This document shows, piece after piece, positions 1 through 64,000 of a stretch of DNA of 64,000 nucleotides (position 1 is the first letter of the stretch; the number at the start of each line of letters is the position of its first letter). The translations under genes were made by a program, and so were the position numbers. The notes under the pieces were generated by a model that saw nothing but the letters and a program-made list of their open reading frames with translations, did not search any database and had not been told where the DNA came from. Source of the DNA: a virus; IMG/VR virus record IMGVR_UViG_3300009082_000018, positions 1-64,000 of that record; one strand, 5' to 3'.

Positions 1-792
1 AACTGGTGCGACCGGACAAGCTGGTACCCCAGCTCTGTCTACGTCGAAGAGGAAGTCGCCACCGACAGTGGCGACCACACGACCTACAACCTCGCCCACC
101 AAGAGGTGATTGATACCTTCCACGGCAAGATCACGTTCGAGGATTTCCTGAAGGACGGCTCGAACCGCAGCTACCGGGTGGCAGTTACGGTCGATGACGT
201 GGCGAAGGTCGAACAGGACCCACACACGGGGTCCGGTGGCGACTTCACCGTGAACTACGCTCTCGGCAAGATCACGTTCCTCGCCGCGCTTCAGGGAACG
301 GAAGTGGTGAAGGTCACCTATCACTACGCCAACGGCAGCTCCTTCACCGTGGCCCCGATTGCGGGCAAGACGCTCGTGATCGAGAAGGTGGAGGTTCAGT
401 GCTCGGATGACCTGGAGATGCTCGACACGTTCGTCTTCCAGGCGTACGGGCTCGTGGACGTGTTTGCGCCCTACCTCATGGAGCCGCCGTACAACCTGCC
501 CTCGGGCACCAAGATCGCTCTCGGTGACCCGCTGAAGTACAAGACGATCAACGACATCATCAATGACAGCAATCACAGCTACCCCTCGTATCCAGCCATT
601 GGTGGTAGTGGGTGGCGGGCGAACAAGAAGCCGCTCTGGATCTTCGCCTGGGACTACGACGTGGGCAGCACCCTGCTCCACTCCAGCTACGGGATGGAAG
701 TCCGGATCAGCCTGGAGCACGAAACGAAGAGCGGGGGAACCAGTGCTACGGCGACGCTCTACTGCACGAGCGAGGACGAAGTTCTACCGTGA
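1..792 (+). CDS. Virion structural protein, 5' end outside window
   Basis: The reading frame is open from the first base of the window, so the gene starts upstream; an internal GTG at 106 is probably not the start. About 263 residues are visible. The protein is rich in beta-type sequence and lacks a signal peptide or membrane segment. A region around NYALGKITF resembles short beta-hairpin segments common in phage head or tail decoration proteins. I do not recognise the family. Its place just upstream of small accessory genes and the neck region suggests a virion part, but this is inference from context only. Confidence 0.75.
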   Translation, partial: NWCDRTSWYPSSVYVEEEVATDSGDHTTYNLAHQEVIDTFHGKITFEDFLKDGSNRSYRVAVTVDDVAKVEQDPHTGSGGDFTVNYALGKITFLAALQGTEVVKVTYHYANGSSFTVAPIAGKTLVIEKVEVQCSDDLEMLDTFVFQAYGLVDVFAPYLMEPPYNLPSGTKIALGDPLKYKTINDIINDSNHSYPSYPAIGGSGWRANKKPLWIFAWDYDVGSTLLHSSYGMEVRISLEHETKSGGTSATATLYCTSEDEVLP

Positions 793-798
793 GCTACG

Positions 799-1008
799 AT
801 GCCTGCTGCTTCGCTGTTCGTTGGGGGGAGATTGTGGCTAGTGGAAGATCTCCATTGTGGCTACATGGCGACGTGCCCTGTGACTCGCCTAGTGATCGTC
901 AGTGAGACGTTTCAAGGACTGGTCTACGATATTTGCGACGAGATGGGCATTGAAAGAGTGGAATTGACATCTTGCACTGGGACGGACAAGACGCCTGTGA
1001 AGGGCTAG
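799..1008 (+). CDS. Hypothetical small protein, start uncertain
   Basis: A 69-codon frame fills the space between the preceding virion gene and the membrane protein at 1013. There is no good ribosome binding site before the ATG at 799; a second in-frame ATG at 865 would give 47 residues ending in an acidic, plausible segment (YDICDEMGIERVEL). No domain is recognised. It may be a real small gene or untranslated spacer; the lack of a clear start keeps confidence low. Confidence 0.3.
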   Translation: MPAASLFVGGRLWLVEDLHCGYMATCPVTRLVIVSETFQGLVYDICDEMGIERVELTSCTGTDKTPVKG

Positions 1009-1012
1009 ACCT

Positions 1013-1348
1013 ATGACAGGGCAGCTTCCGAAGATCACCATCGCTCCGATATTCGACTTGTGGAGTTTGATCCACTTCGGCTTCTGGGCCTTCATCTCGA
1101 GCACAGTCGGTGCCTGTTGGGAGCCGCCGCTCTGGGTGCATCTGCTCTACACGCTGGTTGGGAGCTACATCTGGGAAGGGATCGAGTATCCCTTGCAGAG
1201 GAAGTACCCTGCCAGGTGGAGCTACCGTCTGGAGGGCAAGCTCAACGCCTTCGTCGGTGATCCGATCTCGAATCTTCTCGGAGCCGCCTTTGGGTGGTTC
1301 GTGGTGGCCTATTACCGGAAGCATTTCTGGGTTTGGAGGAAGAAGTGA
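1013..1348 (+). CDS. Small membrane protein
   Basis: The 111-residue protein has hydrophobic segments at about residues 12-32 and 37-53, and a third weaker one near 85-103, separated by a basic loop, so it is probably an inner membrane protein with two or three passes. The start ATG is preceded by AAGGG at a normal distance. It is unlike a classical holin because it has many aromatic residues and a long polar middle. It heads a run of small genes that ends in a holin-like protein. The family is unknown to me. Confidence 0.6.
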   Translation: MTGQLPKITIAPIFDLWSLIHFGFWAFISSTVGACWEPPLWVHLLYTLVGSYIWEGIEYPLQRKYPARWSYRLEGKLNAFVGDPISNLLGAAFGWFVVAYYRKHFWVWRKK

Positions 1349-1351
1349 GCC

Positions 1352-1555
1352 GTGACCCAAAAACGACTCATTGTACGGATCCTCTGGGAGTGCCCATGGT
1401 GCGGGAAGCTCTGGACTCAGAAGCCGACACCCCGGTCGACATGCCCCACATGTCATGCCGTTGTGGGGGAAAGGGGCTGGGCATCACGGTCGGGTTCTCC
1501 ACCACCAACAAGTGGATCTCCAGAATCATCCGATGGATCACTGGTGGTAAAATGA
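1352..1555 (+). CDS. Zinc-ribbon small protein (or N-terminal part of next gene)
   Basis: The frame starts at a GTG four bases after the previous stop. Residues 14-36 hold two CxxC knuckles, CPWC and CPTC, spaced as in a zinc ribbon. After about residue 45 the sequence becomes low in complexity (SRSGSPPPTSGSPESS), which is what an out-of-frame translation of the following hydrolase gene looks like. Either this is a short zinc-ribbon protein whose tail overlaps the next gene, or the ribosome changes frame in the G-rich stretch near 1465-1482 and joins it to the hydrolase. I cannot decide between these from sequence alone. Confidence 0.5.
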   Translation: MTQKRLIVRILWECPWCGKLWTQKPTPRSTCPTCHAVVGERGWASRSGSPPPTSGSPESSDGSLVVK

Positions 1556-1995
1556 GCCATGCCTGGATCGCCTACGACGACTTCACGCTCGGCCTGCGGA
1601 TGGTGATGCAGGCTGAGGCGTGGGCGTTTGAGGTCCGACCGTGGCAGCGGTGGATCAAAGAGAACAAGTGGGTGGCTGAGTTCCGGATGATTGGTGGTCG
1701 TCAGCATGTGGCTTTGCGGAAGAGAGCCCGTGACCTGGGGGCGAAGTACGACTGGGCTTCCGGATTGTGCGTGGGTATCTCTGCGTGGTTCAAGCGCTGG
1801 ATCAAGTCCGGGTTCAGCTTTCGACCTAGTCGCACCCCAAAGAGATTGATGTGCTCCGAGGCCGTCGTGCGCTTCCTGAAGGACGCCGGGTGTCATAGTG
1901 TCTCCGATCTAGACGAAGAGCTGACATCCCCTGCAGAGCTGTACGACGTTGTGAGAAGCTCAAACGACTTCATGCCGGTGAGACGTCATGGCTGA
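1441..1995 (+). CDS. NlpC/P60-like (YiiX/YebB type) cysteine hydrolase
   Basis: The 184-residue frame from the ATG at 1441 shows the permuted papain-like arrangement of YiiX/YebB proteins: a His in KMSHAWIAYDD (His40), an acidic residue after it in MQAEAW (Glu59) and a Cys in RLMCSEAVVRF (Cys138), with a closing DLTSPAELYDV-like segment (ELTSPAELYDV). Members cut amide or ester bonds in cell-wall peptides or lipids. The frame is open further upstream, to 1294, but that part has no family features, and ATGs at 1441 and 1450 fit the domain start better. It lies among small membrane genes, so a role in wall opening or lysis is possible but inferred. The start overlaps the zinc-ribbon frame. Confidence 0.7.
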   Translation: MPHMSCRCGGKGLGITVGFSTTNKWISRIIRWITGGKMSHAWIAYDDFTLGLRMVMQAEAWAFEVRPWQRWIKENKWVAEFRMIGGRQHVALRKRARDLGAKYDWASGLCVGISAWFKRWIKSGFSFRPSRTPKRLMCSEAVVRFLKDAGCHSVSDLDEELTSPAELYDVVRSSNDFMPVRRHG

Positions 1996-2266
1996 TACTC
2001 CTAAGAAACGAAAGACGGCTCCTACACAAGAGTTGTTCGCAAAGGTGATGGCTAAGTTGGAACGGCAAGACAAGCGCCTCAAGGTAATTGAGACACAACA
2101 GACCTTGATGCTCTCCTCCCTTCAGCGGCAGGGGCAGTTAACGGAGGACGTTAACCGTCGCTGCATGGAGAAACTTGGCCTGAAGTGCCCACTAGTGGAA
2201 GATGACGAAGATAACGGTACTGGCGCAGAAGATAATGGCAAGAATCTGTCAATAGTGGAGCAGTAA
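1988..2266 (+). CDS. Small coiled-coil protein
   Basis: The protein has 92 residues. A basic N-terminus is followed by a heptad-like helical region at about residues 12-52 and an acidic tail rich in Asp, Glu and Asn. There is no membrane segment. Its start overlaps the end of the hydrolase gene by 8 bases and its stop is two bases before the next ATG, so the genes are likely translated together. No family is recognised. Confidence 0.6.
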   Translation: MADTPKKRKTAPTQELFAKVMAKLERQDKRLKVIETQQTLMLSSLQRQGQLTEDVNRRCMEKLGLKCPLVEDDEDNGTGAEDNGKNLSIVEQ

Positions 2267-2268
2267 AC

Positions 2269-2502
2269 ATGGATGCGGCACTTGGACCAGTAATCTCTGC
2301 GCTTCTCAAGATGGGGGCACCTTGGGTGATCACTGCTGTGTTCGTTATGCTTTTTTGGGCAGAGAGGACTCAGAAGGATGCTTTGGCCAATAGGCTATAT
2401 GATCTAGGTATGGCCATGGTCAAGACCAACACCGAGATGGGTCTAACTCTGAGAAAAGTAGAACACGATATTGAGGAGATTCGGAGGAATGACCATGAGT
2501 GA
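2269..2502 (+). CDS. Holin-like small membrane protein
   Basis: The 77-residue protein has one strong hydrophobic segment at about residues 13-31 (PWVITAVFVMLFWAE) followed by a charged helical tail with heptad spacing. This one-pass layout with a cytoplasmic coiled coil is seen in some small phage holins and holin partners. The gene begins two bases after the previous stop and overlaps the next start. The function is inferred from size and topology only; another LLH-type holin candidate lies at 30391. Confidence 0.5.
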   Translation: MDAALGPVISALLKMGAPWVITAVFVMLFWAERTQKDALANRLYDLGMAMVKTNTEMGLTLRKVEHDIEEIRRNDHE

Positions 2503-2878
2503 TCCGAAAGACGACGAAACTTCTATTGGATCAATACTGATGGCCATGGGGGCGGTCACAGTGGAGCAGCTTAAGGTTGCCGTAGAAGAACAGAAGATCG
2601 CTTCGGAAGATGTTCTTCTGGGCAAAATCATGGTAGCTTCTGGTTGCATATCGCCTGAGCAGCTTGAGGTGGCTCTCAGTGCTCAGGCTGGTCTTCGTAG
2701 CAAGAAGAATGTGAAACGGGCTTACGCCCAAGCATCCATTGCAGAGAGTAGCGGAGCTGTAGTGGTAGGAATCGCATCGTTGGTTAGGAAGCAGTCTGAG
2801 ATAACTCGTAAGAGCAGAACGGGTCAGGACTACCCGGCTGTCACTGACGATATGATCTGCAAAATGAGAAAGCCATAG
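2495..2878 (+). CDS. MshEN/GspE N-terminal-like domain protein
   Basis: A GGAGG at 2483-2487 stands seven bases before the ATG at 2495, which is why this start is chosen over the earlier TTG and ATG. The 127-residue protein carries two repeats of a short helical pattern, IGSILMAMGAVTVEQLKVAV and LGKIMVASGCISPEQLEVAL. This is the pattern of the N-terminal domain of type II secretion and pilus ATPases (MshEN), some of which bind cyclic di-GMP. Here the domain stands alone without an ATPase. The C-terminal half is basic and unassigned. Ligand binding is not shown by the sequence. Confidence 0.6.
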   Translation: MSDPKDDETSIGSILMAMGAVTVEQLKVAVEEQKIASEDVLLGKIMVASGCISPEQLEVALSAQAGLRSKKNVKRAYAQASIAESSGAVVVGIASLVRKQSEITRKSRTGQDYPAVTDDMICKMRKP

Positions 2879-3307
2879 ATGTCATTCGGACCTACAGTAC
2901 AAATTCAGTCCGGCGCCAAGGAGCCGATTGTTGTCATGGTCGTTGACAACAACGGTGATCCTATTGCTGGCTTGATTGACATCAAGCTAAAGGTGCGGCG
3001 CAACAGCGACGGATTCTACTTGGATTGGTCCGACAACATCTTCAAGGCCACCGTGACCCAGTTGCTGCAGGCCCTAGACGAGATCTCGGCGACCTTCAGC
3101 CCAGGGGAATATCACCTTAGTACTGTCACCCACATCGATGGATTCGACACGTCCACGTTTGCTGGAGCGCTGCCGGAAGAGGTGTACTTTTTCACAGCGG
3201 TTCAGGACGGTGGCAGTACTGCTGCCAACGTCCCTCAAATTGGCGAGATCAAGGTCGGCGGGTACGTCGACAATGTTGTTGAAGATCGGCTGCCCGTGAT
3301 CTTTTAG
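2879..3307 (+). CDS. Virion protein with Ig-like N-terminal part
   Basis: The 142-residue protein starts with a segment like those in Ig-fold or carbohydrate-binding phage decoration proteins (IVVMVVDNNGDPIAGL). It begins immediately after the preceding stop codon. Together with the next gene it forms a pair of beta-rich proteins ahead of larger neck candidates. No enzymatic motif, signal or membrane segment is present. A structural role is inferred from composition and position. Confidence 0.6.
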   Translation: MSFGPTVQIQSGAKEPIVVMVVDNNGDPIAGLIDIKLKVRRNSDGFYLDWSDNIFKATVTQLLQALDEISATFSPGEYHLSTVTHIDGFDTSTFAGALPEEVYFFTAVQDGGSTAANVPQIGEIKVGGYVDNVVEDRLPVIF

Positions 3308-3316
3308 GAGAGGACC

Positions 3317-3952
3317 ATGTCCTATATCGCAGTGCTTCAAGGGGTTCCAACGTGGCTGCCGTTCGTTGCCGCCGATGTCAACACCGGAGCGCCTCGAGTT
3401 GGGATCACTTTCAGCCAGGTGGACGTAGCCTATAAGAAGGCCACTGATCCAAGTTTCATTCTCAAGCTTCTCTCGGGTCCTGATTTTCGAGAGAACGGCA
3501 ACGGTGTCTACGAGATTTTGTTCTCATCGGGTGAGCTGGCAGTAGTTGGCTCATTCATTTTCGTGGTGAATGGAAACGGATCGCTGCCGTCGCCGCCTAT
3601 TCGGCAGGCTCTCACCCAAGCGGTTGTCCAGTCGTCCAGTACCTACACACCTGGCACAATCAGTCTCAACACCAACATCCTCACGGGAAACCTGGTTGAT
3701 CTGAAAGGTGTGGCCATGGTGGGTGAGGCAGTCAGCGCCCGATTGCTACAGGCGCCTGGCATCTTGGGGACGAACCCCAATCGTGGTGGTGTCGGAACCC
3801 AGATTGTGGCTGCGAAAACAGATCAGGCTGGGTTCTTCGCCCTCGAGGTGATTCAGGGTTCAGTGATTGATGTGGTGATCCCAAGCATCAACTACAGGCG
3901 AACGCTGACTGTCCCTAGCAACGCGACAGACAAGCTGTTCGACATTCCATAG
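3317..3952 (+). CDS. Virion structural protein
   Basis: The 211-residue protein is beta-rich; its N-terminal half (WLPFVAADVNTGAPRVGIT) resembles the preceding gene product in style, with repeated short strands and NG turns. The C-terminal half, from about residue 110, contains a segment like a carboxypeptidase-regulatory or CnaB-type beta sandwich (DLKGVAMVGEAVSARLL and TDQAGFFALEV). GGAG stands six bases before the ATG. The exact virion role is unknown. Confidence 0.6.
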   Translation: MSYIAVLQGVPTWLPFVAADVNTGAPRVGITFSQVDVAYKKATDPSFILKLLSGPDFRENGNGVYEILFSSGELAVVGSFIFVVNGNGSLPSPPIRQALTQAVVQSSSTYTPGTISLNTNILTGNLVDLKGVAMVGEAVSARLLQAPGILGTNPNRGGVGTQIVAAKTDQAGFFALEVIQGSVIDVVIPSINYRRTLTVPSNATDKLFDIP

Positions 3953-3961
3953 GACGGAACC

Positions 3962-5368
3962 ATGGCGGCCCCGACAAGCATCACTGTCAAGTTGGATCTC
4001 GACGAGTACAGCAAGTTCGAGAAAGACCGCCGCACGATGACGGTGACCTGGACTGCTGCGGGCGGCGGCGACATGAGTGGGCACGTTCTGAATCTGGAGC
4101 TTCGCAAAGCTCGTCGAGATCGTACGAGCGTGGCCTACACCAAGACCTTCGCGATTGTTGGCACTACTGACCCCGTATCTGGGACCTGGCTGATCAATTT
4201 GAAAGAGGATTGTGTCGATTCGGAGTTCATCAACACAATCCGTCGTGGGTACTACTTTGTTCGCGTCTCTCTGTCCACCAACGTGGCTGTCTATGGAGAT
4301 TCGCCCGATGTTCCGATCTCCATTATGACTCCTGCGTTCCTACAGCAACAGTTCCTTTTTGGACTGCCGCTGGAGGCACGCGAACAGAAGATGGTCAAAT
4401 TTCAACCCACTAACATCTCAGGTGTGGAAATCATCGAGGCCAGCCAGAGCCATCCCGTTGGGTTCTGCGCACTGACTTACGTGTACAACGATCCTCCAAC
4501 GCAGCGTCAGTTGTCTTGGGGCGCCGGCCCGCTGGTCTCGATCACAGCACCAGGAAGGTACTTGCTGAAGTACGATTGCAACGGATCGGACTACATCGTG
4601 GTCCAGATTCGAAGTCTCTCAGCGTTGCCAACAGCGGGAGCCACCGACGATCTCTATATGTCGCATGCAAAGATCACTGACGCCATGATGCGCAGGTGGA
4701 TTGAACAGGCGTGTGACTGGTTGGAGAACGACAAGATCGCTGGAGTGTTCCTTGAACCAACCAGGCTGGTCACTGATGTGGTTCTTCCTGGCAACGTGAT
4801 CCCAGATTGGGATTTGATCATTCCGCCCATCACCTATTACCAGATGACGGCGGCCAAGTGGATCGACATCCTCTTTCCGTACATGAGCCTTCTGAGGCTG
4901 AATCGGCTCTTCGGAAAGATCGCCAACACTGAAGTGATCAATATTTCCCTGGACTGGATTGAAATCTCGGAGAAGAACGGTTTGGTGCAGCTGATTCCGT
5001 TCAACTCTTCCACGTCCAATCAGTTCCTGGGCATGGTGTGGGTGTCTGCCTTGAGCGGACCCATCGAGCTTCCTAACTTCTGGCACTTCGATGCCATTGC
5101 CGGCTTGCGAGATGTCGATCCGATCCTAATCGAGATCATAGGCAAGAAGGCTGCAATGGATGCTCTCACGCAGGCGGGGCACGCCTACCGAGGAGGCTTC
5201 TCGAGCCAGTCCATTTCACGCGATGGTGTGTCGGAGAGCGTATCCTACACAGCCAGTGCCATCTACGGGATCTACGCAGCAACTATTGAGGATTACAACA
5301 AATTCCTCAACCGGGAGATCAAACAGATCAAGGGTAGGTACCGAGGCTTGAACGTGGTGGTGCTGTAA
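3962..5368 (+). CDS. Large virion protein, neck or connector candidate
   Basis: The protein has 468 residues. The first 140 residues are beta-sandwich-like. Residues 150-460 are mixed alpha/beta, with a helical C-terminus (EIIGKKAAMDALTQAGHAYRGG, then SYTASAIYGIYAATIEDYNKFL) that ends in a basic KQIKGRYRG tail. It lies in the order virion proteins, this gene, neck candidates, sheath, which is where head-tail connector components are usually found. No family match can be claimed. GGA(C)GG lies a few bases before the ATG. Confidence 0.55.
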   Translation: MAAPTSITVKLDLDEYSKFEKDRRTMTVTWTAAGGGDMSGHVLNLELRKARRDRTSVAYTKTFAIVGTTDPVSGTWLINLKEDCVDSEFINTIRRGYYFVRVSLSTNVAVYGDSPDVPISIMTPAFLQQQFLFGLPLEAREQKMVKFQPTNISGVEIIEASQSHPVGFCALTYVYNDPPTQRQLSWGAGPLVSITAPGRYLLKYDCNGSDYIVVQIRSLSALPTAGATDDLYMSHAKITDAMMRRWIEQACDWLENDKIAGVFLEPTRLVTDVVLPGNVIPDWDLIIPPITYYQMTAAKWIDILFPYMSLLRLNRLFGKIANTEVINISLDWIEISEKNGLVQLIPFNSSTSNQFLGMVWVSALSGPIELPNFWHFDAIAGLRDVDPILIEIIGKKAAMDALTQAGHAYRGGFSSQSISRDGVSESVSYTASAIYGIYAATIEDYNKFLNREIKQIKGRYRGLNVVVL

Positions 5369-5408
5369 TTGTTGCCTGGGATTTCAACTACTTTATAATG
5401 GCGGACCA

Positions 5409-6194
5409 ATGGCACCTCGTGGATCAGGATTAGGGATCGACTGGAACTTTCCAGTTCATCACGGGCTCATCGATGAACGCGGGGAAACCGTGATCCACGA
5501 GATCGGTCTGCGCTGCACGTGTCTCAACGAAGACACCATGGCCGGCGAGATTGAGCAGACTCATGTTCCCAGGAAACGAGTGACATTCCGCTGCGATATC
5601 TGTGGCGGAATGGGACTCATCTACAGGGATCCTAAGAAGATCGTCGCTCTCGTCACAGGGATCTCGGAGGACTACTCGAGAGACGAACAGGGTTGGCTCA
5701 GCCCTGGTGACTGTCTGATGTCTCCGCATCCCGAGTACATAGTCAGCGCCGGAGATAGGATTACCTTCACCTGGACGCAGCCGATTCCAGATGGACAAGT
5801 GATCGTGCGGGGAGCTGGAACCTTCAGCGACAACAGCACCAGGAAGACCGAGATCGATGAGTCAGAAGATCGACTTTGGTACCATGCTGCAAAGAGCCTG
5901 TGGTGCGAAGATCGAAATGGAAAGATCTACCAGCCCAACGGTGACTTTGTCCTGGATGGCAGCAAGGTGATCCGGTGGGTCGGGAACCGACCCAACCTGA
6001 ATACGCCTTACACCATCAAGTACGAGGCCTACATCGAGTGGAAGGTCTTCACTCCATCTGGGGCCAGAAGAGATCGTGACAGGGACCTGGGAGATCGCGT
6101 CTATCTCCGCAAGAGTCACCTCGTCAACCCAAACGACAACCCGCAGGTGCGAACAGAGGACCGCATTCGCTTCTGCGCCAGGCTGGGATGCTGA
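5409..6194 (+). CDS. Virion protein with Cys-rich N-terminal knuckle
   Basis: The 261-residue protein has a possible zinc site formed by CTC near residue 36 and CDICGG near residue 60, then a beta-rich body. The body contains a long Arg/Asp-rich stretch (RRDRDRDLGDRVYLRKSHL) close to the end. It overlaps the next gene by seven bases (TGATG-type overlap). Position between the large connector candidate and the HK97-gp10-like gene suggests head completion or neck function, but the family is not recognised. Confidence 0.55.
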   Translation: MAPRGSGLGIDWNFPVHHGLIDERGETVIHEIGLRCTCLNEDTMAGEIEQTHVPRKRVTFRCDICGGMGLIYRDPKKIVALVTGISEDYSRDEQGWLSPGDCLMSPHPEYIVSAGDRITFTWTQPIPDGQVIVRGAGTFSDNSTRKTEIDESEDRLWYHAAKSLWCEDRNGKIYQPNGDFVLDGSKVIRWVGNRPNLNTPYTIKYEAYIEWKVFTPSGARRDRDRDLGDRVYLRKSHLVNPNDNPQVRTEDRIRFCARLGC

Positions 6195-6826
6195 TGGTCG
6201 AAACCCACATCAATATCAAGATCGAAGTAGATCTTGGTGAGATCGGGAAGACGATCGAGAAAGCTGCCAGCGATGCTTTGAAGCAGCTGGCGACCCAGGC
6301 CTATGAGGAGTGGCAGTCTGAGGCAGGCCGCCGGCTGAAGACTACACGTCGCCGCTATCAGGATGCCCTCCACTGGACGATGAAGAGCGATACCGAAGCT
6401 GAGATCACTCTCTTCGCCAGAGACAAGAAAACGAACTGGATCGTTACAGCTTTGGAACGTGGTGTTGGGCCGTACTCGATCCGTGATGCTGCATTGAAGA
6501 AGGCCAAGCTCCAAACCAGTCGGACGATGAGCGACAAGCAGCGACGTGCCATGTTTGCCTACCTGGCCAGCGTAGGTCGATTGGGTCTTCCGCCGACTCC
6601 GTTTGCAGACATCCCGTTTCGCTCGCAAGGATCACTTGAGCAAGGTGATCCAAATTCTTGGAGGCGTATCTCCAAGAACACGAAACCTGGAAGTTGGAAA
6701 CATCCAGGCTTCAAGCCTGGTGGATCGGGTGGTCCTGGACCTCTGCGGCCAGCGATCGTGGAGTACATCCAGAAAACAGCAGGCGACATCTTCACGCAGG
6801 TGTTCGCTTCAAGGATGAAGGCATGA
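6188..6826 (+). CDS. Tail completion/neck protein, HK97 gp10-like in layout
   Basis: The 212-residue protein begins with a strand-helix pattern (INIKIEVDLGEIGKTIEKAASDALKQLATQAYEEW) and ends with a helix after a Gly/Pro-rich linker. This layout is common to small head-tail joining proteins of the gp10/gpS type. Two starts are possible, ATG at 6188 or ATG at 6194 inside the overlap with the previous stop. The next gene starts by an ATGA overlap. Assignment rests on layout and gene order. Confidence 0.5.
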   Translation: MLMVETHINIKIEVDLGEIGKTIEKAASDALKQLATQAYEEWQSEAGRRLKTTRRRYQDALHWTMKSDTEAEITLFARDKKTNWIVTALERGVGPYSIRDAALKKAKLQTSRTMSDKQRRAMFAYLASVGRLGLPPTPFADIPFRSQGSLEQGDPNSWRRISKNTKPGSWKHPGFKPGGSGGPGPLRPAIVEYIQKTAGDIFTQVFASRMKA

Positions 6827-7875
6827 GCATCCTTCCAGAGTATGTCCTGCAGCAGGCTCTCGTGCGCGGTGTGCGGGCATTCCGTGAAGACCAGACCCTT
6901 GTGCAGATGCTGTTCCGGAATCTCCATCAAGAAGACGTGATGGGATTGATCAAATTCCTTCGCGATAACACGATTGACATCGCGTTGAATTATCCTGAAG
7001 CACCGATCTCTGTTCCGGCTATTGTGATCACTCTCAAGAACGAGACAGAGAGCCAAGGCTTTCTTGGTGACGTACTGCAGCCTCCCAAGAGCATCAGAGC
7101 GACGGGGCACCCATTCCCGATGGAGGATGTAGAGGACCCAGCGGACGTACTGGGAGGTGGATCGGTCACAGACGTCGGTTTGAGCGATCAGCTTTTGGAG
7201 AGTCCGATTCAGGCTCTCGGTGGTACCTCTACTTCGCTCACGTTCTCTCTGCAGTCACCCTTCAAGATTTCTGATCCGTTTGAGGTGGACAACCTCCAGA
7301 TCAGGGTTCTTCAGGGTACAGGTGCCGGTCAAGTTCGACAGGTTTCTAGCATCACGCCGAATCAAGTGTCCGGTACGGTGGCAGTAGAAGTGGATGCAGC
7401 TTGGGGAACTCCTCCTGACAGCACGTCGATCTTCTCTTTCTTCACAAGAGACCCGTTTGGTGTCCAGGGTGAGCCATCCAAGCTCTACGACAAGTCATCT
7501 GTGATTGAACGTATTGGGGCCCACTACCGAGTTTCCTATCAGCTGCTCATTGGCGGCCCTAATGCCGAGATCACGTTGTTCCTGTACGCTATCGTGAAAG
7601 CGATCATGTTTGTCAACTACACCTATCTTCAGAAGAGCGGGTTCATCAACCTGAAGATGAGTGGAACTGACTTTGTGACGAAGCCTGAGTACTTTCCAAG
7701 TAGATCTTATGCTCGCGCTTTGATCATGGAGTTCGAGCATTCGTTCGATGTGTACCTGGAGGTTGCGGCTGTCAACAAGCTCAGACTGGACATTGGAGTC
7801 TACGATCCGAATGTTGGTGATGGTTCAGGCACGGAACGGGTCGTTTCGTCAGTTGAGTTTGATCTGAATCAATAA
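6823..7875 (+). CDS. Tail terminator/connector candidate
   Basis: The frame is open from 6658, but the ATG at 6823 overlaps the previous stop as ATGA and has AAGG just upstream, giving 350 residues. The N-terminus is helical (LPEYVLQQALVRGVRAFRED), the middle holds a beta insertion with the phrase GTGAGQVRQVSSI that is repeated in style in the sheath gene, and the C-terminus returns to a mixed fold. It is the last large gene before the sheath, the position of T4 gp15-type terminators. The role is inferred from order. Confidence 0.5.
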   Translation: MSILPEYVLQQALVRGVRAFREDQTLVQMLFRNLHQEDVMGLIKFLRDNTIDIALNYPEAPISVPAIVITLKNETESQGFLGDVLQPPKSIRATGHPFPMEDVEDPADVLGGGSVTDVGLSDQLLESPIQALGGTSTSLTFSLQSPFKISDPFEVDNLQIRVLQGTGAGQVRQVSSITPNQVSGTVAVEVDAAWGTPPDSTSIFSFFTRDPFGVQGEPSKLYDKSSVIERIGAHYRVSYQLLIGGPNAEITLFLYAIVKAIMFVNYTYLQKSGFINLKMSGTDFVTKPEYFPSRSYARALIMEFEHSFDVYLEVAAVNKLRLDIGVYDPNVGDGSGTERVVSSVEFDLNQ

Positions 7876-7887
7876 AGGAGACCGGTC

Positions 7888-8139
7888 ATGGCGACGAAAG
7901 TAGTTCGCAGTGAAAGCACGACGACCGAAGCTCCGGCTCCTTCTGCCTCGAACAGGTCGGAGGAAGTCGTTGCCCAGAAGTCGTCACAGCCCGTTGATCC
8001 CCCGATGCTTGTGACTTTCGATCGGTGGTTTGCGGCCAAGAAGTACAAGCCCCACTGGAAGGATGGGATGTTGGCCTTCACCAACACCGATGGTCGAAAG
8101 ACCATGGAAGAGTGGGACTCCATCTTCAAGAAGTACTAA
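7888..8139 (+). CDS. Small conserved-looking phage protein upstream of sheath
   Basis: The 83-residue protein has a low-complexity Ser/Glu/Ala N-terminal half, followed by a compact region rich in aromatic and basic residues (VTFDRWFAAKKYKPHWKDGM) that ends EEWDSIFKKY. GGAG stands before the ATG. Small proteins with this WF..KPHWK type of core occur next to tail sheath genes in other large phages in my recollection, but I cannot give a family name. A tail or head assembly helper is plausible. Confidence 0.55.
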   Translation: MATKVVRSESTTTEAPAPSASNRSEEVVAQKSSQPVDPPMLVTFDRWFAAKKYKPHWKDGMLAFTNTDGRKTMEEWDSIFKKY

Positions 8140-8157
8140 CCAGGGTAGGAGCGAACA

Positions 8158-10746
8158 ATGGCAAGATCAGTAACTTGGAACGGTATGACCCAGTACCGTC
8201 CGGGCGGGTTGACAAGGATCAACGCAAGCGCTCTCGCCCAGATCGGACTGGCTACCAACGGCATCATCGGCCTTGTCGGTGAGGCCGATGGTGGGCAACC
8301 ACAATCGATCGTCACGATTGACGATCCCGCTCTCGCGAAGGATACCTTCCGAAGCGGCCCACTCGCTGATGCGATCAAGATCGCCTTTGATCCATCGAAC
8401 GACCCCAGAATCCCTGGAGGGGCTTTCAGGTGCCTATGCATCAGGACCAATGATGGCACCAGGGCAACCCTGACATTGTACAACCGCTACTTCTCGGGGA
8501 CTGCGGCAGCCGGTAGTTCGACAACCGTGATCAATGTGACGGGAGGGGCTTTCACACCTGATGCCCTCATCGGCAGTCAGCTGACGATCGGAAACGAGAC
8601 CCGGGCGATCACGGACAACGATGCCACCTCGATCACGGTTGGAGTGGCGTTCTCTGCAGCACCGAGTGCAGGAACGGCGATCGAGGTTCTCGCTCCGGTC
8701 ATGGTGCTGACCAGCGTCGACTACGGTGCCCACGCCAACATGGTCACCTTCGAGTTCGAGCCTGGTGTCAGCAAGGGCGAGGTCTGGACTGCAGCCTTCG
8801 AGAGCAAGCAGCAGGTCAGCCAAGACCTGGGTGGAAAGGCATTCCTTCAGGTCGAGTACGTCGGTCAGTTCACAACGACGGTCCTGGCCTCGGGAGTGAC
8901 GACGGCAGGTGCTGCTAGCAGCATCACCGACTCCCTGGCTACCTTCGGTACGCTGACCAACCTGTTCGTCTACGTGTCGGGCGGTGGTCTGATTCAGCCG
9001 AACCTGCGCAAGATCGCATCCAACACTGGAACTCAGATCGACACGACGAATCCGTTCAGCGGCGTGCCCGCTGCCGGTGCTACCTATGAGGTTCGCAAGG
9101 ATCAGATCCTAACTGGCACGGCTACCGGTGGAGGTGCCAGCAGCATCACCCTGGCCGCTGATCGCCACCTCGGTGTCGACGAGTTGGTTGGCATGCAGAT
9201 CGTGATCACGAGCGGAACAGGTGCAGGTCAGCGCCGGATCATCACCGCCAATACGGCTGGGGTCAGCTCTGTGGTCACGGTGTCGCAGCCGTGGATCACG
9301 GTTCCGTATCTCTTGGCCACTCCGGGTGTGTACTCGATCCGTTATGCCACAGAGGCAACCGGATCGTTTGTAGGGTCCGCAGGCAAGGCCACCGGGTTCA
9401 GCACTTCGGTGGCGGTCAATGGGGCGGTAGCTGCGACGCAGCTAAACATCACCTTCGCTCCTGGTGACACGCTGGAGACGTTGGTTGGGACCATCAACGC
9501 CAACACCAACTACGTCGCCACGATTCCTTCGGGAGTCAACAAGCAGACCACGCTCTCGGAGTCGTTCGATTTCGATCTCGGCAATATTGGGGTCGAGCTT
9601 CGCAACGATCGGGGCGCGGTCCTCACGCAGCCGAACCCAACCTACAGTTACACGGTCCCGTGGCCGAACAACTTCAAGCGGGACTTGCAAGTGGCGATCG
9701 ACGACATCAATGCCACCTGCGAGCTGCTGACGGCGGCCAGGGCTGCGACCACTCCGATTGCCGGCATGGGTCGTCCAGCTTGGACCGGGACGGGAAGTTC
9801 CGGCACTGTAGGCGACAGCATCAAGTACCTAGCTGGCGGTACGAGAGGCACCAGCTCGAACTCGGCTTTCCAAGCTGCTCTCGATCTGCTTCTTGGGGTC
9901 AGGGCCAACTTCGTCGTTCCTCTGATCTCTTATGATCTGACGGCTGACGGCTTCGGCTCCGATGCCATGTTCGCTTCGGTGGCGGCTCAGCTCAGCGCTC
10001 ACTGCAAGGCAGCCAATGGCGTCGTCAAGTCGGAGCGCGGTGGCCTCCTGGGCATGGAGGGAACAAAGACGGAGATCCTCGACGAGGGTGCCCAGCTCAA
10101 CAGCACCGATATTCAGCTCTCTGGCCAGAAGCTGAAGGTGCTGAACGTGGACGGCACTCTCACGATCATGCCTGAGTGGTCTCTGGCGGTGGCGGCAGCA
10201 GGCATGCGAGCGGGTGCGCCGGAGGTTGGCGAGCCGCTGACTCACAAGTACATCAAGACCTACGATCTGCTTCAGGATGCCAGCTGGGATCCTCTCGATC
10301 GCACGGACGCCAACCAGATGATCGGCGGTGGTTTCCTCTTCGCCGAGTACATCAAGGGCAAGGGCACCAGGTTCGTCCGTGACCTCACCACCCACGTCCA
10401 AGACGACAACCTGGCCTACATGGAAGGTTCCGTTCGAGACTGCGTTCGCTACATTGCTTACGGTCTGCGGACGCTGCTGGAAGATCGATTCACAGGTGTC
10501 AAGGGCACGCCAGCCAATGCATCTGGGATCAAGCAGGCCGCTGCCACGTGGCTGGACGCAGCCAACGCCGAGAACATCTGTGTGACCTCACTCAATGAGA
10601 AGGGAGTGCTGGTGCCGGGTTACGAGAATCTGCGTGTCACGATCTCTGGTGACATTGCAACGGTCAAGGTTCAGGTCTATCCGGCAGTCGGGATCAACTT
10701 CCAGCTCAACGACATCTACCTCCAGCTGCCTAGGCAGGCTGCTTAA
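8158..10746 (+). CDS. Contractile tail sheath protein
   Basis: This 862-residue protein is the tail sheath subunit, which contracts to drive the tube into the cell. The N-terminus (PGGLTRINASALAQIGLATNGIIGLVGEADGG) is the usual sheath opening, and the C-terminal 180 residues (VRDLTTHVQDDNLAYMEGSVRDC and the closing VKVQVYPAVGINFQLNDIYLQL) form the conserved polymerising domain. The length is about 200 residues above T4 gp18; the extra mass lies at about residues 110-420, where GASSIT-type beta repeats suggest inserted surface domains. AGGAG precedes the ATG. The order sheath then tube supports the call. Confidence 0.93.
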   Translation: MARSVTWNGMTQYRPGGLTRINASALAQIGLATNGIIGLVGEADGGQPQSIVTIDDPALAKDTFRSGPLADAIKIAFDPSNDPRIPGGAFRCLCIRTNDGTRATLTLYNRYFSGTAAAGSSTTVINVTGGAFTPDALIGSQLTIGNETRAITDNDATSITVGVAFSAAPSAGTAIEVLAPVMVLTSVDYGAHANMVTFEFEPGVSKGEVWTAAFESKQQVSQDLGGKAFLQVEYVGQFTTTVLASGVTTAGAASSITDSLATFGTLTNLFVYVSGGGLIQPNLRKIASNTGTQIDTTNPFSGVPAAGATYEVRKDQILTGTATGGGASSITLAADRHLGVDELVGMQIVITSGTGAGQRRIITANTAGVSSVVTVSQPWITVPYLLATPGVYSIRYATEATGSFVGSAGKATGFSTSVAVNGAVAATQLNITFAPGDTLETLVGTINANTNYVATIPSGVNKQTTLSESFDFDLGNIGVELRNDRGAVLTQPNPTYSYTVPWPNNFKRDLQVAIDDINATCELLTAARAATTPIAGMGRPAWTGTGSSGTVGDSIKYLAGGTRGTSSNSAFQAALDLLLGVRANFVVPLISYDLTADGFGSDAMFASVAAQLSAHCKAANGVVKSERGGLLGMEGTKTEILDEGAQLNSTDIQLSGQKLKVLNVDGTLTIMPEWSLAVAAAGMRAGAPEVGEPLTHKYIKTYDLLQDASWDPLDRTDANQMIGGGFLFAEYIKGKGTRFVRDLTTHVQDDNLAYMEGSVRDCVRYIAYGLRTLLEDRFTGVKGTPANASGIKQAAATWLDAANAENICVTSLNEKGVLVPGYENLRVTISGDIATVKVQVYPAVGINFQLNDIYLQLPRQAA

Positions 10747-10776
10747 AGGGTTTGAAAAGGAAAAAGGAGAAACACC

Positions 10777-11463
10777 ATGTCGATCAGCATTCCAGCAATC
10801 GTGGACGCGCAGCTTGCCAGCCTGAAGGCCACTCTTCTGCCTGTCAATGATGCGGTCACCAAGACCTCCAGCTCTCCGGTTCCGCCCTATGTGCAGGGCA
10901 ACCGGGTAGCCGATCTGTTTCGGCTGCTCACGGGCCTCATCGACGCCGGCCCGCTGACGGCCACAGGCGGTACGGCGACTTCGGTTCAGGACACTGGGGC
11001 CTTCACCGGGGTCAACAGCTTGGTGGGGGCCAAGGTGACCTTCGTGGGAGATGTGACCGCAGCTCTGGCTGGGAAGTCGGCCTACGTGCTGACCAACACC
11101 ACGGGTGCCCTGTTTTTTGCCCCTGGGGCGCTCCCAGCGACTCCACAGGCAGGTGATACCTACTCGGTCGAGTTCACCTCGGTGGATACCGATCTGGCCG
11201 TCCTGGACGGTGGGAAGGGCACTGGCAACAGCCAGTCGAATCCCTACAGCTCAGGCCCGAGTCTCATCAACGCCATGATGAAGCTCATTGCCCAGTTGGG
11301 TGGTGCGCTTCCGTCCTGGCTGGATTTTCACGCTGCCGAAGCATTCCATGTGGGATCCCCGCATGGTGGAGCAGGGTCTCTCGGCCATGGTGGAGCCCAG
11401 CTCCTGGCGTCCGGGATCCAGCTCGTCCGGGACACGGTAGCGGCGTACACAAAGCCTGCGTAA
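10777..11463 (+). CDS. Virion protein between sheath and tube
   Basis: The 228-residue protein has a helical start (PAIVDAQLASLKATLLPVNDAV), a central beta module (TATSVQDTGAFTGVNSLVGAKVTF) of the same style as the sheath insertions and fibre modules, and a Gly/His/Ala-rich C-terminus. AAGGAG is present before the ATG. No family is recognised. Its location between sheath and tube genes suggests a tail component, possibly a sheath or tube accessory. Confidence 0.55.
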   Translation: MSISIPAIVDAQLASLKATLLPVNDAVTKTSSSPVPPYVQGNRVADLFRLLTGLIDAGPLTATGGTATSVQDTGAFTGVNSLVGAKVTFVGDVTAALAGKSAYVLTNTTGALFFAPGALPATPQAGDTYSVEFTSVDTDLAVLDGGKGTGNSQSNPYSSGPSLINAMMKLIAQLGGALPSWLDFHAAEAFHVGSPHGGAGSLGHGGAQLLASGIQLVRDTVAAYTKPA

Positions 11464-11494
11464 TCTCAACAGGTTAACGCAGGATCTGCATTTC

Positions 11495-11593
11495 TTGACA
11501 CCCTCGAGCGGACCAGCGTACGCTCGTCTACAAGATCCTGTTGTCCGCCAGGCCACAGGAACAGGACATCCCGGGGGGCTTTGGCCCCCCGGG
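11495..11593 (+). terminator. Perfect GC hairpin between sheath-side and tube genes
   Basis: The 246-base gap after 11463 contains a perfect 10-bp inverted repeat (CCCGGGGGGC at 11570-11579, GCCCCCCGGG at 11584-11593) with a TTTG loop. There is no T run after it, so it is either a weak terminator, a pausing or processing hairpin, or a transcript-stabilising structure. A TTGACA at 11495 has no convincing -10 partner at the right distance. The hairpin could set different levels of sheath and tube mRNA. Confidence 0.5.
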
Positions 11594-11709
11594 CTCTGTC
11601 TTACTCGCCAGCGGCGCACCCTGGTCCGGATCGCTTCCCACGATCCGCCTTCAGTGCGCCCACTTCAAAGTGTTGATCTGAATAACAACAAGGATCGGAG
11701 GATTCTGTC

Positions 11710-12153
11710 ATGGGTCTTGCAGCCCCGAACTACAGTGGTTCCCCGCAAGTGTTCTCGGGAGCGAGAGCACGATTCTACTACGATTCCACGCCAGTTGGCT
11801 ATGCGGCCGGAGTCAGCGGGGAGGAGACGATCGACTATGAGCCGATCGAGGTACTTGATCTTCTGGAGGTCCGGGAGCACGTACCGGTGGCCTACCGGGT
11901 AACGCTGTCAGCGCAGATCTTCCGGGTGATCGGGGATTCGCTCAAGCAGCAGAACATCTTCCCGAAGCCCGAGGACATCATCACCTCGAACGCGATGTCG
12001 GCTCACATCGAGGACAAGGTGTCCAAGAACAACCCGGCGGCCTTCACTGGCGTCAGGTGTGCAGGGCACTCATTCGACGTGACCGCTCGAGGCATCGTGA
12101 GTGAGAACGTCAACTTTGTCGCGATCCGAGTCAAGGACGAGAGCGGCAACTAA
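11710..12153 (+). CDS. Tail tube protein
   Basis: The 147-residue protein has the size and beta-rich layout of gp19-like tube subunits: SGARARFYYDSTPVGYAAGVSGEETIDYEPIEVLDLLEVREHVPVAYRVTLSAQIF reads as the strand-loop-strand core, followed by a helix and a last pair of strands. Tube subunits stack as hexamers inside the sheath. CGGAGG lies before the ATG. Order (sheath, tube, frameshifted chaperone, tape measure) supports the call strongly. Confidence 0.85.
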   Translation: MGLAAPNYSGSPQVFSGARARFYYDSTPVGYAAGVSGEETIDYEPIEVLDLLEVREHVPVAYRVTLSAQIFRVIGDSLKQQNIFPKPEDIITSNAMSAHIEDKVSKNNPAAFTGVRCAGHSFDVTARGIVSENVNFVAIRVKDESGN

Positions 12154-12186
12154 CCGCGAGCCTGGCCAGACAACAGGAGAAGAAAG

Positions 12187-12789
12187 ATGATCGATCCAGC
12201 AACCCTTGGTGGTCCCGGTGGGCCACAATTTCGTGCTCCTGCTCAAGGTTCTGTACCTACACCGCCACCCACAGCTCCTCAGTTTGTGAACCACCCTGCA
12301 CAACAGGGTCTCATGAACACTCCGATCGACAAGACGCGGACGTTCAACTTCCGTTACGAGTCCATGGTCGATGGACAGGTCTATGAGGGCACCTTCACGT
12401 GTCGAAAGCTGTCGGTAAGAGACCTGGCCCAGATGGGTGTCCGGAAGGTGCAGCTCAACGGCGGCTACCACTATGATGAAAAGAATCCCGGATGCGGGAT
12501 CGAAGAGCACATCGATGGGATGAACGCAGTGATCGCCCATCTAGAGGTGGCGCTGGTTCAGGCTCCCTTCTGGTTCAAGCTCGATGATGTGTATGATCCA
12601 CAACTACTCCACGAGGTGTACCAGAAAGTGGTGGAGTTCGAGAACTCGTTTTTTCGACGACCGGGGGGTCAGGTACAGCCTGGACAAAGCGGCCAGAATG
12701 CTAGCGGTCCAGCGGGTCAAAACACCAGCTCTGCTGGATCTGTTACGGCAGTGGGCGGTGGACAAGTACCACCTTCCATGGAGCCATGA
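12187..12789 (+). CDS. Tail assembly chaperone, upstream (zero-frame) product
   Basis: The 200-residue zero-frame product precedes the tape measure gene, the standard position of tail assembly chaperones. The N-terminus is Pro/Gly-rich, the middle (TFNFRYESMVDGQVYEGTFTCRKLSVRDLAQMGVRKVQ) is the folded part, and the end after about residue 158 is low-complexity Gln/Gly/Ser. A second frame downstream continues the protein after a slip in the T6 run at 12649-12654. Such pairs bind the tape measure protein during tail assembly. GGAG precedes the ATG. Confidence 0.8.
   Translation: MIDPATLGGPGGPQFRAPAQGSVPTPPPTAPQFVNHPAQQGLMNTPIDKTRTFNFRYESMVDGQVYEGTFTCRKLSVRDLAQMGVRKVQLNGGYHYDEKNPGCGIEEHIDGMNAVIAHLEVALVQAPFWFKLDDVYDPQLLHEVYQKVVEFENSFFRRPGGQVQPGQSGQNASGPAGQNTSSAGSVTAVGGGQVPPSMEP
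12649..12668 (+). promoter_or_regulatory. Candidate +1/-2 programmed frameshift site
   Basis: In the zero frame the codons are TTT TTT CGA CGA CCG GGG GGT. The downstream chaperone frame is reached by a +1 (or -2) shift, not the common -1. Both the T6 run at 12649-12654 and the G6 run at 12663-12668 would allow the P-site tRNA to re-pair after a slip. The first gives continuation as SFFDDRGVRY. Which run is used cannot be told from sequence. Confidence 0.65.
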
Positions 12790-13114
12790 TGCGTTTCAGC
12801 AGCTCACGGTTCTTGAGCTGCTGACAGATTTCTGGGAAGACTACTATCGGCGCAATCCGGTAGAGACGAGGCGTACAGAGAGTGGTGATGTAGTTTACGC
12901 CAACACAGGTGATCCTCTTATCGATAAGTGGGAGCAGGAAATCGCAAGAGGACTTGTACCTGATCTGTACGAGGGCATCCCTCAGAAAAAGAAAGATCGT
13001 AAGCGTCAAGAGGATTCACTGAAAGAGCAGCAACGAGCCATGTTACTAGCTCGTGAAATATCGGCGGAAGGTTTCTCTGACGACTACGGCGACCGACGTA
13101 AGGCCAATCGGTAG
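12653..13114 (+). CDS. Tail assembly chaperone, frameshifted C-terminal extension
   Basis: This frame has no plausible start of its own: the ATG at 12698 has no ribosome binding site. It nevertheless codes for a good helical protein (YSLDKAARMLAVQRVKTPALLDLLRQW, then FWEDYYRRNP) of about 153 residues with a basic, charged end. It is best read as the extension made when ribosomes change frame near 12650 in the upstream chaperone gene, giving a long fusion in addition to the short protein. This matches the G/GT-type arrangement found before tape measure genes in most tailed phages. Confidence 0.78.
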   Translation, partial: FDDRGVRYSLDKAARMLAVQRVKTPALLDLLRQWAVDKYHLPWSHDAFQQLTVLELLTDFWEDYYRRNPVETRRTESGDVVYANTGDPLIDKWEQEIARGLVPDLYEGIPQKKKDRKRQEDSLKEQQRAMLLAREISAEGFSDDYGDRRKANR

Positions 13115-13128
13115 AAGGGCGGTCCTTC

Positions 13129-15408
13129 ATGGCAGCAGCCGGTGGTAGTGGCGATGGAAACAAGATCGTCATCGAACTTGAAGTCAGGGTCAAAGAGCTT
13201 CAGCAACAGCTGAACGATGCTCAGAAGAAGATCGACGGCTTTGAGGGCAAACAGAAGGGACACCGGACTCGACGCAAGAAGGATCACAAGGAACAGCTCA
13301 AAGAGACTGCTGCCGTTCACAAGGCACAAAAAGATCTAGTTAAGACCTACGACACGGCGGCGAAGTCATCCACTCGCATGCAGCGAGCCTGGTCCTTTAT
13401 CAGAAAGGACACTCAGCAGACAGCCAAAGACATCAAGGCCATCTCCAAGCATGACGTTGGGAAGGGATTCTTTGGAGGTCTGGCCAGAGGTTCCGGTGCC
13501 GCCGGAATCTATCAATCGATCCGAGGACAGCCCGGCGGCCCAGGGCTTCGTCAGCGTTTGGGTGGCGCCATTGGTAGAGGAGTTACTGGGGCAGCTTCCA
13601 TGGCTGGCGGCTTCATCATGGGAGGCATGCAGTCGGCCTACGAGAAGTACATGCAGTTTGGGGCGGCACAGTGGGGTATGGCGGGTCTTGGTTCTGGAAA
13701 AGCAGATCGTGGAAGAGGAAGGAAGGCCTTTGGAGCTGGAGTGAAATACGGCTTCACGCCGACTGAAACTGCTCAGATGGCTCCAGGAGTCGCTGCAGCC
13801 ACAGGACAGCTTGGATCTACGACGTTGGCCCAGCAGTTTGCCATGGGCGGCGGCTACGGCCCTGGTCGAGTTGGCGAGGCCGTCCAGTACATGGGGACCA
13901 TGCGCCAGGCTGGAACTGACTTCGGCGGTGGTGGAAAGGGAGCTTCCAAAGAGCTGTCCAAGACGATCGCCGCAGGCATGTACTCTGGTCTCGAGAAGGC
14001 CAGGCTGCCGGAGTTCTATGAAGGTGTGCGAGGATTGGTGCAGAGCCAGTTCAGCACTGCTGCCGGCAAGGTGGACTCTATCAACATCGCCAAGCAGCTT
14101 GCCATGATCGGTAAGGGTGGTGGTGTTGGATTCCAAGGAGCCAGAGGCTCCCAAGTTCTTGGCCAGCTCGATCAAATGATCAAGTCTCCCGGTGGAGGAG
14201 AAGCTGGTCAGGCCATGATCTTGCAGGCGATGGGCTTTGGGAAGCCTGGCGGAACGGTGAATTACTACGATGCCCTCAAGGGACAGCAAGAGGGCATTCG
14301 TGATCCAGACAACATCAAAAAGGTGATGAAGGAGGTCTACTCGCAGCGCGGTAACATCGAAGCTGGAGGCTCTGATCCGATAAACAGGGAGGCCAACCTT
14401 CAATTTTCGATGATGTCCGGATTGTCGATCAAACAAACGGAGCAGCTCAAGGACATCTACTCCAGTAGCAAGTCCCAGGAGGAGAAGGACAAGGAGATTA
14501 ACGAGGTTCTGCAGGAGGCCAAACCAATCCAAGAGAGGGCACTTGACGCAGCCAAGGATGGATTTGCTGCCATCAAGAAACACATCGCTGGTGTTGAGGC
14601 TCAGCAGATCAGAATCGGATCAAAGATCGCCAAGCCAATGATGGAGCTTCAAGATCTGCAACTCAAGATTTTGGGGGTCATCGCTGGTTACTTTCCTCAG
14701 ATGATCGACTTTCTAAAAAAGTTGTGGGGTACTCTGAAGGAGATCGGGATCTTCATCAAAGACATGGCGATGGCGGCTGTTGGCAAGTCTGAGGCAGAGT
14801 ATGAGAAGGACATCGAGAATCGATACAAGGGCAGAATCGATTTGATCAAAAAATTCGCTCCCAAGACCTCGGCGGATTTTCTGAATCAACAATCGGGACT
14901 ACAACAAGCCGCTTATCAGAAGGCAACTGAAGCTACCAAGACGACAGGTCCCACAGCCCTGTTGACGTACGCTGGTCTTGCTGGCGAGAGGAAAAATCAA
15001 TTCGGTGGTGCGCTTACCCGCCGGACCTACAGTGCAAAGCTGGATGCTGAAGCAGCTCAGTCTCGCTCCTTGGCGGGTATCTATGTCAATGAAGCTTTGA
15101 AGGCGCAGGGGCTGGTGCAGCATGCTACGGGTCCGGAAGCTCAATCGATCTACAAAAAGATGGGCAACGTGGCTCCAGGGCAGGCTGGCATGATGGCAGA
15201 GCATTGGCTGCCACAACTTGTCGAAATCGCCAAGAAGAACAAAGAGGCTGCAGAGGCCTCGGTAGCCTTGGCAAAAAGCAAAGAGAACTTGGATAAGGAC
15301 GCTGCTGCGTGGCGAACACGTCAGGAGGAGCGGGAGAGGAACCAAAAGGCAGGTGGGAATCCAAAGCATGGTGGAGTTGGTACCAGAAAAGCCACTCCTA
15401 GGGACTAA
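13129..15408 (+). CDS. Tape measure protein
   Basis: The 759-residue protein starts with a coiled coil (VRVKELQQQLNDAQKKIDGFEG), has a Gly/Ala-rich hydrophobic central region (residues about 115-260) with possible membrane-interacting segments, and ends in long charged helices. This is the typical composition of tape measure proteins, which fix tail length and sit inside the tube. At 759 residues a tail of roughly a hundred nanometres would be expected by the usual scaling. It follows the chaperone pair directly. Confidence 0.88.
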   Translation: MAAAGGSGDGNKIVIELEVRVKELQQQLNDAQKKIDGFEGKQKGHRTRRKKDHKEQLKETAAVHKAQKDLVKTYDTAAKSSTRMQRAWSFIRKDTQQTAKDIKAISKHDVGKGFFGGLARGSGAAGIYQSIRGQPGGPGLRQRLGGAIGRGVTGAASMAGGFIMGGMQSAYEKYMQFGAAQWGMAGLGSGKADRGRGRKAFGAGVKYGFTPTETAQMAPGVAAATGQLGSTTLAQQFAMGGGYGPGRVGEAVQYMGTMRQAGTDFGGGGKGASKELSKTIAAGMYSGLEKARLPEFYEGVRGLVQSQFSTAAGKVDSINIAKQLAMIGKGGGVGFQGARGSQVLGQLDQMIKSPGGGEAGQAMILQAMGFGKPGGTVNYYDALKGQQEGIRDPDNIKKVMKEVYSQRGNIEAGGSDPINREANLQFSMMSGLSIKQTEQLKDIYSSSKSQEEKDKEINEVLQEAKPIQERALDAAKDGFAAIKKHIAGVEAQQIRIGSKIAKPMMELQDLQLKILGVIAGYFPQMIDFLKKLWGTLKEIGIFIKDMAMAAVGKSEAEYEKDIENRYKGRIDLIKKFAPKTSADFLNQQSGLQQAAYQKATEATKTTGPTALLTYAGLAGERKNQFGGALTRRTYSAKLDAEAAQSRSLAGIYVNEALKAQGLVQHATGPEAQSIYKKMGNVAPGQAGMMAEHWLPQLVEIAKKNKEAAEASVALAKSKENLDKDAAAWRTRQEERERNQKAGGNPKHGGVGTRKATPRD

Positions 15409-15414
15409 GATCAA

Positions 15415-17808
15415 ATGCCAGACATCTTTGGATCAGAGATCTATGATGTGCCGAGGCAGTCGTCTCGCTGCCAGATCTTGGTTTACTCCCACATCTCCAA
15501 AGGAACAGAAGACAAAACCTACTCCGGTGCTGTCAACTGTTCTCGGGATGTTATCGAATGCAACACAGCCAAGTCGATCAAGGCCGGTGGGGGAGCTGGG
15601 TTCACTCTTGTTCCTAGGCGAAACTATCTCAACTTCATCTTCCCCAATGACTACGTCTACATCTATTTCGATCCAGGTGATGGACGTGGCTTCATTTTGA
15701 CCTTCTTTGGATTTGTGGATCGAATTGAAAGGTCCATAGCAGTGTCAGGCAATGGTGAGTCTGTGACACGTTACAATGTCACGTGTTCTGATATCACCAA
15801 AGCTTTTGACAAGACTAACGTCTACTTCAATCCGCACATTGTAGATCGCGGAGATTTCGCCTCTCAATTTTTTGCGGGTACGAAGAACATGGGCGGATCG
15901 GCTCTGCGCACCAAAGGGCTCTCATGCTACGGTACTCCGGCCGACGTGGTCATGAGCCTAGCCCAGCGTCTCATGGGCTTCGGTGCTCAATTTGCTGTTC
16001 CCAAATCACATCCTACGGTGGGTGCCCTTGTTGATGCGAGCCGCAAGGTTCGATGGAAGAACCTGCTCAAGGTTCTGGCTTCCGACTTCCAAGATCTAGA
16101 ATCACCTGAGGTGCTTGCCGACCTCAAGGCCACAGTGAACTCTGAAATGGCCCAAGTGATAGAAAGATCAATATCGGAACAAACGAGCCCATTGGCTCCT
16201 CAAGTTTCGTTCATCAAAGGCCTAGTTAGCGGTGCGATCAGTCTGTCAACAGATGTCTCCCTGGGCCAGCAGCCGCCACTTTCGTCAGCAGCATTCCAAG
16301 CAGTTCGATCTGGTTTAGCTGCCAAATATGACAGGGTAAATGATCCGCTCACTAGCTCGGCCATTGAGGAAGGAAACACCATCTTTCTTGGTGCCAAGCA
16401 GATCAGTCTTCTGGACTTGATCAATTTTGGATTTATGGAGACCGAAGCCATCAGCGGGGCCATTCTGGCAGCACAGATCTGGCAATCTCAGGGTTCTCTC
16501 TGGTCGATCATGAATTCGTGGTCCAATGACTTGGTCAACGAGCTGTTTCTTGATCTGCGCCCTGTTGGAGCTAACGACAGTTTCGATCTTCGAGAAGGAG
16601 CCTACAGTCGGAATCCGGACTATCTGCAGGGAAACACAGGCGGTGGTGTGCAGTTCGTCAATGCCATCGTGATGAGGGAGTACCCATTCTCGACTGTTGA
16701 AGCCGTTGTCCCAGCAATGTCTGTCAAGGTTCTAGGCAGTGCCCTTGGCGTGGTTCCGCTTGGTGGATTTGGAGACAGCGGTATCTGGTCTAAGGATCGA
16801 AACAAAGCAGGACGTAAGGTATCCAACATACAGTCGTTGAATCCGTTCACGCGTGTTGAGAAGCCTAGTGTCAAAGGCGTAAAGCACCTCGACGTAGTTA
16901 AGATCAGTGTCAATGACATCATCCAAGAAAAAGTTGGACGTACCGACGCCGACACTGTGAATCTGATCGAGGTCTACGCAGACATGGGGATTGGAGAGAT
17001 GGGCAAGTACATGGACAATGATGTCCAGCCTGTCAGCAATCCGATCTCAATCATGCGCGATGGTCTTCGAGTACGCACGTATACGTCGAAGTTCGCTCGT
17101 TGGCCTGCCGAGAAAATGGGTGACGCCGGGCTGGACAACCCCGGAGCACGCTATCAGACCATTCGTTGGGCCCTCCTCCTTGACCACTGGTACCAACACA
17201 ACAAGGAGTACTTGAACGGGACCATCACCACGAGGGCCTTTCCAGAGATCAGGGTTGGATACCGACTAGACATCGTGGAACGAGCTGAATCCTACTACGT
17301 CGAGGGAGTTAGCCATCAGTGGTCCTACAGTGATAAGGGATCGATGCTGGTTAGCAACTTCACAGTTAGTCGTGGACAACGCAACGACCCATTCCCTGTG
17401 TACGTGCTACCGGCGTTGACGGGTTTCGGTGGGTTGAATAACAGAAATGATGAGAGCCGATTGGCTCAATGCTTCCGACAACGAAATCCAGCGGCAGTGG
17501 CCAGCGCGTCTCTGCTATTCGGAGACACAGACGTGCTGTCGGATCAGTTCTTGGAAAACTTTACTGACATGAAGATCTCTGCTAACAAGTGGTCCTCGAA
17601 CAAGAAGGGATACCTGGCCGCAGGGGCAATTCCGTATTCGTCCAAGGAGTACCTAGACGAAGCATGGGAACAGGTTGGTGCCACCGTCGAGGAACTGAAG
17701 AAGCTCGCCAAGGAAAAAGTGATCGATCCTGGAATGAAGGCACTGAAGTCTCTGTTTGGGTCAGGCGGCCCTACAGGTCCAACCGGATCAGGTACCAGCA
17801 ATGGATGA
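15415..17808 (+). CDS. Baseplate hub protein (gp27/gpD-like)
   Basis: The 797-residue protein follows the tape measure gene and precedes the spike gene, which is the hub position. The N-terminal part (FTLVPRRNYLNFIFPNDYVYIYFD, then FFGFVDRIERSIAVSGNGESVTRYNVTCSDITKAFDK) has the pattern of hub beta barrels: a coordinate-like short strand repeat followed by a statement of domain 'F.G.V....' and 'C.D'. The C-terminal part before residue 700 has YYVEGVSHQWSYSDKGSMLVSNFTVSRGQ, typical of a gpD-like last barrel. The tail is Gly/Thr-rich. The length is well above T4 gp27, so extra domains sit in the middle. Confidence 0.7.
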   Translation: MPDIFGSEIYDVPRQSSRCQILVYSHISKGTEDKTYSGAVNCSRDVIECNTAKSIKAGGGAGFTLVPRRNYLNFIFPNDYVYIYFDPGDGRGFILTFFGFVDRIERSIAVSGNGESVTRYNVTCSDITKAFDKTNVYFNPHIVDRGDFASQFFAGTKNMGGSALRTKGLSCYGTPADVVMSLAQRLMGFGAQFAVPKSHPTVGALVDASRKVRWKNLLKVLASDFQDLESPEVLADLKATVNSEMAQVIERSISEQTSPLAPQVSFIKGLVSGAISLSTDVSLGQQPPLSSAAFQAVRSGLAAKYDRVNDPLTSSAIEEGNTIFLGAKQISLLDLINFGFMETEAISGAILAAQIWQSQGSLWSIMNSWSNDLVNELFLDLRPVGANDSFDLREGAYSRNPDYLQGNTGGGVQFVNAIVMREYPFSTVEAVVPAMSVKVLGSALGVVPLGGFGDSGIWSKDRNKAGRKVSNIQSLNPFTRVEKPSVKGVKHLDVVKISVNDIIQEKVGRTDADTVNLIEVYADMGIGEMGKYMDNDVQPVSNPISIMRDGLRVRTYTSKFARWPAEKMGDAGLDNPGARYQTIRWALLLDHWYQHNKEYLNGTITTRAFPEIRVGYRLDIVERAESYYVEGVSHQWSYSDKGSMLVSNFTVSRGQRNDPFPVYVLPALTGFGGLNNRNDESRLAQCFRQRNPAAVASASLLFGDTDVLSDQFLENFTDMKISANKWSSNKKGYLAAGAIPYSSKEYLDEAWEQVGATVEELKKLAKEKVIDPGMKALKSLFGSGGPTGPTGSGTSNG

Positions 17809-19270
17809 TGTCAAAGAACTGGACGGTTCCGTAGTCGCGTCGTCTCAGCACATCATAGACGACTGGATAACGGATCGAAGAATGATGCCTTTGCTTGGTA
17901 TCATTCTGGACGTACATACTGCTGATCACAAAAACAACTTCTCAGCGCAACAGACGGCTGATCTTCGCGGTGTTCGTCACGAATGCACTATCCTGGCCAC
18001 CGACTACCTGGGCAAGCAGCCAGACATTCTCATCCCACACGTGATCATCACCCCTGCTAGACATTCAGGGATCGACAACTTCGACGAAGACCTGCCTCGT
18101 GGTTGTTCCAAGATGGTCGACGGATCAGTCTACGACACAGGCCTCAAGAACATCGACTACGCCAAACTCGATGGTGAGTGGTGCATGGTCGGTTTCGTTG
18201 GAGGAGCCTTCGAGTGCCCGTTCATCTTGTGCTGGTGGCCACACCCAGCCAATCGCTACGACCTTGCGACCAGTGGCTCTGGGTACAAGGGCAAAGCACT
18301 GGTACAGTACGATCCAAAGAAGGACAGATCCAGATTCCTGCGTCGGATCAATGGTACCTACTTTGCAATCAACAAACTTGGTAGCGTCTACTTGGACACG
18401 ACCGAGTCCAACTCCCAAGTCACTATCAAAGACGCGAAGGTCAAGAGAGAGCTGGTATCCAAGGGCGGTCACCTCCAGTTGGATATCGAGAAGAGTGCCC
18501 AGCTGGAGATCAATTTCAACGAAAAGGAGCACAAGGGTCCTAGGCTTGGCGCCGGCAGTACGAAGTCCGCTCCTGTCACTGATGTTGACCTTCCACACCC
18601 AGATCAACCCGTCACGGGTAGTCCGAAAGCCCGGTCTACCAAGCGTGGGTACCGACGGCAAAAGCAGTGGGAGACCTTTGAGAAGACTTCTAGATACGAT
18701 CTCTTTTGCGAAAACACAGAGGCTGAGGGTGACTCAGACAAGGGCAAGAAGGGGGAGGCCCTGCTCAAGGCTGAGGATACCATCTCAATCACGGTAGCCA
18801 AGGGAACTGACACAGGCACCATGATCAACATCGCAAAGGGCAAGATTCAGCTCTGGAGCGATGATGGAACTCAGATCAATGTACTTAATGACGAGGTGCA
18901 GCTCGTTACCAAAGGGGGTGGGTCTGTAGTTGTTAAAGGACAGGTCGTCACAGTAAATGGCCTGGTGAATGTTACCGGACCATTGTCTGTTGGTGGTGTT
19001 GGGGTTCCGACAATCTTGGGCACTCCGTTCCTGGCAGATCTTGGAGCGGACTACCTGGCAAAAGAGCTGGCATGCGCCACCACGACGCTGGCCCAGTGGA
19101 AAGCCCTGGCTGTAGCCAGCACAGGCCCGCTCGTGCCTCTCAAGGTGGCCTTTGAAGCAATGGCCACGGCCTGGGAGCTGTACAAAAACTCCATCCAGGC
19201 CTACATGACCAAGGCAATTCTACCACCGGCAGCCAACACATACCTGGCGAAGAACACGACTACCACATGA
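17801..19270 (+). CDS. Baseplate central spike protein (gp5/gpV-like)
   Basis: The ATG at 17801, inside the overlap with the hub stop, is chosen; the frame is open a little further upstream without a start signal. Of 489 residues, the first 200 form an OB-fold-like part, and from about residue 330 there is a repetitive strand series (EDTISITVAKGTDTGTMIN, IQLWSDDGTQINVLNDEV, GGGSVVVKGQVVTVNG) that reads as the triple beta-helix of a membrane-piercing spike. A helical C-terminal tail of about 80 residues is unusual for this family. No lysozyme domain is present, unlike T4 gp5. Confidence 0.78.
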   Translation: MDDVKELDGSVVASSQHIIDDWITDRRMMPLLGIILDVHTADHKNNFSAQQTADLRGVRHECTILATDYLGKQPDILIPHVIITPARHSGIDNFDEDLPRGCSKMVDGSVYDTGLKNIDYAKLDGEWCMVGFVGGAFECPFILCWWPHPANRYDLATSGSGYKGKALVQYDPKKDRSRFLRRINGTYFAINKLGSVYLDTTESNSQVTIKDAKVKRELVSKGGHLQLDIEKSAQLEINFNEKEHKGPRLGAGSTKSAPVTDVDLPHPDQPVTGSPKARSTKRGYRRQKQWETFEKTSRYDLFCENTEAEGDSDKGKKGEALLKAEDTISITVAKGTDTGTMINIAKGKIQLWSDDGTQINVLNDEVQLVTKGGGSVVVKGQVVTVNGLVNVTGPLSVGGVGVPTILGTPFLADLGADYLAKELACATTTLAQWKALAVASTGPLVPLKVAFEAMATAWELYKNSIQAYMTKAILPPAANTYLAKNTTTT

Positions 19271-19662
19271 TCTGCCCGCTTTTCCCACCGCTTCCTATTC
19301 TCTCGCTGAACATCCCAGCGATACCGTCGATCCCTTCGTTGCCTACTCTTCCTATGATCCCTATTCCAACGTTGCCGTCGATCAACCTAGAGATCCCACC
19401 GATCCCGTTGCCTCCGATTCCTGTTCTCTCGCTGAACATTCCAGTGATCCCATCGATCCCTGCGTTGCCCACGCTTCCAACAATTCCGATCCCGACACTC
19501 CCGTCGATCAATCTAGAGATACCACCGATCCCACTGCCGCCGATCCCAATATTGGCAATCAACATTCCAGTGATCCCATCGATCCCTGCGTTGCCCACGT
19601 TACCCACGCTGCCGGACTTGTCATTGACGTTCCCGTGTCCGACCGTGGAGGAGAAGCTGTAG
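19267..19662 (+). CDS. Proline-isoleucine repeat protein next to spike
   Basis: The whole 131-residue protein is a chain of (I/L)P units such as IPSIPALPTLP and PINLEIPPIPLPPIP arranged in three long repeats of about 42 residues. Proline at every second or third residue would enforce an extended polyproline or beta-like rod. The only cysteines are residue 3 and one near the end (TFPCPT), which could bracket the rod. It overlaps the spike stop as ATGA and is followed at once by the gp25-type gene, so it is probably a baseplate or spike part. I know no named family. Confidence 0.7.
   Translation: MICPLFPPLPILSLNIPAIPSIPSLPTLPMIPIPTLPSINLEIPPIPLPPIPVLSLNIPVIPSIPALPTLPTIPIPTLPSINLEIPPIPLPPIPILAINIPVIPSIPALPTLPTLPDLSLTFPCPTVEEKL
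19307..19616 (+). repeat. Tandem in-gene repeat, three copies of about 126 bp
   Basis: The proline-isoleucine gene is built of three imperfect direct repeats, each starting near CTGAACAT(C/T)CCAG or ATCAACATTCCAGTG and containing a copy of GATCCC(A/T)(T/G)CGTTGCC-like and CCGTCGATCAA-like words. The DNA identity between repeat 2 and repeat 3 is high, suggesting recent unequal exchange, while repeat 1 has drifted more. Repeat number may vary between related phages. Confidence 0.7.
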
Positions 19663-21639
19663 ATGGCTGACACCAAGGCTCTTGTCCTAAGAACATCTAC
19701 TCCAGCGGCCACTGTAGAGCGCCGGTTCTGGGCTACAGCAACCAGTGGCAAGATCCTTGGTTTGAGCTATTCCGGAAGCTCTGGTGTAGTCCTGTCCAGT
19801 GCCTACTCGATCTACCTTCTTGATCTGGCCACGAACTCGATCATGAATGTCCCTGGGTTGGACCCAGCTGGTAGGACGAATGAGGCGTTGTATCAGTTTC
19901 CTATGGCTCCTCAGCAGTACGAATGCACAGAGCCAGCCTCTACGGTGATCACTCCTACTCAGGAGGGAGGGAAGTTCGTCGAGAGTCAAGGAAGTCTATT
20001 CAAGGACATTAGGATCGGAGGTACGGTAGGGTTTCGTCCCAATCCAGCGTCTACAGAATTGATCCCGGGTCTTGGTAAGGCTACGGGAGTGCAGTTGACA
20101 ATGCCGGGTGCCCTGCAGCAGTTGTTCAATGATGAGAGAGGGTTGTCCCCGGATGAGGCCACCGGCTTCGACGACATCATCTTCTTGCGCAACATATTCA
20201 GGGCCTATTGGGATTTCAAACAGAATCCAGACACGGCCCGAAGGGTTGCCCTGGTGTGGATCTACGCCAAGGAGTCCGAGTCGTGGGTCGTGGAACCGAT
20301 GTCGTTTGTCACAAGTAGGGAGTCCAGCAAGCCATTGAGCTGGACCTACCAGATTCAACTGAGGACTCTCTATCCTTTGGGCTACACGTTTGTAGTAGTT
20401 GACGATGCTCTCGGATTCTTTGGAGGTCTTTCCAAGTTCCTCGGAGCCGTTCAGACACTGACAAAGGCGATCAAGGATATCGGTAAGTTCTTCAACCAGC
20501 TGTCCAGCCTAGTCAACTACATCGTTCGTCTTCCGTTCAAGCTTGTCAACGACATCATCGGAGGTGCCCTTTCTGTGATGTCGTCATTGTCTGATCTGAA
20601 AAACAGCTTGGATTTCTCGAATCTGCCAAAGCAGACCTGGGAGAAATGGGGATCAGACCTCAGAGAGGCCTACTATATCATGACCGGCGTGTCGAACACG
20701 TCGACGCCAACGGCCCCTCCGACAAGCAGCATCAACCCAGCTCCGAAAGACGCACCCGCGAATAATCGTGGTGCGACTGGGCAAGAAGGTAGAGACGGGG
20801 AAGCAGCTAAGGTGATCCGTGATGGTCTTCGTACTTTCAACTCCCTGATCACCAGCAGTTTGCTATGGGCGCAGAGCAAACAGGTACAGGTCAAGGACTA
20901 CTCATCGGCCTATCTGGATGAATTTGGTGAGCCTCCTCTCACCGCCGGTTCTCCTCTCAATGTTTCTAACATCACGGTACCGGAATCGGCCAAGCAAGTG
21001 ATCATTGAGGGAGGCGAAGACCTGCGAGCGATTGCAAAGAGGCTTCTCGGAAACGAAGCCTTGTGGAAGCTTCTGGCGATCCTAAATAATCTCAAGTCTC
21101 CCTACATTGCTGCTGTGAGGTCTCCTGGCGTGTTGACGTATGGAGATCCTATTCTGATCCCGAAATCTGCTGATGGAATTGAGGCACAGAGTGGAGTTGC
21201 ATCCACGACCAATACTGATGCAGCTTTAGAGGCTCTAGATCCGGTCATGAAGCGATACGGGCGAGACATTCGTCTGATATCCGTGAGCGATGATGGGGAA
21301 GCAGATCTAGGTGTCAACCAGCGCGGTGATTTCGATACGGTAGACGGAGTGGACAATGTCCACCAAGCAGTGATGATCAAGTTTTCAACAGAGCAGGGTG
21401 AACTGGCGACCCATCCCACGTTTGGGGCAAAGTACGCCATCGGTACGAAGTTCCCTTCGTTGGCCAAGTTGCAAGAATTCTCTCTCAATGCACAGAGGAC
21501 GCTGCGCCAGGATCCGCGTGTTGAAGAGATCACTGAATTTGGGATCAAAATCTACGCAGACCAGGTCCAACTCAAGGCGAAAGCTAGGCTACGTGGGGCG
21601 GATGTGCAGCTCCCCGTGTCTTTTCTGGTGAGGAGATAG
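19663..21639 (+). CDS. Baseplate protein: LysM-like plus gp25-like wedge domain fusion
   Basis: The 658-residue protein ends, from about residue 540, in a gp25-like wedge domain (FDTVDGVDNVHQAVMIKFST, then KFPSLAKLQEFSLNAQRTLRQDPRVEEI). In front of it, near residues 440-510, is a LysM-type segment (QVIIEGGEDLRAIAKRLLGNEALWKLLAILNNL and GDPILIPK) like those of gpX/gp53. The N-terminal 280 residues look like a hub or tail-tube initiator, followed by a Thr/Pro-rich linker. In many phages these are separate genes, so this is a multi-domain fusion that would join hub and wedge. The ATG follows the previous stop directly. Confidence 0.75.
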   Translation: MADTKALVLRTSTPAATVERRFWATATSGKILGLSYSGSSGVVLSSAYSIYLLDLATNSIMNVPGLDPAGRTNEALYQFPMAPQQYECTEPASTVITPTQEGGKFVESQGSLFKDIRIGGTVGFRPNPASTELIPGLGKATGVQLTMPGALQQLFNDERGLSPDEATGFDDIIFLRNIFRAYWDFKQNPDTARRVALVWIYAKESESWVVEPMSFVTSRESSKPLSWTYQIQLRTLYPLGYTFVVVDDALGFFGGLSKFLGAVQTLTKAIKDIGKFFNQLSSLVNYIVRLPFKLVNDIIGGALSVMSSLSDLKNSLDFSNLPKQTWEKWGSDLREAYYIMTGVSNTSTPTAPPTSSINPAPKDAPANNRGATGQEGRDGEAAKVIRDGLRTFNSLITSSLLWAQSKQVQVKDYSSAYLDEFGEPPLTAGSPLNVSNITVPESAKQVIIEGGEDLRAIAKRLLGNEALWKLLAILNNLKSPYIAAVRSPGVLTYGDPILIPKSADGIEAQSGVASTTNTDAALEALDPVMKRYGRDIRLISVSDDGEADLGVNQRGDFDTVDGVDNVHQAVMIKFSTEQGELATHPTFGAKYAIGTKFPSLAKLQEFSLNAQRTLRQDPRVEEITEFGIKIYADQVQLKAKARLRGADVQLPVSFLVRR

Positions 21640-21641
21640 TT

Positions 21642-23465
21642 ATGGCATTCCAGCCTCGCAACTTCGAGCAGATCCTCACGGACATGATTGCCCACATGAG
21701 GGCAAACACCACGGTGACGGATTACACTGTTGGTTCTGTGGCCAGGACTCTTCTCGAGGCGTGTGCCCTGGAAGACGATGAGCAGTACTACCAGATGGTC
21801 ATGCTGCTCGACGCTTTCAGGATTGCCACCTCGTCTGGAACCGATCTAGACGAGCGGGCGGCCGACTACAACCTCACTCGATTGGCTGCGTCATCATCCA
21901 GTGGTGAGGTAACAGTCCAAGATGGATCGTTGGTCACTAGCACATTGAAGTTTGATGTGACTTCTGGATCACCAAAGACCGTCTCCCTTGTAGACTCCAG
22001 CGACTTCCCGACAACGCCTCCCAACTTCACTGTTCGTATTGGGGAAGGAACCCCTCAAGTAGAGGATTGCACAGTCACGCTGCACAACCCTACTCTTGGA
22101 ACCTTCTCAGTATCTACTCTGCTAAACAACCATGAGGCAGGCGAGAGAATATCCAAACTAGGAGCTGGAGTCAGGACGATCAATTCTGGTCTTCAGGTGC
22201 AGGTACCAGCAAAGGGTAACAGCCCCGCTGTCACTTTTATCTCTACACTCAAGGTGACCCTGGCTGATGGAAACTACGAATCGTCTCCAATATCGATCCG
22301 AAGCAACAGCACTGGCAAGACCACGAATGTTTCTCCTACGCAGATCTCCCAGTTCCAGGGGTCAGCCCCATTCACTGGAGCTACTGTTACCAATAAGAAG
22401 TCGACATCAGGTGGCCGAGACATCGAAACAGACGATGAGTTCAGGGCTCGCCTGTTGCGCCGAATCAGAGAGTTATCTCGAGGCACTGTCAATGCTATCG
22501 AATCGGCCGTCATCGGAACCACGGACGCCACCACAGGTCGCAGCATTGTTACTTCCAAGATGCGGGAGGACTTCTCTGATCCGTTCAACAATGTCATCTA
22601 CGTCGACGATGGGACTGGGTTCACCCCGACAAAGACCAACATGGCCCAAACGTCCCTCAGTGCCCTCCATCTAGCTGGCGTTACGACGTTGAATGTCAGC
22701 TCAGTCAGCAATTTCCCAGACAGTGGATACGTGCTGATCGACGCCAATGGGGCCTCGGCTGAATACGTCAAGTACACCAGTCTCGGTCCTGGAAACGTGA
22801 TCAATCTGGCGTCATCAACGGCGAATGGCCATGCCAGCGGGCAGACGGTTCGACTGGTTGATGTGGTTGGCGTAGCCGAGGACGCTCAGAACTTCTTCCA
22901 GCTTCCAAATTGGCCCGTGCTTGAGAACACATTGGAGCTGTACGACAACGATTCAGGATCATTTGTTCGAAGAACAGAGAAGACTGAGTTCTACGTCAAT
23001 CGGACCAACGGGGAGATCCAGTACCTGGGGACAGGCCTGAACGCCGGCACGGTGGTTCTGTCCCATTGCTCCTTCTACACTGGTCTTATGGCACAGGTCC
23101 AGAAGGTGATCACGGGTGATCCAAACAACCGATCCAACTACCCCGGCGTGGTAGCCGGCGGTATTATGGTCCACGTTGGAACACCGATCATTCGTCGGAT
23201 TTCGGTTACTGTCACGATCACGGCCAAGAACGGGTACGACGAGATTCAGCTGCGGGGAGAGGTTCAGCGAGACGTCGAATCCTACATCGATGGTCTACTG
23301 ATCGGGGAGAATGTGTATCGTTCCAAGATCATCGAGAAAGCAGTGAGAATCACAGGTGTGGAGAACGCCGTAGTGACGTACCCTACGGAAGACCTTGTGA
23401 TCTTGGAAAATGAATTGCCTACTCCCTACGACATCAACGGCAACAGCCTGGTGACGGTGATCTAA
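21642..23465 (+). CDS. Baseplate wedge protein gpJ/gp6-like
   Basis: The 607-residue protein has the clear gpJ opening: a helical N-terminus (FEQILTDMIAHMRANTTVTDYTVGSVARTLLEACALEDDEQYYQMVMLLDAFRIATSSGTDLDERAADYNL) and, after a beta insertion, the conserved segment RDIETDDEFRARLLRRIRELSRGTVNAIESAV. The C-terminal region contains the last gpJ helix-strand part. Two GASSI-like beta insertions, near residues 70-230 and 330-380, make it larger than P2 gpJ. These proteins form the wedge ring that holds the baseplate in the extended state. Confidence 0.85.
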   Translation: MAFQPRNFEQILTDMIAHMRANTTVTDYTVGSVARTLLEACALEDDEQYYQMVMLLDAFRIATSSGTDLDERAADYNLTRLAASSSSGEVTVQDGSLVTSTLKFDVTSGSPKTVSLVDSSDFPTTPPNFTVRIGEGTPQVEDCTVTLHNPTLGTFSVSTLLNNHEAGERISKLGAGVRTINSGLQVQVPAKGNSPAVTFISTLKVTLADGNYESSPISIRSNSTGKTTNVSPTQISQFQGSAPFTGATVTNKKSTSGGRDIETDDEFRARLLRRIRELSRGTVNAIESAVIGTTDATTGRSIVTSKMREDFSDPFNNVIYVDDGTGFTPTKTNMAQTSLSALHLAGVTTLNVSSVSNFPDSGYVLIDANGASAEYVKYTSLGPGNVINLASSTANGHASGQTVRLVDVVGVAEDAQNFFQLPNWPVLENTLELYDNDSGSFVRRTEKTEFYVNRTNGEIQYLGTGLNAGTVVLSHCSFYTGLMAQVQKVITGDPNNRSNYPGVVAGGIMVHVGTPIIRRISVTVTITAKNGYDEIQLRGEVQRDVESYIDGLLIGENVYRSKIIEKAVRITGVENAVVTYPTEDLVILENELPTPYDINGNSLVTVI

Positions 23466-23466
23466 A

Positions 23467-26400
23467 ATGACATCCACCAAGTCCGCCATTCGAGAGTGCC
23501 GAGACCAGCTCTTCCTGGACAGATCTGTTGGCAACTATCTGTCCAGGGTTGGGTCGAACTTGAGCATGGACCGACCTCAGCTTGGCTACCACAACGATAG
23601 CTTGTGGCGGGCCGTGGTGCGTCGTGGAGCCGTCGACTACTTGCAGATTGCCAACCTGTTCCGGGATTGGCTTGATGTTGTGTTTGGACCTCGAGTCACG
23701 GTGACGTCGGTTCTTTCTCAGACGACAGCGGCCTATGACGAATTTCTGATGATCGCTGATCCAAAACGACTTCCGCAGCGTGGGACAGTCGTTGTCAACG
23801 AGGGTTTGGTGACAGAGCAGACTTGGCTCTACACCTTCATCGATCCGCTCACCGGAAAGATGGACCTTTCGGGAGTGTTGAGCGACGTCATCGATCCGGA
23901 CAGCAACAATGCCTTTGGGACATTGCTGTCTGATGCCTTGATCGGAGCCACCTCACTACAGTTGTTGCTATCTCAGGCTGCTGCCTTTCCCACGTCTGGC
24001 TTCCCAAAGACTTTGCTTCTGGATGCTGGAACAGCTAGCGAAGAGGTGGTTACCCTAACCGGCCATGCCACGCCAGACAGTGCGCTGACGGTTTCCGCTC
24101 TGACCAAAGACCATTTCGGCCCCACTTCGTCGCCCGTGACCACTAGGTTCAAGCGATCTGAGGAGGGTGGCCAGGTCATTTTCGTTGTCGACTCTTCTTC
24201 CTTCCCCAAGGAAGGGTTGATCAAGATCATTGACAACGGATTTGGATCCACAGAGACCGTCGAGTTCTACAACAACGATCCGGAAAACGGCATCCTCTAT
24301 CTTCGAACAGCGATCACCAATTCCTACACCACTCTCACCACTCCGGTGACATTGATGAGAACTGGCTGCACAGTGCAGCTTGCACAGCTTCAGGTCAAGG
24401 GAGTCGGCTGGGAGGTGTTCCAGACAGAGCCACGCAAGATTCAGATCTACATCCCCAAAAGCATCGTGGAAGATCGATTGATCGATGCATCTTTTCTGCA
24501 TGGGGATTTTTCATCGATTCCAGCTAGCAGCTTGGCCGCCAATGCCAGCATTGGCGATTCACTGGTCATGGTCAACAACGGTCAGGACTTTCCGGTTGCC
24601 GGAAGTGTAATCATCGGTATTGGCTTTGGATCAGAAGAGAAGAGGAGTTACTGGCGTATCGGTGACTTTGATACAAGAATTTCAGCACGACCGGTCAGGG
24701 CAACAGGCACTCTCACAGTCGTTGCTCCTGGGTTGATCTCTGATGGAGAGACCTTCACCCTCAATGATGGGTTGAATCCTCCTCGTGTCTTCGAGTACGA
24801 CAAGACGGGTGCCTGGACCCCGGCCAACGTCAGAGTGAACATAGCTACAGCTGTGACGGTACAGGATGTCCGCGACGCGACACTTCTTGCGATCAACACG
24901 GCATCATCGCTTGACATGTCTTCCACAGTTCTGACCGTCAGCCAGTTGTCGTTGCGCAACTATCATTACGGAACAACAGGAAATCAGACCCAGTCAGACA
25001 CGGTAGCTGATCTAGGATTCATTCTGACCAACATGACGGGTGGTGTAGACGGAATACCTGTTGGAACGTCTACTCTCTACGTCGATAGTGCCATGACAAT
25101 CTGGGAAGCCAGGTACATGACCAAACAGCTTCTCATTGGTCGCGGTACTGGCACACCTGAGGTTGTGATCTGGAGTTCCATTGATCTGCAGCACAACACG
25201 ATTCAATTAGCCAGCCCAACAACGCTGCTGCACAACGACCTGGACTTCTGCGAGGTCTATCCCAAGAACCAGTTCAACCTCAACGTACCGTTGTCGAATG
25301 CTCACTTGGCCCTTGATGGTGTGCAGCTAGTTCACGATCAATACCCAGCAACCGATCTGGAGCTTGGTGATCCTACTGTTGCACCGACTAGTGACGACAC
25401 TAGGTACCGAGGTCACTACGTCTACTACCCAGGCAACTCGGCTCGCCGCAACAACATCGCGTCGGCCAACTTGTCAGAGCACCTTGCTGGGCCCGTGGGT
25501 TTGATTGTGGATGCTGTGTCGGGGTACACGTCTCTTGAGGTGCCAGATGCGGCTCTATTCGAGAGCACTGGAGCCTTCAGTGTCACCATTGGAAGAAAAC
25601 GAGGATCTACTGAATCTGTAGAGACATCAGGTGCCGCTGTTTTGGGAACCACTATGGTCACGCTGCCGGCGGTAGCGGTTCCGATTGGTTCCACGTCTGT
25701 TGCTTTGAGCCTTGGAGACGGGTTGCTGTTCCCCAAGCCATCCGGAGGGGCCCCCTACGGCTACCGTCTTGAGCTTGACGTCAACAACGTCACCGGGAGG
25801 TCTCTGATCGGTGTCCGCGAGGTGATTGGAGACACGATTTACTTCGAGACACCCACCACGGTTGGCTACGTGGGCGGCGAGACAATCCGTCTGAAGTCTG
25901 ACGTGATCTTGCTGTCAGCACCGTTGGCCAACAAGCATCTTGGCAAAATCCCGTACACCAACAGATTGAGCCTGACCCCAGGTAGCCTGTTGTCACCGGA
26001 CAAGGTTCACCTGGTGGAAGAGCTACGGACCTATATCACGGTCACGTCGATCACCGATATGCCAACTGTGCTTGGCACAGTGATCTTCAATTTCGGTACA
26101 GGCTCAACTCCTGTTGAGGGGCGCACCAAAGTTACCCTTACAGCAGGGGGCGTCAACGCCGATCTTGACGACACGTCCCGGTTCCCAACTGGCGACTTCA
26201 TGATCGTAATAGGATCAGGATCGAAGCGAGAACGCCGGCACGTGAGCAGCAACAACGTGGGTCTGAACAGGCTGATCTTGAGCAGTGGTGCTGACTACAC
26301 CCACGAAAAGTGGACACAAGTACAGTTTGATCCGGGAGACCAGACCGAGGTAAGCTACGATGCCACGGTGACCTTGGTTGGTCCTATCAATCGACTTGTG

Positions 26401-26598
26401 TTCAACGAGGGAGTCTACCTGCCGGCGCACTTCCAGAAGAATCTGCCGGTAGTAGCAAAAGCCAAAGAAAGCGAACCTTCTGACTACGGGACCGACTACC
26501 CGCTCATCCTCTGGGGAGGATGGGACACCCAGCTGCGATTTCTGCTAGACTGGGGCCGGGCTGCTGGCGTTCAGGTAGTCGTCATCACGGACAAGTAG
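23467..26598 (+). CDS. Large baseplate wedge/periphery protein (gpI/gp7 position)
   Basis: The 1043-residue protein starts with a gpI-like N-terminus (LFLDRSVGNYLSRVGSNLSMDRPQLGYHNDSLWRAVVRRGAVDYLQIANLFRDWLDVVFGP). The rest is a series of beta modules, each holding a phrase such as SLQLLLSQAAAFPTSGFPKTLLLD, VIFVVDSSSFPKEGLIKIID or ADLDDTSRFPTGDFMIVIG, i.e. an F-P-x-x-G-x-(I/L) motif repeated at least eight times. It ends in a short gp7-like tail. Position after gpJ fits a wedge or fibre-anchoring protein. Confidence 0.65.
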   Translation: MTSTKSAIRECRDQLFLDRSVGNYLSRVGSNLSMDRPQLGYHNDSLWRAVVRRGAVDYLQIANLFRDWLDVVFGPRVTVTSVLSQTTAAYDEFLMIADPKRLPQRGTVVVNEGLVTEQTWLYTFIDPLTGKMDLSGVLSDVIDPDSNNAFGTLLSDALIGATSLQLLLSQAAAFPTSGFPKTLLLDAGTASEEVVTLTGHATPDSALTVSALTKDHFGPTSSPVTTRFKRSEEGGQVIFVVDSSSFPKEGLIKIIDNGFGSTETVEFYNNDPENGILYLRTAITNSYTTLTTPVTLMRTGCTVQLAQLQVKGVGWEVFQTEPRKIQIYIPKSIVEDRLIDASFLHGDFSSIPASSLAANASIGDSLVMVNNGQDFPVAGSVIIGIGFGSEEKRSYWRIGDFDTRISARPVRATGTLTVVAPGLISDGETFTLNDGLNPPRVFEYDKTGAWTPANVRVNIATAVTVQDVRDATLLAINTASSLDMSSTVLTVSQLSLRNYHYGTTGNQTQSDTVADLGFILTNMTGGVDGIPVGTSTLYVDSAMTIWEARYMTKQLLIGRGTGTPEVVIWSSIDLQHNTIQLASPTTLLHNDLDFCEVYPKNQFNLNVPLSNAHLALDGVQLVHDQYPATDLELGDPTVAPTSDDTRYRGHYVYYPGNSARRNNIASANLSEHLAGPVGLIVDAVSGYTSLEVPDAALFESTGAFSVTIGRKRGSTESVETSGAAVLGTTMVTLPAVAVPIGSTSVALSLGDGLLFPKPSGGAPYGYRLELDVNNVTGRSLIGVREVIGDTIYFETPTTVGYVGGETIRLKSDVILLSAPLANKHLGKIPYTNRLSLTPGSLLSPDKVHLVEELRTYITVTSITDMPTVLGTVIFNFGTGSTPVEGRTKVTLTAGGVNADLDDTSRFPTGDFMIVIGSGSKRERRHVSSNNVGLNRLILSSGADYTHEKWTQVQFDPGDQTEVSYDATVTLVGPINRLVFNEGVYLPAHFQKNLPVVAKAKESEPSDYGTDYPLILWGGWDTQLRFLLDWGRAAGVQVVVITDK

Positions 26599-26607
26599 GA
26601 GAGGACC

Positions 26608-29600
26608 ATGCCGAAGGCACTCTTGACCCACGCAAATGAGCGGATTGACAAGGTCGATCTGGACTTCGCAGCGCTATTTGGTCGGAATACCACCAACATG
26701 GCGATGAGGAAACTGATCCTAGATCAACAAGACCGACTCGTCAGTGGGTTCCGTGTGGAGCTTCCCGATCAGACAAGCAACCCGGGTCGAGTGGTCATTC
26801 ACGGAGGCTATGGTCTGGACCGAGATGGTAATCTGATCTTCAATGAAGCCCAGATTGACATCACCAGGGACATCATCCTGGAAGGATCCAACACGACCTT
26901 CTATCTCGAGGTTGAATTCTTCGAGCCCATCTCTGACGTTGATGCCAGGGCCTTCTGGGATCCAACGGTTGACCAGGGCACAGATCCATCCGGCGACCCA
27001 AAGCCTTACGGCCAGGAGTTCTTCGCCAACGTGGCAGCACGGAAGACGCCAGACTGGCGCATCGTGCAGCCCGTTAGCACGACCGGATTCCAGAGAGACG
27101 CTGGCGGCACAGTGTCCTCTACCAGGATTCCTCTGCTCAAGGTAGCAACAGACGCGCTCAATGAGATCACCTTGGCTGTCAACGTTGGCCTGGCTGTTGG
27201 CCCCGCCAGCACCATTCTTCTTGAACGGATTTCGTCTACTGTGCTGAGAGTGCAAGAGGCGTCGTTTTTCTTCGCTGGCCATCTTCTGACCGTTGACTAC
27301 GGTGGGGCGGGAGCTGAGACGGCCACCATCGCTACCGTTGATCCAGAAACCGGTGTTGTCACTTTGACAGGTGCTCTGATCGGAACTCCGGCGCCTGGAG
27401 CGATCATCCGAGGTGACACTGGGGCTACCCAGTTCATCGAAGAGTCCAAGGTTGGCCGCTACCGCCGGCCTTCTGAGACCAATGTCATCGACTATCGAGA
27501 TCGGATGTTTCAGGGCGACGAGGTCCACGGCGACATTCTCAATCGTGGTCATGACTCGATCACGGACAAAACAGACCTGAATCTTCGATCTTTGAAAGAT
27601 TATGTCGACTATCTGTCGGCGCAGATCGAGGACATGAAGTGGGGTTCCCACAATCCATGGGATGCTGGGCTTGCCGCAACACGCGTTCCTCCTGGTCTCC
27701 AGACTGCTTTGCCTACAGTTCCAAGGCACTACCACAAGTCTGGTGGGATCATGGGTGCCCGCACAGCAGCAATCACTGTGGGCGATGGAGTGAACTCGTG
27801 GGGTGACTTCAATGGAAACTTGGAGACCGCTCTCCAGGCTGCTCACGATGCTCTTCCAGCATCCGGTGGGCGGATCTTCCTGAAGCGTGGGGTCTACGGT
27901 CTTGCGAATGACTTCGACTGGACTAGCACTGGATCAGTAGTGCTAGAGGGAGAAGAGGGAACCCAGATCGTCCTTGGTGGTGGAAAGATCCATATCGCAA
28001 CCACAGGTTCTGTGACTCTCAAGAATCTGGCTATCTACGGATTCACAACCTACATTGGAATTTTGGTGGATACTGCGAATCCTTCTGGGTTCGTGATGCA
28101 AGATGTGTTTTGCCAGGATGCCGCATTCAATTTGAATGCTGTGCTGCCTGGGACCTCGACGTTTCGTAGGGTGTGGTTTTGGGGCACTATCGGTGCTATG
28201 GCCTCGATCCCGTTGTTCAAGATCACGGGAGCGAATGGTACGATCAGTGGTACCTTCACGGAATGTGATTTCAACCACCTTACGATGATCTCGTTGTCCT
28301 GTAGTCTCATCGACTGCATCAATGGTGCTCCAACAGCAGGTTTGTCAGCGGTCAACTTTCAGGACTGTAGCTTCGCATCTGCGTTGCTGAACGCTGAGAG
28401 CATCCACCTCGGTAACTCTGGAAACATCATCCACTTCGATCGATGTTTGTTCTGGTCGTGGTTGACAGTGGTCCACGTCCGCATGACAGGTGGAACGAAC
28501 GTTAAGTTCACCAACTGTGTAGGTATGGACAACTTTGCTGGCTTCCTGGCAGCAGAGAATGTCGATCATCTCGAAGTGAGTGGCTACCTGAACAACAACG
28601 CTGTGGCCTTCCCAGTGATCGATCTGTATGACTGCAGTGGAGTCAAGATCGTCGACGGTGATTTTGCTGTATCGTCTGGCTCGTCATTGGGAAATGCTTG
28701 CATCAAGATCACCAGTCAGAATGAGAGCCTTGAAGACATCTTGATCGAGAGCAACTCCATGACAGGGCCTAGTGGAGCCAACCAGGCCCTAGGCATTCTG
28801 TTCGTGCTCAATTCAGCTGCAGCACGAACAATCGGCAATGTGAAGATCATCGACAACGACTTCACCAATGTCGAGGCAGGGGTGTACTTCGCCAATCCTC
28901 TCTCCGCTGCAGTTGGTATCTACCGGAACGTCATAATCACTGGAAACGAGTTTCGTGGTAGCACAACAGGCGTAGCAGCAGACAGCCTGAAGGTTGGTCT
29001 TCTCTTTGGAGATCGATCTCAACGGCAGACGGTGACCATCAGTGACAACATCTTTGACGGCGTCAATCCGGATACCACGACGCTTGCTGGAGGCATAGCC
29101 AATAGATCAGCAATCTGCATCTTGGGGACCAGCAATTACCAGTTCCGGATCAGTGGAAACCAGATCTACAAGGTGGGTGCCACTGGGTTCGAGATTGCGG
29201 ACACATGCGGAATCTACGCTACTCAGCTTGGTCTGAGCACCATTGTCGACAATGTCATCCAGACAGTGATTGGAGTCGCAGGCTTCGGAATCCGCATTGT
29301 TACAGACATCTCGAATTCCAAGATCAGTGACAACGTCATCTTTGGATGCACCTCCTCGGGTGGCTCCGGCCTCCAGAGCTACGGGTGGGGAATCCAAGCA
29401 GAGTCCGCTCTCAATGTCACTATTACTGGAAATGAGATCGGAGCCTGCTACGGGTCTGGTATATTTGGAATTGCGATCGGAGGCTCTTCGTCCACAGGAA
29501 GCTGGGTCAACGTTTCCATTACAGGAAACACAGCAACAGGAACGTTCGCTGCCCAGCTACGAATGGTGAACCTAAGTGCTCAGACCGTTTCTGGCATCAC

Positions 29601-30180
29601 AATCAGTTCCAATACTGGGTACCTTACAGAGATCGGAATTGCGATCATTTCTCTTCCTGGATCGTTGTCTTACAACAACATTCAGATCACCGAGAATTCA
29701 ATCATCGGTGATGCTGGCGTTTGGGTGAATTTGACCTTTGCCACTACCGACTACAGGAATGTTTCAGTCAATGGAAACTCACTCCAAACGTACACCTATG
29801 AGTCAATCGTAGTCACCAAGGTCAATGGGCTGGTGATTAGCAAGAACAACGCGCATTCGACAGCGGCCAAACACAATATCTACTGCCAAGACTGCACCAA
29901 GTCCACGATCACTGGAAACTACCTGCACACCATTGATGGTGCCACCATCTACAATGTCCATCTTGGATCTGCTGGCAATGTTGTCTACCTGGTTGGTAAC
30001 AATGTCTGTGACCGAAGTGGTGGCATTGTGGGCCAGTCGATCTTCACATCAGGTTCTGGTAACAGCCTAGTTCCTACTGGTGCGAATGGGCAGGGTCTGA
30101 TCTGTGATAACCTAATCAAAACTGCGTGTGTAGCAAACCCTGGGGACATGATACACGATACGAATACTTTGTTCCCATAG
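26608..30180 (+). CDS. Tailspike/tail fibre with right-handed beta-helix
   Basis: The 1190-residue protein has a virion-binding N-terminal part of about 300 residues (DKVDLDFAALFGRNTTNMAMRKLILDQQDRLVSGFRVEL), a short coiled segment near 330, and from about 385 to the end a right-handed parallel beta-helix of pectate-lyase type. The helix is marked by repeats such as TISDNIFDGVN, RISGNQIYKVG, KISDNVIFG, TITGNEIGAC and SITGNTATGTF (N at turn positions). Such spikes bind or degrade surface polysaccharide. No catalytic pair can be assigned. AGGAG precedes the ATG. It is the main receptor-binding candidate. Confidence 0.8.
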   Translation: MPKALLTHANERIDKVDLDFAALFGRNTTNMAMRKLILDQQDRLVSGFRVELPDQTSNPGRVVIHGGYGLDRDGNLIFNEAQIDITRDIILEGSNTTFYLEVEFFEPISDVDARAFWDPTVDQGTDPSGDPKPYGQEFFANVAARKTPDWRIVQPVSTTGFQRDAGGTVSSTRIPLLKVATDALNEITLAVNVGLAVGPASTILLERISSTVLRVQEASFFFAGHLLTVDYGGAGAETATIATVDPETGVVTLTGALIGTPAPGAIIRGDTGATQFIEESKVGRYRRPSETNVIDYRDRMFQGDEVHGDILNRGHDSITDKTDLNLRSLKDYVDYLSAQIEDMKWGSHNPWDAGLAATRVPPGLQTALPTVPRHYHKSGGIMGARTAAITVGDGVNSWGDFNGNLETALQAAHDALPASGGRIFLKRGVYGLANDFDWTSTGSVVLEGEEGTQIVLGGGKIHIATTGSVTLKNLAIYGFTTYIGILVDTANPSGFVMQDVFCQDAAFNLNAVLPGTSTFRRVWFWGTIGAMASIPLFKITGANGTISGTFTECDFNHLTMISLSCSLIDCINGAPTAGLSAVNFQDCSFASALLNAESIHLGNSGNIIHFDRCLFWSWLTVVHVRMTGGTNVKFTNCVGMDNFAGFLAAENVDHLEVSGYLNNNAVAFPVIDLYDCSGVKIVDGDFAVSSGSSLGNACIKITSQNESLEDILIESNSMTGPSGANQALGILFVLNSAAARTIGNVKIIDNDFTNVEAGVYFANPLSAAVGIYRNVIITGNEFRGSTTGVAADSLKVGLLFGDRSQRQTVTISDNIFDGVNPDTTTLAGGIANRSAICILGTSNYQFRISGNQIYKVGATGFEIADTCGIYATQLGLSTIVDNVIQTVIGVAGFGIRIVTDISNSKISDNVIFGCTSSGGSGLQSYGWGIQAESALNVTITGNEIGACYGSGIFGIAIGGSSSTGSWVNVSITGNTATGTFAAQLRMVNLSAQTVSGITISSNTGYLTEIGIAIISLPGSLSYNNIQITENSIIGDAGVWVNLTFATTDYRNVSVNGNSLQTYTYESIVVTKVNGLVISKNNAHSTAAKHNIYCQDCTKSTITGNYLHTIDGATIYNVHLGSAGNVVYLVGNNVCDRSGGIVGQSIFTSGSGNSLVPTGANGQGLICDNLIKTACVANPGDMIHDTNTLFP

Positions 30181-30196
30181 CTATCGAGGAGTGACA

Positions 30197-30379
30197 ATGG
30201 TAACCGTATGGCCGCCAGTTGTACCAGAGAAGTGGGGTAGCAAAATTGAGGTTGAGGTAGTGGATGAGACACACGTCAAACTCAAGGATAAAGCAACGGG
30301 CCACGTGCTGATGACCTTGGACAAGGCTCAGTACGAATCTCAGGTGCATCCAGTGTTCGAAAACCACAACGGGAAATAG
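30197..30379 (+). CDS. Small hypothetical protein
   Basis: GAGGA at 30186-30190 places the start at the ATG at 30197 rather than the GTG six bases earlier, giving 60 residues. The sequence (IEVEVVDETHVKLKDKATGHVLMTLDKAQYESQ) reads as a small beta-hairpin protein. It sits between the tailspike and the holin gene with short spacing, so it is likely co-transcribed. No family is recognised. Confidence 0.55.
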   Translation: MVTVWPPVVPEKWGSKIEVEVVDETHVKLKDKATGHVLMTLDKAQYESQVHPVFENHNGK

Positions 30380-30390
30380 AGGAGATCATC

Positions 30391-30987
30391 ATGAGAAATC
30401 TCATTGCAACGCTGATCTTGACCACGGCCCTGTCTCTCACACTGCCGGCGATGGCCCAGGCTCCTACGACACAACCTGCTGCAGCGGTCATCAAAACCTC
30501 TGTCTCTGCTCCGGCAGTCAAGACAGAGGTGCCTGCAGTCAAGACAGAAGCTCCTGCAGTCAAGACAGAAGCTCCTGCAACACAACCTGCTGTGTCGGCC
30601 ACCAAAACCGCAGAACCGACTCCGGAGCCAACCGTATCCGAGTGGTGGAAGGTTCTGCTCAAGCGCCTCATGGAGCTGGTTTTCACTATTCTTGGTATCA
30701 TGGCGACCGTCCTCGTCACCGTGCTAATGAAGAAGTACGGCTTCGAGAACTACTCCTCCAAGGTCAACGACATTCTCCTGAGAGGTACCGCCTACGCTGA
30801 ACAGATGAGTGTCAAGGCTGCCAAACTCAGTGGCAAGCCTTTGGCTGGAGCGGAGAAGATGGAACTGGCCCTCGGCTTCGTTACAGACATGGCCAAGCAG
30901 TACAAGCTGCCGGACAAGGGCAAGGAATTCTGGACCAAGAAGGTCGAGGGTTGGTTGGGTGTGCAGAATCAATCAAACGGAACCTAG
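30391..30987 (+). CDS. LLH-type phage holin candidate with signal peptide
   Basis: The 198-residue protein starts with a signal sequence (about residues 1-23, ending AMAQA), continues with a repeat of (A)PAVKTE(A) copies at residues 31-70, then one membrane segment at about residues 84-106, and ends in a helical domain (YSSKVNDILLRGTAYAEQMS and AEKMELALGFVTDMAKQY) with the pattern of the holin LLH superfamily. Usual LLH holins are shorter and lack a signal peptide and a Pro/Ala/Lys linker. It could also be an unrelated membrane-anchored virion protein. GAGGAG stands before the ATG. Confidence 0.6.
   Translation: MRNLIATLILTTALSLTLPAMAQAPTTQPAAAVIKTSVSAPAVKTEVPAVKTEAPAVKTEAPATQPAVSATKTAEPTPEPTVSEWWKVLLKRLMELVFTILGIMATVLVTVLMKKYGFENYSSKVNDILLRGTAYAEQMSVKAAKLSGKPLAGAEKMELALGFVTDMAKQYKLPDKGKEFWTKKVEGWLGVQNQSNGT
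30517..30578 (+). repeat. Short tandem repeat coding for (A)PAVKTE units
   Basis: Near-identical units of about 18-21 bases around GTCAAGACAGA and GCTCCTGCAGTCAAGACAG follow one another inside the holin-like gene. The unit number could change by slippage, altering the linker between signal peptide and membrane segment. Confidence 0.6.
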
Positions 30988-31005
30988 CGAAAAGGTACGG
31001 AGTAG

Positions 31006-31044
31006 CGGACAAAGAAGGTTGAAGGCTGGCTTGGAGTGAAATAG
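31006..31044 (+). pseudogene. Remnant of a second copy of the holin-like gene end
   Basis: The gap after the holin-like gene contains a frame reading RTKKVEGWLGVK-stop, which repeats the end of that gene (WTKKVEGWLGVQ) at about 30 bases of DNA similarity, with synonymous changes. It has no start and is only 13 codons, so it is best explained as the tail of a lost or deleted duplicate. Confidence 0.65.
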
Positions 31045-31054
31045 GACAGGTCTC

Positions 31055-32260
31055 ATGGCAGATCGATTCGCCAATGGTCTAAAGCTCACGGCAGCAACTG
31101 CGAGTCAGTGTGGGCGTACATTTTCACGCTGGCTCGTGGAGTGGCTTACCCAGGTCTGTGGTTGGGAAGTTTTTGACGTAGTATCTGGCACCGGCTGGAC
31201 CAACATTCTTTCATCTGGATCAGATGGTGCTACCAGCTCAACTTCCAACCAGTTCGTTTCGGCAACAGCTACGTTTGCTGCCGCTGATCTGGGTGGGTAC
31301 TTGACCATCACAGGGTTCACAGGTCGTTTTGTCTCTCGGAACGGAATCTATCGTATCCGCAAGATCATCAATGCGACAACTGTGGAGCTGGAAGTCGAAC
31401 GGTCAGTTCATGAAGACGGTTTTCCGGATGGACTCACTGGGCTGATCTGGAGGCTTTGGAGACCGGTTGCGACCTACGTTCCGACAGGAACTGACGTGAT
31501 CGTGCTCAAAGGTCGCGGCACCACTGGTAGTGGCTACGATTTCCATCTCCACGTTGCCAGCCGTTCGACAAACAGCTACTTTCCAGAGCTTCGCATGAGC
31601 CCGTTCGCCTCATGGAACAGCGGATCTCATAGCTGGAATGACAGTCGCTACACCAGTGCCATCGGGATCGACAATGCGAGCAACAGTCTGATCAATGTGG
31701 ATAATTGCCGAGTTTGGGGTGCTGCGGATGCCGATCGTTCTGTGATCATGTTCCGCACTGAGGATGACTACTTCGCCTGGCACTTTCTCTACTTGGGAGA
31801 GATCGATACGTTCTTCCCCAGCAGTGATCCTTGTCCGTGTGTTGCATGGGCTGGTAGTAACCCTGGCAATGCCACACCAGCCGGTGATGCTGTAACGTTG
31901 CTTGGATATGGGGCCGCAAGCAATATCAACGGTCGTGGGAACTGGCTCTCTTACGATGAGCTGACAACAATTGGTGCCTACCTAACCTTCTCGCACAGTC
32001 CGTATTCGTCGGAAGCGCACTGGTTGGCAGAGGGTCGTCGTAGATTCTCGACACCAACTCGAAGGAACTACTTGTTGGATCTCGTGTGCGAAAGTCGCAC
32101 GAGTGGGCATATGGAATTTCGTGGCAAACTTCGTCGTGTTTGGATATCTGGTCGCGATCACCAACGAGAGACTCCCTTCGGTGCGAATAGCGAGTATCTG
32201 CACATTATAGGTGGCATCACAATTCCTTGGTTCAATACCAAGGTTTGGTATCAGGTGTAG
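31055..32260 (+). CDS. Tail fibre-like protein, paralogue 1
   Basis: The 401-residue protein is the first of four related proteins. The shared frame is: an N-terminal helix (SRWLVEWLTQVCGWEVFDVVSGTGWTNI), a beta module with ADLGGYLTITGF and NGIYRIRKI, a domain with FHLHVASRS and SPFASWNSGSHSWNDSR, and a C-terminal part with HCPYSS-type and (E)SRTSGHMEFRGKLR and IIGG.TIPWF segments. Members differ mainly in the middle. The ends (WYQV here) are like closed beta sandwiches. These are probably virion surface or fibre proteins; function beyond that is inference. Confidence 0.6.
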   Translation: MADRFANGLKLTAATASQCGRTFSRWLVEWLTQVCGWEVFDVVSGTGWTNILSSGSDGATSSTSNQFVSATATFAAADLGGYLTITGFTGRFVSRNGIYRIRKIINATTVELEVERSVHEDGFPDGLTGLIWRLWRPVATYVPTGTDVIVLKGRGTTGSGYDFHLHVASRSTNSYFPELRMSPFASWNSGSHSWNDSRYTSAIGIDNASNSLINVDNCRVWGAADADRSVIMFRTEDDYFAWHFLYLGEIDTFFPSSDPCPCVAWAGSNPGNATPAGDAVTLLGYGAASNINGRGNWLSYDELTTIGAYLTFSHSPYSSEAHWLAEGRRRFSTPTRRNYLLDLVCESRTSGHMEFRGKLRRVWISGRDHQRETPFGANSEYLHIIGGITIPWFNTKVWYQV

Positions 32261-32261
32261 C

Positions 32262-32510
32262 ATGGACGAGAACGAGCGTAGAACGTTGATCACTGACTCC
32301 ATCTGGTGGTGGTTGCCTGCACGGTGGGAGAATGCAGGTTCCTGGTACGAGGTTCTGCGCTATGAGTTGGTGGAGGAAGGGGTTGACGTGTACGTCACCA
32401 AGGATTCTGGTTCGGAGGTAGCAGTCAGGTTTGTTAACGACGAGTGTTTGGGTGAATTGAAGATTCTTCCCGAATCCGCTCGTGGGCGCATCTACGATGA
32501 GGTGGTTTGA
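32262..32510 (+). CDS. Small hypothetical protein between fibre paralogues
   Basis: The ATG at 32262 comes one base after the preceding stop and the TGA overlaps the next start as TGATG. The 82-residue protein (DSIWWWLPARWENAGSWYEVLRYELVEEGVDVYVTKDSGS) is compact, rich in Trp and acidic. Tight coupling to both fibre genes suggests a fibre assembly helper or a small surface domain, but nothing recognisable is present. Confidence 0.6.
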   Translation: MDENERRTLITDSIWWWLPARWENAGSWYEVLRYELVEEGVDVYVTKDSGSEVAVRFVNDECLGELKILPESARGRIYDEVV

Positions 32511-34027
32511 TGGCAAGCGAACGTAGGTGGCAAACAGGACTGTACTTGGCTGATCCTAGTGGTTACACATTCAATGGAATGCCAAGTAATGCTCTGTATC
32601 GATGGTTGTTTGAGTTCTTGGTGAAAGTGGTTGGTTGGACCGACGTTGATTCAGATGATGCCAAGTGGGACAACGTTGCGGCCTCTGGAGTGGATGGGGC
32701 CACCGACGCAGTTCTCACAGATCGATTCATTTCTGCATCAGCATCCTTCACCCAAGCTGATGTTGGAGCTTACCTAACTATTACGGGTATTGCTTCTCCA
32801 AATGAAGAACGAAATGGGATCTATCTGATAAGTGCTTTTGTCAACTCCACTACTGTTGTGTTGAATACAAACCTTGGAGTCCATTCCGATGGACTGCCAG
32901 TTGGGTTGTCTGGTTTGAGTTGGAGAAAGTGGCTACTTAACAGCACTACTGCTTATGTTCCTGCTTACAATGCGGTCAGTGTTGTAGCCGGAAGGGGAAA
33001 GACCGGAGCAGGGTTGAAGGACGCAGTGGGTCCGATTGGAACAGCTAGTTTTAGCATCTCAGGATCAACTGTGACTTTGGCTGACACTGGGGCTACCTTC
33101 CAGGCGTCAGATGTTGGCAAGGATGTTGTTATCGAGAATGCCACCACGCCAGGCAATAACGGTACCTACACGATCACTGCTTGGCTGTCCGCTACCCAGA
33201 TTCAGTACACTAATGCGTCTGGCGCAACTGAAGCATTTGGTGGATCTACCACCTGGAAGATCAGGTACACCTTTCATTTGCACATCCAGGTAGCCACAGG
33301 ATCGGCCAGCGACCCAACTCCCATGGGTGGGTTTACCATCTCCCCATGGCCTACTTGGAATGCAGGCACGAATTCTTGGAGTGATAGTAGGCACACAGCT
33401 CAGTATATACAGTCATTCCCTCAGCTTCTGGACAGACTTCAAACTACTCAGGTGTGGGCTGTTGCAGACATGGATTGCGTGACAATCTATGCAAGAACAG
33501 TAGAGACCTATTACGGGTGGTCACAATCCCACATCTTGTACCAATTCGGGGAACTTGATACGTTCTATCCTGCTCAAGACCCTCGACCTGTCATGATGAT
33601 GGTGTCTCGTTCCCAGGCAGATTATAAAGACGCAATTGGAACGAGTGCTACTTGGTCAGCCTCTCCGTCTGGAAACATTAGGATGATGAGCTGGGATGAT
33701 GTAACCAGTCTAACTGCGTATTTGATGTTCCCCCATTGTCCCTATTCGTCTGATTACAACTGGACTGCCGGACATCGAAGGCATAAGTCTCAGTTCAGCC
33801 ATAAGTTGTATCGACTGCCACTAATTGTCGAGAGCAGAACAAGTGGGCACATGGAGCTTAGGGGTACGCTTAGGCACATACAGCGTACAAACACGAATCA
33901 ACCGTTCTCACTGATGCCCATCGGAGCTACACATTCCTTGATACACATTGTTGGGGGTTTGTTACTTCCCTGGCATGGTGGGAAGCAATGGTATGAGTTT
34001 GGTGGTAGATCAAATGGCTCAAGCTAG
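32510..34027 (+). CDS. Tail fibre-like protein, paralogue 2, with inserted module
   Basis: The start is the ATG at 32510 overlapping the previous stop. The 505-residue protein follows paralogue 1 along its length but carries an extra module of about 75 residues near residues 180-250 (SISGSTVTLADTGATFQASDVGKDVVIENATTPGNNGTYTIT). The same module, clearly homologous, appears near the end of the protein at 35288. Both copies look inserted into different places of otherwise related proteins. The C-terminal VESRTSGHMELRGTLR segment is shared with paralogue 1. Confidence 0.6.
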   Translation: MASERRWQTGLYLADPSGYTFNGMPSNALYRWLFEFLVKVVGWTDVDSDDAKWDNVAASGVDGATDAVLTDRFISASASFTQADVGAYLTITGIASPNEERNGIYLISAFVNSTTVVLNTNLGVHSDGLPVGLSGLSWRKWLLNSTTAYVPAYNAVSVVAGRGKTGAGLKDAVGPIGTASFSISGSTVTLADTGATFQASDVGKDVVIENATTPGNNGTYTITAWLSATQIQYTNASGATEAFGGSTTWKIRYTFHLHIQVATGSASDPTPMGGFTISPWPTWNAGTNSWSDSRHTAQYIQSFPQLLDRLQTTQVWAVADMDCVTIYARTVETYYGWSQSHILYQFGELDTFYPAQDPRPVMMMVSRSQADYKDAIGTSATWSASPSGNIRMMSWDDVTSLTAYLMFPHCPYSSDYNWTAGHRRHKSQFSHKLYRLPLIVESRTSGHMELRGTLRHIQRTNTNQPFSLMPIGATHSLIHIVGGLLLPWHGGKQWYEFGGRSNGSS

Positions 34028-34036
34028 AGGTGACCT

Positions 34037-35275
34037 ATGACTAGCCGTTGGCTCAGAGAAGTTGATTGCCTTCAAGGTCCTACCCTCAGCCAGAGTTGGG
34101 GCATGAAGGCCACCGCCATCTTCCTTCAGAACGTGATGGGGTACACTTTCCAATCAACCAACTGTGGAGCTGGAAGAAGTTGGGTATCCACTGAAAAGAA
34201 CGGAACCAATGGTTCTTTTGGTGGTAGTGATTGGATTTTCACAGAGTCCTCTTCAGAGCCTTTCAGCACGTCTGATGCCGATAAGTATCTCGTGGTCAGG
34301 GATGATACCAACCCGCGTAATGGAGGCATCTACAGAATCAGACGCTACATATCATCCACACAGGTCGAGATAGATTTCAAATCGGATTTCTATTATGAGT
34401 GGCCGACAGCTAGCACAGGGATATCCTGGTGGGTCGTAGCACGAACCTATGAGCTTCCCAGTGCACATGGAGATCAGGTACGACTCCAATCCCGGCATTC
34501 AACCGGTTGGGCTGTAGAGCTGAACTACCACTCCACCTACAATGCTGTGTGGGTGAGGGTCGCAGTTACCGGAGATTGGGGCGGAAAGGTCATAACCAGC
34601 GGATCGCCTTCCTTGGGGTACGGTTTTACGACCACAAGCAGTAGTTGTGGTGCCATTTGGAATGCCGAGGGCGATTATGACGGAGAGTGGCTACATCTGT
34701 GGCTTAAACAAGTAGACTACAACACGAGTTTCGATGAAAGTGTGGGCGGTGTTTGTGGCGGCATCATGATATCCAGAATTGATCCAATCGAGTCGGGTCA
34801 TTCTTCAGATGAACTACTTGTAGTCTGCGGAAACACAAACGCTGGGTTCCTTACTGCGTGGCTTCAAAATGGATTCAACCGAAGCACGGATGATCGATCC
34901 AGTGGTCACGTAGCTGCTTGGAGCGATAATCTTAACAGTGTCCTCGATGGTTACATGCTCGAGTCCACTGCTGCGGGTTGGGGTAACGGTTTCTCCCATA
35001 ACTACTACAGACAACCAAATCGACGTATCGGCAACAAAATTGAGTTGGTACAAGGCACAATAGTGATCCTTGATCCAAATAATGTCAAAGCAAGTTATCA
35101 AATTTTGGGCAGGATCAAAGGTCACTACACTTCAAGAGCCTTTTGTTCTGGGTTGGGCCGATATGGAACTATTGGCTATAGACACCTACCGTTGACCAAG
35201 GATTCAAGCAAAGACCTGTTGATGATCCAGGATGGCTGGATTATTGCTTGGCCTGGCGTGACACCACAAGTCTGA
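34037..35275 (+). CDS. Tail fibre-like protein, paralogue 3
   Basis: The 412-residue protein has the family's N-terminal helix (ATAIFLQNVMGYTFQSTNC), one DVGxxL-type beta module in divergent form (SDADKYLVVRDDTNPRNGGIYRIRRYISSTQVEIDF), a central domain with ELNYHSTYNAVWVRVAVTGDWGGKVI, and a C-terminus ending (W)IIAWPGVTPQV. That closing W-P-G-V-T-P-Q is shared with paralogue 4. Paralogues 3 and 4 therefore form a pair, as do 1 and 2. GAGGTGACC precedes the ATG. Confidence 0.6.
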   Translation: MTSRWLREVDCLQGPTLSQSWGMKATAIFLQNVMGYTFQSTNCGAGRSWVSTEKNGTNGSFGGSDWIFTESSSEPFSTSDADKYLVVRDDTNPRNGGIYRIRRYISSTQVEIDFKSDFYYEWPTASTGISWWVVARTYELPSAHGDQVRLQSRHSTGWAVELNYHSTYNAVWVRVAVTGDWGGKVITSGSPSLGYGFTTTSSSCGAIWNAEGDYDGEWLHLWLKQVDYNTSFDESVGGVCGGIMISRIDPIESGHSSDELLVVCGNTNAGFLTAWLQNGFNRSTDDRSSGHVAAWSDNLNSVLDGYMLESTAAGWGNGFSHNYYRQPNRRIGNKIELVQGTIVILDPNNVKASYQILGRIKGHYTSRAFCSGLGRYGTIGYRHLPLTKDSSKDLLMIQDGWIIAWPGVTPQV

Positions 35276-35287
35276 GAGGGTAATTGC

Positions 35288-36916
35288 GTGGCCACCAAGT
35301 GGATCAGAGAGCTTACCTCTGCGACAACCGGTACCAACACCGGCATCCCATTCGCTTTGAGGGCCATAGTAGGGTTCTTGGTTAATGCCCTCGGGTTCTC
35401 CCTTGATAGTTCTTCAGATCCCCCCACAACAGGAAGTGGCTCTTGGGCCAGTGCTGGCGGTGGAAACTGGACTCTCACTGCCACAGGTGGTGATTTCACT
35501 TCTTACGATGTTGGAGGACTCGTAACCATAGCTGGGTCTACTGCCCAAAACAACGGTTCATGGACTATAGTCTCAGTCGCCAGCAGAACAAGCTTGGTGT
35601 ACTACAATCCAACTGTTGGAGCTACCAACGGTTCCGGTACATGGACCAGCACAGGGACAGGCACTTGGACAAGCTACAATCCAGGTGCTGGTTCGAATGG
35701 GGCGTTCTCTGGGACTGACAAGAACTTTGTGGATTCAACAGCCGGTGCCTTTCTGGCTGGTCATGTTGGGTACTGGATTCTCATAGATGGTGCCAACGCC
35801 GGATGGTACAAGATCACAGGCTATGTTGATGCCAACACTGTGACCATCGATTACAGATCTGGCGCTACGGAATACCCACCAAGTGATTCTGGGATAACTT
35901 GGCATTTGCTTCAAGATGGCTACTTCATCCCGACACGTTCCGGGGCATATGCTCAGCTTACTACTCCCCATGCAAATGGATGGGCTATTGAGTTCAAGTA
36001 CACCAACTTTGCTTTCCATCAGGTCAGTATTCGTGTGGCCACAGATGGCAATTGGGCTGGTAGCAAGATTCTCGGTCCTGTGTACTTCGGCTGTGCTGAT
36101 AGCAAAACCAATTGGTTCTATCTAGCAGCCGAAGACGATGGGTCTGCTCTACATGTTATGACTCATCAAGCAACTGACAATCGATATAATGGAGCTTTTG
36201 TCTGCAACATTACCCCCTACGACACTGGTCACACGAGTGACGAGAAAGTTAGTTTGTGGGGAAATAGCGGATCATCAATAACTGATGCCGACAACGGGAA
36301 TCTCAACCACAACTACGACAGCAAGCGAGTAGGAAATGGTTACTGGTGGAAGGAGTGGGCGCAAGCTGTCAGATCTGTCTACATGGTTGCCTCCACCTAC
36401 GCTGGGTACGCCAATGGGCTGGAGAAGTGGTCCTCTCGCGAGAAGAATCGGCGACTGAGTGGTAGCGGATCTGGTACGGGAGACAGTTTCTCGAAGACTG
36501 GATCAACAATCACTTTGACAGACGCTGGGGCTGCCTGGGTTGTCAGCGATGTCGGGAAGACAATCAAGATCAGCGGGGCAACTACGTCTGGGAATAACGG
36601 GCTCTTTGTGATCACGTCTAGAATCAGCGGCACACAGATCACCTACGAGAATGCTAGTGGGGCTACAGAGGCGTTTGCTGGTACGTGGGCCATTGCTGAT
36701 TTCCAAGATGTGTTGGTTGGAACCACGGTTGTTCGCGATGAGAACAACACGACGGCTGAGTATGAGCTGGTTGGGCGTCTGCAAGGACATTACGGAGTGA
36801 GGGCATCGATCGGTAACAAGACAGCCTTCAGCGATTCAGCCCCTCATGCCTTGGACAAGTTCCACATGGCTGACGGTTTCGCCTTTGATTGGCCTGGCGT
36901 AACCCCACAACACTAA
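35288..36916 (+). CDS. Tail fibre-like protein, paralogue 4, three beta modules
   Basis: A GAGAGGG upstream supports the GTG start at 35288. The 542-residue protein contains three DVGxx(L/I)xI modules: near residue 75 (DFTSYDVGGLVTIAGSTAQNNGSWTI), near 155 (GAFLAGHVGYWILIDGANAGWYKI) and near 405 (SKTGSTITLTDAGAAWVVSDVGKTIKISGATTSGNNGLFVI). The third is nearly the same as the inserted module of paralogue 2. It ends FDWPGVTPQH, close to the end of paralogue 3. It is likely a surface-exposed fibre or adhesin. Confidence 0.6.
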   Translation: MATKWIRELTSATTGTNTGIPFALRAIVGFLVNALGFSLDSSSDPPTTGSGSWASAGGGNWTLTATGGDFTSYDVGGLVTIAGSTAQNNGSWTIVSVASRTSLVYYNPTVGATNGSGTWTSTGTGTWTSYNPGAGSNGAFSGTDKNFVDSTAGAFLAGHVGYWILIDGANAGWYKITGYVDANTVTIDYRSGATEYPPSDSGITWHLLQDGYFIPTRSGAYAQLTTPHANGWAIEFKYTNFAFHQVSIRVATDGNWAGSKILGPVYFGCADSKTNWFYLAAEDDGSALHVMTHQATDNRYNGAFVCNITPYDTGHTSDEKVSLWGNSGSSITDADNGNLNHNYDSKRVGNGYWWKEWAQAVRSVYMVASTYAGYANGLEKWSSREKNRRLSGSGSGTGDSFSKTGSTITLTDAGAAWVVSDVGKTIKISGATTSGNNGLFVITSRISGTQITYENASGATEAFAGTWAIADFQDVLVGTTVVRDENNTTAEYELVGRLQGHYGVRASIGNKTAFSDSAPHALDKFHMADGFAFDWPGVTPQH

Positions 36917-36921
36917 ACACA

Positions 36922-38064
36922 ATGGCTATCACTATTGACATTCAACTTGAGGTCCGTAACCAACCTGTCCATGAGGCATTCAACAACACGTGGGTGGTTG
37001 TAGATCAGCATCCCATTGATGTCGATCTGGTCCGTAACCAACCTGTTCACGAAGCCTACAACAACCCGTGGGTGGTTGTAGATCAGCATCCCATTGATGT
37101 CGATCTGGTTCGTAATCAACCTGTCCATGCGTGGGCTGTAGCAGCAGAGATAGAGCCCGAAATAGGCTCTGAGCCTGAGCCTTCGTCGGATCCGTATGTT
37201 GTTGAAAATCTGCTCAATCCAGCTCCGGGGGCTGTGGATGTTGGTGTCGCCGGCCCCTATTTGTTAGTGGTCGGTGATGCGATCTCCACAATGGAAGTTC
37301 CTACAATCGAAATTGGGAGGGTACCAACTACAGCTCCAGATCCTATCATCGGCATTGATCCTGACAAGACTGCAATCTCAGTGAGCATCAATGGAGGATC
37401 ACCAGTTGATATATTCTCTGGAGGTATCCCACACGCCGGTTGGTCAGTAGTTTCTGCTGTCAATGACTATGCTGGAGTGAATCGCGGCATACAGGGTGTA
37501 GGAAGGAACTACACCCTAACTCCAGGAGTCTCTCTTCCGGGTAATGCTCTGGTTGAGATGCTTGTTGAGCTTGTCGATTACGGAAACAACTACTCATACT
37601 ATGTTTGGACGTTCCGCACTGAGGCCCCGAGTATAGCAAAGATCAAAGAGATCTTTGTTATTTCGGAAGATCTTCTGCAAATCGAATTCACCCAAGATCT
37701 GGCTGTCATCGATAGCTACTTTGATCTCACCAGCTTCAGCATCACACCTTTGGGCGGGGCAGCAGATGTTTTCATCGAAGGAGTTCTGACTCCCATCGGG
37801 GCAAAGACGCCCTACCTATTCTTGAAGATCAAAGGTCTTCGATTCGGAAGCCAGTATCAATTCAATGTCTCCTTCCAAAAGCTTCACTCTTCAGATGGTA
37901 GCTGGGTCGCCCCTCAAAGTGGTGCATGGCTCATGCGACGGACCAAGGTCGATTCAATGAGAGCCAGCTTGGCCAGGTTCTACGATACGAGGTCTCGCGG
38001 CCTCATCCGAGGTCTCATTGAGGCCATCATGATCTCTGATGAGAAAATTGGTGGTGACTTCTAA
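36922..38064 (+). CDS. Fibre-associated protein with 26-residue tandem repeats
   Basis: The ATG at 36922 is taken as start; the frame is open upstream inside the previous gene. The 380-residue protein begins with 2.3 copies of a 26-residue unit (VRNQPVHEA(F/Y)NN(T/P)WVVVDQHPIDVDL), then an acidic linker, two Ig-like or fibronectin-like domains (about residues 85-240 and 240-340), and a C-terminal helix (ARFYDTRSRGLIRGLIEAIMISDEKIGGD). That end matches the end of the protein at 41170, so both may dock to the same virion part. Confidence 0.6.
   Translation: MAITIDIQLEVRNQPVHEAFNNTWVVVDQHPIDVDLVRNQPVHEAYNNPWVVVDQHPIDVDLVRNQPVHAWAVAAEIEPEIGSEPEPSSDPYVVENLLNPAPGAVDVGVAGPYLLVVGDAISTMEVPTIEIGRVPTTAPDPIIGIDPDKTAISVSINGGSPVDIFSGGIPHAGWSVVSAVNDYAGVNRGIQGVGRNYTLTPGVSLPGNALVEMLVELVDYGNNYSYYVWTFRTEAPSIAKIKEIFVISEDLLQIEFTQDLAVIDSYFDLTSFSITPLGGAADVFIEGVLTPIGAKTPYLFLKIKGLRFGSQYQFNVSFQKLHSSDGSWVAPQSGAWLMRRTKVDSMRASLARFYDTRSRGLIRGLIEAIMISDEKIGGDF
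36952..37131 (+). repeat. Tandem 78-bp repeats in fibre-associated gene
   Basis: Copies start at 36952, 37030 and 37108; the third is cut after about 24 bases. The first two copies differ at only a few bases, indicating recent duplication. They code for a 26-residue unit, so copy number changes keep the frame. Confidence 0.85.
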
Positions 38065-38104
38065 TGATCCTCACAGGAATCACTGAAGCATAGGAGTGTA
38101 GATC

Positions 38105-38791
38105 ATGGCTGTTCCTGCCGTAACCTGTGCAGCGAAGATTACCAAGCCTTGGAACGATGGCGATGGACTGACCAGTGCGTCTCTATCCGCGACCGCTACT
38201 GGTTCACCCACGAGCTGGACCTGGACGATTCTCTGGGTGCCGGTGGGGCTCGAGACGTTGTTGTCTGGCGCCCATGGTGATTTCACCGATGGAGTTGCCA
38301 CGACCGGACCGGGTGGGTCTTCGGCTGTGCTGCTGGCCGACATCCCGTCCGACATCGTCGGCGGCACGATCGTGATCCAGGCCGTGGCGACCAACGGCGA
38401 GGGTCCGAGCGTCCCGACCACCGACAAGAAGAACGGGCAACAGTGCGTGGTGATCGAGACCGAGCTTCTCGCGCTCCCGCTTCCCGGCGACAAGCAGTAC
38501 TCATGGGGCGAGGCGCAGCTTCGCGAGGTGCTGACCAAGCTCGAGACGGCGGCCAGTGAGGGCGGAGGAGGAGGAACCGACGAGCACGCGATCCACGACA
38601 ACGTGGACGATGAGATCGTTGCGATCACAGAGGAAGAATCGCCCGGGATGACCGATCTGCTCCTGCTTGAGAAGGCGACGGGAGAAAAGCGGCGGCTACA
38701 GATCATCAATCTGCCGATCCTGAAGCCGGTCAGCGTGACGGGCGGGTACACGGCGGACTACTGGGACTGTGCCTCGGTCAGCGTGGCATAG
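38105..38791 (+). CDS. Putative fibre/adhesin domain protein
   Basis: The 228-residue protein begins with an Ig-like domain (SLSATATGSPTSWTWTILWVPVG, then IVIQAVATNGEGPSV) and ends with the fibre-like phrase DEHAIHDNVDDEIVAITEEESPGMTDLLLLEKATGEKR, of the kind that repeats in phage tail fibre C-termini. The base composition of 38100-41140 is clearly more GC-rich than the neighbouring fibre genes (many GGCG and CGAC words), so this block may have a different origin. Confidence 0.55.
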   Translation: MAVPAVTCAAKITKPWNDGDGLTSASLSATATGSPTSWTWTILWVPVGLETLLSGAHGDFTDGVATTGPGGSSAVLLADIPSDIVGGTIVIQAVATNGEGPSVPTTDKKNGQQCVVIETELLALPLPGDKQYSWGEAQLREVLTKLETAASEGGGGGTDEHAIHDNVDDEIVAITEEESPGMTDLLLLEKATGEKRRLQIINLPILKPVSVTGGYTADYWDCASVSVA

Positions 38792-38801
38792 GAGCTTCGC
38801 C

Positions 38802-39809
38802 ATGTGGAAGATGATTGAGCAGGACACTATCACCTCCGACTGTTCTGGAGGAGTGCCGCCCAACGATCAGGGAGCACAGATCATGGCCAACCTGTTCTGG
38901 TGGCCAGCGATCCTGAAGATGTGCGTGGTGGTGAAGAACGCCACCGGCGGTGCGGACGACGGCAAGCTAGAGCTGTGGGCACGCAATCTGACCTCGTGGA
39001 CGAAGCTAGCGACCTCGCCCGACATCTTCGCCGGGCAACACCGAATCATGGCAGCCGTCGACGGCACGGACGGCGCGGTCGTTCTCGCAATTCATGACCT
39101 CGATGCCTCTGGGTATCGGTTCTCGAAGCTCGCCTGGAGTGACCCAAACTTCGTGTGGACCGAGCCCTATCCGGGTCTCGATGGCAGCTACTTCGGGACC
39201 GCCGGCGGGGAGGGGGGGCCTCCCATGATGTGCTCAGGCACCGACGGAGGCCGCCCGCGACTCTTCGGAAACTTCGACGACGGCCTCGGCGGTTACGCGT
39301 TCTCCTCGGCGGGGTTCGACCCCTCCGGGGGCACTGACGGGCTCGTGCTCCACCAACCTGCGCCAGCGTACATCCTGACTTACGGAATCGCTTACTTCGC
39401 TTTCGAACTCGATCCGGTGCGCGACGTGGTCGTGATCTTTGGCGGCGGGGGTGGTGATGGCCTCTACGCCAAGGTTTGGGAGAGCGCATCTCCCGCCGCG
39501 CCATTCGCAGAGGTCGAGTGGTCTGGCGCGGGCCCTTACGCGAGAAGTGGCGCTGCCATGTGCTATCACGCCGCACTCGGGAAGATGTTAATCTACGGAG
39601 GTTATGCGGGTGCGCAGAGCTACCGAGGTCGCGGTGCTTGGAGCTGGAATGGCACCCTGTGGACGAGGGAAGCAGGACTCGAGACCCAGTACAACGACCC
39701 AGTGCGCGGTGGCATTGCCAACAACCACTTCTTCCGAGACCGGACGCGCATGGCCTATGACCCGGTTCGCGGTGTTCCTGTGGTCTTCCGCGGCGTGCAG
39801 CTCGATTAG
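38802..39809 (+). CDS. Kelch/beta-propeller-like surface protein, copy A
   Basis: AGGAG seven bases before the ATG at 38802 decides the start; the earlier GTG lies inside the previous gene. The 335-residue protein has kelch-like blades: GGADDGKLELWAR, VVLAIHDLD, VVIFGGGGGDGLYAKVWE, MCYHAALGKMLIYGGYAGAQSYRGRGAWSWNG and MAYDPVRGVPVVFRG. The next gene is a tandem copy with the same blade order. Such propellers on virions often bind glycans or host proteins; that role is inferred. Confidence 0.6.
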   Translation: MWKMIEQDTITSDCSGGVPPNDQGAQIMANLFWWPAILKMCVVVKNATGGADDGKLELWARNLTSWTKLATSPDIFAGQHRIMAAVDGTDGAVVLAIHDLDASGYRFSKLAWSDPNFVWTEPYPGLDGSYFGTAGGEGGPPMMCSGTDGGRPRLFGNFDDGLGGYAFSSAGFDPSGGTDGLVLHQPAPAYILTYGIAYFAFELDPVRDVVVIFGGGGGDGLYAKVWESASPAAPFAEVEWSGAGPYARSGAAMCYHAALGKMLIYGGYAGAQSYRGRGAWSWNGTLWTREAGLETQYNDPVRGGIANNHFFRDRTRMAYDPVRGVPVVFRGVQLD

Positions 39810-39817
39810 GAGACATC

Positions 39818-40831
39818 GTGGGCTACAAGTTAGTAGAACAGGACACCATCACCTCTGACTGTGTGGATGGTCTTCCTCCGCCAGGTGAGGGTCCGGGACA
39901 CATGGTCCACCTCAACATCTTCTACTGGCCAGGCCCCAACAAGGTGTGCTTCGTCACACGCAACATCACTACCGGATACCTCGAACTCTGGACACGGACG
40001 CCCGGCAGCCCTGCGTGGACGAAGGTGTCGGACTCGGGCGCGGAATGGAACACGACCTATGAGGTGCTGGCCTGCTACGACCCTACCGATGGCGGGGTGG
40101 TGCTGGCCTACCGCGTGAATGACATCGACAGCGACTGGCGCTGGGGCAAAATCGCCTACTCGGCTCCGAACTACACCTGGAGTGCTCGGTACCCGGGAAC
40201 GACTACCGATTGGCAGTTGCAGCCAGGACTGGACCTCGTACTGTGCCGAGGCACGACGACCAATCCACGACCGCTGGTGATCGGGTGGATTCGCACACCG
40301 CCCGCAGCGTTCGCGTGGCAGTCGGCCTCCTTCGACCCCACAGTCGCCGATGGTCTCGATTACCAGTGCGCCGCTAGTGCCTTGCCATGGACGGGCACAG
40401 ATGCGATCTATGGCAGAGCTGCACTGGACGAATCGCGGGACGTGATCGTATGGGTCACGAACCAGGATGGCACACCGGAGAATCAGGGCGTGTGGGAGGG
40501 CAGCGGACTATCAGGCGACGGCTTCACCAAGGTGTCTGACGGCGCCAATGGTTTCTCGCACCGCTTCGGACACAGCGTGTGTTATCACCCCGGGTTGCAG
40601 GGAGTGATTGCGTACGGCGGATTCGATGCCATGGGCACCGGAGAGCCCATGGGGCGTGGTGCCCATCTCTGGAATGGAACTCTGTGGGTTCCCAAGCTGG
40701 GAACCGAGGTGACGTACAGCGACCCCCTCGGTGGCGAGGCCAACAATCACTTCTTCCGCTTCTTCTCGAGTATGGTTTACGACCCGGTTCGCGAGGTGCT
40801 GGTGCTCTTTCGTGGCACGCAGAAGCCGTAG
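39818..40831 (+). CDS. Kelch/beta-propeller-like surface protein, copy B
   Basis: The gene starts at a GTG eight bases after copy A, with AGGAG upstream. Its 337 residues align with copy A from the first residues (VEQDTITSDC in B, IEQDTITSDC in A) to the last (MVYDPVREVLVLFRGTQ versus MAYDPVRGVPVVFRGVQ), with a similar loop pattern (NNHFFR in both). The two arose by tandem duplication and have since diverged over much of the length, which fits selection for different binding surfaces. Confidence 0.6.
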   Translation: MGYKLVEQDTITSDCVDGLPPPGEGPGHMVHLNIFYWPGPNKVCFVTRNITTGYLELWTRTPGSPAWTKVSDSGAEWNTTYEVLACYDPTDGGVVLAYRVNDIDSDWRWGKIAYSAPNYTWSARYPGTTTDWQLQPGLDLVLCRGTTTNPRPLVIGWIRTPPAAFAWQSASFDPTVADGLDYQCAASALPWTGTDAIYGRAALDESRDVIVWVTNQDGTPENQGVWEGSGLSGDGFTKVSDGANGFSHRFGHSVCYHPGLQGVIAYGGFDAMGTGEPMGRGAHLWNGTLWVPKLGTEVTYSDPLGGEANNHFFRFFSSMVYDPVREVLVLFRGTQKP

Positions 40832-40840
40832 GAGATAGGT

Positions 40841-41137
40841 ATGGCATGGATCCCGAATTCGACCCTGGAGTTTCTCGAGCTGCGGCTGCAACTGCCAGCG
40901 GCGGACGCCGACCATATCGGCTGCCAGGTGGCCGCCCGTCTTCCTCCTGATGTGGAGGAGGGCTTCTCTCTGGTCGTCTACCCAGATGGGAGCGACACGA
41001 TCAACGGGGAGACCACCTACGAGATTGAGCTGCCCGGAACCTCGATCACCGTGATCGTGGGCGAGGTTGGAAACTGGTGGGGCATCGCCAAGTTCGACAT
41101 GCCAGACCCGCCGTACGAGCCAGCACCCGAGTGGTGA
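40841..41137 (+). CDS. Small hypothetical virion protein
   Basis: The 98-residue protein (FLELRLQLPAADADHIGCQVAARLPPDVEEGFSLVVYPDG) is beta-rich and ends in a Pro-rich tail (PDPPYEPAPEW). AGGAG stands before the ATG. It is the last gene in the GC-richer block. No family is recognised; a small fibre cap or chaperone is possible. Confidence 0.5.
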   Translation: MAWIPNSTLEFLELRLQLPAADADHIGCQVAARLPPDVEEGFSLVVYPDGSDTINGETTYEIELPGTSITVIVGEVGNWWGIAKFDMPDPPYEPAPEW

Positions 41138-41169
41138 GTGATATCCCCCAGGGTGAATGGGAGTAGCAA

Positions 41170-41715
41170 ATGGATGAACCGATCTGCACCTACGGCGGCG
41201 GACAGTACGGAGAGCCTGATCCTACCTATGGGGAGTGTCTGGATGAGAGTGGACCCACACCTCCTTCTCCTACTATTCTAAGGATCCTCACGGTACAACT
41301 AATCGCTGACGATGAAGTAAGGATCAAATTCTCCATCCCGATGTCTCTTGACGGACTAACCAATGTGGCCAACTACGTTTTTGCGCCGGTAGTGCAGGTC
41401 AACGAGGTTTTAGTACCAACTGCTCTTGGCAGCATCAATTATGTTGATCTACATGTCACTGGGCTGGCAAGTGGTGTGCAGTACACTTTGTCGCTCAACA
41501 ATATCGTTGACGTCAACGAAAGTGGTGTGACAGCCGAGTTGGTCTTTACACCTGGCGACACTAAGTCGACAAAGCTGATGGGTGGTCTGCCACGTATGTA
41601 CACCTCCGATATCAAGTCTCTGATGCGGCATCTTTTGGTTGCTGTTGGCATCGAGGATGAAATCATAGGTGGTGGAGACCAGGTTTCCAGGACTATATTT
41701 TCCAGGACTAGGTGA
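41170..41715 (+). CDS. Fibre-associated protein sharing C-terminus with 36922 gene
   Basis: Of the 181 residues, the middle (ILRILTVQLIADDEVRIKFSIPMSLDGLTNVANYVFAP) is an Ig-like domain like that in the 36922 protein (IKEIFVISEDLLQIEFTQDLAVIDSYFDL), and the last 40 residues (LPRMYTSDIKSLMRHLLVAVGIEDEIIGGGD) are homologous to that protein's end. The two therefore bracket the GC-rich fibre block and may attach it to the same partner. Base composition returns to the surrounding average here. Confidence 0.6.
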   Translation: MDEPICTYGGGQYGEPDPTYGECLDESGPTPPSPTILRILTVQLIADDEVRIKFSIPMSLDGLTNVANYVFAPVVQVNEVLVPTALGSINYVDLHVTGLASGVQYTLSLNNIVDVNESGVTAELVFTPGDTKSTKLMGGLPRMYTSDIKSLMRHLLVAVGIEDEIIGGGDQVSRTIFSRTR

Positions 41716-41718
41716 CTG

Positions 41719-42162
41719 ATGGCCAATCAAGAAAAGAATGATCTCACTGAGGTCAAGCAAAAACTCAACAGTCTCCTGGAAGCGGTACAGAGCAAGAAAG
41801 AAGAAAGTCAAAAGAGCGGCACGTCGTGGGGTTGGGTCACAGCAGCCATCGCAGCTATCCTAGCCTTCGTTGGACTAGCCTTCGCGGCCTACGATGCCTG
41901 GAAGAAGGGCCGAGAGATCGCCAAGCTAAAACACGAAATGGACAAACAAGAGGAGTTGAAGATTCAAGCTGAGATCAATGCCAAGATCACAGCTGAGAGC
42001 GACGTGCAGAAGTCACAACGGATGGTCGCAGAGCAGCTAGCCAAGCAGATTGAGAAGACTAAGAAAGAGATCATAGCGCTCGAGAAGGAACGTCTATCTG
42101 TTCATAACAAGATCGACAAGGTCACCAGCTGGGCCGACATCGATAAGCTGATGGGTAAATGA
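41719..42162 (+). CDS. Membrane-anchored coiled-coil protein, i-spanin-like
   Basis: The 147-residue protein has one membrane segment at about residues 37-57 (WVTAAIAAILAFVGLAFAAYDAW) followed by a long charged coiled coil to residue 135. N-terminal anchor plus periplasmic coiled coil is the layout of Rz-type inner-membrane spanins, though the segment is preceded by 36 polar residues. The next gene, two bases on, also has a coiled coil and a membrane segment, so the two may act as a pair in lysis. This is a topology-based suggestion. Confidence 0.45.
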   Translation: MANQEKNDLTEVKQKLNSLLEAVQSKKEESQKSGTSWGWVTAAIAAILAFVGLAFAAYDAWKKGREIAKLKHEMDKQEELKIQAEINAKITAESDVQKSQRMVAEQLAKQIEKTKKEIIALEKERLSVHNKIDKVTSWADIDKLMGK

Positions 42163-42163
42163 C

Positions 42164-42625
42164 ATGCGCTACCTGATCGCAGTTCTGATCTCCATGTTGG
42201 TTGTTCCACCAACACTCAGCCTGGCCCATCCCCCGCTCTTCCGGCTGCCGGAGGGAAAGCGAGTCGAAGTCTCGGGAGAGACTCTGCAGGGCTACACGCT
42301 AGAGGAGATGAAGGTGCTCCTCAAGATGGACGCGGACCTGGAGAGCTTTTCGGAGCAGCTACCGAAGATCAAGTCCGCACTCGATGCAGCTGAGAAAGCT
42401 CTGAAGGCCAAGGACACCATGCTCGAGTCCAAGGACAAAGCGATCAGCCTGCTCACGCAAGACCGTAACCGAATCACGGAAAAGTGGACTCAGGAGAACA
42501 AATTACGGCATGAGTGTGAGAACAAACCCAAATTCGGAAGTTGGATTGCCTGGGGGCTGACGGCAGTCCTGGGTGCGACAACCGTAGCCTTGGGGATCAC
42601 TCTTGTGGTAAAAGAGACTCGTTGA
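42164..42625 (+). CDS. Signal-peptide coiled-coil protein with C-terminal anchor, spanin-like
   Basis: The 153-residue protein has a signal peptide (residues about 1-22, no lipobox Cys), a coiled coil at about residues 50-115 and a membrane segment at about residues 128-150 (WIAWGLTAVLGATTVALGITLVV). A protein exported at one end and anchored at the other resembles unimolecular spanins, but those carry a lipid-modified N-terminus, which is missing here. It may instead be a virion or injection protein. Confidence 0.45.
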   Translation: MRYLIAVLISMLVVPPTLSLAHPPLFRLPEGKRVEVSGETLQGYTLEEMKVLLKMDADLESFSEQLPKIKSALDAAEKALKAKDTMLESKDKAISLLTQDRNRITEKWTQENKLRHECENKPKFGSWIAWGLTAVLGATTVALGITLVVKETR

Positions 42626-42672
42626 CGCTGAGAAGATCAAGCGTCATAGGCCTTGGTCTGAAGGAAACACAC

Positions 42673-42882
42673 ATGAGAAGGTTCCACCTACTTAGGCTCG
42701 AAGATGAAACTGGCACTAGTGGCAAGGGGGTGGTCGCTGAGGGCGTCAAATTCACGGATGGTGTCGTAGCGGTGCGCTGGTTGTCACCAACTCCAACGAC
42801 CGTGATCCACGACAACATAGATTCGGTGACCAAGATCCACGGTCACAACGGAAAAACTCAGATCGTCTGGAGAGACGAGTAG
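42673..42882 (+). CDS. Small phage protein with HGHxG-type C-terminus
   Basis: The frame is open from 42541, but the ATG at 42673 fits a compact 69-residue protein: RLEDETGTSGKGVVAEGVKFTDGVVAVRWLSP followed by NIDSVTKIHGHNGKTQIVW. Small proteins with this GxVAEGV.F.DG.....W and HGHxGxT.I.W pattern are widespread in phages and plasmids; their function is unknown to me. It sits four bases before the metzincin gene. Confidence 0.65.
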   Translation: MRRFHLLRLEDETGTSGKGVVAEGVKFTDGVVAVRWLSPTPTTVIHDNIDSVTKIHGHNGKTQIVWRDE

Positions 42883-42885
42883 CCC

Positions 42886-43518
42886 ATGTGGGAATTCGTG
42901 AAAAGTGCGCCTTGGACCTGGGCAGTTGGTGCCTTGATCTTTGTTTCTGCAATCGTGGGTGTTGTCTGGGGTGTGGTGAGACACCACGATCGGGGCTTCA
43001 TGAAGCGTGGCACCAACACGCTTCAGTGGGGCAAATCTGACATCCCCTTAAAGATCAAATACACCCGACAGGTTCATAGCACCTATGTGGAGCTAGCAAA
43101 GCTCTGCACTGCTCAGCTCAACAATCGATTGGGCAAGCTTATCTTTGATCCTGTGCTTGACCGGTACGAAGACAGCGGAAACCTGACCAAGATCGACGTG
43201 CTTCTGGACAAGTTGGACATACCCTTCAGTGCAGTTGAGGCACCAGATGGATCGGTGAGGGTCGAGGACAACGTAGGTGGCCGCACCGACGTGTACGACA
43301 ACGCCGGCCGAATCGTGTTGGCCAAAGTCCTCATGCCTGATCCAGCCAAGGGCTGGGCCAACGGTACAATGCTTACACATCTGAGGCACGAGCTAGGCCA
43401 TGCACTTGGATTGGACCACGATGACAAGAAGGATTCTGTGATGCACCAGGTCTCAGAACAGCGGACCAAGGATTTCACAGCTTCTGATCTTGATAGGCTG
43501 AAAAAAACGTACTTGTAG
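42886..43518 (+). CDS. Membrane-anchored metzincin (matrixin-like) zinc protease
   Basis: The 210-residue protein has a membrane segment at about residues 12-32 and, at residues 168-178, the full metzincin zinc site HELGHALGLDH with a Met-turn (SVMHQ, Met186) close behind. His168, His172 and His178 would bind zinc and Glu169 would act as base. The short spacing between zinc motif and Met-turn is typical of matrixins. An anchored protease in a phage lysis region may cut a host surface protein or process virion proteins. The target is unknown. Confidence 0.75.
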   Translation: MWEFVKSAPWTWAVGALIFVSAIVGVVWGVVRHHDRGFMKRGTNTLQWGKSDIPLKIKYTRQVHSTYVELAKLCTAQLNNRLGKLIFDPVLDRYEDSGNLTKIDVLLDKLDIPFSAVEAPDGSVRVEDNVGGRTDVYDNAGRIVLAKVLMPDPAKGWANGTMLTHLRHELGHALGLDHDDKKDSVMHQVSEQRTKDFTASDLDRLKKTYL

Positions 43519-43540
43519 CTTCTTCTACGCGGAGTTGATG

Positions 43541-43993
43541 ATGGACCAACGGCCTGGCGGCTCGATCCTTTTTCTAATCTTCTGCGAGCACACAGTCTTC
43601 TTCAAACTGGACTCGATCTTCCCTGAGTGCTACCTACATCGGGATCAGATGCCACGTACTGATCCTTTGATGTGTTTGTACTCGAACTGCCCAGGGAACA
43701 AGAACTGCATGGAGACTCTAGCCAAGCGGATCTTCGTTCTATTCCATGAGGTCATTACCCAGGCTGATCTGATTGTCCTCTACTACCGCAAGCAGACCTC
43801 AGATAGCCTTGGCGCCGGACTCTTTTGGAAGGACATGCGGGAGCCCAGGTACATCACCATGAATCCGTCTGCTTGGGACCTCATCAAAACCCGTGGTCTG
43901 GTCTTCCAATTCACACCGGGACCCTACTTTTTCCTTACTGGTTCTGCACCGCCCCCGAAAGAGGAGACCGAGAGCGAAAAAAGTGCTCTCTAG
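43541..43993 (+). CDS. Hypothetical protein, Cys-containing
   Basis: GGAG at 43531 fits a start at the ATG at 43541 (another ATG three bases earlier is possible). The 150-residue protein (ILFLIFCEHTVFFKLDSIFPECYLHRDQMPRTDP, then LYSNCPGNKNCMETLAKRIFVLFHEVI) has several Cys and His residues and a hydrophobic first strand, ending with a charged tail. No family is recognised. It may be an intracellular early protein; the genes from here to 46353 are of DNA metabolism type. Confidence 0.5.
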   Translation: MDQRPGGSILFLIFCEHTVFFKLDSIFPECYLHRDQMPRTDPLMCLYSNCPGNKNCMETLAKRIFVLFHEVITQADLIVLYYRKQTSDSLGAGLFWKDMREPRYITMNPSAWDLIKTRGLVFQFTPGPYFFLTGSAPPPKEETESEKSAL

Positions 43994-44019
43994 GACCCTC
44001 GAGAACTGTATAAAGGTAT

Positions 44020-44619
44020 GTGACAACACCAATCACACCAAAGAAGCCGGTCGTCGGCCGCAACGAGGCAGACCAGCATCCTGAGCTGAATGGGGCCCAC
44101 CTCCTAGTCTCCGTGGGGCTCAAGAAGCGCTGGTCCAAGAAACCAACCTACTGGATCGAGATCTACGGCAAGCACGAAGCTCGGCCTAGTGGTCACCCGC
44201 CCCCTTCAGCGACGAAGATCATCCGCTTCTACGTCTTCCGCCAGTGGTCCTTCATCAAAGGATCCATGTTCGATGAAAACCGTGAGTTGGTGGCGGGAGG
44301 ATTCTTGATCCCGACGTGTTTCACCCAGGTCCGGGCGGCGTTGGAGGTGAGCACTGAGATTGTGCGCAAACAGGTTGCTGACAAGGGCTATGATGTGTGC
44401 GATGTCAACATCCCCGATGAGGTGCAAAAGGCTACGTGGGGGATGCTACTTCTGAGCGAGCTAAACACGCACAAGGACATCTTTTTCAAGATCAGCAACG
44501 ACAAGGGCCAGCAGCGTGCAGAGGAAGCTACAGAGATCAAGATGATGGCCAAGCCACCCGCCAAAAAGGTAGACTTCTGGGACACAGCTCGACAACGTGA
44601 GAAGAAAGCCAAATGGTAG
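44020..44619 (+). CDS. Hypothetical protein upstream of UvsW-like helicase
   Basis: The gene uses a GTG start with AAAGG just before it. The 199-residue protein is soluble, with a beta-rich first half (LLVSVGLKKRWSKKPTYWIEIYGKHEAR) and helical second half ending in a very basic tail (DTARQREKKAKW). It overlaps the helicase gene by 7 bases, so the two are likely translationally coupled and may act together on DNA or RNA. The family is unknown. Confidence 0.55.
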   Translation: MTTPITPKKPVVGRNEADQHPELNGAHLLVSVGLKKRWSKKPTYWIEIYGKHEARPSGHPPPSATKIIRFYVFRQWSFIKGSMFDENRELVAGGFLIPTCFTQVRAALEVSTEIVRKQVADKGYDVCDVNIPDEVQKATWGMLLLSELNTHKDIFFKISNDKGQQRAEEATEIKMMAKPPAKKVDFWDTARQREKKAKW

Positions 44620-46061
44620 CTTATGACAAATCCTGCACCATTGTGATCAACGGTGCAGATGCCTGCATCGAAGGGATCGTCCCCTGGAACACGGTGATCG
44701 ACGCGACCAGCTACTTCTCGCCCGGCTACCAGTTCAGTCCTCGCTTCCGCATGCATCAGTGGGATGGTAGGATCAAGCTCTTCAAGCTGCGGACTCGATC
44801 TTTCCCAGCTGGCCTGACAAAGGATGTCCAGACCGCCCTCTCAGAGATCGGCGTCAAGACACACGTTGACGAGCGGCGAAAGATGCCGGCGCTTCCGCCC
44901 CTCGATGTCAATTGGACGCGAGGACTTGAGCTGGAGGGGGTCAATTTCGCGTACCCGTACGACTACCAGACAGACGTGGCTGAGAAGATGCTCGAGGCCC
45001 AGCGAGGCATCGTGGCCATCGCCACCAACGGGGGCAAGACCGAGATTGCTTGCCTCGTGACCGCTGCCCTGCGCCTTCCCACGCTGTTCCTGGTGCCGGG
45101 CAAGGAATTGCTCCATCAGACGGCCAAACGCTTCACCAAGCGGCTCAGGCTGCCCGAGAGCGACCCCTGTGGGGTAGTTGGGGACGGCATCTGGAAGGAG
45201 GGCTCCTGGGTCACGGTAGCTTCGGTCCCCACCCTCTTCCAGAGCCTGGCCAAGGAACGTGGCAGGAAGCTCCTGGAGCGCTCCCAGCTCGTCTTCGCGG
45301 ATGAATGCCATCATACCGGGGCGGACAGCTGGTATCTCGTCCTGAGGGCCTGCAACGCGTTCTTCCGGTACGGGATGAGCGGCACTCCCCTGAAGCGTAC
45401 AGACGGGGCAGATCTGCGGCTCGTGGGTGTCACAGGTCCACTCATCGCGGAAATTCGCAACAAGGAGCTGATCCAACGGGGCATCTCGAACAAGGTGAAA
45501 ATCGAGATAATCCGCATAGATCAGCCCGACGACATCGACCCAGCAACGCCCTACCAGGACGTGTACCAGATCGGCATCGTCGAAAATCCCTATCGAAACA
45601 GGGCGTTGTGCAAGAAGATCGAGGAGAAGGTCGCCGCCAAGAAGAGCGTCATCGTGCTCGTCAAGGAGATCTTCCACGGTGACAGGTTGGATGAGAACCT
45701 GTGGAAGTACTGTAAATTTGTACCCCACAAGTTCATCAACGGCCAGGAGACCTCCGAGGTCAGACAGCGTGCTCTGGCTGAGTTCGAGAGCGGCGCTCTG
45801 AAGGTGCTGATCGCCACGTCGATCTTGGATGAGGGAGTGGACATCCCCAACATCGACGTGATGGTGCTGGCAGGTGGAGGCAAGTCGTCAATCAAGACGC
45901 TGCAGCGGATCGGTCGAGGTCTCCGCAGAGGAGGATCATCGGACACCCTTGAGGTGGTGGACACAGCCGACTTCACCCACGAGTACCTCCTGAAGCACAG
46001 TCTGCAGCGCCTCGAGGACTATAAGGCCGAAGACTGCTTCGAGATCATCGTTGCGAGGTAA
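44613..46061 (+). CDS. uvsW: UvsW-like superfamily 2 DNA/RNA helicase
   Basis: The 482-residue protein carries SF2 motifs in order: Walker A-type ATNGGKTE (residues 137-144), DECHH (230-234), SGTPLKR (about 256-262), ATSILDEGVDIP (401-412) and QRIGRGLRR (431-439). The N-terminal 100 residues contain the small DNA-binding domain seen in T4 UvsW (FSPGYQFSPRFRMHQWDGRIKLF). Its length is close to T4 UvsW. UvsW remodels forked or R-loop DNA and helps switch from origin- to recombination-dependent replication. The gene symbol is by resemblance to T4. Confidence 0.85.
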   Translation: MVAYDKSCTIVINGADACIEGIVPWNTVIDATSYFSPGYQFSPRFRMHQWDGRIKLFKLRTRSFPAGLTKDVQTALSEIGVKTHVDERRKMPALPPLDVNWTRGLELEGVNFAYPYDYQTDVAEKMLEAQRGIVAIATNGGKTEIACLVTAALRLPTLFLVPGKELLHQTAKRFTKRLRLPESDPCGVVGDGIWKEGSWVTVASVPTLFQSLAKERGRKLLERSQLVFADECHHTGADSWYLVLRACNAFFRYGMSGTPLKRTDGADLRLVGVTGPLIAEIRNKELIQRGISNKVKIEIIRIDQPDDIDPATPYQDVYQIGIVENPYRNRALCKKIEEKVAAKKSVIVLVKEIFHGDRLDENLWKYCKFVPHKFINGQETSEVRQRALAEFESGALKVLIATSILDEGVDIPNIDVMVLAGGGKSSIKTLQRIGRGLRRGGSSDTLEVVDTADFTHEYLLKHSLQRLEDYKAEDCFEIIVAR

Positions 46062-46068
46062 GTCTTTC

Positions 46069-46353
46069 ATGGCTACTACGTGGAAGGGGAGTCGTCCACA
46101 AGACTTCACAATCACCATGAGTGGGCCACACCAGTTTCAACCTGGGATGCTCATCAATATCGACACTGGTGACGGCAAAAAGAAGCAATGTATGATCACA
46201 GAGATCGTCGATAGGCACACGTTGCAGCTCGCAGAGCTAACAGCGCAAGAGCAGTCCTTTGGATCACCTGTGGTGTATGGGATGATCAGGCCAGAGAAGG
46301 AACGTACGGACATCGTCAGGCGTGAGGATGCGCCCTACAAGGACATCGAGTGA
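46069..46353 (+). CDS. Small beta-barrel-like hypothetical protein
   Basis: The ATG at 46069 is taken as start, with GAGG upstream; an in-frame TTG at 46051 is less likely. The 94-residue protein (FTITMSGPHQFQPGMLINIDTGDGKKKQCMITEIVDRHTLQLAEL) has the look of a small SH3- or OB-like barrel with a charged tail. It follows the helicase closely. No family is recognised. Confidence 0.5.
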   Translation: MATTWKGSRPQDFTITMSGPHQFQPGMLINIDTGDGKKKQCMITEIVDRHTLQLAELTAQEQSFGSPVVYGMIRPEKERTDIVRREDAPYKDIE

Positions 46354-46623
46354 TCAAGCAGCCTTCGGATAGGCCTCGTCGATCAAGTCCGCCACAGGGG
46401 CGTCCCGGTCGTGGTCTCCGAAGAACCGCTGATCTGGCGCACGCTCTACCAGCTGGGCTGAGTGTACCGCTCCCGTTGGTACTACAGGTACTGGGACGGA
46501 AGCGCATACGACAGCGTTGGAACACACCAGACATAGTCTGGCGTGTGCTAGGCCGTACAGGCCTGGCAGGGCTGGGTGAGCTGGGGCCCCGCATCTGTCG
46601 CAACGAAGGTACATGGTCTCCAC
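46354..46623 (-). CDS. Possible minus-strand zinc-ribbon protein
   Basis: The 328 bases between 46353 and 46682 hold no convincing plus-strand gene. On the minus strand a frame starting at GTG 46623 (or ATG 46614) codes for CDRCG near residue 8 and CLVC near residue 31, a zinc-ribbon pattern; GTGGAGACC upstream of the ATG could serve as ribosome binding site. It would end exactly at the stop of the plus-strand gene. A lone minus-strand gene in this long plus-strand block would be unusual, so this remains tentative. Confidence 0.4.
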   Translation of the reverse strand: METMYLRCDRCGAPAHPALPGLYGLAHARLCLVCSNAVVCASVPVPVVPTGAVHSAQLVERAPDQRFFGDHDRDAPVADLIDEAYPKAA

Positions 46624-46681
46624 TCAGTAAGCATCGATCCAAGTTGTGGTCGATTGAGATCAAAAGTCAAGAGGTTTTTTC

Positions 46682-46918
46682 ATGGATACCGTGATCCACA
46701 TCAGCCCTGTTGGTTGGTGGGTCTCCTATAAGAAGGACCAATGGACCGGTCCCTTCAAGGATGAGAACGAGGCCCACGAAGCGGCCAAGGTGATTGTGCC
46801 GATGATCTATCCGGAGTACCAGCTACTACGGGTCATGCCGTGGGAACGGAAGACCTGTCCCAACGTCTACAACGAATTGTTGACGAAGAAGAATAGGAGA
46901 TCGAAATGCCAGGACTGA
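46682..46918 (+). CDS. Small hypothetical protein before endolysin
   Basis: The 78-residue protein (VIHISPVGWWVSYKKDQWTGPFKDENEAHEAAKVIVPMIYP) looks like a DUF2188-type small fold, with W..Y and a helix of EAxxxAK type. AAGAGG stands about eight bases before the ATG. It overlaps the endolysin start by 13 bases, so it is part of the same unit. The function is unknown. Confidence 0.6.
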   Translation: MDTVIHISPVGWWVSYKKDQWTGPFKDENEAHEAAKVIVPMIYPEYQLLRVMPWERKTCPNVYNELLTKKNRRSKCQD

Positions 46919-47691
46919 TCATCAATGGCAAAGAAGAACTGGTTGATGGACTCACCATCATCAACTACAAGGACGAGCCCAAGCTCAAGCTCAAGGCGGG
47001 CGAAGACATGCGGGCGCGCAAGACCCGCTGGATTCGTTCGATCGTCCTGCACAACACCAAGAACATCCAAACCAAGGTCAAGGCTGGCTTTGGTCCCTCC
47101 ACCAATCTCGGCAAGCGCATCGCCGATCTTTGGGCCACGAGCAGCAAAAACGCTGGTGCTCACCTGTCCGTGGACTGGGACGGGACGGTCTACTGCCACG
47201 CAGATCTACTTCAGGATGCGACCTACCACGCAAGTTCGATGAATGAGGTCTCGATCGGAATCGAGATCTACGAGGATGGGAAGGGCGTGGTGTACGAGGG
47301 CCAGCTCGACGTCGTGGTCAAACTCGTGGTCTGGCTCTGCCGGCGCTTTGGTATCCAGATGCAGATGCCGATCGCCATGGACAACTCCGAGATCTCTCGG
47401 ATCAAGCGTGGCGGCGAAGACTGTGTAGGGGTGTTCGGTCACTGCCACCAGAACCACAAGGACAAGGCCCACGACCCTGGCATCGACATCTTCAAGCGCC
47501 TGAAAGCCGATGCTGGGTTCAAGGAGTTCGACTTCGCTCATCAGGGCATGCCTGATGACATCAAGTACTGGATGATCACCCAGAAGGCACTCGATCTCGT
47601 AATCGACGGTGTGCCTGGCCCCAAGACCTGCGACGCACTCCAGGCTCGTGGGTTTGCCAACGGTCTCTACGACTGGAAGACGACACTGTGA
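46906..47691 (+). CDS. Endolysin: N-acetylmuramoyl-L-alanine amidase with C-terminal binding domain
   Basis: The 261-residue protein is an Amidase_2-type (PGRP-like) lysin that cuts the amide bond between muramic acid and L-alanine. The zinc ligands are likely His49 (IVLHNT), a His in GHCHQNHKDKAHDPG (His179 or His181) and Asp190; the segment AHLSVDWDGTVYCHADL (85-101) and the SIGIEIY strand complete the fold. Residues about 210-261 (ALDLVIDGVPGPKTCDALQARGF) form a peptidoglycan-binding helical domain. There is no signal peptide, so release depends on a holin. GGAG stands before the ATG. Confidence 0.9.
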   Translation: MPGLIINGKEELVDGLTIINYKDEPKLKLKAGEDMRARKTRWIRSIVLHNTKNIQTKVKAGFGPSTNLGKRIADLWATSSKNAGAHLSVDWDGTVYCHADLLQDATYHASSMNEVSIGIEIYEDGKGVVYEGQLDVVVKLVVWLCRRFGIQMQMPIAMDNSEISRIKRGGEDCVGVFGHCHQNHKDKAHDPGIDIFKRLKADAGFKEFDFAHQGMPDDIKYWMITQKALDLVIDGVPGPKTCDALQARGFANGLYDWKTTL

Positions 47692-47948
47692 TCTTGAAAT
47701 TCAACAATAGCCAACAAGCCAGGTTGTTGGCAGAGCTGACAGGTGATCTGGTTCAAATCGAAGAGGCCGAGATCAAACACCCAACACTTGACCACATGTG
47801 CATGTTGGTTGGCAGTGTGAGAGATGGTGGTCGTACCAAGCTCTGGTTGCGGTTGGAGGAGGTTTCTGAACTGACTTCTGCTGTTGATCCTATTCGTAGA
47901 CCGCCGATTAGAATGAAAAAGAAACCACCACCCATGAGGCAAAAATGA
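47688..47948 (+). CDS. Small hypothetical protein, coupled to endolysin
   Basis: The gene starts at a GTG that overlaps the endolysin stop (GTGA). The 86-residue protein has a folded first part (LLAELTGDLVQIEEAEIKHPTLDHMCMLVGSVRDGGRTKLWLRLEEV) and a basic Pro/Lys-rich tail (PIRMKKKPPPMRQK). No family is recognised. Coupling to the endolysin may reflect operon packing only. Confidence 0.5.
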   Translation: MILKFNNSQQARLLAELTGDLVQIEEAEIKHPTLDHMCMLVGSVRDGGRTKLWLRLEEVSELTSAVDPIRRPPIRMKKKPPPMRQK

Positions 47949-47979
47949 GAACCGTGATCATTTTGAAGGCACCAAAGCC

Positions 47980-48132
47980 GTGAAGTGTAGCAGAAGAGAA
48001 GATCGTCGTCGTCTTCGAGGTGGCTCGCAACTGACGCGTAAGAAGCGTCGACGAAATCGTATGCTGCGTCTGGTTCTCACTAGACGAAATCGCAGGGTAC
48101 AGCGACAACAACTGGCCCAAGAGGAATTATGA
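47980..48132 (+). CDS. Small arginine-rich protein (50 residues)
   Basis: Starting at the GTG at 47980, the frame codes for 50 residues with 17 Arg and 3 Lys, including KKRRRNRM and LTRRNRRVQR. Its stop overlaps the start of the methyltransferase gene as ATGA, and GAAGG lies upstream. The extreme charge suggests nucleic acid binding (DNA condensation, RNA binding or antitermination). It is below the usual gene-calling size, so it may be missing from annotations of relatives. The start codon is uncertain. Confidence 0.55.
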   Translation: MKCSRREDRRRLRGGSQLTRKKRRRNRMLRLVLTRRNRRVQRQQLAQEEL

Positions 48133-48896
48133 TCAAGCAACCTCCCCCTGTTCGACCTCCGGTGAAAGGCTGGAAACAGGCGCCTGGCGGCAAGATTTTC
48201 ACCGGGGACTGCATCGACATGCTCAAAGAGCTGAGTTCAGAGTCTGTTGATCTGTCAATCTTCGATCCCGCCTACGAAAGCCTGGAGAAGCATCGAGCTG
48301 TCGGATCGAAGACCAGGCTCAAGCACTCCAAGGCCTCCAGCAACGATTGGTTCACGACCTTCCCCAACGCCCGATACGGGGAGCTGTTCCAGCAGCTCTT
48401 CCGAGTGATGAAGCCAGGGACTCACATCTACATGTTCTGCGACGAGGAGACTCGCGACGTGGTGACCTGTGGCTGGTCTCCTCAATCTCCGAATGTCAAC
48501 CTCGGTTTCTCACCCATCCTGGCCGCCGGCTTCAAGTACTGGAAGGCTCTCATCTGGGACAAGATGATCGCCGGCATGGGCTATCATTATCGAGCCCAGC
48601 ACGAATTCATCGTTATGGCTGAGAAGATCGTGAGAGTGAACAAGCACCGGCAGCTAAACGATCTAGGACCAGGTGACGTCCTCCAGCATCGTCGCCTCAA
48701 GGGACCGGATTACTACCCGACGGAGAAGCCTCGAGAGTTGATCGAGCTGTTGGTGAAGCAGTCGTCGAATACAGGTGACACGGTGCTTGATATGTTCGCT
48801 GGTTCTGGTGTGGTGGGTCAGGTCTGCCAGGACATCGATCGTCGTTTCATCCTGGGTGACATCGACACCAAAGAGATTCGCCTGAGACTCGTATGA
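48129..48896 (+). CDS. DNA N4/N6 methyltransferase, beta class
   Basis: The 255-residue protein has the catalytic motif as DPAY (residues 46-49; the usual form is DPPY) near the N-terminus and the S-adenosylmethionine motif DMFAGSG (221-227) near the C-terminus. That order, catalytic before cofactor motif, defines the beta class of amino-methyltransferases (adenine N6 or cytosine N4). The short target-recognition region lies between them. Without a partner nuclease it is probably an orphan enzyme that protects phage DNA. It is coupled to both neighbours by ATGA overlaps. Confidence 0.85.
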   Translation: MIKQPPPVRPPVKGWKQAPGGKIFTGDCIDMLKELSSESVDLSIFDPAYESLEKHRAVGSKTRLKHSKASSNDWFTTFPNARYGELFQQLFRVMKPGTHIYMFCDEETRDVVTCGWSPQSPNVNLGFSPILAAGFKYWKALIWDKMIAGMGYHYRAQHEFIVMAEKIVRVNKHRQLNDLGPGDVLQHRRLKGPDYYPTEKPRELIELLVKQSSNTGDTVLDMFAGSGVVGQVCQDIDRRFILGDIDTKEIRLRLV

Positions 48897-49366
48897 CCAC
48901 GCTCAAGATCACCTTTGATCCCGATACCAAGTTCTGCCAGCTTCGCTTCGGCTACAATAAGCGATTTGCTGAATTCATGAAAAGTGGGATCACTCCTCTT
49001 TCTTATCGGCGCTGGGTGGCAGACAAGAAGTACTGGGAGGTCCACGTCTCGAAGCTGGCTCGTGTGGTCGTGGTGGCCCGTCGCTACTTCGGTCATGTCG
49101 ATTACTCAGAGCTGCCAGGTGGCCTACAGATCGAGCTGGCCATCAGGATGAGTGCCTTCGATGACGTGGAGGCACCGCCCAAGAGGACGGCTTCTACACC
49201 GCACGATGTGCTCTACCTGCTACCCACTGCGCCAATCGAGGTGGTCAAGGCAGCCTATCGAGCCCTGGCTCTTATTCATCACCCAGATCGGGGCGGTGAC
49301 GAGGAAATCCTGAAGGAGATCAACTCTGCTTACGAAACCATCACTGAGGCGAAAAAAGAGGGTTGA
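48893..49366 (+). CDS. J-domain (DnaJ-like) protein with N-terminal HARP-like part
   Basis: The 157-residue protein ends with a J-domain (about residues 103-155): DVLYLLPTAPIEVVKAAYRALALIHHPDRGGDEE with the essential HPD at 130-132. J-domains stimulate Hsp70 ATPases. The first 75 residues (LRFGYNKRFAEFMKSGITPLSYRRWVADKKYWEVHVS) resemble the HARP-type motif found beside SF2 helicases (pattern F...FK......R.W...KYW.V). This pairing may direct host DnaK to a phage nucleic-acid complex. It is the last protein gene before the tRNA array. Confidence 0.75.
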   Translation: MTTLKITFDPDTKFCQLRFGYNKRFAEFMKSGITPLSYRRWVADKKYWEVHVSKLARVVVVARRYFGHVDYSELPGGLQIELAIRMSAFDDVEAPPKRTASTPHDVLYLLPTAPIEVVKAAYRALALIHHPDRGGDEEILKEINSAYETITEAKKEG

Positions 49367-49392
49367 CAAACGACCCGACCTAGTTCAAGGAT
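49363..49392 (+). promoter_or_regulatory. Weak promoter candidate for the tRNA leader
   Basis: A perfect TTGACA at 49363-49368 overlaps the stop of the J-domain gene; 18 bases on is AAGGAT, a poor match to TATAAT. Transcription of the array could start here or run in from upstream genes. Low confidence. Confidence 0.25.
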
Positions 49393-49415
49393 GAAGAATG
49401 ATGTTCCAAGCCGCA

Positions 49416-49611
49416 AAACGAACAAAGTCGAGCGCCCGGAGTTGGCGCGGGACGTGTTCGTTTAGCGTGCGCCCAGATCATAGCTCGAGGGAATTGGGTA
49501 CCCTGCAGTCTTACCCGAATACCCTCGAGCCCATTGGAGCGCCAGGCGGCTAGGACTCGAGGAAACATAGGACTCGAGAGGCCGCCTGGGAAACCAAGCG
49601 GCCTTTTTTTT
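49416..49611 (+). ncRNA. Structured leader with alternative hairpins before the tRNA array
   Basis: The 250 bases between the J-domain gene and the first tRNA hold three strong hairpins: AAACGAAC (49416-49423) with GTTCGTTT (49456-49463); CTCGAGGG (49484-49491) with CCCTCGAG (49522-49529), with an inner GGGTA/TACCC; and CCAGGCGGC (49542-49550) with GCCGCCTGG (49581-49589). The right arm of the third overlaps the left arm of a terminator hairpin, so the two exclude each other, as in attenuators and riboswitches. CTCGAG occurs four times. No known riboswitch family is recognised. Confidence 0.6.
49580..49611 (+). terminator. Rho-independent terminator in the tRNA leader
   Basis: GGCCGC (49580-49585) pairs with GCGGCC (49598-49603) and is followed directly by T8 (49604-49611). 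The first tRNA starts six bases later, so read-through here would control the whole array. Confidence 0.8.
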
Positions 49612-49616
49612 GTTCT

Positions 49617-49688
49617 GGGTGGTTCGTCCAACTGGAAGGGCCCCGGGCCGTAACCCCGGCTATCTAGGTTCGACTCCTAGACCACCCA
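49617..49688 (+). tRNA. tRNA-Tyr(GTA), C33
   Basis: The acceptor stem GGGTGGT/ACCACCC and T-arm CTAGG/CCTAG are perfect. The anticodon loop is CCGTAAC, giving GTA with C instead of T at position 33. The discriminator is A. No CCA is encoded. It is the first gene of the array, six bases after the terminator. Confidence 0.88.
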
Positions 49689-49755
49689 TTGGAGATCGAC
49701 TATGTGCTTGCAGGAATTCATGCACCGCTTGAAACAGAGGCTTGAGTCAGATCAA

Positions 49756-49828
49756 GCCTCCGTGGTGCAGCGGCTAGCACACATGGCTTTTACCCATCGA
49801 GACGCAGGTTCGAGTCCTGCCGGGGGCA
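49756..49828 (+). tRNA. tRNA-Lys(TTT)
   Basis: Acceptor GCCTCCG/CGGGGGC, T-arm GCAGG/CCTGC, loop CTTTTAC. A 9-bp hairpin (GAGGCTTGA/TCAAGCCTC) upstream overlaps the 5' acceptor strand and may affect processing. Confidence 0.9.
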
Positions 49829-49840
49829 CTGAAGGAAGTC

Positions 49841-49912
49841 GGGCTCGAAGTGTTATGGTTGCACAGCGGACTCTTAATCCGACAAGTGAGGGTTCAACTC
49901 CCTCCGGGCCCA
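49841..49912 (+). tRNA. tRNA-Lys(CTT)
   Basis: Acceptor GGGCTCG/CGGGCCC, T-arm GAGGG/CCCTC, loop CTCTTAA. Discriminator A, no encoded CCA. Together with Lys(TTT) it covers both Lys codons. Confidence 0.88.
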
Positions 49913-49923
49913 TTGAGAATTGA

Positions 49924-49995
49924 TCCGGGTTAGCCTAGCGGCAAAGGCAGCGCGCTCTGACCGCGCCATCGAAGGTTCGAGTCCTTCACCCGGAA
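49924..49995 (+). tRNA. tRNA-Gln(CTG)
   Basis: Acceptor TCCGGGT/ACCCGGA, T-arm GAAGG/CCTTC, anticodon stem GCGCG/CGCGC with loop CTCTGAC. Discriminator A. Confidence 0.92.
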
Positions 49996-50041
49996 CTGCG
50001 CAACTGGCCCTTGACAATTGAATAGCTGGTCGTGGTCGTTT

Positions 50042-50116
50042 GGTGAGGTCGTCCAATCGGTAGGACACCAGACTGAAAATCTGGGAACGACGGTTCGACT
50101 CCGTCCCTTGCCACCA
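50042..50116 (+). tRNA. tRNA-Phe(GAA), CCA encoded
   Basis: Acceptor GGTGAGG/CCTTGCC (two G-T pairs), T-arm GACGG/CCGTC, loop CTGAAAA. The 3' end ACCA is encoded, one of only four such genes in the array. A TTGACA at 50011 lies upstream without a good -10. Confidence 0.92.
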
Positions 50117-50119
50117 CTT

Positions 50120-50190
50120 GGGCCTGTAGCTTGAAGGTCGAGCCACCGGCTCATAACCGGTTGGTGAGTGTTCGATTCACTCCGGGCCTA
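50120..50190 (+). tRNA. tRNA-Met(CAT), elongator-like
   Basis: Acceptor GGGCCTG/CGGGCCT with G-T at 1-72, T-arm GAGTG/CACTC, anticodon stem ACCGG/CCGGT with loop CTCATAA. The D-stem begins GC (Y11-R24 type), so it is elongator Met or, less likely, Ile-CAT rather than initiator. Confidence 0.85.
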
Positions 50191-50194
50191 TTGA

Positions 50195-50265
50195 TCGGGT
50201 GTCGTCTAACGGTAGGGCCGTGGACTTTGGATCCATGAATAGAGGTTCGACTCCTCTCACCCGAA
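50195..50265 (+). tRNA. tRNA-Gln(TTG)
   Basis: Acceptor TCGGGTG/CACCCGA, T-arm AGAGG/CCTCT, loop CTTTGGA. Discriminator A. Confidence 0.9.
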
Positions 50266-50267
50266 AA

Positions 50268-50340
50268 CGGGGAGTAGGGCATTGGATGACCCGCTTGCTT
50301 TGGGAGCAAGAATAAGCTGGTTCGATTCCAGTCTCCCCGA
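50268..50340 (+). tRNA. tRNA-Pro(TGG)
   Basis: Acceptor CGGGGAG/CTCCCCG, T-arm GCTGG/CCAGT, anticodon stem CTTGC/GCAAG with loop TTTGGGA. It is nearly identical in its arms to tRNA-Pro(GGG) at 53337, suggesting they arose by duplication. Confidence 0.92.
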
Positions 50341-50351
50341 CTGATCTTCAT

Positions 50352-50426
50352 TCCAGAGTAGCTCAAAGGTGGAGCGGCGCCCTGTTAAGGCGATGGCTGG
50401 GGGTTCGAGTCCCTCCTCTGGAGCCA
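50352..50426 (+). tRNA. tRNA-Asn(GTT), CCA encoded
   Basis: Acceptor TCCAGAG/CTCTGGA, T-arm GGGGG/CCCTC, loop CTGTTAA. Discriminator G followed by encoded CCA. Confidence 0.92.
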
Positions 50427-50438
50427 GTAAAGTTGATC

Positions 50439-50510
50439 CGCCTCGTGGCTCAGTGGTCCGAGCAGTCGGCCGATAACCGACAGGCGAGAGTTCGATTCTC
50501 TCCGAGGCGA
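50439..50510 (+). tRNA. tRNA-Ile(GAT), C33
   Basis: Acceptor CGCCTCG/CGAGGCG, T-arm GAGAG/CTCTC, anticodon stem GTCGG/CCGAC with loop CCGATAA, so position 33 is C. Discriminator A. Confidence 0.88.
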
Positions 50511-50522
50511 AAAGAAGATCAT

Positions 50523-50595
50523 GGCGGACGAAGCCAAACGGTGCGGCGCCTGACTGTGGATCAGGTTCTAGGGGGTTCGACTCCCCTCGTTCGCC
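50523..50595 (+). tRNA. tRNA-His(GTG)
   Basis: Acceptor GCGGACG/CGTTCGC preceded by the His-specific extra G (50523) opposite discriminator C, loop CTGTGGA. Both His identity features are present. Confidence 0.92.
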
Positions 50596-50612
50596 CTCGC
50601 ACATGTTATGCT

Positions 50613-50674
50613 CCTGCGCAGGTCTACCAGAGCGGGCCAGATCGCCCTTGAATGGGCGTGGAGGGCGGCGCAGG
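50613..50674 (+). ncRNA. Structured RNA in the gap between tRNA-His and tRNA-Ala(CGC)
   Basis: The 101-base gap holds CCTGCGC (50613-50619) pairing with GCGCAGG (50668-50674) around an inner hairpin CGCCC (50643-50647)/GGGCG (50654-50658). No T-loop or D-loop words are present, so it is not a tRNA. Function unknown; it would be released when the flanking tRNAs are processed. Confidence 0.4.
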
Positions 50675-50696
50675 CGGGCCAGGGCGGGGAGCGCTT

Positions 50697-50768
50697 GGGG
50701 ACGTAGTGATAGCGGGAGCACACGGCGTTCGCAACGCTGAAGTGAGGGTTCGACTCCCTCCGTCTCCA
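50697..50768 (+). tRNA. tRNA-Ala(CGC)
   Basis: Acceptor GGGGACG/CGTCTCC (one G-T), T-arm GAGGG/CCCTC, anticodon stem CGGCG/CGCTG with loop TTCGCAA. Confidence 0.88.
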
Positions 50769-50774
50769 CTCTCT

Positions 50775-50845
50775 GGGCTCATAGTGAAATGGGATCACGC
50801 AGCCTCGGCAAGGCTGAATCCCGGGTTCAACTCCCGGTGGGTCCA
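50775..50845 (+). tRNA. tRNA-Ala(GGC), C33
   Basis: Acceptor GGGCTCA/TGGGTCC, T-arm CCGGG/CCCGG, anticodon stem CAGCC/GGCTG with loop TCGGCAA, so position 33 is C. Discriminator A. Confidence 0.86.
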
Positions 50846-50850
50846 CTCTT

Positions 50851-50933
50851 GGAGGGTACTGAGGAATGGTCCTCAACATGGTCCGAACCCATGGGCGGCC
50901 GAAAGACCGGGCGTTCGATTCGTCTACCCTCCG
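50851..50933 (+). tRNA. tRNA-Ser(CGA), C33
   Basis: Acceptor GGAGGGT/ACCCTCC with discriminator G, a long variable arm (CGGCC/GACCG type), anticodon stem CATGG/CCATG with loop TCCGAAC (C33). Confidence 0.87.
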
Positions 50934-50961
50934 CTGATTGTTGATCTGAAAATTGTACCAT

Positions 50962-51032
50962 GGACGCGGAAGCTGTCGGATGGCTGACCGGCTGTCTACC
51001 GGTTGAAGAGGGTTCAACTCCCTTCGCGTCCG
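50962..51032 (+). tRNA. tRNA-Asp(GTC)
   Basis: Acceptor GGACGCG/CGCGTCC, T-arm GAGGG/CCCTT, anticodon stem ACCGG/CCGGT with loop CTGTCTA, giving T at 37 instead of the usual A. Discriminator G as expected for Asp. Confidence 0.88.
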
Positions 51033-51033
51033 C

Positions 51034-51107
51034 CGCAGGGTTGAGGAGAGGTCTACCTCGCCTGGCTCATAACCAGGAGCACGTTGGTTCAAATCCAACC
51101 CCTGCTA
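51034..51107 (+). tRNA. tRNA-fMet(CAT), initiator-like
   Basis: The acceptor pairs six bases (GCAGGG/CCCTGC) with a C1-T72 mismatch at the end, the D-stem is GAGG/CCTC (A11-T24 pair), the T-loop is TTCAAAT and the anticodon loop CTCATAA. Unpaired 1-72 and A11-T24 are bacterial initiator features. The three G-C pairs next to the loop are only partly present (CCTGG/CCAGG), so the call is likely but not complete. Confidence 0.75.
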
Positions 51108-51109
51108 GC

Positions 51110-51181
51110 GCGGTTGAGGTGTTTGTGGTTGCACGCGGCGTTGCCAACGCTGAAGACAGGGTTCGACTCCCTGCAGCCGCA
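51110..51181 (+). tRNA. tRNA-Gly(GCC)
   Basis: Acceptor GCGGTTG/CAGCCGC, T-arm CAGGG/CCCTG, anticodon stem CGGCG/CGCTG with loop TTGCCAA. Discriminator A. Confidence 0.9.
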
Positions 51182-51260
51182 ACGCCGGAGGTCGAGGGTT
51201 CAAATCCCTCCAGGCTCCCGCAAGGGACCTGTAGCTCAGTCAGGTAGAGCACCGGCTTCT
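51182..51260 (+). ncRNA. Circularly permuted tRNA mimic closed by GCAA tetraloop
   Basis: This element fills exactly the space between tRNA-Gly and tRNA-Ser(GCT). Read in order it has: anticodon-stem 3' strand GCCGG (51184-51188), a 5-base variable loop, T-arm GAGGG-TTCAAAT-CCCTC (51194-51210), acceptor strand CAGGCTCCC (51211-51219), GCAA loop (51220-51223), acceptor strand GGGACCTG (51224-51231), TA, D-arm GCTC/GAGC (51234-51250), A, and anticodon-stem 5' strand CCGGC (51252-51256). The acceptor stem is 8 bp with one bulged C. The same order occurs in YrlA-type Y RNAs, but no Ro-binding stem flanks it. A true permuted tRNA is the alternative. Confidence 0.75.
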
Positions 51261-51345
51261 GGAAGGTGACCCGTAATGGTACGGGAGCTGGTTGCTAACC
51301 AGTCAGGGGGTAACGCCCCAGCAGGTTCGATTCCTGCACCTTCCG
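51261..51345 (+). tRNA. tRNA-Ser(GCT)
   Basis: Acceptor GGAAGGT/ACCTTCC with discriminator G, a long variable arm (GGGG/CCCC), T-arm GCAGG/CCTGC, loop TTGCTAA. Confidence 0.9.
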
Positions 51346-51352
51346 CCGGATT

Positions 51353-51436
51353 GGAGAGCGAGAAGCAGGGTGCGCAACTGCGTTGGAAGCGCAGGAGGGT
51401 TGAAAGGCCCGCTGGGTTCGATTCCCAGGCTCTCCG
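51353..51436 (+). tRNA. tRNA-Ser(GGA)
   Basis: Acceptor GGAGAGC/GCTCTCC with discriminator G, long variable arm, T-arm CTGGG/CCCAG, anticodon stem CTGCG/CGCAG with loop TTGGAAG. Confidence 0.9.
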
Positions 51437-51439
51437 CTA

Positions 51440-51525
51440 GATGAGTCGACTGACACGGAGACGGCAGCTGATCCCGGTCCCCAAGGGCGTCTTACGGCTG
51501 ACGGGCTGTCAGAGCACGACTCATC
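51440..51525 (+). ncRNA. Structured RNA between tRNA-Ser(GGA) and tRNA-Gly(TCC)
   Basis: A perfect 9-bp outer stem, GATGAGTCG (51440-51448) with CGACTCATC (51517-51525), is followed at once by a 6-bp stem CTGACA (51450-51455)/TGTCAG (51507-51512) and an inner stem GAGACG (51458-51463)/CGTCTT (51488-51493). No T-loop is present, so it is not a tRNA. The nested stems show that the gap is not spacer. Known self-cleaving ribozyme cores were looked for and not found. Confidence 0.5.
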
Positions 51526-51529
51526 GCAT

Positions 51530-51601
51530 GCGGGTGAGATGTTAACGGTTGCATGTCAGTCTTCCAAACTGAATGACGGAGTTCAACTCTCCGCACCCGC
51601 A
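51530..51601 (+). tRNA. tRNA-Gly(TCC)
   Basis: Acceptor GCGGGTG/CACCCGC, T-arm CGGAG/CTCCG, anticodon stem TCAGT/ACTGA with loop CTTCCAA. Discriminator A. Confidence 0.9.
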
Positions 51602-51615
51602 CCGTATAGTTGATC

Positions 51616-51694
51616 CGGGATGTAGCTCAGCCAGGGAGAGCGCTCGCTTCGGGAGCGAGAGGTTTCGTGGGTTCGAACCCCACCATCCCGACCA
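51616..51694 (+). tRNA. tRNA-Pro(CGG), CCA encoded
   Basis: Acceptor CGGGATG/CATCCCG, T-arm GTGGG/CCCAC, anticodon stem CTCGC/GCGAG with loop TTCGGGA, ACCA encoded at the 3' end. Confidence 0.93.
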
Positions 51695-51696
51695 AT

Positions 51697-51770
51697 GCCA
51701 AGGTAGCCCAACAGGAAGTGGCACACGCCTCAGGCGCGTGACAGTGAGGGTTCGAATCCCTTCCTTGGCA
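51697..51770 (+). tRNA. tRNA-Leu(CAG), short variable loop
   Basis: Acceptor GCCAAGG/CCTTGGC, T-arm GAGGG/CCCTT, anticodon stem CACGC/GCGTG with loop CTCAGGC. Between anticodon stem and T-stem there are only five bases (ACAGT), whereas bacterial tRNA-Leu normally has a long variable arm. Confidence 0.85.
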
Positions 51771-51775
51771 TCTTC

Positions 51776-51847
51776 GCCGCCAAAGCGTAAAGGGTGACGC
51801 GCCGGCTTCGTACACCGGAGAACCCAGTTCAACTCTGGGTGGCGGCT
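51776..51847 (+). tRNA. tRNA-Thr(CGT)
   Basis: Acceptor GCCGCCA/TGGCGGC with discriminator T, T-arm CCCAG/CTGGG, loop TTCGTAC with a C-A mismatch at 31-39. It shares its acceptor stem and discriminator with tRNA-Thr(GGT) at 52438. Confidence 0.86.
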
Positions 51848-51986
51848 CTGGGTGGACCGACAGAGGTTGGATTATCCATGCTAAGGACGAGGTCGCGGGT
51901 TCGAATCCCGTCGGGCTCCTTCGGGGGCCCGTGGCTCAGCGGTAGAGCGCGTAAAACTCCAGCTTCAACCCCTTGTTCACCCTACT
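51848..51986 (+). ncRNA. yrlA: Y RNA (YrlA-like) inside the tRNA array, UUCG-closed tRNA mimic
   Basis: The element fills the space between two tRNA-Thr genes. Outer stem GGGTG (51850-51854)/CACCC (51978-51982), then GGACCGAC opposite CTTGTTC, the Ro60-binding type of motif, then stem GGTTGGA/TTCAACC followed by TTATCC as in the other Y RNAs here. Inside is a permuted tRNA mimic: T-arm GCGGG-TTCGAAT-CCCGT (51895-51911), an 8-bp acceptor stem CGGGCTCC/GGGGCCCG closed by TTCG (51912-51931), and D-arm GCTC/GAGC (51934-51948). Flanking tRNA processing would release it without its own promoter. Confidence 0.8.
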
Positions 51987-52057
51987 GCCGGATGATGACT
52001 CCTGGGGAGTCAGCGCACTTGTAAGGCGCCAGGGCGGTTCGACTCCGACATCCGGCT
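51987..52057 (+). tRNA. tRNA-Thr(TGT)
   Basis: Acceptor GCCGGAT/ATCCGGC with discriminator T, T-stem GGCGG/CCGAC with one mismatch, D-stem TGACT/AGTCA, loop CTTGTAA with an A-G mismatch at 31-39. Confidence 0.82.
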
Positions 52058-52069
52058 CTGATCTGAAAT

Positions 52070-52141
52070 GGCCTTGTCTGCTAACGGTAGGCAACCTGGT
52101 TCTCACCCAGGAAACGATGGGTTCAACTCCCTCCAAGGTCA
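52070..52141 (+). tRNA. tRNA-Glu(CTC)
   Basis: Acceptor GGCCTTG/CAAGGTC, anticodon stem CCTGG/CCAGG with loop TTCTCAC. The T-stem keeps only three firm pairs (GGG/CCC), so it may be less stable. Confidence 0.85.
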
Positions 52142-52146
52142 CTGAC

Positions 52147-52218
52147 GGCCCCATCTGCTAACGGTAGGCACCGTGGTTTTCACCCACGCAACGGCGGGTT
52201 CAACTCCCCCTGGGGTCA
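52147..52218 (+). tRNA. tRNA-Glu(TTC)
   Basis: Acceptor GGCCCCA/TGGGGTC, anticodon stem CGTGG/CCACG with loop TTTTCAC. It is clearly a sister of the Glu(CTC) gene just upstream (same D-arm). Confidence 0.87.
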
Positions 52219-52222
52219 CTGA

Positions 52223-52295
52223 GGGCGCTTCGTCTAGCGGCAAGGACCCCTGCTCGACACGCAGGTGATCGCCGGTTCGAGTCCGGCAGTGCCCA
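52223..52295 (+). tRNA. tRNA-Val(GAC), C33
   Basis: Acceptor GGGCGCT/AGTGCCC, T-arm GCCGG/CCGGC, anticodon stem CCTGC/GCAGG with loop TCGACAC (C33). Confidence 0.87.
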
Positions 52296-52299
52296 CTTC

Positions 52300-52371
52300 G
52301 GGGAGTTGGTGAAACTGGGATCACACGGCCCTTGCACGGCTGGATCAGGGGTTCAAATCCCCTACTCTCCA
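52300..52371 (+). tRNA. tRNA-Ala(TGC)
   Basis: Acceptor GGGGAGT/ACTCTCC, T-arm AGGGG/CCCCT, anticodon stem CGGCC/GGCTG with loop CTTGCAC. Confidence 0.88.
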
Positions 52372-52374
52372 CTA

Positions 52375-52431
52375 CCTGCACAGGTCATTGCCGATATGAC
52401 TAGTCTGTCAGAAGGGATGGTCTGTGCGGGG
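52375..52431 (+). ncRNA. Structured RNA between tRNA-Ala(TGC) and tRNA-Thr(GGT)
   Basis: The 66-base gap is closed by a 9-bp stem (CCTGCACAG with CTGTGCGGG, one T-G pair) around an inner hairpin GTCAT/ATGAC. It has no tRNA or Y RNA signature. Function unknown. Confidence 0.4.
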
Positions 52432-52437
52432 TCGATT

Positions 52438-52510
52438 GCCGCCAAAGTCCACGTGGTCGGGACGCCTGCTTGGTACGCAGGAGGGCAGAGTTCGATTCTC
52501 TGTGGCGGCT
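52438..52510 (+). tRNA. tRNA-Thr(GGT)
   Basis: Acceptor GCCGCCA/TGGCGGC with discriminator T, T-arm CAGAG/CTCTG, anticodon stem CCTGC/GCAGG with loop TTGGTAC. Confidence 0.9.
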
Positions 52511-52514
52511 CCGC

Positions 52515-52554
52515 TGATTATCAGCATTTCACTTATGAAGATCACTGATAATCA
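52515..52554 (+). repeat. 10-bp inverted repeat between tRNA-Thr(GGT) and tRNA-Trp
   Basis: TGATTATCAG (52515-52524) pairs perfectly with CTGATAATCA (52545-52554) in an AT-rich gap, with further copies of CTGAT nearby. It could be a processing hairpin or a protein-binding palindrome. Confidence 0.5.
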
Positions 52555-52568
52555 CTGATGAGACTGAT

Positions 52569-52639
52569 GGGGTTGAGGCTGAGGTAGCCGGACGGTCTCC
52601 AAAACCGTCGTCGAGGGGGTTCGATTCCCTCCAACCCTG
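52569..52639 (+). tRNA. tRNA-Trp(CCA)
   Basis: Acceptor GGGGTTG/CAACCCT (G-T at 1-72) with discriminator G as expected for Trp, anticodon stem ACGGT/ACCGT with loop CTCCAAA. Confidence 0.9.
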
Positions 52640-52644
52640 CTGAT

Positions 52645-52715
52645 GAGTCCGTGTCCGAGAGGCGAGGTACCTGGCTGCAACCCAGGTCACGGGGGTTCAA
52701 ATCCCTCCGGACTCT
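52645..52715 (+). tRNA. tRNA-Cys(GCA)
   Basis: Acceptor GAGTCCG/CGGACTC with discriminator T as expected for Cys, T-stem GGGGG/CCCTC, anticodon stem CCTGG/CCAGG with loop CTGCAAC. Confidence 0.9.
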
Positions 52716-52720
52716 CTGAT

Positions 52721-52796
52721 GCACCCGTGGTCCAAAGGATGGGCACCGGTCCTCTAAACCGGATCCATGCTGGTTCGAGTCCAGCCGGGTGTGCCA
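52721..52796 (+). tRNA. tRNA-Arg(TCT), C33, CCA encoded
   Basis: Acceptor GCACCCG/CGGGTGT (G-T at 1-72), discriminator G then encoded CCA, anticodon stem CCGGT/ACCGG with loop CCTCTAA (C33). It is a close relative of Arg(CCT) next to it. Confidence 0.88.
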
Positions 52797-52797
52797 A

Positions 52798-52870
52798 GGT
52801 CCCGTGGTCTAAAGGATGGGCACCTGTTTCCTAAACAGGATCAATGCAGGTTCGAGTCCTGCCGGGATCA
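52798..52870 (+). tRNA. tRNA-Arg(CCT)
   Basis: Acceptor GGTCCCG/CGGGATC, T-arm GCAGG/CCTGC, anticodon stem CCTGT/ACAGG with loop TTCCTAA. Confidence 0.9.
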
Positions 52871-52874
52871 CTGA

Positions 52875-52948
52875 GCTGCGATAGTGTAGGGGACTCTGCA
52901 CGGTGCTCTCCGAAAGCACAGGTCTGGGCTCGACTCCCAGTCGCAGCA
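52875..52948 (+). tRNA. tRNA-Arg(CCG), C54 in T-loop
   Basis: Acceptor GCTGCGA/TCGCAGC, anticodon stem GTGCT/AGCAC with loop CTCCGAA. The T-loop reads CTCGACT, so the nearly universal T54 is C here. Confidence 0.86.
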
Positions 52949-52950
52949 TT

Positions 52951-53023
52951 GGGCGGTTCTCCTAGCGGAATGGAACCTGACCTACACTCAGGAATAATGG
53001 GGGTTCAACTCCCTCACCGCCCA
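52951..53023 (+). tRNA. tRNA-Val(TAC), C33
   Basis: Acceptor GGGCGGT/ACCGCCC, T-stem GGGGG/CCCTC, anticodon stem CCTGA/TCAGG with loop CCTACAC (C33). Confidence 0.87.
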
Positions 53024-53027
53024 TCAT

Positions 53028-53099
53028 CTGCCCATGGTCTAAAGGAAGGGCCCCTGACTACGGATCAGGTGCATGCAGGTTCGAGTCCTGCTGGGCAGG
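53028..53099 (+). tRNA. tRNA-Arg(ACG)
   Basis: Acceptor CTGCCCA/TGGGCAG with discriminator G, T-arm GCAGG/CCTGC, anticodon stem CCTGA/TCAGG with loop CTACGGA. A34 would need deamination to inosine by the host TadA enzyme to read CGC and CGA. Confidence 0.9.
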
Positions 53100-53105
53100 C
53101 TACAC

Positions 53106-53180
53106 GCCGGGGTGGCGCAAATGGAAGATCGCTCCAGACTTAGGATCTGGCTGTTGAGGGTTCGAATCCCTTCCCCGGTA
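53106..53180 (+). tRNA. tRNA-Leu(TAG), short variable loop
   Basis: Acceptor GCCGGGG/CCCCGGT (G-T at 1-72), T-stem GAGGG/CCCTT, anticodon stem CCAGA/TCTGG with loop CTTAGGA. The variable region is five bases (CTGTT). Confidence 0.85.
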
Positions 53181-53183
53181 CTT

Positions 53184-53257
53184 GGCAGCAGGGAGGAGAG
53201 GGACTCCTCACCGCTCTCATAAAACGGGAATTGCTGGTTCGATCCCAGCTGCTGCCA
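53184..53257 (+). tRNA. tRNA with CAT anticodon (Ile-CAT or Met)
   Basis: Acceptor GGCAGCA/TGCTGCC, T-arm GCTGG/CCAGC, loop CTCATAA, with one mismatch in the anticodon stem (CCGCT/AACGG). As the third CAT tRNA of the set it may be the Ile tRNA whose C34 becomes lysidine, but this cannot be proved from sequence alone. Confidence 0.8.
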
Positions 53258-53260
53258 CGA

Positions 53261-53333
53261 GCCCTCGTAGCCCAAGAGGAAGCGGCATCGCCTTAAAAGC
53301 GATCAAGTGGGGGTTCGAGTCCCTCCGGGGGCA
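53261..53333 (+). tRNA. tRNA-Leu(TAA), short variable loop
   Basis: Acceptor GCCCTCG/CGGGGGC, T-stem GGGGG/CCCTC, anticodon stem ATCGC/GCGAT with loop CTTAAAA. The variable region is five bases (CAAGT). Confidence 0.85.
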
Positions 53334-53336
53334 CAC

Positions 53337-53409
53337 CGAGGAGTAGGGCATTGGATGACCCGCTCGGATGGGGTCCGAGAGCAAGCTGGTTCGATTCCAG
53401 TCTCCTCGA
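53337..53409 (+). tRNA. tRNA-Pro(GGG)
   Basis: Acceptor CGAGGAG/CTCCTCG, T-stem GCTGG/CCAGT, anticodon stem CTCGG/CCGAG with loop ATGGGGT. It is very close to Pro(TGG) at 50268 outside the anticodon arm. Confidence 0.9.
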
Positions 53410-53418
53410 TCTTGATAT

Positions 53419-53492
53419 GCCAGGGTAGCCCAATCGGTAGTGGCACCAGCCCGAGGCGCTGGACAGTGTGGGTTCGAATCCCATCCCTGGTA
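53419..53492 (+). tRNA. tRNA-Leu(GAG), short variable loop, C33
   Basis: Acceptor GCCAGGG/CCCTGGT (G-T at 1-72), T-stem GTGGG/CCCAT, anticodon stem CCAGC/GCTGG with loop CCGAGGC (C33). The variable region is ACAGT as in Leu(CAG). Confidence 0.84.
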
Positions 53493-53496
53493 CTAT

Positions 53497-53571
53497 GGCG
53501 CGGTAGCCCAACTGGTAGGAGGCACCGGCCTCAAGCTCCGGACAGTGAGGGTTCGAATCCCTCTCGCGCTA
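53497..53571 (+). tRNA. tRNA-Leu(CAA), short variable loop
   Basis: Acceptor GGCGCGG/TCGCGCT with G-T at both ends, T-arm GAGGG/CCCTC, loop CTCAAGC with a C-T mismatch at 31-39. The variable region is ACAGT. Confidence 0.82.
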
Positions 53572-53611
53572 CGACTTGTGAAAACGACCACGATCTGCTA
53601 TTGGTGCAATC

Positions 53612-54121
53612 ATGCAAACGCTCGTACTCGACCAAGGCTACCAGCCGATCAACACCGTCCCTTGGACCAAGGCGATGGGATACATCGCCCGTGGCAAGGT
53701 CGACGTGCTGGAGGAGTACGAGCAGGAGGTCCACTTCAACATGGGCATGCCGGCGGTGGTGAGGCTCAACCATCGCATCAGTGCCAGCAAGAAGAGGATC
53801 AAGTTCTCTCGTCAGAATGTGCTGGCGAGGGACAAGTTCAGTTGCCAGTACTGCGGCGCCCACGGACGTGACGTGGTTCTAACCTTCGATCACATCATCC
53901 CCAGGTCTCGGGGTGGTCGAACAGAGTGGGAGAACATCGTCATGGCCTGCCAGGAGTGCAATGCACGAAAGGCTGACCTGACGCTGAGAGAATCGGGAAT
54001 GCGTCTGCGGACGCAGCCTGTTCGACCGACGTGGGTGCCCACTTTCAACGTCGCTCTGCGGGATGCTGGCAACATCCCACCAGAGTGGCGGAACTACTGG
54101 ACAACAGAGCTGCAGCCGTAG
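53612..54121 (+). CDS. HNH endonuclease in the tRNA array
   Basis: The 169-residue protein carries a McrA-like HNH domain: CQYCG (Cys78, Cys81), the catalytic pair in FDHIIPRSRGG (Asp93-His94), Asn108 in WENIV and CQECN (Cys113, Cys116) for a structural zinc. The N-terminal part (LVLDQGYQPINTVPWTKAMGYIARGKVDVLEEY) is the usual opening of phage and bacterial HNH proteins of this type. It stands free between Leu(CAA) and Ser(TGA), so it may be a homing nuclease that helped assemble or spread the tRNA array. Confidence 0.88.
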   Translation: MQTLVLDQGYQPINTVPWTKAMGYIARGKVDVLEEYEQEVHFNMGMPAVVRLNHRISASKKRIKFSRQNVLARDKFSCQYCGAHGRDVVLTFDHIIPRSRGGRTEWENIVMACQECNARKADLTLRESGMRLRTQPVRPTWVPTFNVALRDAGNIPPEWRNYWTTELQP

Positions 54122-54126
54122 AACCT

Positions 54127-54182
54127 TGTCCGGAATACTTCCTTGTCCTCTACGTAGCGGACAGGGAGGAAAACCGGACAAC
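54127..54182 (+). ncRNA. Long hairpin between HNH gene and tRNA-Ser(TGA)
   Basis: TTGTCCGG (from 54127) pairs with CCGGACAA (to 54182), and inside it CCTTGTCC pairs with GGACAGGG around a CTACGTAG palindrome. The element has no T-run, so it is probably an mRNA 3' end protecting or processing structure rather than a terminator. Confidence 0.5.
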
Positions 54183-54184
54183 TT

Positions 54185-54267
54185 GGAGGGTGCCGCCGGT
54201 TGGTTGGCAACACGGTTTGAACCCGTGGGTGGTCGCAAGGCTAGGGGTTCGACTCCTCCACCCTCCG
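54185..54267 (+). tRNA. tRNA-Ser(TGA)
   Basis: Acceptor GGAGGGT/ACCCTCC with discriminator G, a long variable arm, anticodon stem CACGG/CCGTG with loop TTTGAAC. Its acceptor is identical to that of Ser(CGA). It is separated from the rest of the array by the HNH gene. Confidence 0.87.
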
Positions 54268-54310
54268 CTCTTCCCGCCAAATCCTTCATGATTATTTTTG
54301 ATTCTTTTGC

Positions 54311-54338
54311 TTGACAAAGAATCATTCATAGGGATAAT
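54311..54338 (+). promoter_or_regulatory. Sigma70-type promoter for the Y RNA / Ro60 unit
   Basis: TTGACA (54311-54316) and GATAAT (54333-54338) are spaced by 16 bases, in an AT-rich stretch unlike the surrounding sequence. A start about seven bases downstream falls on the 5' end of the first Y RNA stem near 54345, which supports the call. Confidence 0.8.
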
Positions 54339-54344
54339 AGGATC

Positions 54345-54438
54345 ATGAGGGACCGACTGAGTTAGGTTATCAAACTCTCACTTTGATTGGGGCCTCTGGC
54401 CCCGCTCCTAGCTCAACAACTTGTTCCTCATGTTTTTT
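54345..54438 (+). ncRNA. Y RNA 1 (two-hairpin form) with terminator-like end
   Basis: ATGAGG (54345-54350) pairs with CCTCAT (54426-54431); then GGACCGAC faces CAACTTGTTC as the probable Ro60 site; then TGAGTTAGG (54358-54366) pairs with CCTAGCTCA (54407-54415). The distal part has two hairpins, ATCAAA/TTTGAT and GGGGCC/GGCCCC, in place of a tRNA mimic. T6 follows the outer stem, so the RNA may end here. The phrase GAGTTAGGTTATC is also reminiscent of metazoan Y RNAs (GAGTTATC). Confidence 0.8.
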
Positions 54439-54454
54439 GATCTGAAAAGGAGAA

Positions 54455-54585
54455 TTGAGGGACCGACGATTTGGGTTACCTTGGACCTGTTGGGGCTGGT
54501 TCAATTCCAGCTCGGTCACTTAGGTGATCGATAGTGTAGAGGCAGCACAGCAGGAGTGTTCCCAGATCAACAACTTGTTCCTCAA
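54455..54585 (+). ncRNA. yrlA: Y RNA 2, YrlA-like with permuted tRNA mimic
   Basis: Outer stem TTGAGG (54455-54460)/CCTCAA (54580-54585), Ro-type motif GGACCGAC opposite CAACTTGTTC, upper stem GATTTGGG (54468-54475)/CCCAGATC (54561-54568), then TTACC. The module has an anticodon-like stem CCTGTT/AGCAGG, T-arm GCTGG-TTCAATT-CCAGC (54495-54511), an 8-bp acceptor stem TCGGTCAC/GTGATCGA closed by TTAG (54512-54531) and D-arm GTGT/GCAC (54534-54548). This is the order of bacterial YrlA RNA. Confidence 0.85.
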
Positions 54586-54599
54586 TCTTTATTGGCTGT

Positions 54600-54670
54600 G
54601 AGAGTGGACCGCTGATCTTGGGTTACCTTCTTTGGTGAACAACCCCAGGGTCGATCTTTTGTTCGCTCTC
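54600..54670 (+). ncRNA. Y RNA 3, minimal form abutting the Ro60 gene
   Basis: Outer stem GAGAG (54600-54604)/CTCTC (54666-54670), GGACCGCT opposite TTTTGTTC, upper stem GATCTTGGG (54614-54622)/CCCAGGGTC (54644-54652), then TTACC and a short loop. It has no tRNA mimic. It ends 15 bases before the Ro60 ribosome binding site and could be a separate small RNA or a 5' untranslated element through which Ro60 controls its own mRNA. Confidence 0.7.
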
Positions 54671-54696
54671 CTTTTGTTCGCCCATGGAGGTGGACC

Positions 54697-56298
54697 GTGC
54701 AGAACTTCGGTGGCTCGTTCTCGACTGTTAGCACTCCGCAGACCCAGCCGACCCCGGGCAAGAACGAAATCAAGATGCGCTCCGGTGGCTACGGCTTCGC
54801 CGTGGATGACTGGGTGCGCCTCAACCGGTTTTTGATCATGGGCTCGGAGGGCGGAACCTACTACGCCTCGGAACGCGAGATGACCAAGGTCGCCAGCGAT
54901 GCGGCCATGAGGCTGGTCAGACAGAATGGTGTGGCGGTGGTCAACCACGTCGTCGAGATCAGCCAGTCCGGTCGTGCGTTCAAGAACGATCCGGCGCTGT
55001 GGGTTCTGGCCATGGCATCGCAGCTCGGTGATCAGGCTACCAAAGAGCTGGCGTACAAGTCGCTGCCGTTGGTGGCACGCATCTCGACCCACCTGTTCCA
55101 CTGGCTGCAGTACACCAAGGCCTTCGGGCACCAGGGAGGCAACGGCTTCAAGCGGGCAGTGGCACGATGGTACCTGGAGCAGACACCGGCTCATCTGGCT
55201 CACCAGGTCGTGAAGTATCAGGCTCGTGATGGGTGGTCGCACCTGGACGCTCTTCGGATCGGTCACCCGACTCCGTCGGATGAGCTGTTCCAGGCAATCT
55301 TCCACTACGTCAAGCACGGCAGGACCAAAGATCTGTCGGCGGTTGCGGCGGTTCCGGAAGAGCTGACGCTCATCTGGGCGTGGGAGAAGATCAAAGAGGC
55401 AAAGAACGCCGATGAGGTCGCCAATCTGATCAGTGCTTTCAAGTTGCCGCACGAGTGCGTGCCGAACGAGTGGAAAGACCAGCAGGGGGTCTGGGGTGCG
55501 TTGTTGAACTCGATGGCACCGCACGCCATGCTGCGGAACCTGGGCAAGATGACCTCGGTGGGTCTGCTAGAGGGCAAGTCGGCGGCGGTGCAGAAGGTCG
55601 TGGACACGCTGACGGACATGGAGCGTCTGAAGAAGGCCAGGATGCACCCGATGTCGGTGCTGACTGCGTTGGCGGTCTACCGGACGGGCCGTGGCATCAA
55701 GGGCTCGCTGAGCTGGAACCCGAACCGTCGGGTGATCGACGCGCTCGATGAGGCCTTCTACCTGTCCTTCGGGACAGTGACGCCGACGGGCAAGCGGCTG
55801 CTTCTGGCCCTGGACGTATCAGGGTCGATGGGATCGCCGTGCGCTGGTTCTCCGCTGACCTGCAGGGAGGCGACGGCAGCCATGGCGATGGTCACGGCAC
55901 GGACGGAAGAGGACTACGAGATCGTCGGCTTCTGCGACAGCCTGAAGACGCTGAGCATCTCGCCGAAGCAGCGTCTGGATGACGTCGTGGAGTCGATCTC
56001 CCATCTGTCCTTCGGAGGCACGGACTGCAGCTTGCCGTTCCGTTGGGCGCAGTCCAAGCAGCAGAAGTTCGACGGTGTTATCACCTACACCGACAATGAG
56101 AGTTGGGGAGGTCCAGTGAAGGTTCACCAGGCAATGCAGCAGTATCGCCAGAAGATGGGCACCACAACCAAGGGAGCCTTCGTGGCCTTTGCGGCCAATG
56201 AGTACTCGGTGGCAGACCCGGACGACGCGGGTCAGATGAACTTCGTGGGCCTGGACGCCAACCTGCCACAGGCGCTCTCCAGCTTCATTGGAGAGTAG
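54697..56298 (+). CDS. rsr: Ro60 (TROVE-domain) RNA-binding protein
   Basis: GGAGG at 54686-54690 places the start at the GTG at 54697. The 533-residue protein has a HEAT-repeat TROVE ring in residues about 10-350 (SGGYGFAVDDWVRLNRFLIMGSEGGTYYASEREMTKVASDAAMRLV, then SSQLGDQATKELAYKSLPLVARISTHLFHW-like text) and a von Willebrand A domain from about 365 with a complete MIDAS opening DVSGS (Asp373, Ser375, Ser377) and a Thr/Asp pair further on. Ro60 binds Y RNAs on its surface and misfolded RNAs in its hole, and works with PNPase in bacteria. Length matches bacterial Rsr proteins. Confidence 0.92.
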   Translation: MQNFGGSFSTVSTPQTQPTPGKNEIKMRSGGYGFAVDDWVRLNRFLIMGSEGGTYYASEREMTKVASDAAMRLVRQNGVAVVNHVVEISQSGRAFKNDPALWVLAMASQLGDQATKELAYKSLPLVARISTHLFHWLQYTKAFGHQGGNGFKRAVARWYLEQTPAHLAHQVVKYQARDGWSHLDALRIGHPTPSDELFQAIFHYVKHGRTKDLSAVAAVPEELTLIWAWEKIKEAKNADEVANLISAFKLPHECVPNEWKDQQGVWGALLNSMAPHAMLRNLGKMTSVGLLEGKSAAVQKVVDTLTDMERLKKARMHPMSVLTALAVYRTGRGIKGSLSWNPNRRVIDALDEAFYLSFGTVTPTGKRLLLALDVSGSMGSPCAGSPLTCREATAAMAMVTARTEEDYEIVGFCDSLKTLSISPKQRLDDVVESISHLSFGGTDCSLPFRWAQSKQQKFDGVITYTDNESWGGPVKVHQAMQQYRQKMGTTTKGAFVAFAANEYSVADPDDAGQMNFVGLDANLPQALSSFIGE

Positions 56299-56301
56299 CT
56301 C

Positions 56302-56511
56302 ATGCCCCGCCGCCCAGAAGACCAACCGCAAACCCCACCTGAGGTCTTCACCGTCCGCCTGCAAGGTCAGGATGCGGCGGACTTCCGTCGTCTGCAATCA
56401 GCAGCTGCAGCTGAGGTCCCTCCAGGAGCCCGGCAGACTCGTCACAGCTTTGCTGTCTGGTTGCTGAAATTGGGGATGAAAGCGATCGAGACGGTCAAGC
56501 GGAAGCGCTAG
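56302..56511 (+). CDS. Small basic protein downstream of Ro60
   Basis: The 69-residue protein begins four bases after the Ro60 stop. It has a Pro-rich start, then a strand (FTVRLQGQD) and two helices (AADFRRLQSAAAAEV, SFAVWLLKLGMKAIETVKRKR) in a ribbon-helix-helix-like order. It may be a DNA-binding regulator or a Ro60 partner; no family match can be claimed. It ends at the point where the two transcription directions meet. Confidence 0.55.
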   Translation: MPRRPEDQPQTPPEVFTVRLQGQDAADFRRLQSAAAAEVPPGARQTRHSFAVWLLKLGMKAIETVKRKR

Positions 56512-56630
56512 CTGTTGCTGCTGCCTAGGTCTCCAGCAGGTCCCACACCATCCCTAGAGATGACGTTTCCGTGCTCGTCCACGTCCACGTTCAGTGCTGG
56601 CAGCTCACCACTGCTGATGTAGTTTCCAAT
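56508..56630 (-). CDS. Possible small protein with non-ATG start
   Basis: After the stop of the 56635 gene the minus strand has a protein-like frame (IGNYISSGELPALNVDVDEHGNVISRDG) of about 40 residues that ends at the convergent gene end. There is no ATG, GTG or TTG in frame; an ATT at 56630 is the only candidate start and the TAGGAG before it is too close. It may be a gene with an ATT start or a remnant. Confidence 0.3.
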   Translation of the reverse strand: MGNYISSGELPALNVDVDEHGNVISRDGVGPAGDLGSSNS

Positions 56631-56634
56631 TCTC

Positions 56635-56904
56635 CTATGGTTTCTTTTCTGGCTCTCCCGATGGTGGTTCTGGCTCCTTTGGAGTCGGCACAGGCTTGGA
56701 TACCTGAAAGACCTTGCACCGGACGGCTAGGAACAGCTCTCCTTCCTGCACACCAGTGATCCGCATTTTGGAATCGTTGTCAAGCTCGATCCTATAGCTC
56801 TCCTGGTGCAGCATCTGATGGAAGATCGCCAGCAGCTGCTCAGACATCTGCTTCGGAGATAGGTTTCGTTTACCTGAACGAGGACGTTTTTGTTGTGCAG
56901 ACAT
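56635..56904 (-). CDS. Small hypothetical protein
   Basis: The 89-residue protein has a basic start (QQKRPRSGKRNLSPKQMSEQLLAIFHQMLHQESYRIEL), a short beta part and a Pro/Glu/Lys-rich tail. It overlaps the end of the deoxynucleoside kinase gene by 35 bases. No family is recognised. Confidence 0.55.
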   Translation of the reverse strand: MSAQQKRPRSGKRNLSPKQMSEQLLAIFHQMLHQESYRIELDNDSKMRITGVQEGELFLAVRCKVFQVSKPVPTPKEPEPPSGEPEKKP

Positions 56905-57532
56905 CTTTGATAGTCGCCGAAATCGCGTCCCAGTCCGGAACGGCAGTGGTTGGATCCCAGATCAGTCTGGAAACCTTTACAGCGTGTCCCCAAGGCATCA
57001 AGCCAGACTCAGCTTCTTGCAGGAGCTTCTGGTAGCCTTCGTTGAGTCGCTCGAGGTAGTCGATAGCCACAGCTGCCTCAGCCCCACGGTTCCGCTGTCG
57101 CATACGTTCGTATGCCGTCTTCGGCTGAACGTCAAGGAAGATCAGTTTGGTGGGTGGAAGAAGCTCGTGGCACATGACGTTGTAGCAGTACTCGTAGGTA
57201 TCCCAGTCGAGCTGGTTGATGTTACCCATTGCAGTGTGCAGGCTGGCGAAGACTCGGTCACCGCTGAGAGAGCGATCGAGAATCGCGCCGGCAAAGGGCC
57301 CAACTCCCAGAGAGATGAGGGCAGCCATTTTCTGCATTGCGTACCTTCGATGCAAAAGGTAGATCTGCATTCCAAAGGCATAGGTCTTTGGGTCCTGGTA
57401 GAACTTCTCCAGGTATGGGTTGGTGTCGACTGGCTCTTCGATGACGGAGAAGTTGAGCCGCTTTCCGACTTCGCGGGAGAACGTGGTTTTTCCACAGCCA
57501 ATGATTCCTTCTACCCAGAGTAGAGGCTTCAT
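56870..57532 (-). CDS. Deoxynucleoside kinase
   Basis: The ATG at 57532, which overlaps the thyX stop as ATGA, gives 220 residues; the longer open frame upstream has no family features. Residues 9-16 (GIIGCGKT) form the P-loop, Glu32/Glu33 and DRS (86-88) are the substrate and catalytic motifs of the dCK/dGK/TK2 family, and RMRQRNRGAE carries the lid arginines. These enzymes phosphorylate deoxynucleosides to feed phage DNA synthesis. It is next to thyX and a dNMP kinase, a coherent nucleotide salvage unit. Confidence 0.85.
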   Translation of the reverse strand: MKPLLWVEGIIGCGKTTFSREVGKRLNFSVIEEPVDTNPYLEKFYQDPKTYAFGMQIYLLHRRYAMQKMAALISLGVGPFAGAILDRSLSGDRVFASLHTAMGNINQLDWDTYEYCYNVMCHELLPPTKLIFLDVQPKTAYERMRQRNRGAEAAVAIDYLERLNEGYQKLLQEAESGLMPWGHAVKVSRLIWDPTTAVPDWDAISATIKDVCTTKTSSFR

Positions 57533-58149
57533 GCCAATACCTCGCGGTAGTCTGCAAATACCTCGGGGCAGTTCTCGAGAAGGATGCGGCCGATCATGAT
57601 AGCAACCTCTCGCATCTGTGGGTGAGCCTTGGTCGACGTCCTCATCTTGAGGAAGTGGCGCCACTCACGCAGGTTTGCTGTCGCCACCAGCTCGGTCTTG
57701 AGGCAGGTGGGTAGGACAGAACGGGCGATCTCAGGCGGCACTCCCATGGTGATCATTCCGAGGTAGCTGTGTTCTGCCATGCGAATGGAGGCTATCCACA
57801 GATCTCTAGTCTCCCCTGTGAGTCCTGGAGGCTCGATGACAGTGATCTCTCCCCCGAATTTGTCCTTGCCATAGTTGCAGTAGCGCGTCGACTCCTGCGA
57901 GTAGCTCATGAGCCTGTGTCGAACGAACTCGTGGCTCACGCCTCGGTCGCAGACCACCCTGAAACTGGCCCAGCCGTGTTCGATCACGGACTCGTGACCG
58001 CGCTCGAGAAGCATCTTCACGAACTTGGCTGCGCTCTCAGCTGTGATCTTGTCCTCGGACTTGTAGCAAGTCCGCCCGCACACCTCGATGAGCTTCTGGG
58101 CGTTGGGGATGATGAACTCCCGCTTGACTGACTGCCACACAATCTTCAT
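57529..58149 (-). CDS. thyX: Flavin-dependent thymidylate synthase ThyX
   Basis: AAGGAGG stands just before the ATG at 58149. The 206-residue protein has the ThyX signature RHRLMSYSQESTR at residues 77-89 (RHRxxSxxxxSxR), and the C-terminal segment ANLREWRHFLKMRTSTKAHPQMREVA that completes the FAD/dUMP site. ThyX makes dTMP from dUMP using methylene-tetrahydrofolate and FAD. The length is normal. It is coupled to neighbours on both sides by ATGA overlaps. Confidence 0.95.
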   Translation of the reverse strand: MKIVWQSVKREFIIPNAQKLIEVCGRTCYKSEDKITAESAAKFVKMLLERGHESVIEHGWASFRVVCDRGVSHEFVRHRLMSYSQESTRYCNYGKDKFGGEITVIEPPGLTGETRDLWIASIRMAEHSYLGMITMGVPPEIARSVLPTCLKTELVATANLREWRHFLKMRTSTKAHPQMREVAIMIGRILLENCPEVFADYREVLA

Positions 58150-58358
58150 TGTGCTCCTCCTTGCAGGCACAGCAAGATGATTCCGAGGTTGGTCTTGTCG
58201 AACTGGTACGTATCACCAGATTCTTCTCGTACCTTTCTCAGATGTGCTATCAAGTCCTTGCTCTGCACTGCGTTCATCATCAAGATCGTTCTGATCTTGT
58301 TGGTTTTAGCTGGCGGTGGTGTCGTCTTTGGCTTGATCTTGGGTGGCGTTTTCTGCAT
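58146..58358 (-). CDS. Small hypothetical protein between thyX and dNMP kinase
   Basis: The longest frame gives 70 residues with a very basic, Pro/Lys-rich N-terminus that overlaps the dNMP kinase gene by 53 bases; a start at the internal ATG pair near 58276 would give a 44-residue acidic-basic helix-rich protein (SKDLIAHLRKVREESGDTYQFDKTNLGIILLCLQGG). The stop overlaps the thyX start. The start is uncertain and no family is recognised. Confidence 0.45.
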   Translation of the reverse strand: MQKTPPKIKPKTTPPPAKTNKIRTILMMNAVQSKDLIAHLRKVREESGDTYQFDKTNLGIILLCLQGGAQ

Positions 58359-58926
58359 TCAGCTCTCCCAGTAGCATGTGGTCGATCATCTTGTCGACTT
58401 GGTCTCGAAGAGCATCGAGAGACCCATTGTTGTCCAGCTCATAGTCCCAGTGCGGGTATCCATCCAAGGCGATCTCCGAATCATGTGTGTCCATACTCGG
58501 ATCGAATGGAACATCTCTTTTGCAACGAACCATGAAGCCGCCAAGATGCTTGATCGCCGCAGCCTCGTTGGAGAAGCGCAGATCGGTGACCAGAATCGAG
58601 GTGTGCTGGTCCTGCTGGACTCGCCGGACGAAGGTCTTCACCCAGATCTGGTCGTCGATCACTTTCCGCATGGCTTCAGTGCCGGCGTACTGCAGGGCCC
58701 AGCGCGGTGTGAATCCCCAATATGGATCAGGAATGCCTTTGAGGTCACCGTAGAGTTGCTCATCGTTGAAGCCGAAGACAACCCTGCACATTTCCTTCAG
58801 GGAGTAGGCGAAGGCGTCGTGGCGCACTTTCATGCCCCTTGTTTGCAGGTTCTCAAAGGCCATGGCTGCTGCTGTGTCTTTGCCTCTGCACCTTTTATGG
58901 CCGAAGCCGATGATCAATCGTCTCAC
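58306..58926 (-). CDS. Deoxynucleoside monophosphate kinase (T4 gp1-like)
   Basis: GAGGAG before the GTG at 58926 decides the start; the open frame upstream is not used. The 206-residue protein begins RRLIIGFGHKRCRGKDTAA, the P-loop variant of T4 gene 1 dNMP kinases (Lys16, Asp17, Thr18), and has the segments WALQYAGTEAMRKVIDDQIWVKTF and VTDLRFSNEAAAIK typical of this family. It phosphorylates dNMPs, including products of the neighbouring thyX and kinase genes. Confidence 0.85.
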   Translation of the reverse strand: MRRLIIGFGHKRCRGKDTAAAMAFENLQTRGMKVRHDAFAYSLKEMCRVVFGFNDEQLYGDLKGIPDPYWGFTPRWALQYAGTEAMRKVIDDQIWVKTFVRRVQQDQHTSILVTDLRFSNEAAAIKHLGGFMVRCKRDVPFDPSMDTHDSEIALDGYPHWDYELDNNGSLDALRDQVDKMIDHMLLGELNAENATQDQAKDDTTAS

Positions 58927-58936
58927 AATGATCTCC

Positions 58937-59422
58937 TCAGAATGTGATATCGTCGCCTTCGAACAGGATATCGATCTGATTATCCTTGAAGTGCTTGACT
59001 TCGTCTTCGTCGTACACAGTTCTCGACAACGCATCCGCTTCGGTGTTCTTTTCTCTGGGAATCCACTGGAAGGTGACACCCCGACCGTAACGAGCCTTGG
59101 CTTTGATCACCATTTCGTGAAGAGGAACCAATTTCTCGTCACGGCATTCCCAGGTACCGCTACACTGGTTCACGATGAGCTGTGAATCTGACTTGATAAT
59201 GACGGGTTGTCTTTTCCCCACAGGAAGCTTGATCAACCACAGCATGGCCGCAATCACGGCATGGTATTCTCCGATATTGTTGGTTGCCAGAGCACCTCCT
59301 TTGACCGAGATACCGGCCTCTTGGTGTACTAGGTTCTGTCCGTTTTTGACGATGAAGGCCCAAGACACAATGCCGCCTGGGTTGAACGGCTCAATTGAGC
59401 TGTCAGTGTTGATGAACAACAT
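58937..59422 (-). CDS. Ribonuclease HI
   Basis: The 161-residue protein has the RNase H active-site residues in order: Asp7 (NTDSS), Glu52 (NNIGEYHAV), Asp79 (KSDSQLIVNQ) and Asp130 (ADALSR). The region before the last Asp reads IPREKNTEAD, without the loop His of E. coli RNase HI, as in many phage and plant relatives. It degrades RNA in RNA-DNA hybrids, for example R-loops and primers, which fits the presence of a UvsW-like helicase elsewhere in the window. Confidence 0.9.
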   Translation of the reverse strand: MLFINTDSSIEPFNPGGIVSWAFIVKNGQNLVHQEAGISVKGGALATNNIGEYHAVIAAMLWLIKLPVGKRQPVIIKSDSQLIVNQCSGTWECRDEKLVPLHEMVIKAKARYGRGVTFQWIPREKNTEADALSRTVYDEDEVKHFKDNQIDILFEGDDITF

Positions 59423-59641
59423 CTAATCCTCTTCTCCCTCGTCGAAGCTATCCGGGTCTTTCTCCTTGAATGGCTTCTGCAGGCACCAGTAGAAGTCGAC
59501 ACACGGAGGTCTCGTCCCACCACCAGAGCAGATGCTCATCAGCAGGAGGCGCCACGGTCTCTTCAAGTAGAATCGGCAGTAGGACTTGACATTCGCCAGG
59601 CCACCTTCCTTGTGCGACAGCTTTGGGATGTCGCCCAGATC
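59423..59641 (-). CDS. Cys-containing acidic-tailed protein, start unclear
   Basis: Downstream of the KTSC gene a frame codes for LANVKSYCRFYLKRPWRLLLMSICSGGGTRPPCVDFYWCLQKPFKEKDPDSFDEGEED, which looks like real protein with four Cys and an acidic end. There is no ATG, GTG or TTG between the KTSC stop and the internal ATG of MSICSGG. The frame stays open through the KTSC gene to 59863, so it may start far upstream, use a rare start, or be reached by frameshift. The boundary given here is only the part after KTSC. Confidence 0.4.
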   Translation of the reverse strand, partial: DLGDIPKLSHKEGGLANVKSYCRFYLKRPWRLLLMSICSGGGTRPPCVDFYWCLQKPFKEKDPDSFDEGEED

Positions 59642-59643
59642 TT

Positions 59644-59892
59644 CTACTGGGCTTCCGGCCAGCTTCCCTTTTCCAGCCTTTCGTAGCTCTGGTGTCGGAT
59701 GTTCTGGTGGAAGTACTTCCCCGATGACTCCGCATTCAGGATCTCTTCCATCTCGTGTGCTAGATCCGGATAGCGGTACATCTCCCCGTTCCTGAACTGG
59801 ACGATCAGGAAGTCGTCCTTTGTCCCCACGGCGGATAAATTGGAAGACCTTACCTCGACCCATTGATCAACCTCAAAGTCTGGATGGCTCAT
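59644..59892 (-). CDS. KTSC-domain protein
   Basis: The 82-residue protein matches the KTSC domain pattern: VRSSNLSAVGTKDDFLIVQFRNGEMYRYPDL followed by a helix with SSGKYFHQNIRHQSYERL. KTSC proteins are small and common in phages, sometimes fused to Lys-tRNA synthetase-like or other domains; their function is not established. It lies just downstream of the terminase gene. Confidence 0.85.
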   Translation of the reverse strand: MSHPDFEVDQWVEVRSSNLSAVGTKDDFLIVQFRNGEMYRYPDLAHEMEEILNAESSGKYFHQNIRHQSYERLEKGSWPEAQ

Positions 59893-59901
59893 AGTTTGAT
59901 C

Positions 59902-61764
59902 CTAACCAAATGTCATGAGTGGCACGCGCCGCAATCGTTCCAAGGCGATGTTGCAGAAGTTCCACGCATGCACGCTGTGCGGATCCAGACCGAGGTTAAC
60001 CCACTCCATTCTGAACGTGCCAGTTTCCTCGTTGACGACAGCCTTTTGCCGAACGATTTTCGTGGCATGCAAGTAGAAGTAGTTGCGGAAAATCGCCTGG
60101 GGTTCGTAGCGGCCGGTCTCAAGGCCACGGGCCATTTGGATCAGCGTGCTTGGGGCAGGCCACTCGCAATTGCGGTGGGCAATCTCAGCAAGTGCGAAAT
60201 CGATCGACATGTAACGGTTGAGAACGCAAGTGTACTTGAACTTGAGTCCTGGTCCACCCTTGCGGACGTTCATCTTGTCCTTGGGACGGTCTCCCCACTG
60301 CACAATGTCTCTCTGAGTGCCATGGCTATCGAGGTACCAGGCCACAAAGACACGTCGTGGGAAAGTACGAGCGAAGTCGATCGCCTCATTGGAGTTAGGC
60401 ATGGCGTCGATGATGCACAGATCGACGTCGTACTCCTTCATCAATTGGTAGAGGCGCTTGAACGGAGTGATCCGCTGCCCACCTTCGTAGTACATCGGAT
60501 TCATGCTGTCGATGATCTCGTAATGGATTATTCTCTTCTTTCCAGGTTGGCGCTCCGCGATGACCACGTAGTTGTTGCCTGACATCTGGTCCACGCCCAT
60601 GGCGACCTGGCTCTTGCGGCCCTTGACAGGGCCCCACAGGATGTCTGTGTTCTCGCATGCGATCAGATCATCTGTGCTGACCGGGACGTTTTCAGCATCG
60701 ACGTATGGCTTGCCCAGCTTGGCGTTGTGGAACTCTTTCAGGTTTTGGGTCGTGGTAAAGGCACGCCAGATCTCTGCCGGCGATATGAACTTCGACATCA
60801 TCTGGTGGATGTGGTAGCTGGAGACGTCCACGCCAGGATTGTGCGGTATGAATCGGCCATTCTGGGGATCGTTGATCCTCATCTTGCAACGGGGGCATCG
60901 GTAGTAGATCTCCTTGTCAGTGATGGCCATGCAATCTGGCCACACCTCAGACAAGATCACTCCGTCAGGGCAGTTACACTTAGAGTGCCAGTAATTCTGA
61001 GTACCCTGAATGAACTGCCGGTGAATGTCCGCGTGTGGATAGCCGGCGGTGGAAACTTGCATGATCCATTTGAAGATGCTGTGGCTTACGCGTTCCCTCG
61101 CTTGGTCGATGTCCGCTGCATTCATCAGTCGGACTTCGTCGAAGGCTAGCATGTCAAATGGGGTAGAGTCCTTGGAGGCGACGCCGCCGAGGTGGCGCAT
61201 GTAGAGGGAAGACTTGGCTCCTACCTTTTTGAATCCGATGGTGTCAGTGTCTTGAACGGCATCAGCTAACTCTGGGTTGCTCATCACCAGGGGATAGAGC
61301 CGATCTTTGGACAGCAGGGCTACATCATCCTGGGTGGGGAAGAAGAAGCAAGCCTTGACCGAACGGTATAGGCAGAACCAGAAGAGCTTGAGCAGAACGA
61401 AGATCGTGGCACCCATCTGGGCGCTCTTCATTAGCACAAATTCCTTGTTTCGATCCAGATACATCGGAATAAGGTACTTGTGCGAGTCTATGTCAAACGG
61501 TTTGTGATCAACCTCGATACCTGTTGTGCAAGCCCATAGCAGGAAGTTCTCTTGCTTGAGGGCATTCAACTGGTCTGGGCTAACACTAGCCGGAGAGATT
61601 GAGCTGATACCTGAGAAGTCATGGGCCTGCTGCGATGGCATCAGGTTACCAAGGACATCTTGGATTGGCTGCTCGTCTTTCTTGATTTTTACGGCCTGCC
61701 GTGTCGGTTTGATCTTGACCGCTGTCCTTTTGGGAGGCGGGTTCTTCTTGATCTCTTCGTTCAT
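59902..61764 (-). CDS. Terminase large subunit, GpA-like
   Basis: The 620-residue protein is a packaging motor of the lambda GpA type: an ATPase with a P-loop-like segment MKSAQMGATI (about 112-121), in which the usual P-loop Lys is Ala and Lys113 may act instead, Walker B FDMLAFDE (203-210), a zinc-ribbon-like pair (CNCPDG and YRCPRCKM) and a nuclease part starting near VAMGVDQMSGNNYVV (about 385). The N-terminal 35 residues are a Lys/Pro-rich tail. It translocates and cuts DNA during head filling. The start overlaps the NYN gene stop as ATGA. Confidence 0.85.
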   Translation of the reverse strand: MNEEIKKNPPPKRTAVKIKPTRQAVKIKKDEQPIQDVLGNLMPSQQAHDFSGISSISPASVSPDQLNALKQENFLLWACTTGIEVDHKPFDIDSHKYLIPMYLDRNKEFVLMKSAQMGATIFVLLKLFWFCLYRSVKACFFFPTQDDVALLSKDRLYPLVMSNPELADAVQDTDTIGFKKVGAKSSLYMRHLGGVASKDSTPFDMLAFDEVRLMNAADIDQARERVSHSIFKWIMQVSTAGYPHADIHRQFIQGTQNYWHSKCNCPDGVILSEVWPDCMAITDKEIYYRCPRCKMRINDPQNGRFIPHNPGVDVSSYHIHQMMSKFISPAEIWRAFTTTQNLKEFHNAKLGKPYVDAENVPVSTDDLIACENTDILWGPVKGRKSQVAMGVDQMSGNNYVVIAERQPGKKRIIHYEIIDSMNPMYYEGGQRITPFKRLYQLMKEYDVDLCIIDAMPNSNEAIDFARTFPRRVFVAWYLDSHGTQRDIVQWGDRPKDKMNVRKGGPGLKFKYTCVLNRYMSIDFALAEIAHRNCEWPAPSTLIQMARGLETGRYEPQAIFRNYFYLHATKIVRQKAVVNEETGTFRMEWVNLGLDPHSVHAWNFCNIALERLRRVPLMTFG

Positions 61765-62303
61765 GACCGTCTTCCCGGGTCTTGGAACACTTCTCTATCC
61801 GTCAAGAATATGATCTCGTCAGCGGCGTTGTGCAGCAGACTCGAGGCGACATTCTGAAAAGTGATCACTTCAACTCGCTTGTTCAACCTCTTCAACCTCT
61901 CAAGCAACAGAGCGTAGTCACCGTCACCAGAAACCAGCACGAAGGTGTCGAAGGTATCGATGTCGCTGATAGCGTCAACGGCAATTCCAACATCCCAATC
62001 CGTGGCATACGGCTTGAGAAGACCTTTTTCGATCCTCATATCTCTGGTCTTCACTGTGAAACCAAGGTTGCGGAGTGATCGCAGGAAGCGAGCATTCTGA
62101 GCGGGCTGCTTGTCGCTGCCTTGGACGGTCACAGCATAGGCAACGATCTTCGCTTGTCGCGGCATGTTCGCGAACTGTCTGGAACAGATCAGCTGCTTCA
62201 GAGATGAGTAGCTGACCCTCGCGTCCCTGCCATGGATCTCCCGGCAGGAATGCCAGAGGTTGTTCACGTCGATGGCGACGTATGCACGCTCAGCCTGGCT
62301 CAT
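61761..62303 (-). CDS. NYN-domain (LabA/DUF88-like) ribonuclease
   Basis: The 180-residue protein is a PIN-like NYN domain: IDVNNLW (Asp12) at the N-terminus, KPYATDWDVGIAVDAI (acidic residues 102, 104, 110) in the middle and FVLVSGDGDYALLLERL (Asp127, Asp129) after it form the metal-binding acidic site. NYN proteins are RNA-cutting enzymes. With Ro60, Y RNAs and tRNAs in the same genome, a part in tRNA or Y RNA processing or in destroying host RNA is possible but inferred. Confidence 0.85.
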   Translation of the reverse strand: MSQAERAYVAIDVNNLWHSCREIHGRDARVSYSSLKQLICSRQFANMPRQAKIVAYAVTVQGSDKQPAQNARFLRSLRNLGFTVKTRDMRIEKGLLKPYATDWDVGIAVDAISDIDTFDTFVLVSGDGDYALLLERLKRLNKRVEVITFQNVASSLLHNAADEIIFLTDREVFQDPGRRS

Positions 62304-62304
62304 T

Positions 62305-62436
62305 CTATTTCTTCAGCTCATTGTCCTTGCATGTGCAACGCAGCACGGGTTGTCTGCACTTGGAGCATCGTGGGACCTCGGGTGTCTTAGGCTTAGGCTC
62401 TTCTTGGGGGCGGCCTTTTTTCGACTTGTCTGACAT
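62305..62436 (-). CDS. Small zinc-ribbon-like protein (43 residues)
   Basis: AGGAGAGATCA precedes the ATG at 62436. The 43-residue protein has a Lys/Pro-rich start and then CSKCRQPVLRCTCKD, a compact four-Cys knuckle (CxxC...CxC). Its stop lies one base before the NYN start, and its 5' part overlaps the end of the RuvC-like gene by 44 bases. It is too short for usual gene callers. It may be a nucleic-acid or protein binding cofactor of its neighbours. Confidence 0.65.
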   Translation of the reverse strand: MSDKSKKGRPQEEPKPKTPEVPRCSKCRQPVLRCTCKDNELKK

Positions 62437-62971
62437 TGATCTCTCCTGGGTCTTGACCCTTCATCTGCAGCATGCCGTAGGTGGCGATCAAAGATGCGTC
62501 GGATCGACCGTCCAGGGATAGAACTTTGCCTCGTGGCTTGGTCAGCGGCAGTGTGGGGTACAGCCGCTGGCACTTCGTCATCGACCTGGCTTTGGGGTCT
62601 CCTGCCGGCACATCTCTCAACACCACCTTGGTCCACGTAGCGGGGTGGACTATATCATATTTGATCCCCAATCCGATACAGATTCCTTCCCACAAACCGA
62701 ACCCTCGTCCCGTCTTGAACGTGGAGCTGAGCCCTTGCTTGGGCATTGCCTGGGCCTGTTCCAACCAGACCATGACGTTGTCGCTCAAAGCCATGAATTC
62801 TCTGAGTATGTTGCCCATCTCAGCGGTGGCGAAGTCGTGCTTGACCTTGCCCTTCTTGCCGAGGTTGACGGTTGGGGTGTCCCTGTAGTCCACCAGGCGG
62901 AAGTTCACGTCGACGACGACGATCGCTCCCAAGAGTCCGTTGTCGATCCCAATTACTAACGGCTTTCCCAC
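62393..62971 (-). CDS. RuvC-like Holliday junction resolvase
   Basis: The 192-residue protein begins at a GTG (62971) and shows the RuvC fold and acidic site: Asp10 in IGIDNGLLGAIVVVD, Glu71 in MVWLEQAQAMP, and Asp154/Asp158 in LDGRSDASLIATYG. The segment STFKTGRGFGLWEG is the usual substrate-binding part. Such phage enzymes cut branched DNA before packaging, which fits its place next to the terminase. Confidence 0.85.
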   Translation of the reverse strand: MGKPLVIGIDNGLLGAIVVVDVNFRLVDYRDTPTVNLGKKGKVKHDFATAEMGNILREFMALSDNVMVWLEQAQAMPKQGLSSTFKTGRGFGLWEGICIGLGIKYDIVHPATWTKVVLRDVPAGDPKARSMTKCQRLYPTLPLTKPRGKVLSLDGRSDASLIATYGMLQMKGQDPGEINVRQVEKRPPPRRA

Positions 62972-62992
62972 AGGGACACCCCTTCCATCGGA

Positions 62993-63322
62993 CTACGCGA
63001 GATGATCTTTGAGCTTGTCGACATAGCCATTGGCAATGCCGACATCCACCCAGTCCAGGAATGCTCTCTGGTCGGCGACCTTGGACGAGAGAGAGCCATT
63101 CACCGGGGGGATTCCTGCCGCCTTTCTCGGAGCCCTCTTGACCTTGGCACCGCTGGCCAAAGCCAGCTCACCTTTTTTCTTGAGCTGGCTCTTCATCGTT
63201 GCGAAGTACGATGACGAAAGCACACCCGGAGTCGCTTTGTCGAAGTCCTTGAACGTGCCTTGTGGGTCAGTCAGAAGGAACTTCCTGACCAGATCGATTT
63301 TGGAACCACTCTTCTTTGACAT
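62993..63322 (-). CDS. Hypothetical basic protein, possible DNA binding
   Basis: AGGAGG five bases before the ATG at 63322 decides the start. The 109-residue protein (KIDLVRKFLLTDPQGTFKDFDKATPGVLSSSYFATMKSQLKKKGEL) reads as a helix-turn-helix-like N-terminal domain, then a basic linker (KVKRAPRKAAG) and a short C-terminal helix. The pattern fits a small regulator or terminase partner (small subunit position), but nothing more can be said. Confidence 0.55.
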   Translation of the reverse strand: MSKKSGSKIDLVRKFLLTDPQGTFKDFDKATPGVLSSSYFATMKSQLKKKGELALASGAKVKRAPRKAAGIPPVNGSLSSKVADQRAFLDWVDVGIANGYVDKLKDHLA

Positions 63323-63362
63323 CATAGCCTCCTGTTGAGCCACTGATTGGCTCGGCAACGGA

Positions 63363-63830
63363 CTACTCTTTCTTCGTAGGGGGTGTCAGATCTTTCGGGA
63401 TCGAAGTGGCGAGCTGAATCACCGGAGCCCGCACGTTGGCGTCGAATAGCACGCCGCAGCCAGGGCAGCGAATCAGATTCTGGTCTGGCGGCGCATCGTC
63501 AGGGATGTCATGGGCGTGGATCTCTTGGGTCTCGTCCTTGTAGACGACGAAGGTGTCGATCGTCTTCTCCTGGTGATTCACCTGATCGTGAATTTCGATG
63601 TGCTTCTTCATCCAGGCCAGGAATGGCTTGATCTTCATCAGCTGAGCAAAGACCTCTAGGTAGCGGAGCGCCTGATTGAGGTGCTTGACCGTAGGCCACT
63701 CCTTGAGAGCCCGTGCTCGGATGTACTCCTCCTGGATGTCTTTTTCCTCCTGCTCGGCGGCCTTCTCCTTCTTCTCGGCTATCTTCTTCTCGAATGGAGA
63801 CCTCTGATCGTTTTTCTTCTGGCTACTCAT
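63363..63830 (-). CDS. Hypothetical coiled-coil protein with C-terminal CxxC
   Basis: The ATG at 63830 with GAAGGG upstream gives 155 residues. A long charged helix (residues about 10-50, EKKIAEKKEKAAEQEEKDIQEEYI) is followed by a helical middle, and then CPGCG near the end, which is half of a zinc knuckle. It overlaps the upstream partial gene by eight bases. Located upstream of the terminase and RuvC genes, it may be a DNA packaging or head assembly helper. The family is unknown. Confidence 0.55.
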   Translation of the reverse strand: MSSQKKNDQRSPFEKKIAEKKEKAAEQEEKDIQEEYIRARALKEWPTVKHLNQALRYLEVFAQLMKIKPFLAWMKKHIEIHDQVNHQEKTIDTFVVYKDETQEIHAHDIPDDAPPDQNLIRCPGCGVLFDANVRAPVIQLATSIPKDLTPPTKKE

Positions 63831-64000
63831 GGTGACCCTTCCTCTTGGCCTTTTCCAGCTGCAGCCAGTTGTGAACTTCCTGCTGGCTTGGTAGTACCAG
63901 CTTGGCCCAGTCCTGCACCAGATCAAGCTGATCTTCAGTGAAGATTGGGATGCTCAACTCGATAGCTTCTGTGTGCTCTCCAACGGCTCCGGTGGATTGT
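63823..64000 (-). CDS. Partial protein, 5' end outside window
   Basis: The minus strand is open from the window end to a TAG at 63823-63825. The visible part, about 58 residues, reads VGEHTEAIELSIPIFTEDQ, then LDLVQDWAKLVLPSQEVHNW, and ends in a basic KAKRKGHHE tail. Its stop overlaps the start of the next gene, the usual packing of this operon. Function unknown. Confidence 0.55.
   Translation of the reverse strand, partial: QSTGAVGEHTEAIELSIPIFTEDQLDLVQDWAKLVLPSQQEVHNWLQLEKAKRKGHHE

Follow-up and report, generated by a model that had tools for sequence, protein, structure and literature searches.

Known spike tips and the slot they occupy

Of all parts of a contractile machine, the spike tip reaches the target envelope first. 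P2 gpV and Mu gp45 represent the HxH type of metal-tipped spike, and in spikes of the phi92 gp138 type (3pqh) the tip is part of the spike chain itself. PAAR proteins (PF05488) are encoded by a separate small gene located directly after the spike gene and before the gp25 gene (e.g., SP15_052 of Bacillus phage SP-15), and they carry three internal motifs per chain, which match the trimeric spike. This usual occupant of the slot is structural and has a zinc site of three histidines and one cysteine near the vertex (PMC8651086). Many contractile clusters have had no tip candidate, and a Streptomyces lividans cluster is reported to be without one (PMC10286715).

The gene order hub, PF04717 spike, PAAR, gp25, and Baseplate_J is found in SP-15 and the order hub, PF04717 spike, PAAR, and Baseplate_J in Listeria phage LIS04, and Thermus phage Cumys encodes a PAAR "tip protein" after a spike-type gene, one gene ahead of the gp25 region. 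Among control loci with related spikes, Pfam confirmed PAAR as the gene after the spike in five (L214, L230, L232, L237, and L239).

A proline-rich gene in the PAAR slot of a virus record

The DNA analyzed here is a stretch of 64,000 nucleotides (positions 1 to 64,000 of IMG/VR record IMGVR_UViG_3300009082_000018, hereafter the window). It contains a baseplate region in which a small gene for a proline-rich (P-rich) protein lies between a spike-like gene and a gp25-like gene. The features of the region are as follows (all on the plus strand).

15415-17808, plus strand: hub-like tail protein, upstream of the spike gene (phrog_1015, E=1.1e-12)
17801-19270, plus strand: spike-like protein, 489 aa from this ATG (spike-profile match, weak PDB matches)
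19267-19270, plus strand: ATGA start/stop overlap of the spike and P-rich genes, also present in related contigs L005 and L006
19267-19662, plus strand: gene of the (I/L)P-repeat protein, a proposed spike-tip component; ATG start, 131 aa (ORF translation and homologues)
19273-19275, plus strand: codon of the N-terminal Cys3, conserved in the P-rich family
19300-19425, plus strand: repeat unit 1, residues 12-53, 42 aa (lag-42 self-identity 0.67)
19426-19551, plus strand: repeat unit 2, residues 54-95, 42 aa, with 4 differences from unit 1
19552-19659, plus strand: repeat unit 3, partial, residues 96-131, ending F-P-C-P-T-V-E-E-K-L
19636-19638, plus strand: codon of the C-terminal Cys124, in a conserved C-P motif
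19663-21639, plus strand: tail-tube-initiator-like and gp25/sheath-initiator-like protein, 658 aa (profile matches)
21642-23465, plus strand: Baseplate_J wedge protein (PF04865, E=2.3e-16)

The open reading frame described in the earlier note was recovered with its overlap of the spike stop codon, and its own TAG stop is directly followed by the ATG of the next baseplate gene at 19663. The ATGA overlap might couple the translation of the spike and P-rich genes. Three related contigs carry the P-rich gene in the same place. An antisense frame of 163 aa, rich in Gly and Ile, is open across the gene (19260-19751, minus strand), as it is in the relatives.

The spike-like protein has no Pfam match. 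Its C-terminus consists of a beta-helix-type stretch followed by a helical-looking extension, the HxH apex is missing, and its alignment with the spike profile of other family loci (hhalign 95.2%, E 2.7e-8) covers the C-terminal part only. The product of the gene at 19663-21639 seems to be joined from a PF23980 tail-tube-initiator part, a middle part that matches LysM-containing families, and a PF10934 gp25/sheath-initiator part; the counterparts in phage SPO1 are encoded separately (gp13.1 and gp14.1). Further downstream, a 1190-aa frame (26608-30180) resembles by eye a right-handed beta-helix tail spike or fibre.

The P-rich protein consists of 31% proline with 33 [I/L/V/F/M]-Pro steps, contains no Gly, His, Trp, or Tyr, and has 4.6% charged residues and a GRAVY value of +0.93. 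When the sequence is shifted by 42 residues against itself, 67% of positions are identical, as compared with a maximum of 31% over all lags in 100 residue shuffles. Of the three near-identical 42-residue units noted previously, the first two differ at 4 of 42 positions (counted by eye) and the third is partial, and the first 11 residues (MICPLFPPLPI) resemble by eye the end of a preceding unit. DNA identity at a lag of 126 nucleotides is only 68%, which rules out a fresh DNA duplication as the source of the repeats. AlphaFold2 monomer models from two alignments (pTM 0.16 and 0.12, mean pLDDT 72 and 58) are extended and contain no secondary structure, so that the rod proposed earlier comes down to an extended chain predicted with low global confidence.

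A conserved family recovered without context

The P-rich protein of the window has no match to a Pfam family (E<=0.1) or to a PHROG, and searches for the family as a whole in Pfam, NCBIfam, and the PDB (phmmer, hmmsearch) and with tblastn on phages returned nothing usable. PDB matches were rejected as leucine-rich-repeat look-alikes by composition. One member (L126) weakly matches phrog_31248, whose function is not annotated (E=8.9e-4), and other members match it more weakly; the similarity may reflect composition. Standard annotation overlooks the family, which falls to low-complexity filters and is represented by no profile.

A signature was derived from the common features of related contigs found by direct searches: an M-x(1-3)-C start, (I/L)P-rich repeats, and a C-P-(L/I/F/A)-(D/E) end. 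The C-terminal signature alone, written as a degenerate DNA pattern and used without context, was scanned against viral contigs and against bacterial and archaeal genomes, where it matched 41 and 19 stretches, respectively. About ten to twelve of these are chance matches by inspection, and those removed by hand are L144, L146, L150, L153, L154, L158, L159, L162, L192, and L201. A scan restricted to the N-terminal signature added further members, again ending in C-P-L/I, four of them distinct from those already found and each with three repeats. The pattern of each end thus recovers the other end, and the two signatures predict each other. Overall, approximately 58 distinct complete members were obtained from phage contigs and 11 bacterial genomes, and a protein type that the earlier note had considered rare turned up by the dozen in context-free scans. 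The rule M-x-x-C ... C-P-L-D after a spike gene eases the finding of further members.

Trp, Tyr, and His together account for one residue among 5,933 in the family, and the median charged fraction is 0.054. The protein of the window fits the family signature, with 121 residues (2.88 of its 42-residue periods) between Cys3 and Cys124, and departs from it at the C-terminus, which reads C-P-T-V-E-E-K-L instead of C-P-L-D. In several members the repeats resemble each other more closely as protein than as DNA (identities of 0.74 vs 0.66 in L163, 0.75 vs 0.61 in L186), which argues for selection on the protein. A unit-by-unit comparison across lineages gives 56-59% identity from composition alone and so carries no signal on repeat homogenization. 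Nine of the 11 bacterial genomes carry one copy per locus (search at E<=1e-10).

Position relative to spike and gp25 genes

Among the context-free viral matches with enough flanking DNA, a spike gene lies within 1.5 kb upstream in 27 out of 30 cases, mostly <50 bases away, and a gp25-type gene lies downstream in 29 out of 31. The spike and gp25 profiles used for these counts were built from family loci, and Pfam serves as an independent check: PF04717 was found in 29 of 35 spikes, and of 30 downstream genes 22 have PF04965 and four others PF10934. Compared with the PDB, the family spike profile matches VgrG, T4 gp5, Afp8, Pvc8, and phi92 gp138 (E=0.0018 for the last). In most of the bacterial genomes, sheath genes are located ~10-11 kb upstream of the P-rich gene on the same contig, and the classical eCIS marker Pvc16_N (PF14065) was not found near the gene in these loci; the bacterial loci are thus contractile loci, which may be of the prophage, tailocin, or CIS kind. 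The P-rich gene is real and belongs to a conserved family with a conserved place between the spike and gp25 genes. A small P-rich-type frame is absent from this slot in SPO1, P-SSM2, HTVC008M, BRock, and further named phages that were located by their baseplate genes.

Relation to PAAR proteins and HxH spikes

The earlier note saw no PAAR protein in the window and suggested that the P-rich protein could be an extended tip, a tether, or a spike sheath in its stead. This reading is partly supported: PF05488 is absent from the entire record of 109,593 bases, and the slot of this conserved, spike-tied gene is filled by PAAR in several phages and contractile loci. Among loci of Chloroflexota and Actinomycetota with related spikes, the gene after the spike encodes PAAR in at least seven and the P-rich protein in two, and never are both present. 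PAAR was found in none of the 43 virus records that carry the P-rich gene and in one of the 11 bacterial genomes, where it is part of a 1520-aa frame on a different contig.

Like PAAR, the P-rich protein is encoded by a small gene that immediately follows the spike gene and precedes gp25, and in its three-repeat form it has a three-part chain that would match a trimeric spike; its one- and two-repeat forms differ from PAAR in this respect. In contrast to PAAR, it lacks histidine and Gly-rich turns, has a Pro/Ile/Leu composition, and carries two end cysteines. The PAAR HMM matched neither the window protein (Pfam, E<=0.1) nor ten relatives (E<=10), and the residues of a PAAR-type zinc site are missing, as the window protein has no histidine and the family has two cysteines only. 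The P-rich protein resembles PAAR by position and three-part build, but its sequence places it outside the PAAR family.

The absence of PAAR is partly explained by the type of spike. Most spikes beside a P-rich gene (about 40) bear an HxH apex motif near the C-terminus, followed by a Pro-rich tail, whereas PAAR-type spikes end bluntly. HxH spikes make their own metal-bound tip and may therefore need no cap, and since so many of the neighbouring spikes are of this kind, the absence of PAAR argues only weakly for a tip role of the P-rich protein. Two HxH spikes are accompanied by neither a P-rich gene nor PAAR (L216 and L218), which indicates that the gene is not obligatory there. The spike of the window lineage lacks HxH, making the P-rich protein the only tip candidate seen in that lineage. 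Its arrangement also differs from that of phi92 gp138, in which the tip belongs to the spike chain, in that the P-rich protein is encoded by a separate neighbouring gene.

A further likeness is to collagen-like proteins (PF01391), with which the family shares a period-three proline pattern (one member, L059, has a sub-threshold collagen match of 15.7 bits). However, glycine does not occur at every third residue (the window protein has none) and bulky Ile and Leu stand in its place. The snow flea antifreeze type is a known polyproline-helix protein.

Repeat number and cysteines

Three repeats are present in about 50 of the 58 distinct members, two in five, one in three, and more than three in none. 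The three-repeat members (44 distinct aligned sequences and the four from the N-terminal scan) have periods of 32-45 residues and span at least 13 spike lineages. Almost all members contain exactly two cysteines, which bracket a whole number of repeats, at a distance of 2.6-3.1 periods in three-repeat and 1.9-2.0 periods in two-repeat members. With three repeats nearly constant and a cysteine at each chain end, a closed, pseudo-threefold shape seems likelier than a plain rod.

The five two-repeat members (L012, L145, L155, L161, and L194) are exceptions to any strict threefold rule. Assembly collapse as their origin was mostly rejected, given exact DNA repeats of only 12-28 nt; L155, with an exact repeat of 58 nt, may still be such a case. 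The one-repeat form, a 52-aa protein with a single repeat between its cysteines, occurs in one phage lineage (L167, L179, and L181/L198; phage contigs of 34-168 kb). The spike tail of the one-repeat loci (HQH.CAAPGAP..PGPTPPPMLY.ELSEVVSIG) is nearly identical in L199 and L091, which are three-repeat relatives; this would be expected if one long chain is equivalent to three short ones. Selection seems to hold the repeat count and not the length, as docking on a threefold axis would require. The one- and three-repeat forms offer a natural experiment in the matching of a single chain to a threefold axis.

Proposed role and alternative explanations

The preferred reading, to which we assign a probability of about 0.55, is that the P-rich protein is a structural part of the central spike complex, that is, a spike-tip component. 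The protein would dock coaxially at, or just under, the distal end of the trimeric spike, with the three repeats of a chain proposed to match the three chains of the spike. Each spike chain would be touched by one repeat, and the resulting pseudo-threefold body would be PAAR-like but of another sequence type; either one three-repeat chain or three one-repeat chains would cap or extend the spike. The end cysteines, which are separated by a whole number of repeats, could meet and close the ring via a disulfide or a shared metal, and the stiff, nearly uncharged Pro/Ile/Leu body would enter the host envelope first when the sheath contracts. We infer that the protein is present in the particle, sits on the spike, has a pseudo-threefold fold with paired cysteines, and acts at the membrane. 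For contractile clusters that had no tip candidate, the family would supply one that can be tested. More tentatively, and with rather more doubt than belief, it may constitute another class of spike tip next to the PAAR cones and the HxH metal tips, namely a cysteine-closed pseudo-threefold needle of Pro, Ile, and Leu built from one or three chains, in unrelated phages and in contractile loci of Lysobacter, Sphingomonas, Planobispora, Chloroflexota, and others.

The extended Pro-rich chain might instead run along the three beta-helix faces of the spike, as a collar or wrap of the shaft or as a linker between spike, hub, and gp25. The gene order would be the same, the AlphaFold2 chain is extended (with low confidence), many spikes have an HxH apex with a Pro-rich tail so that the tip is already occupied, and the repeat number can drop to two. 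We nevertheless regard a collar or linker as unlikely, because a shaft would select for length, whereas the near-fixed three repeats at variable length favour docking on the threefold axis.

A small protein whose start codon overlaps the stop codon of the spike gene could also be an assembly factor that aids the folding or register of the spike trimer and then departs from the virion. This appears improbable, as such an extreme composition with no predicted globular fold would be unusual for a chaperone and the usual occupant of the slot, PAAR, is structural (PMC8651086).

There is still less reason to expect a cargo or membrane-active protein that is delivered with the spike and is not structural. 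A hydrophobic, nearly uncharged protein (median charged fraction 0.054) kept as a single copy per locus in 9 of 11 bacterial genomes could be of this kind, but it also occurs in phages, whose task is DNA delivery, profile searches revealed no recognizable toxin domain, and the gene is tied to spike and gp25 and not to a variable effector slot.

That the gene is a spurious low-complexity frame, or that the antisense frame open here and in the relatives is the true gene, is barely credible given the conserved ends, the tight start/stop overlaps, the same position in unrelated contigs, and, in several members, a protein sequence better conserved than the DNA, and the open antisense frame can probably be attributed to Pro, Ile, and most Leu codons rarely giving stops in reverse.

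Earlier descriptions and related genes

No account of the P-rich family was found in the full-text literature on proline-rich or polyproline spike proteins or on PAAR-less spikes, a search scope with subscription papers and preprints mostly outside it, so that an earlier description may exist.

A second small protein, helical-looking and Ala-rich, is often encoded next to the P-rich gene, either before or after it (L059, reverse complement, 1409-1924; L157, 7602-7844; L171, 1773-2252). The helical-looking C-terminal extension of the window spike (19000-19267) may be a fused counterpart of this protein.

Three Pro-rich genes in a similar slot lack the cysteine signature and were excluded from the member counts (L099, 8209-8637; L122, 100-486; L010, 5932-6399), one of them with Lys-rich interruptions; they perhaps represent the same idea in other phage lineages. 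In the isolated Xanthomonas phage PhiXhv-16 (229 kb), the gene after the spike (L249, 4192-5124) encodes a 310-aa protein (XYR93568.1) with IP-rich stretches (IPTIEIPIPEIPIPVIPPLPSIPDLPPL) between helical parts, possibly a looser relative of the P-rich family in a cultivable phage.
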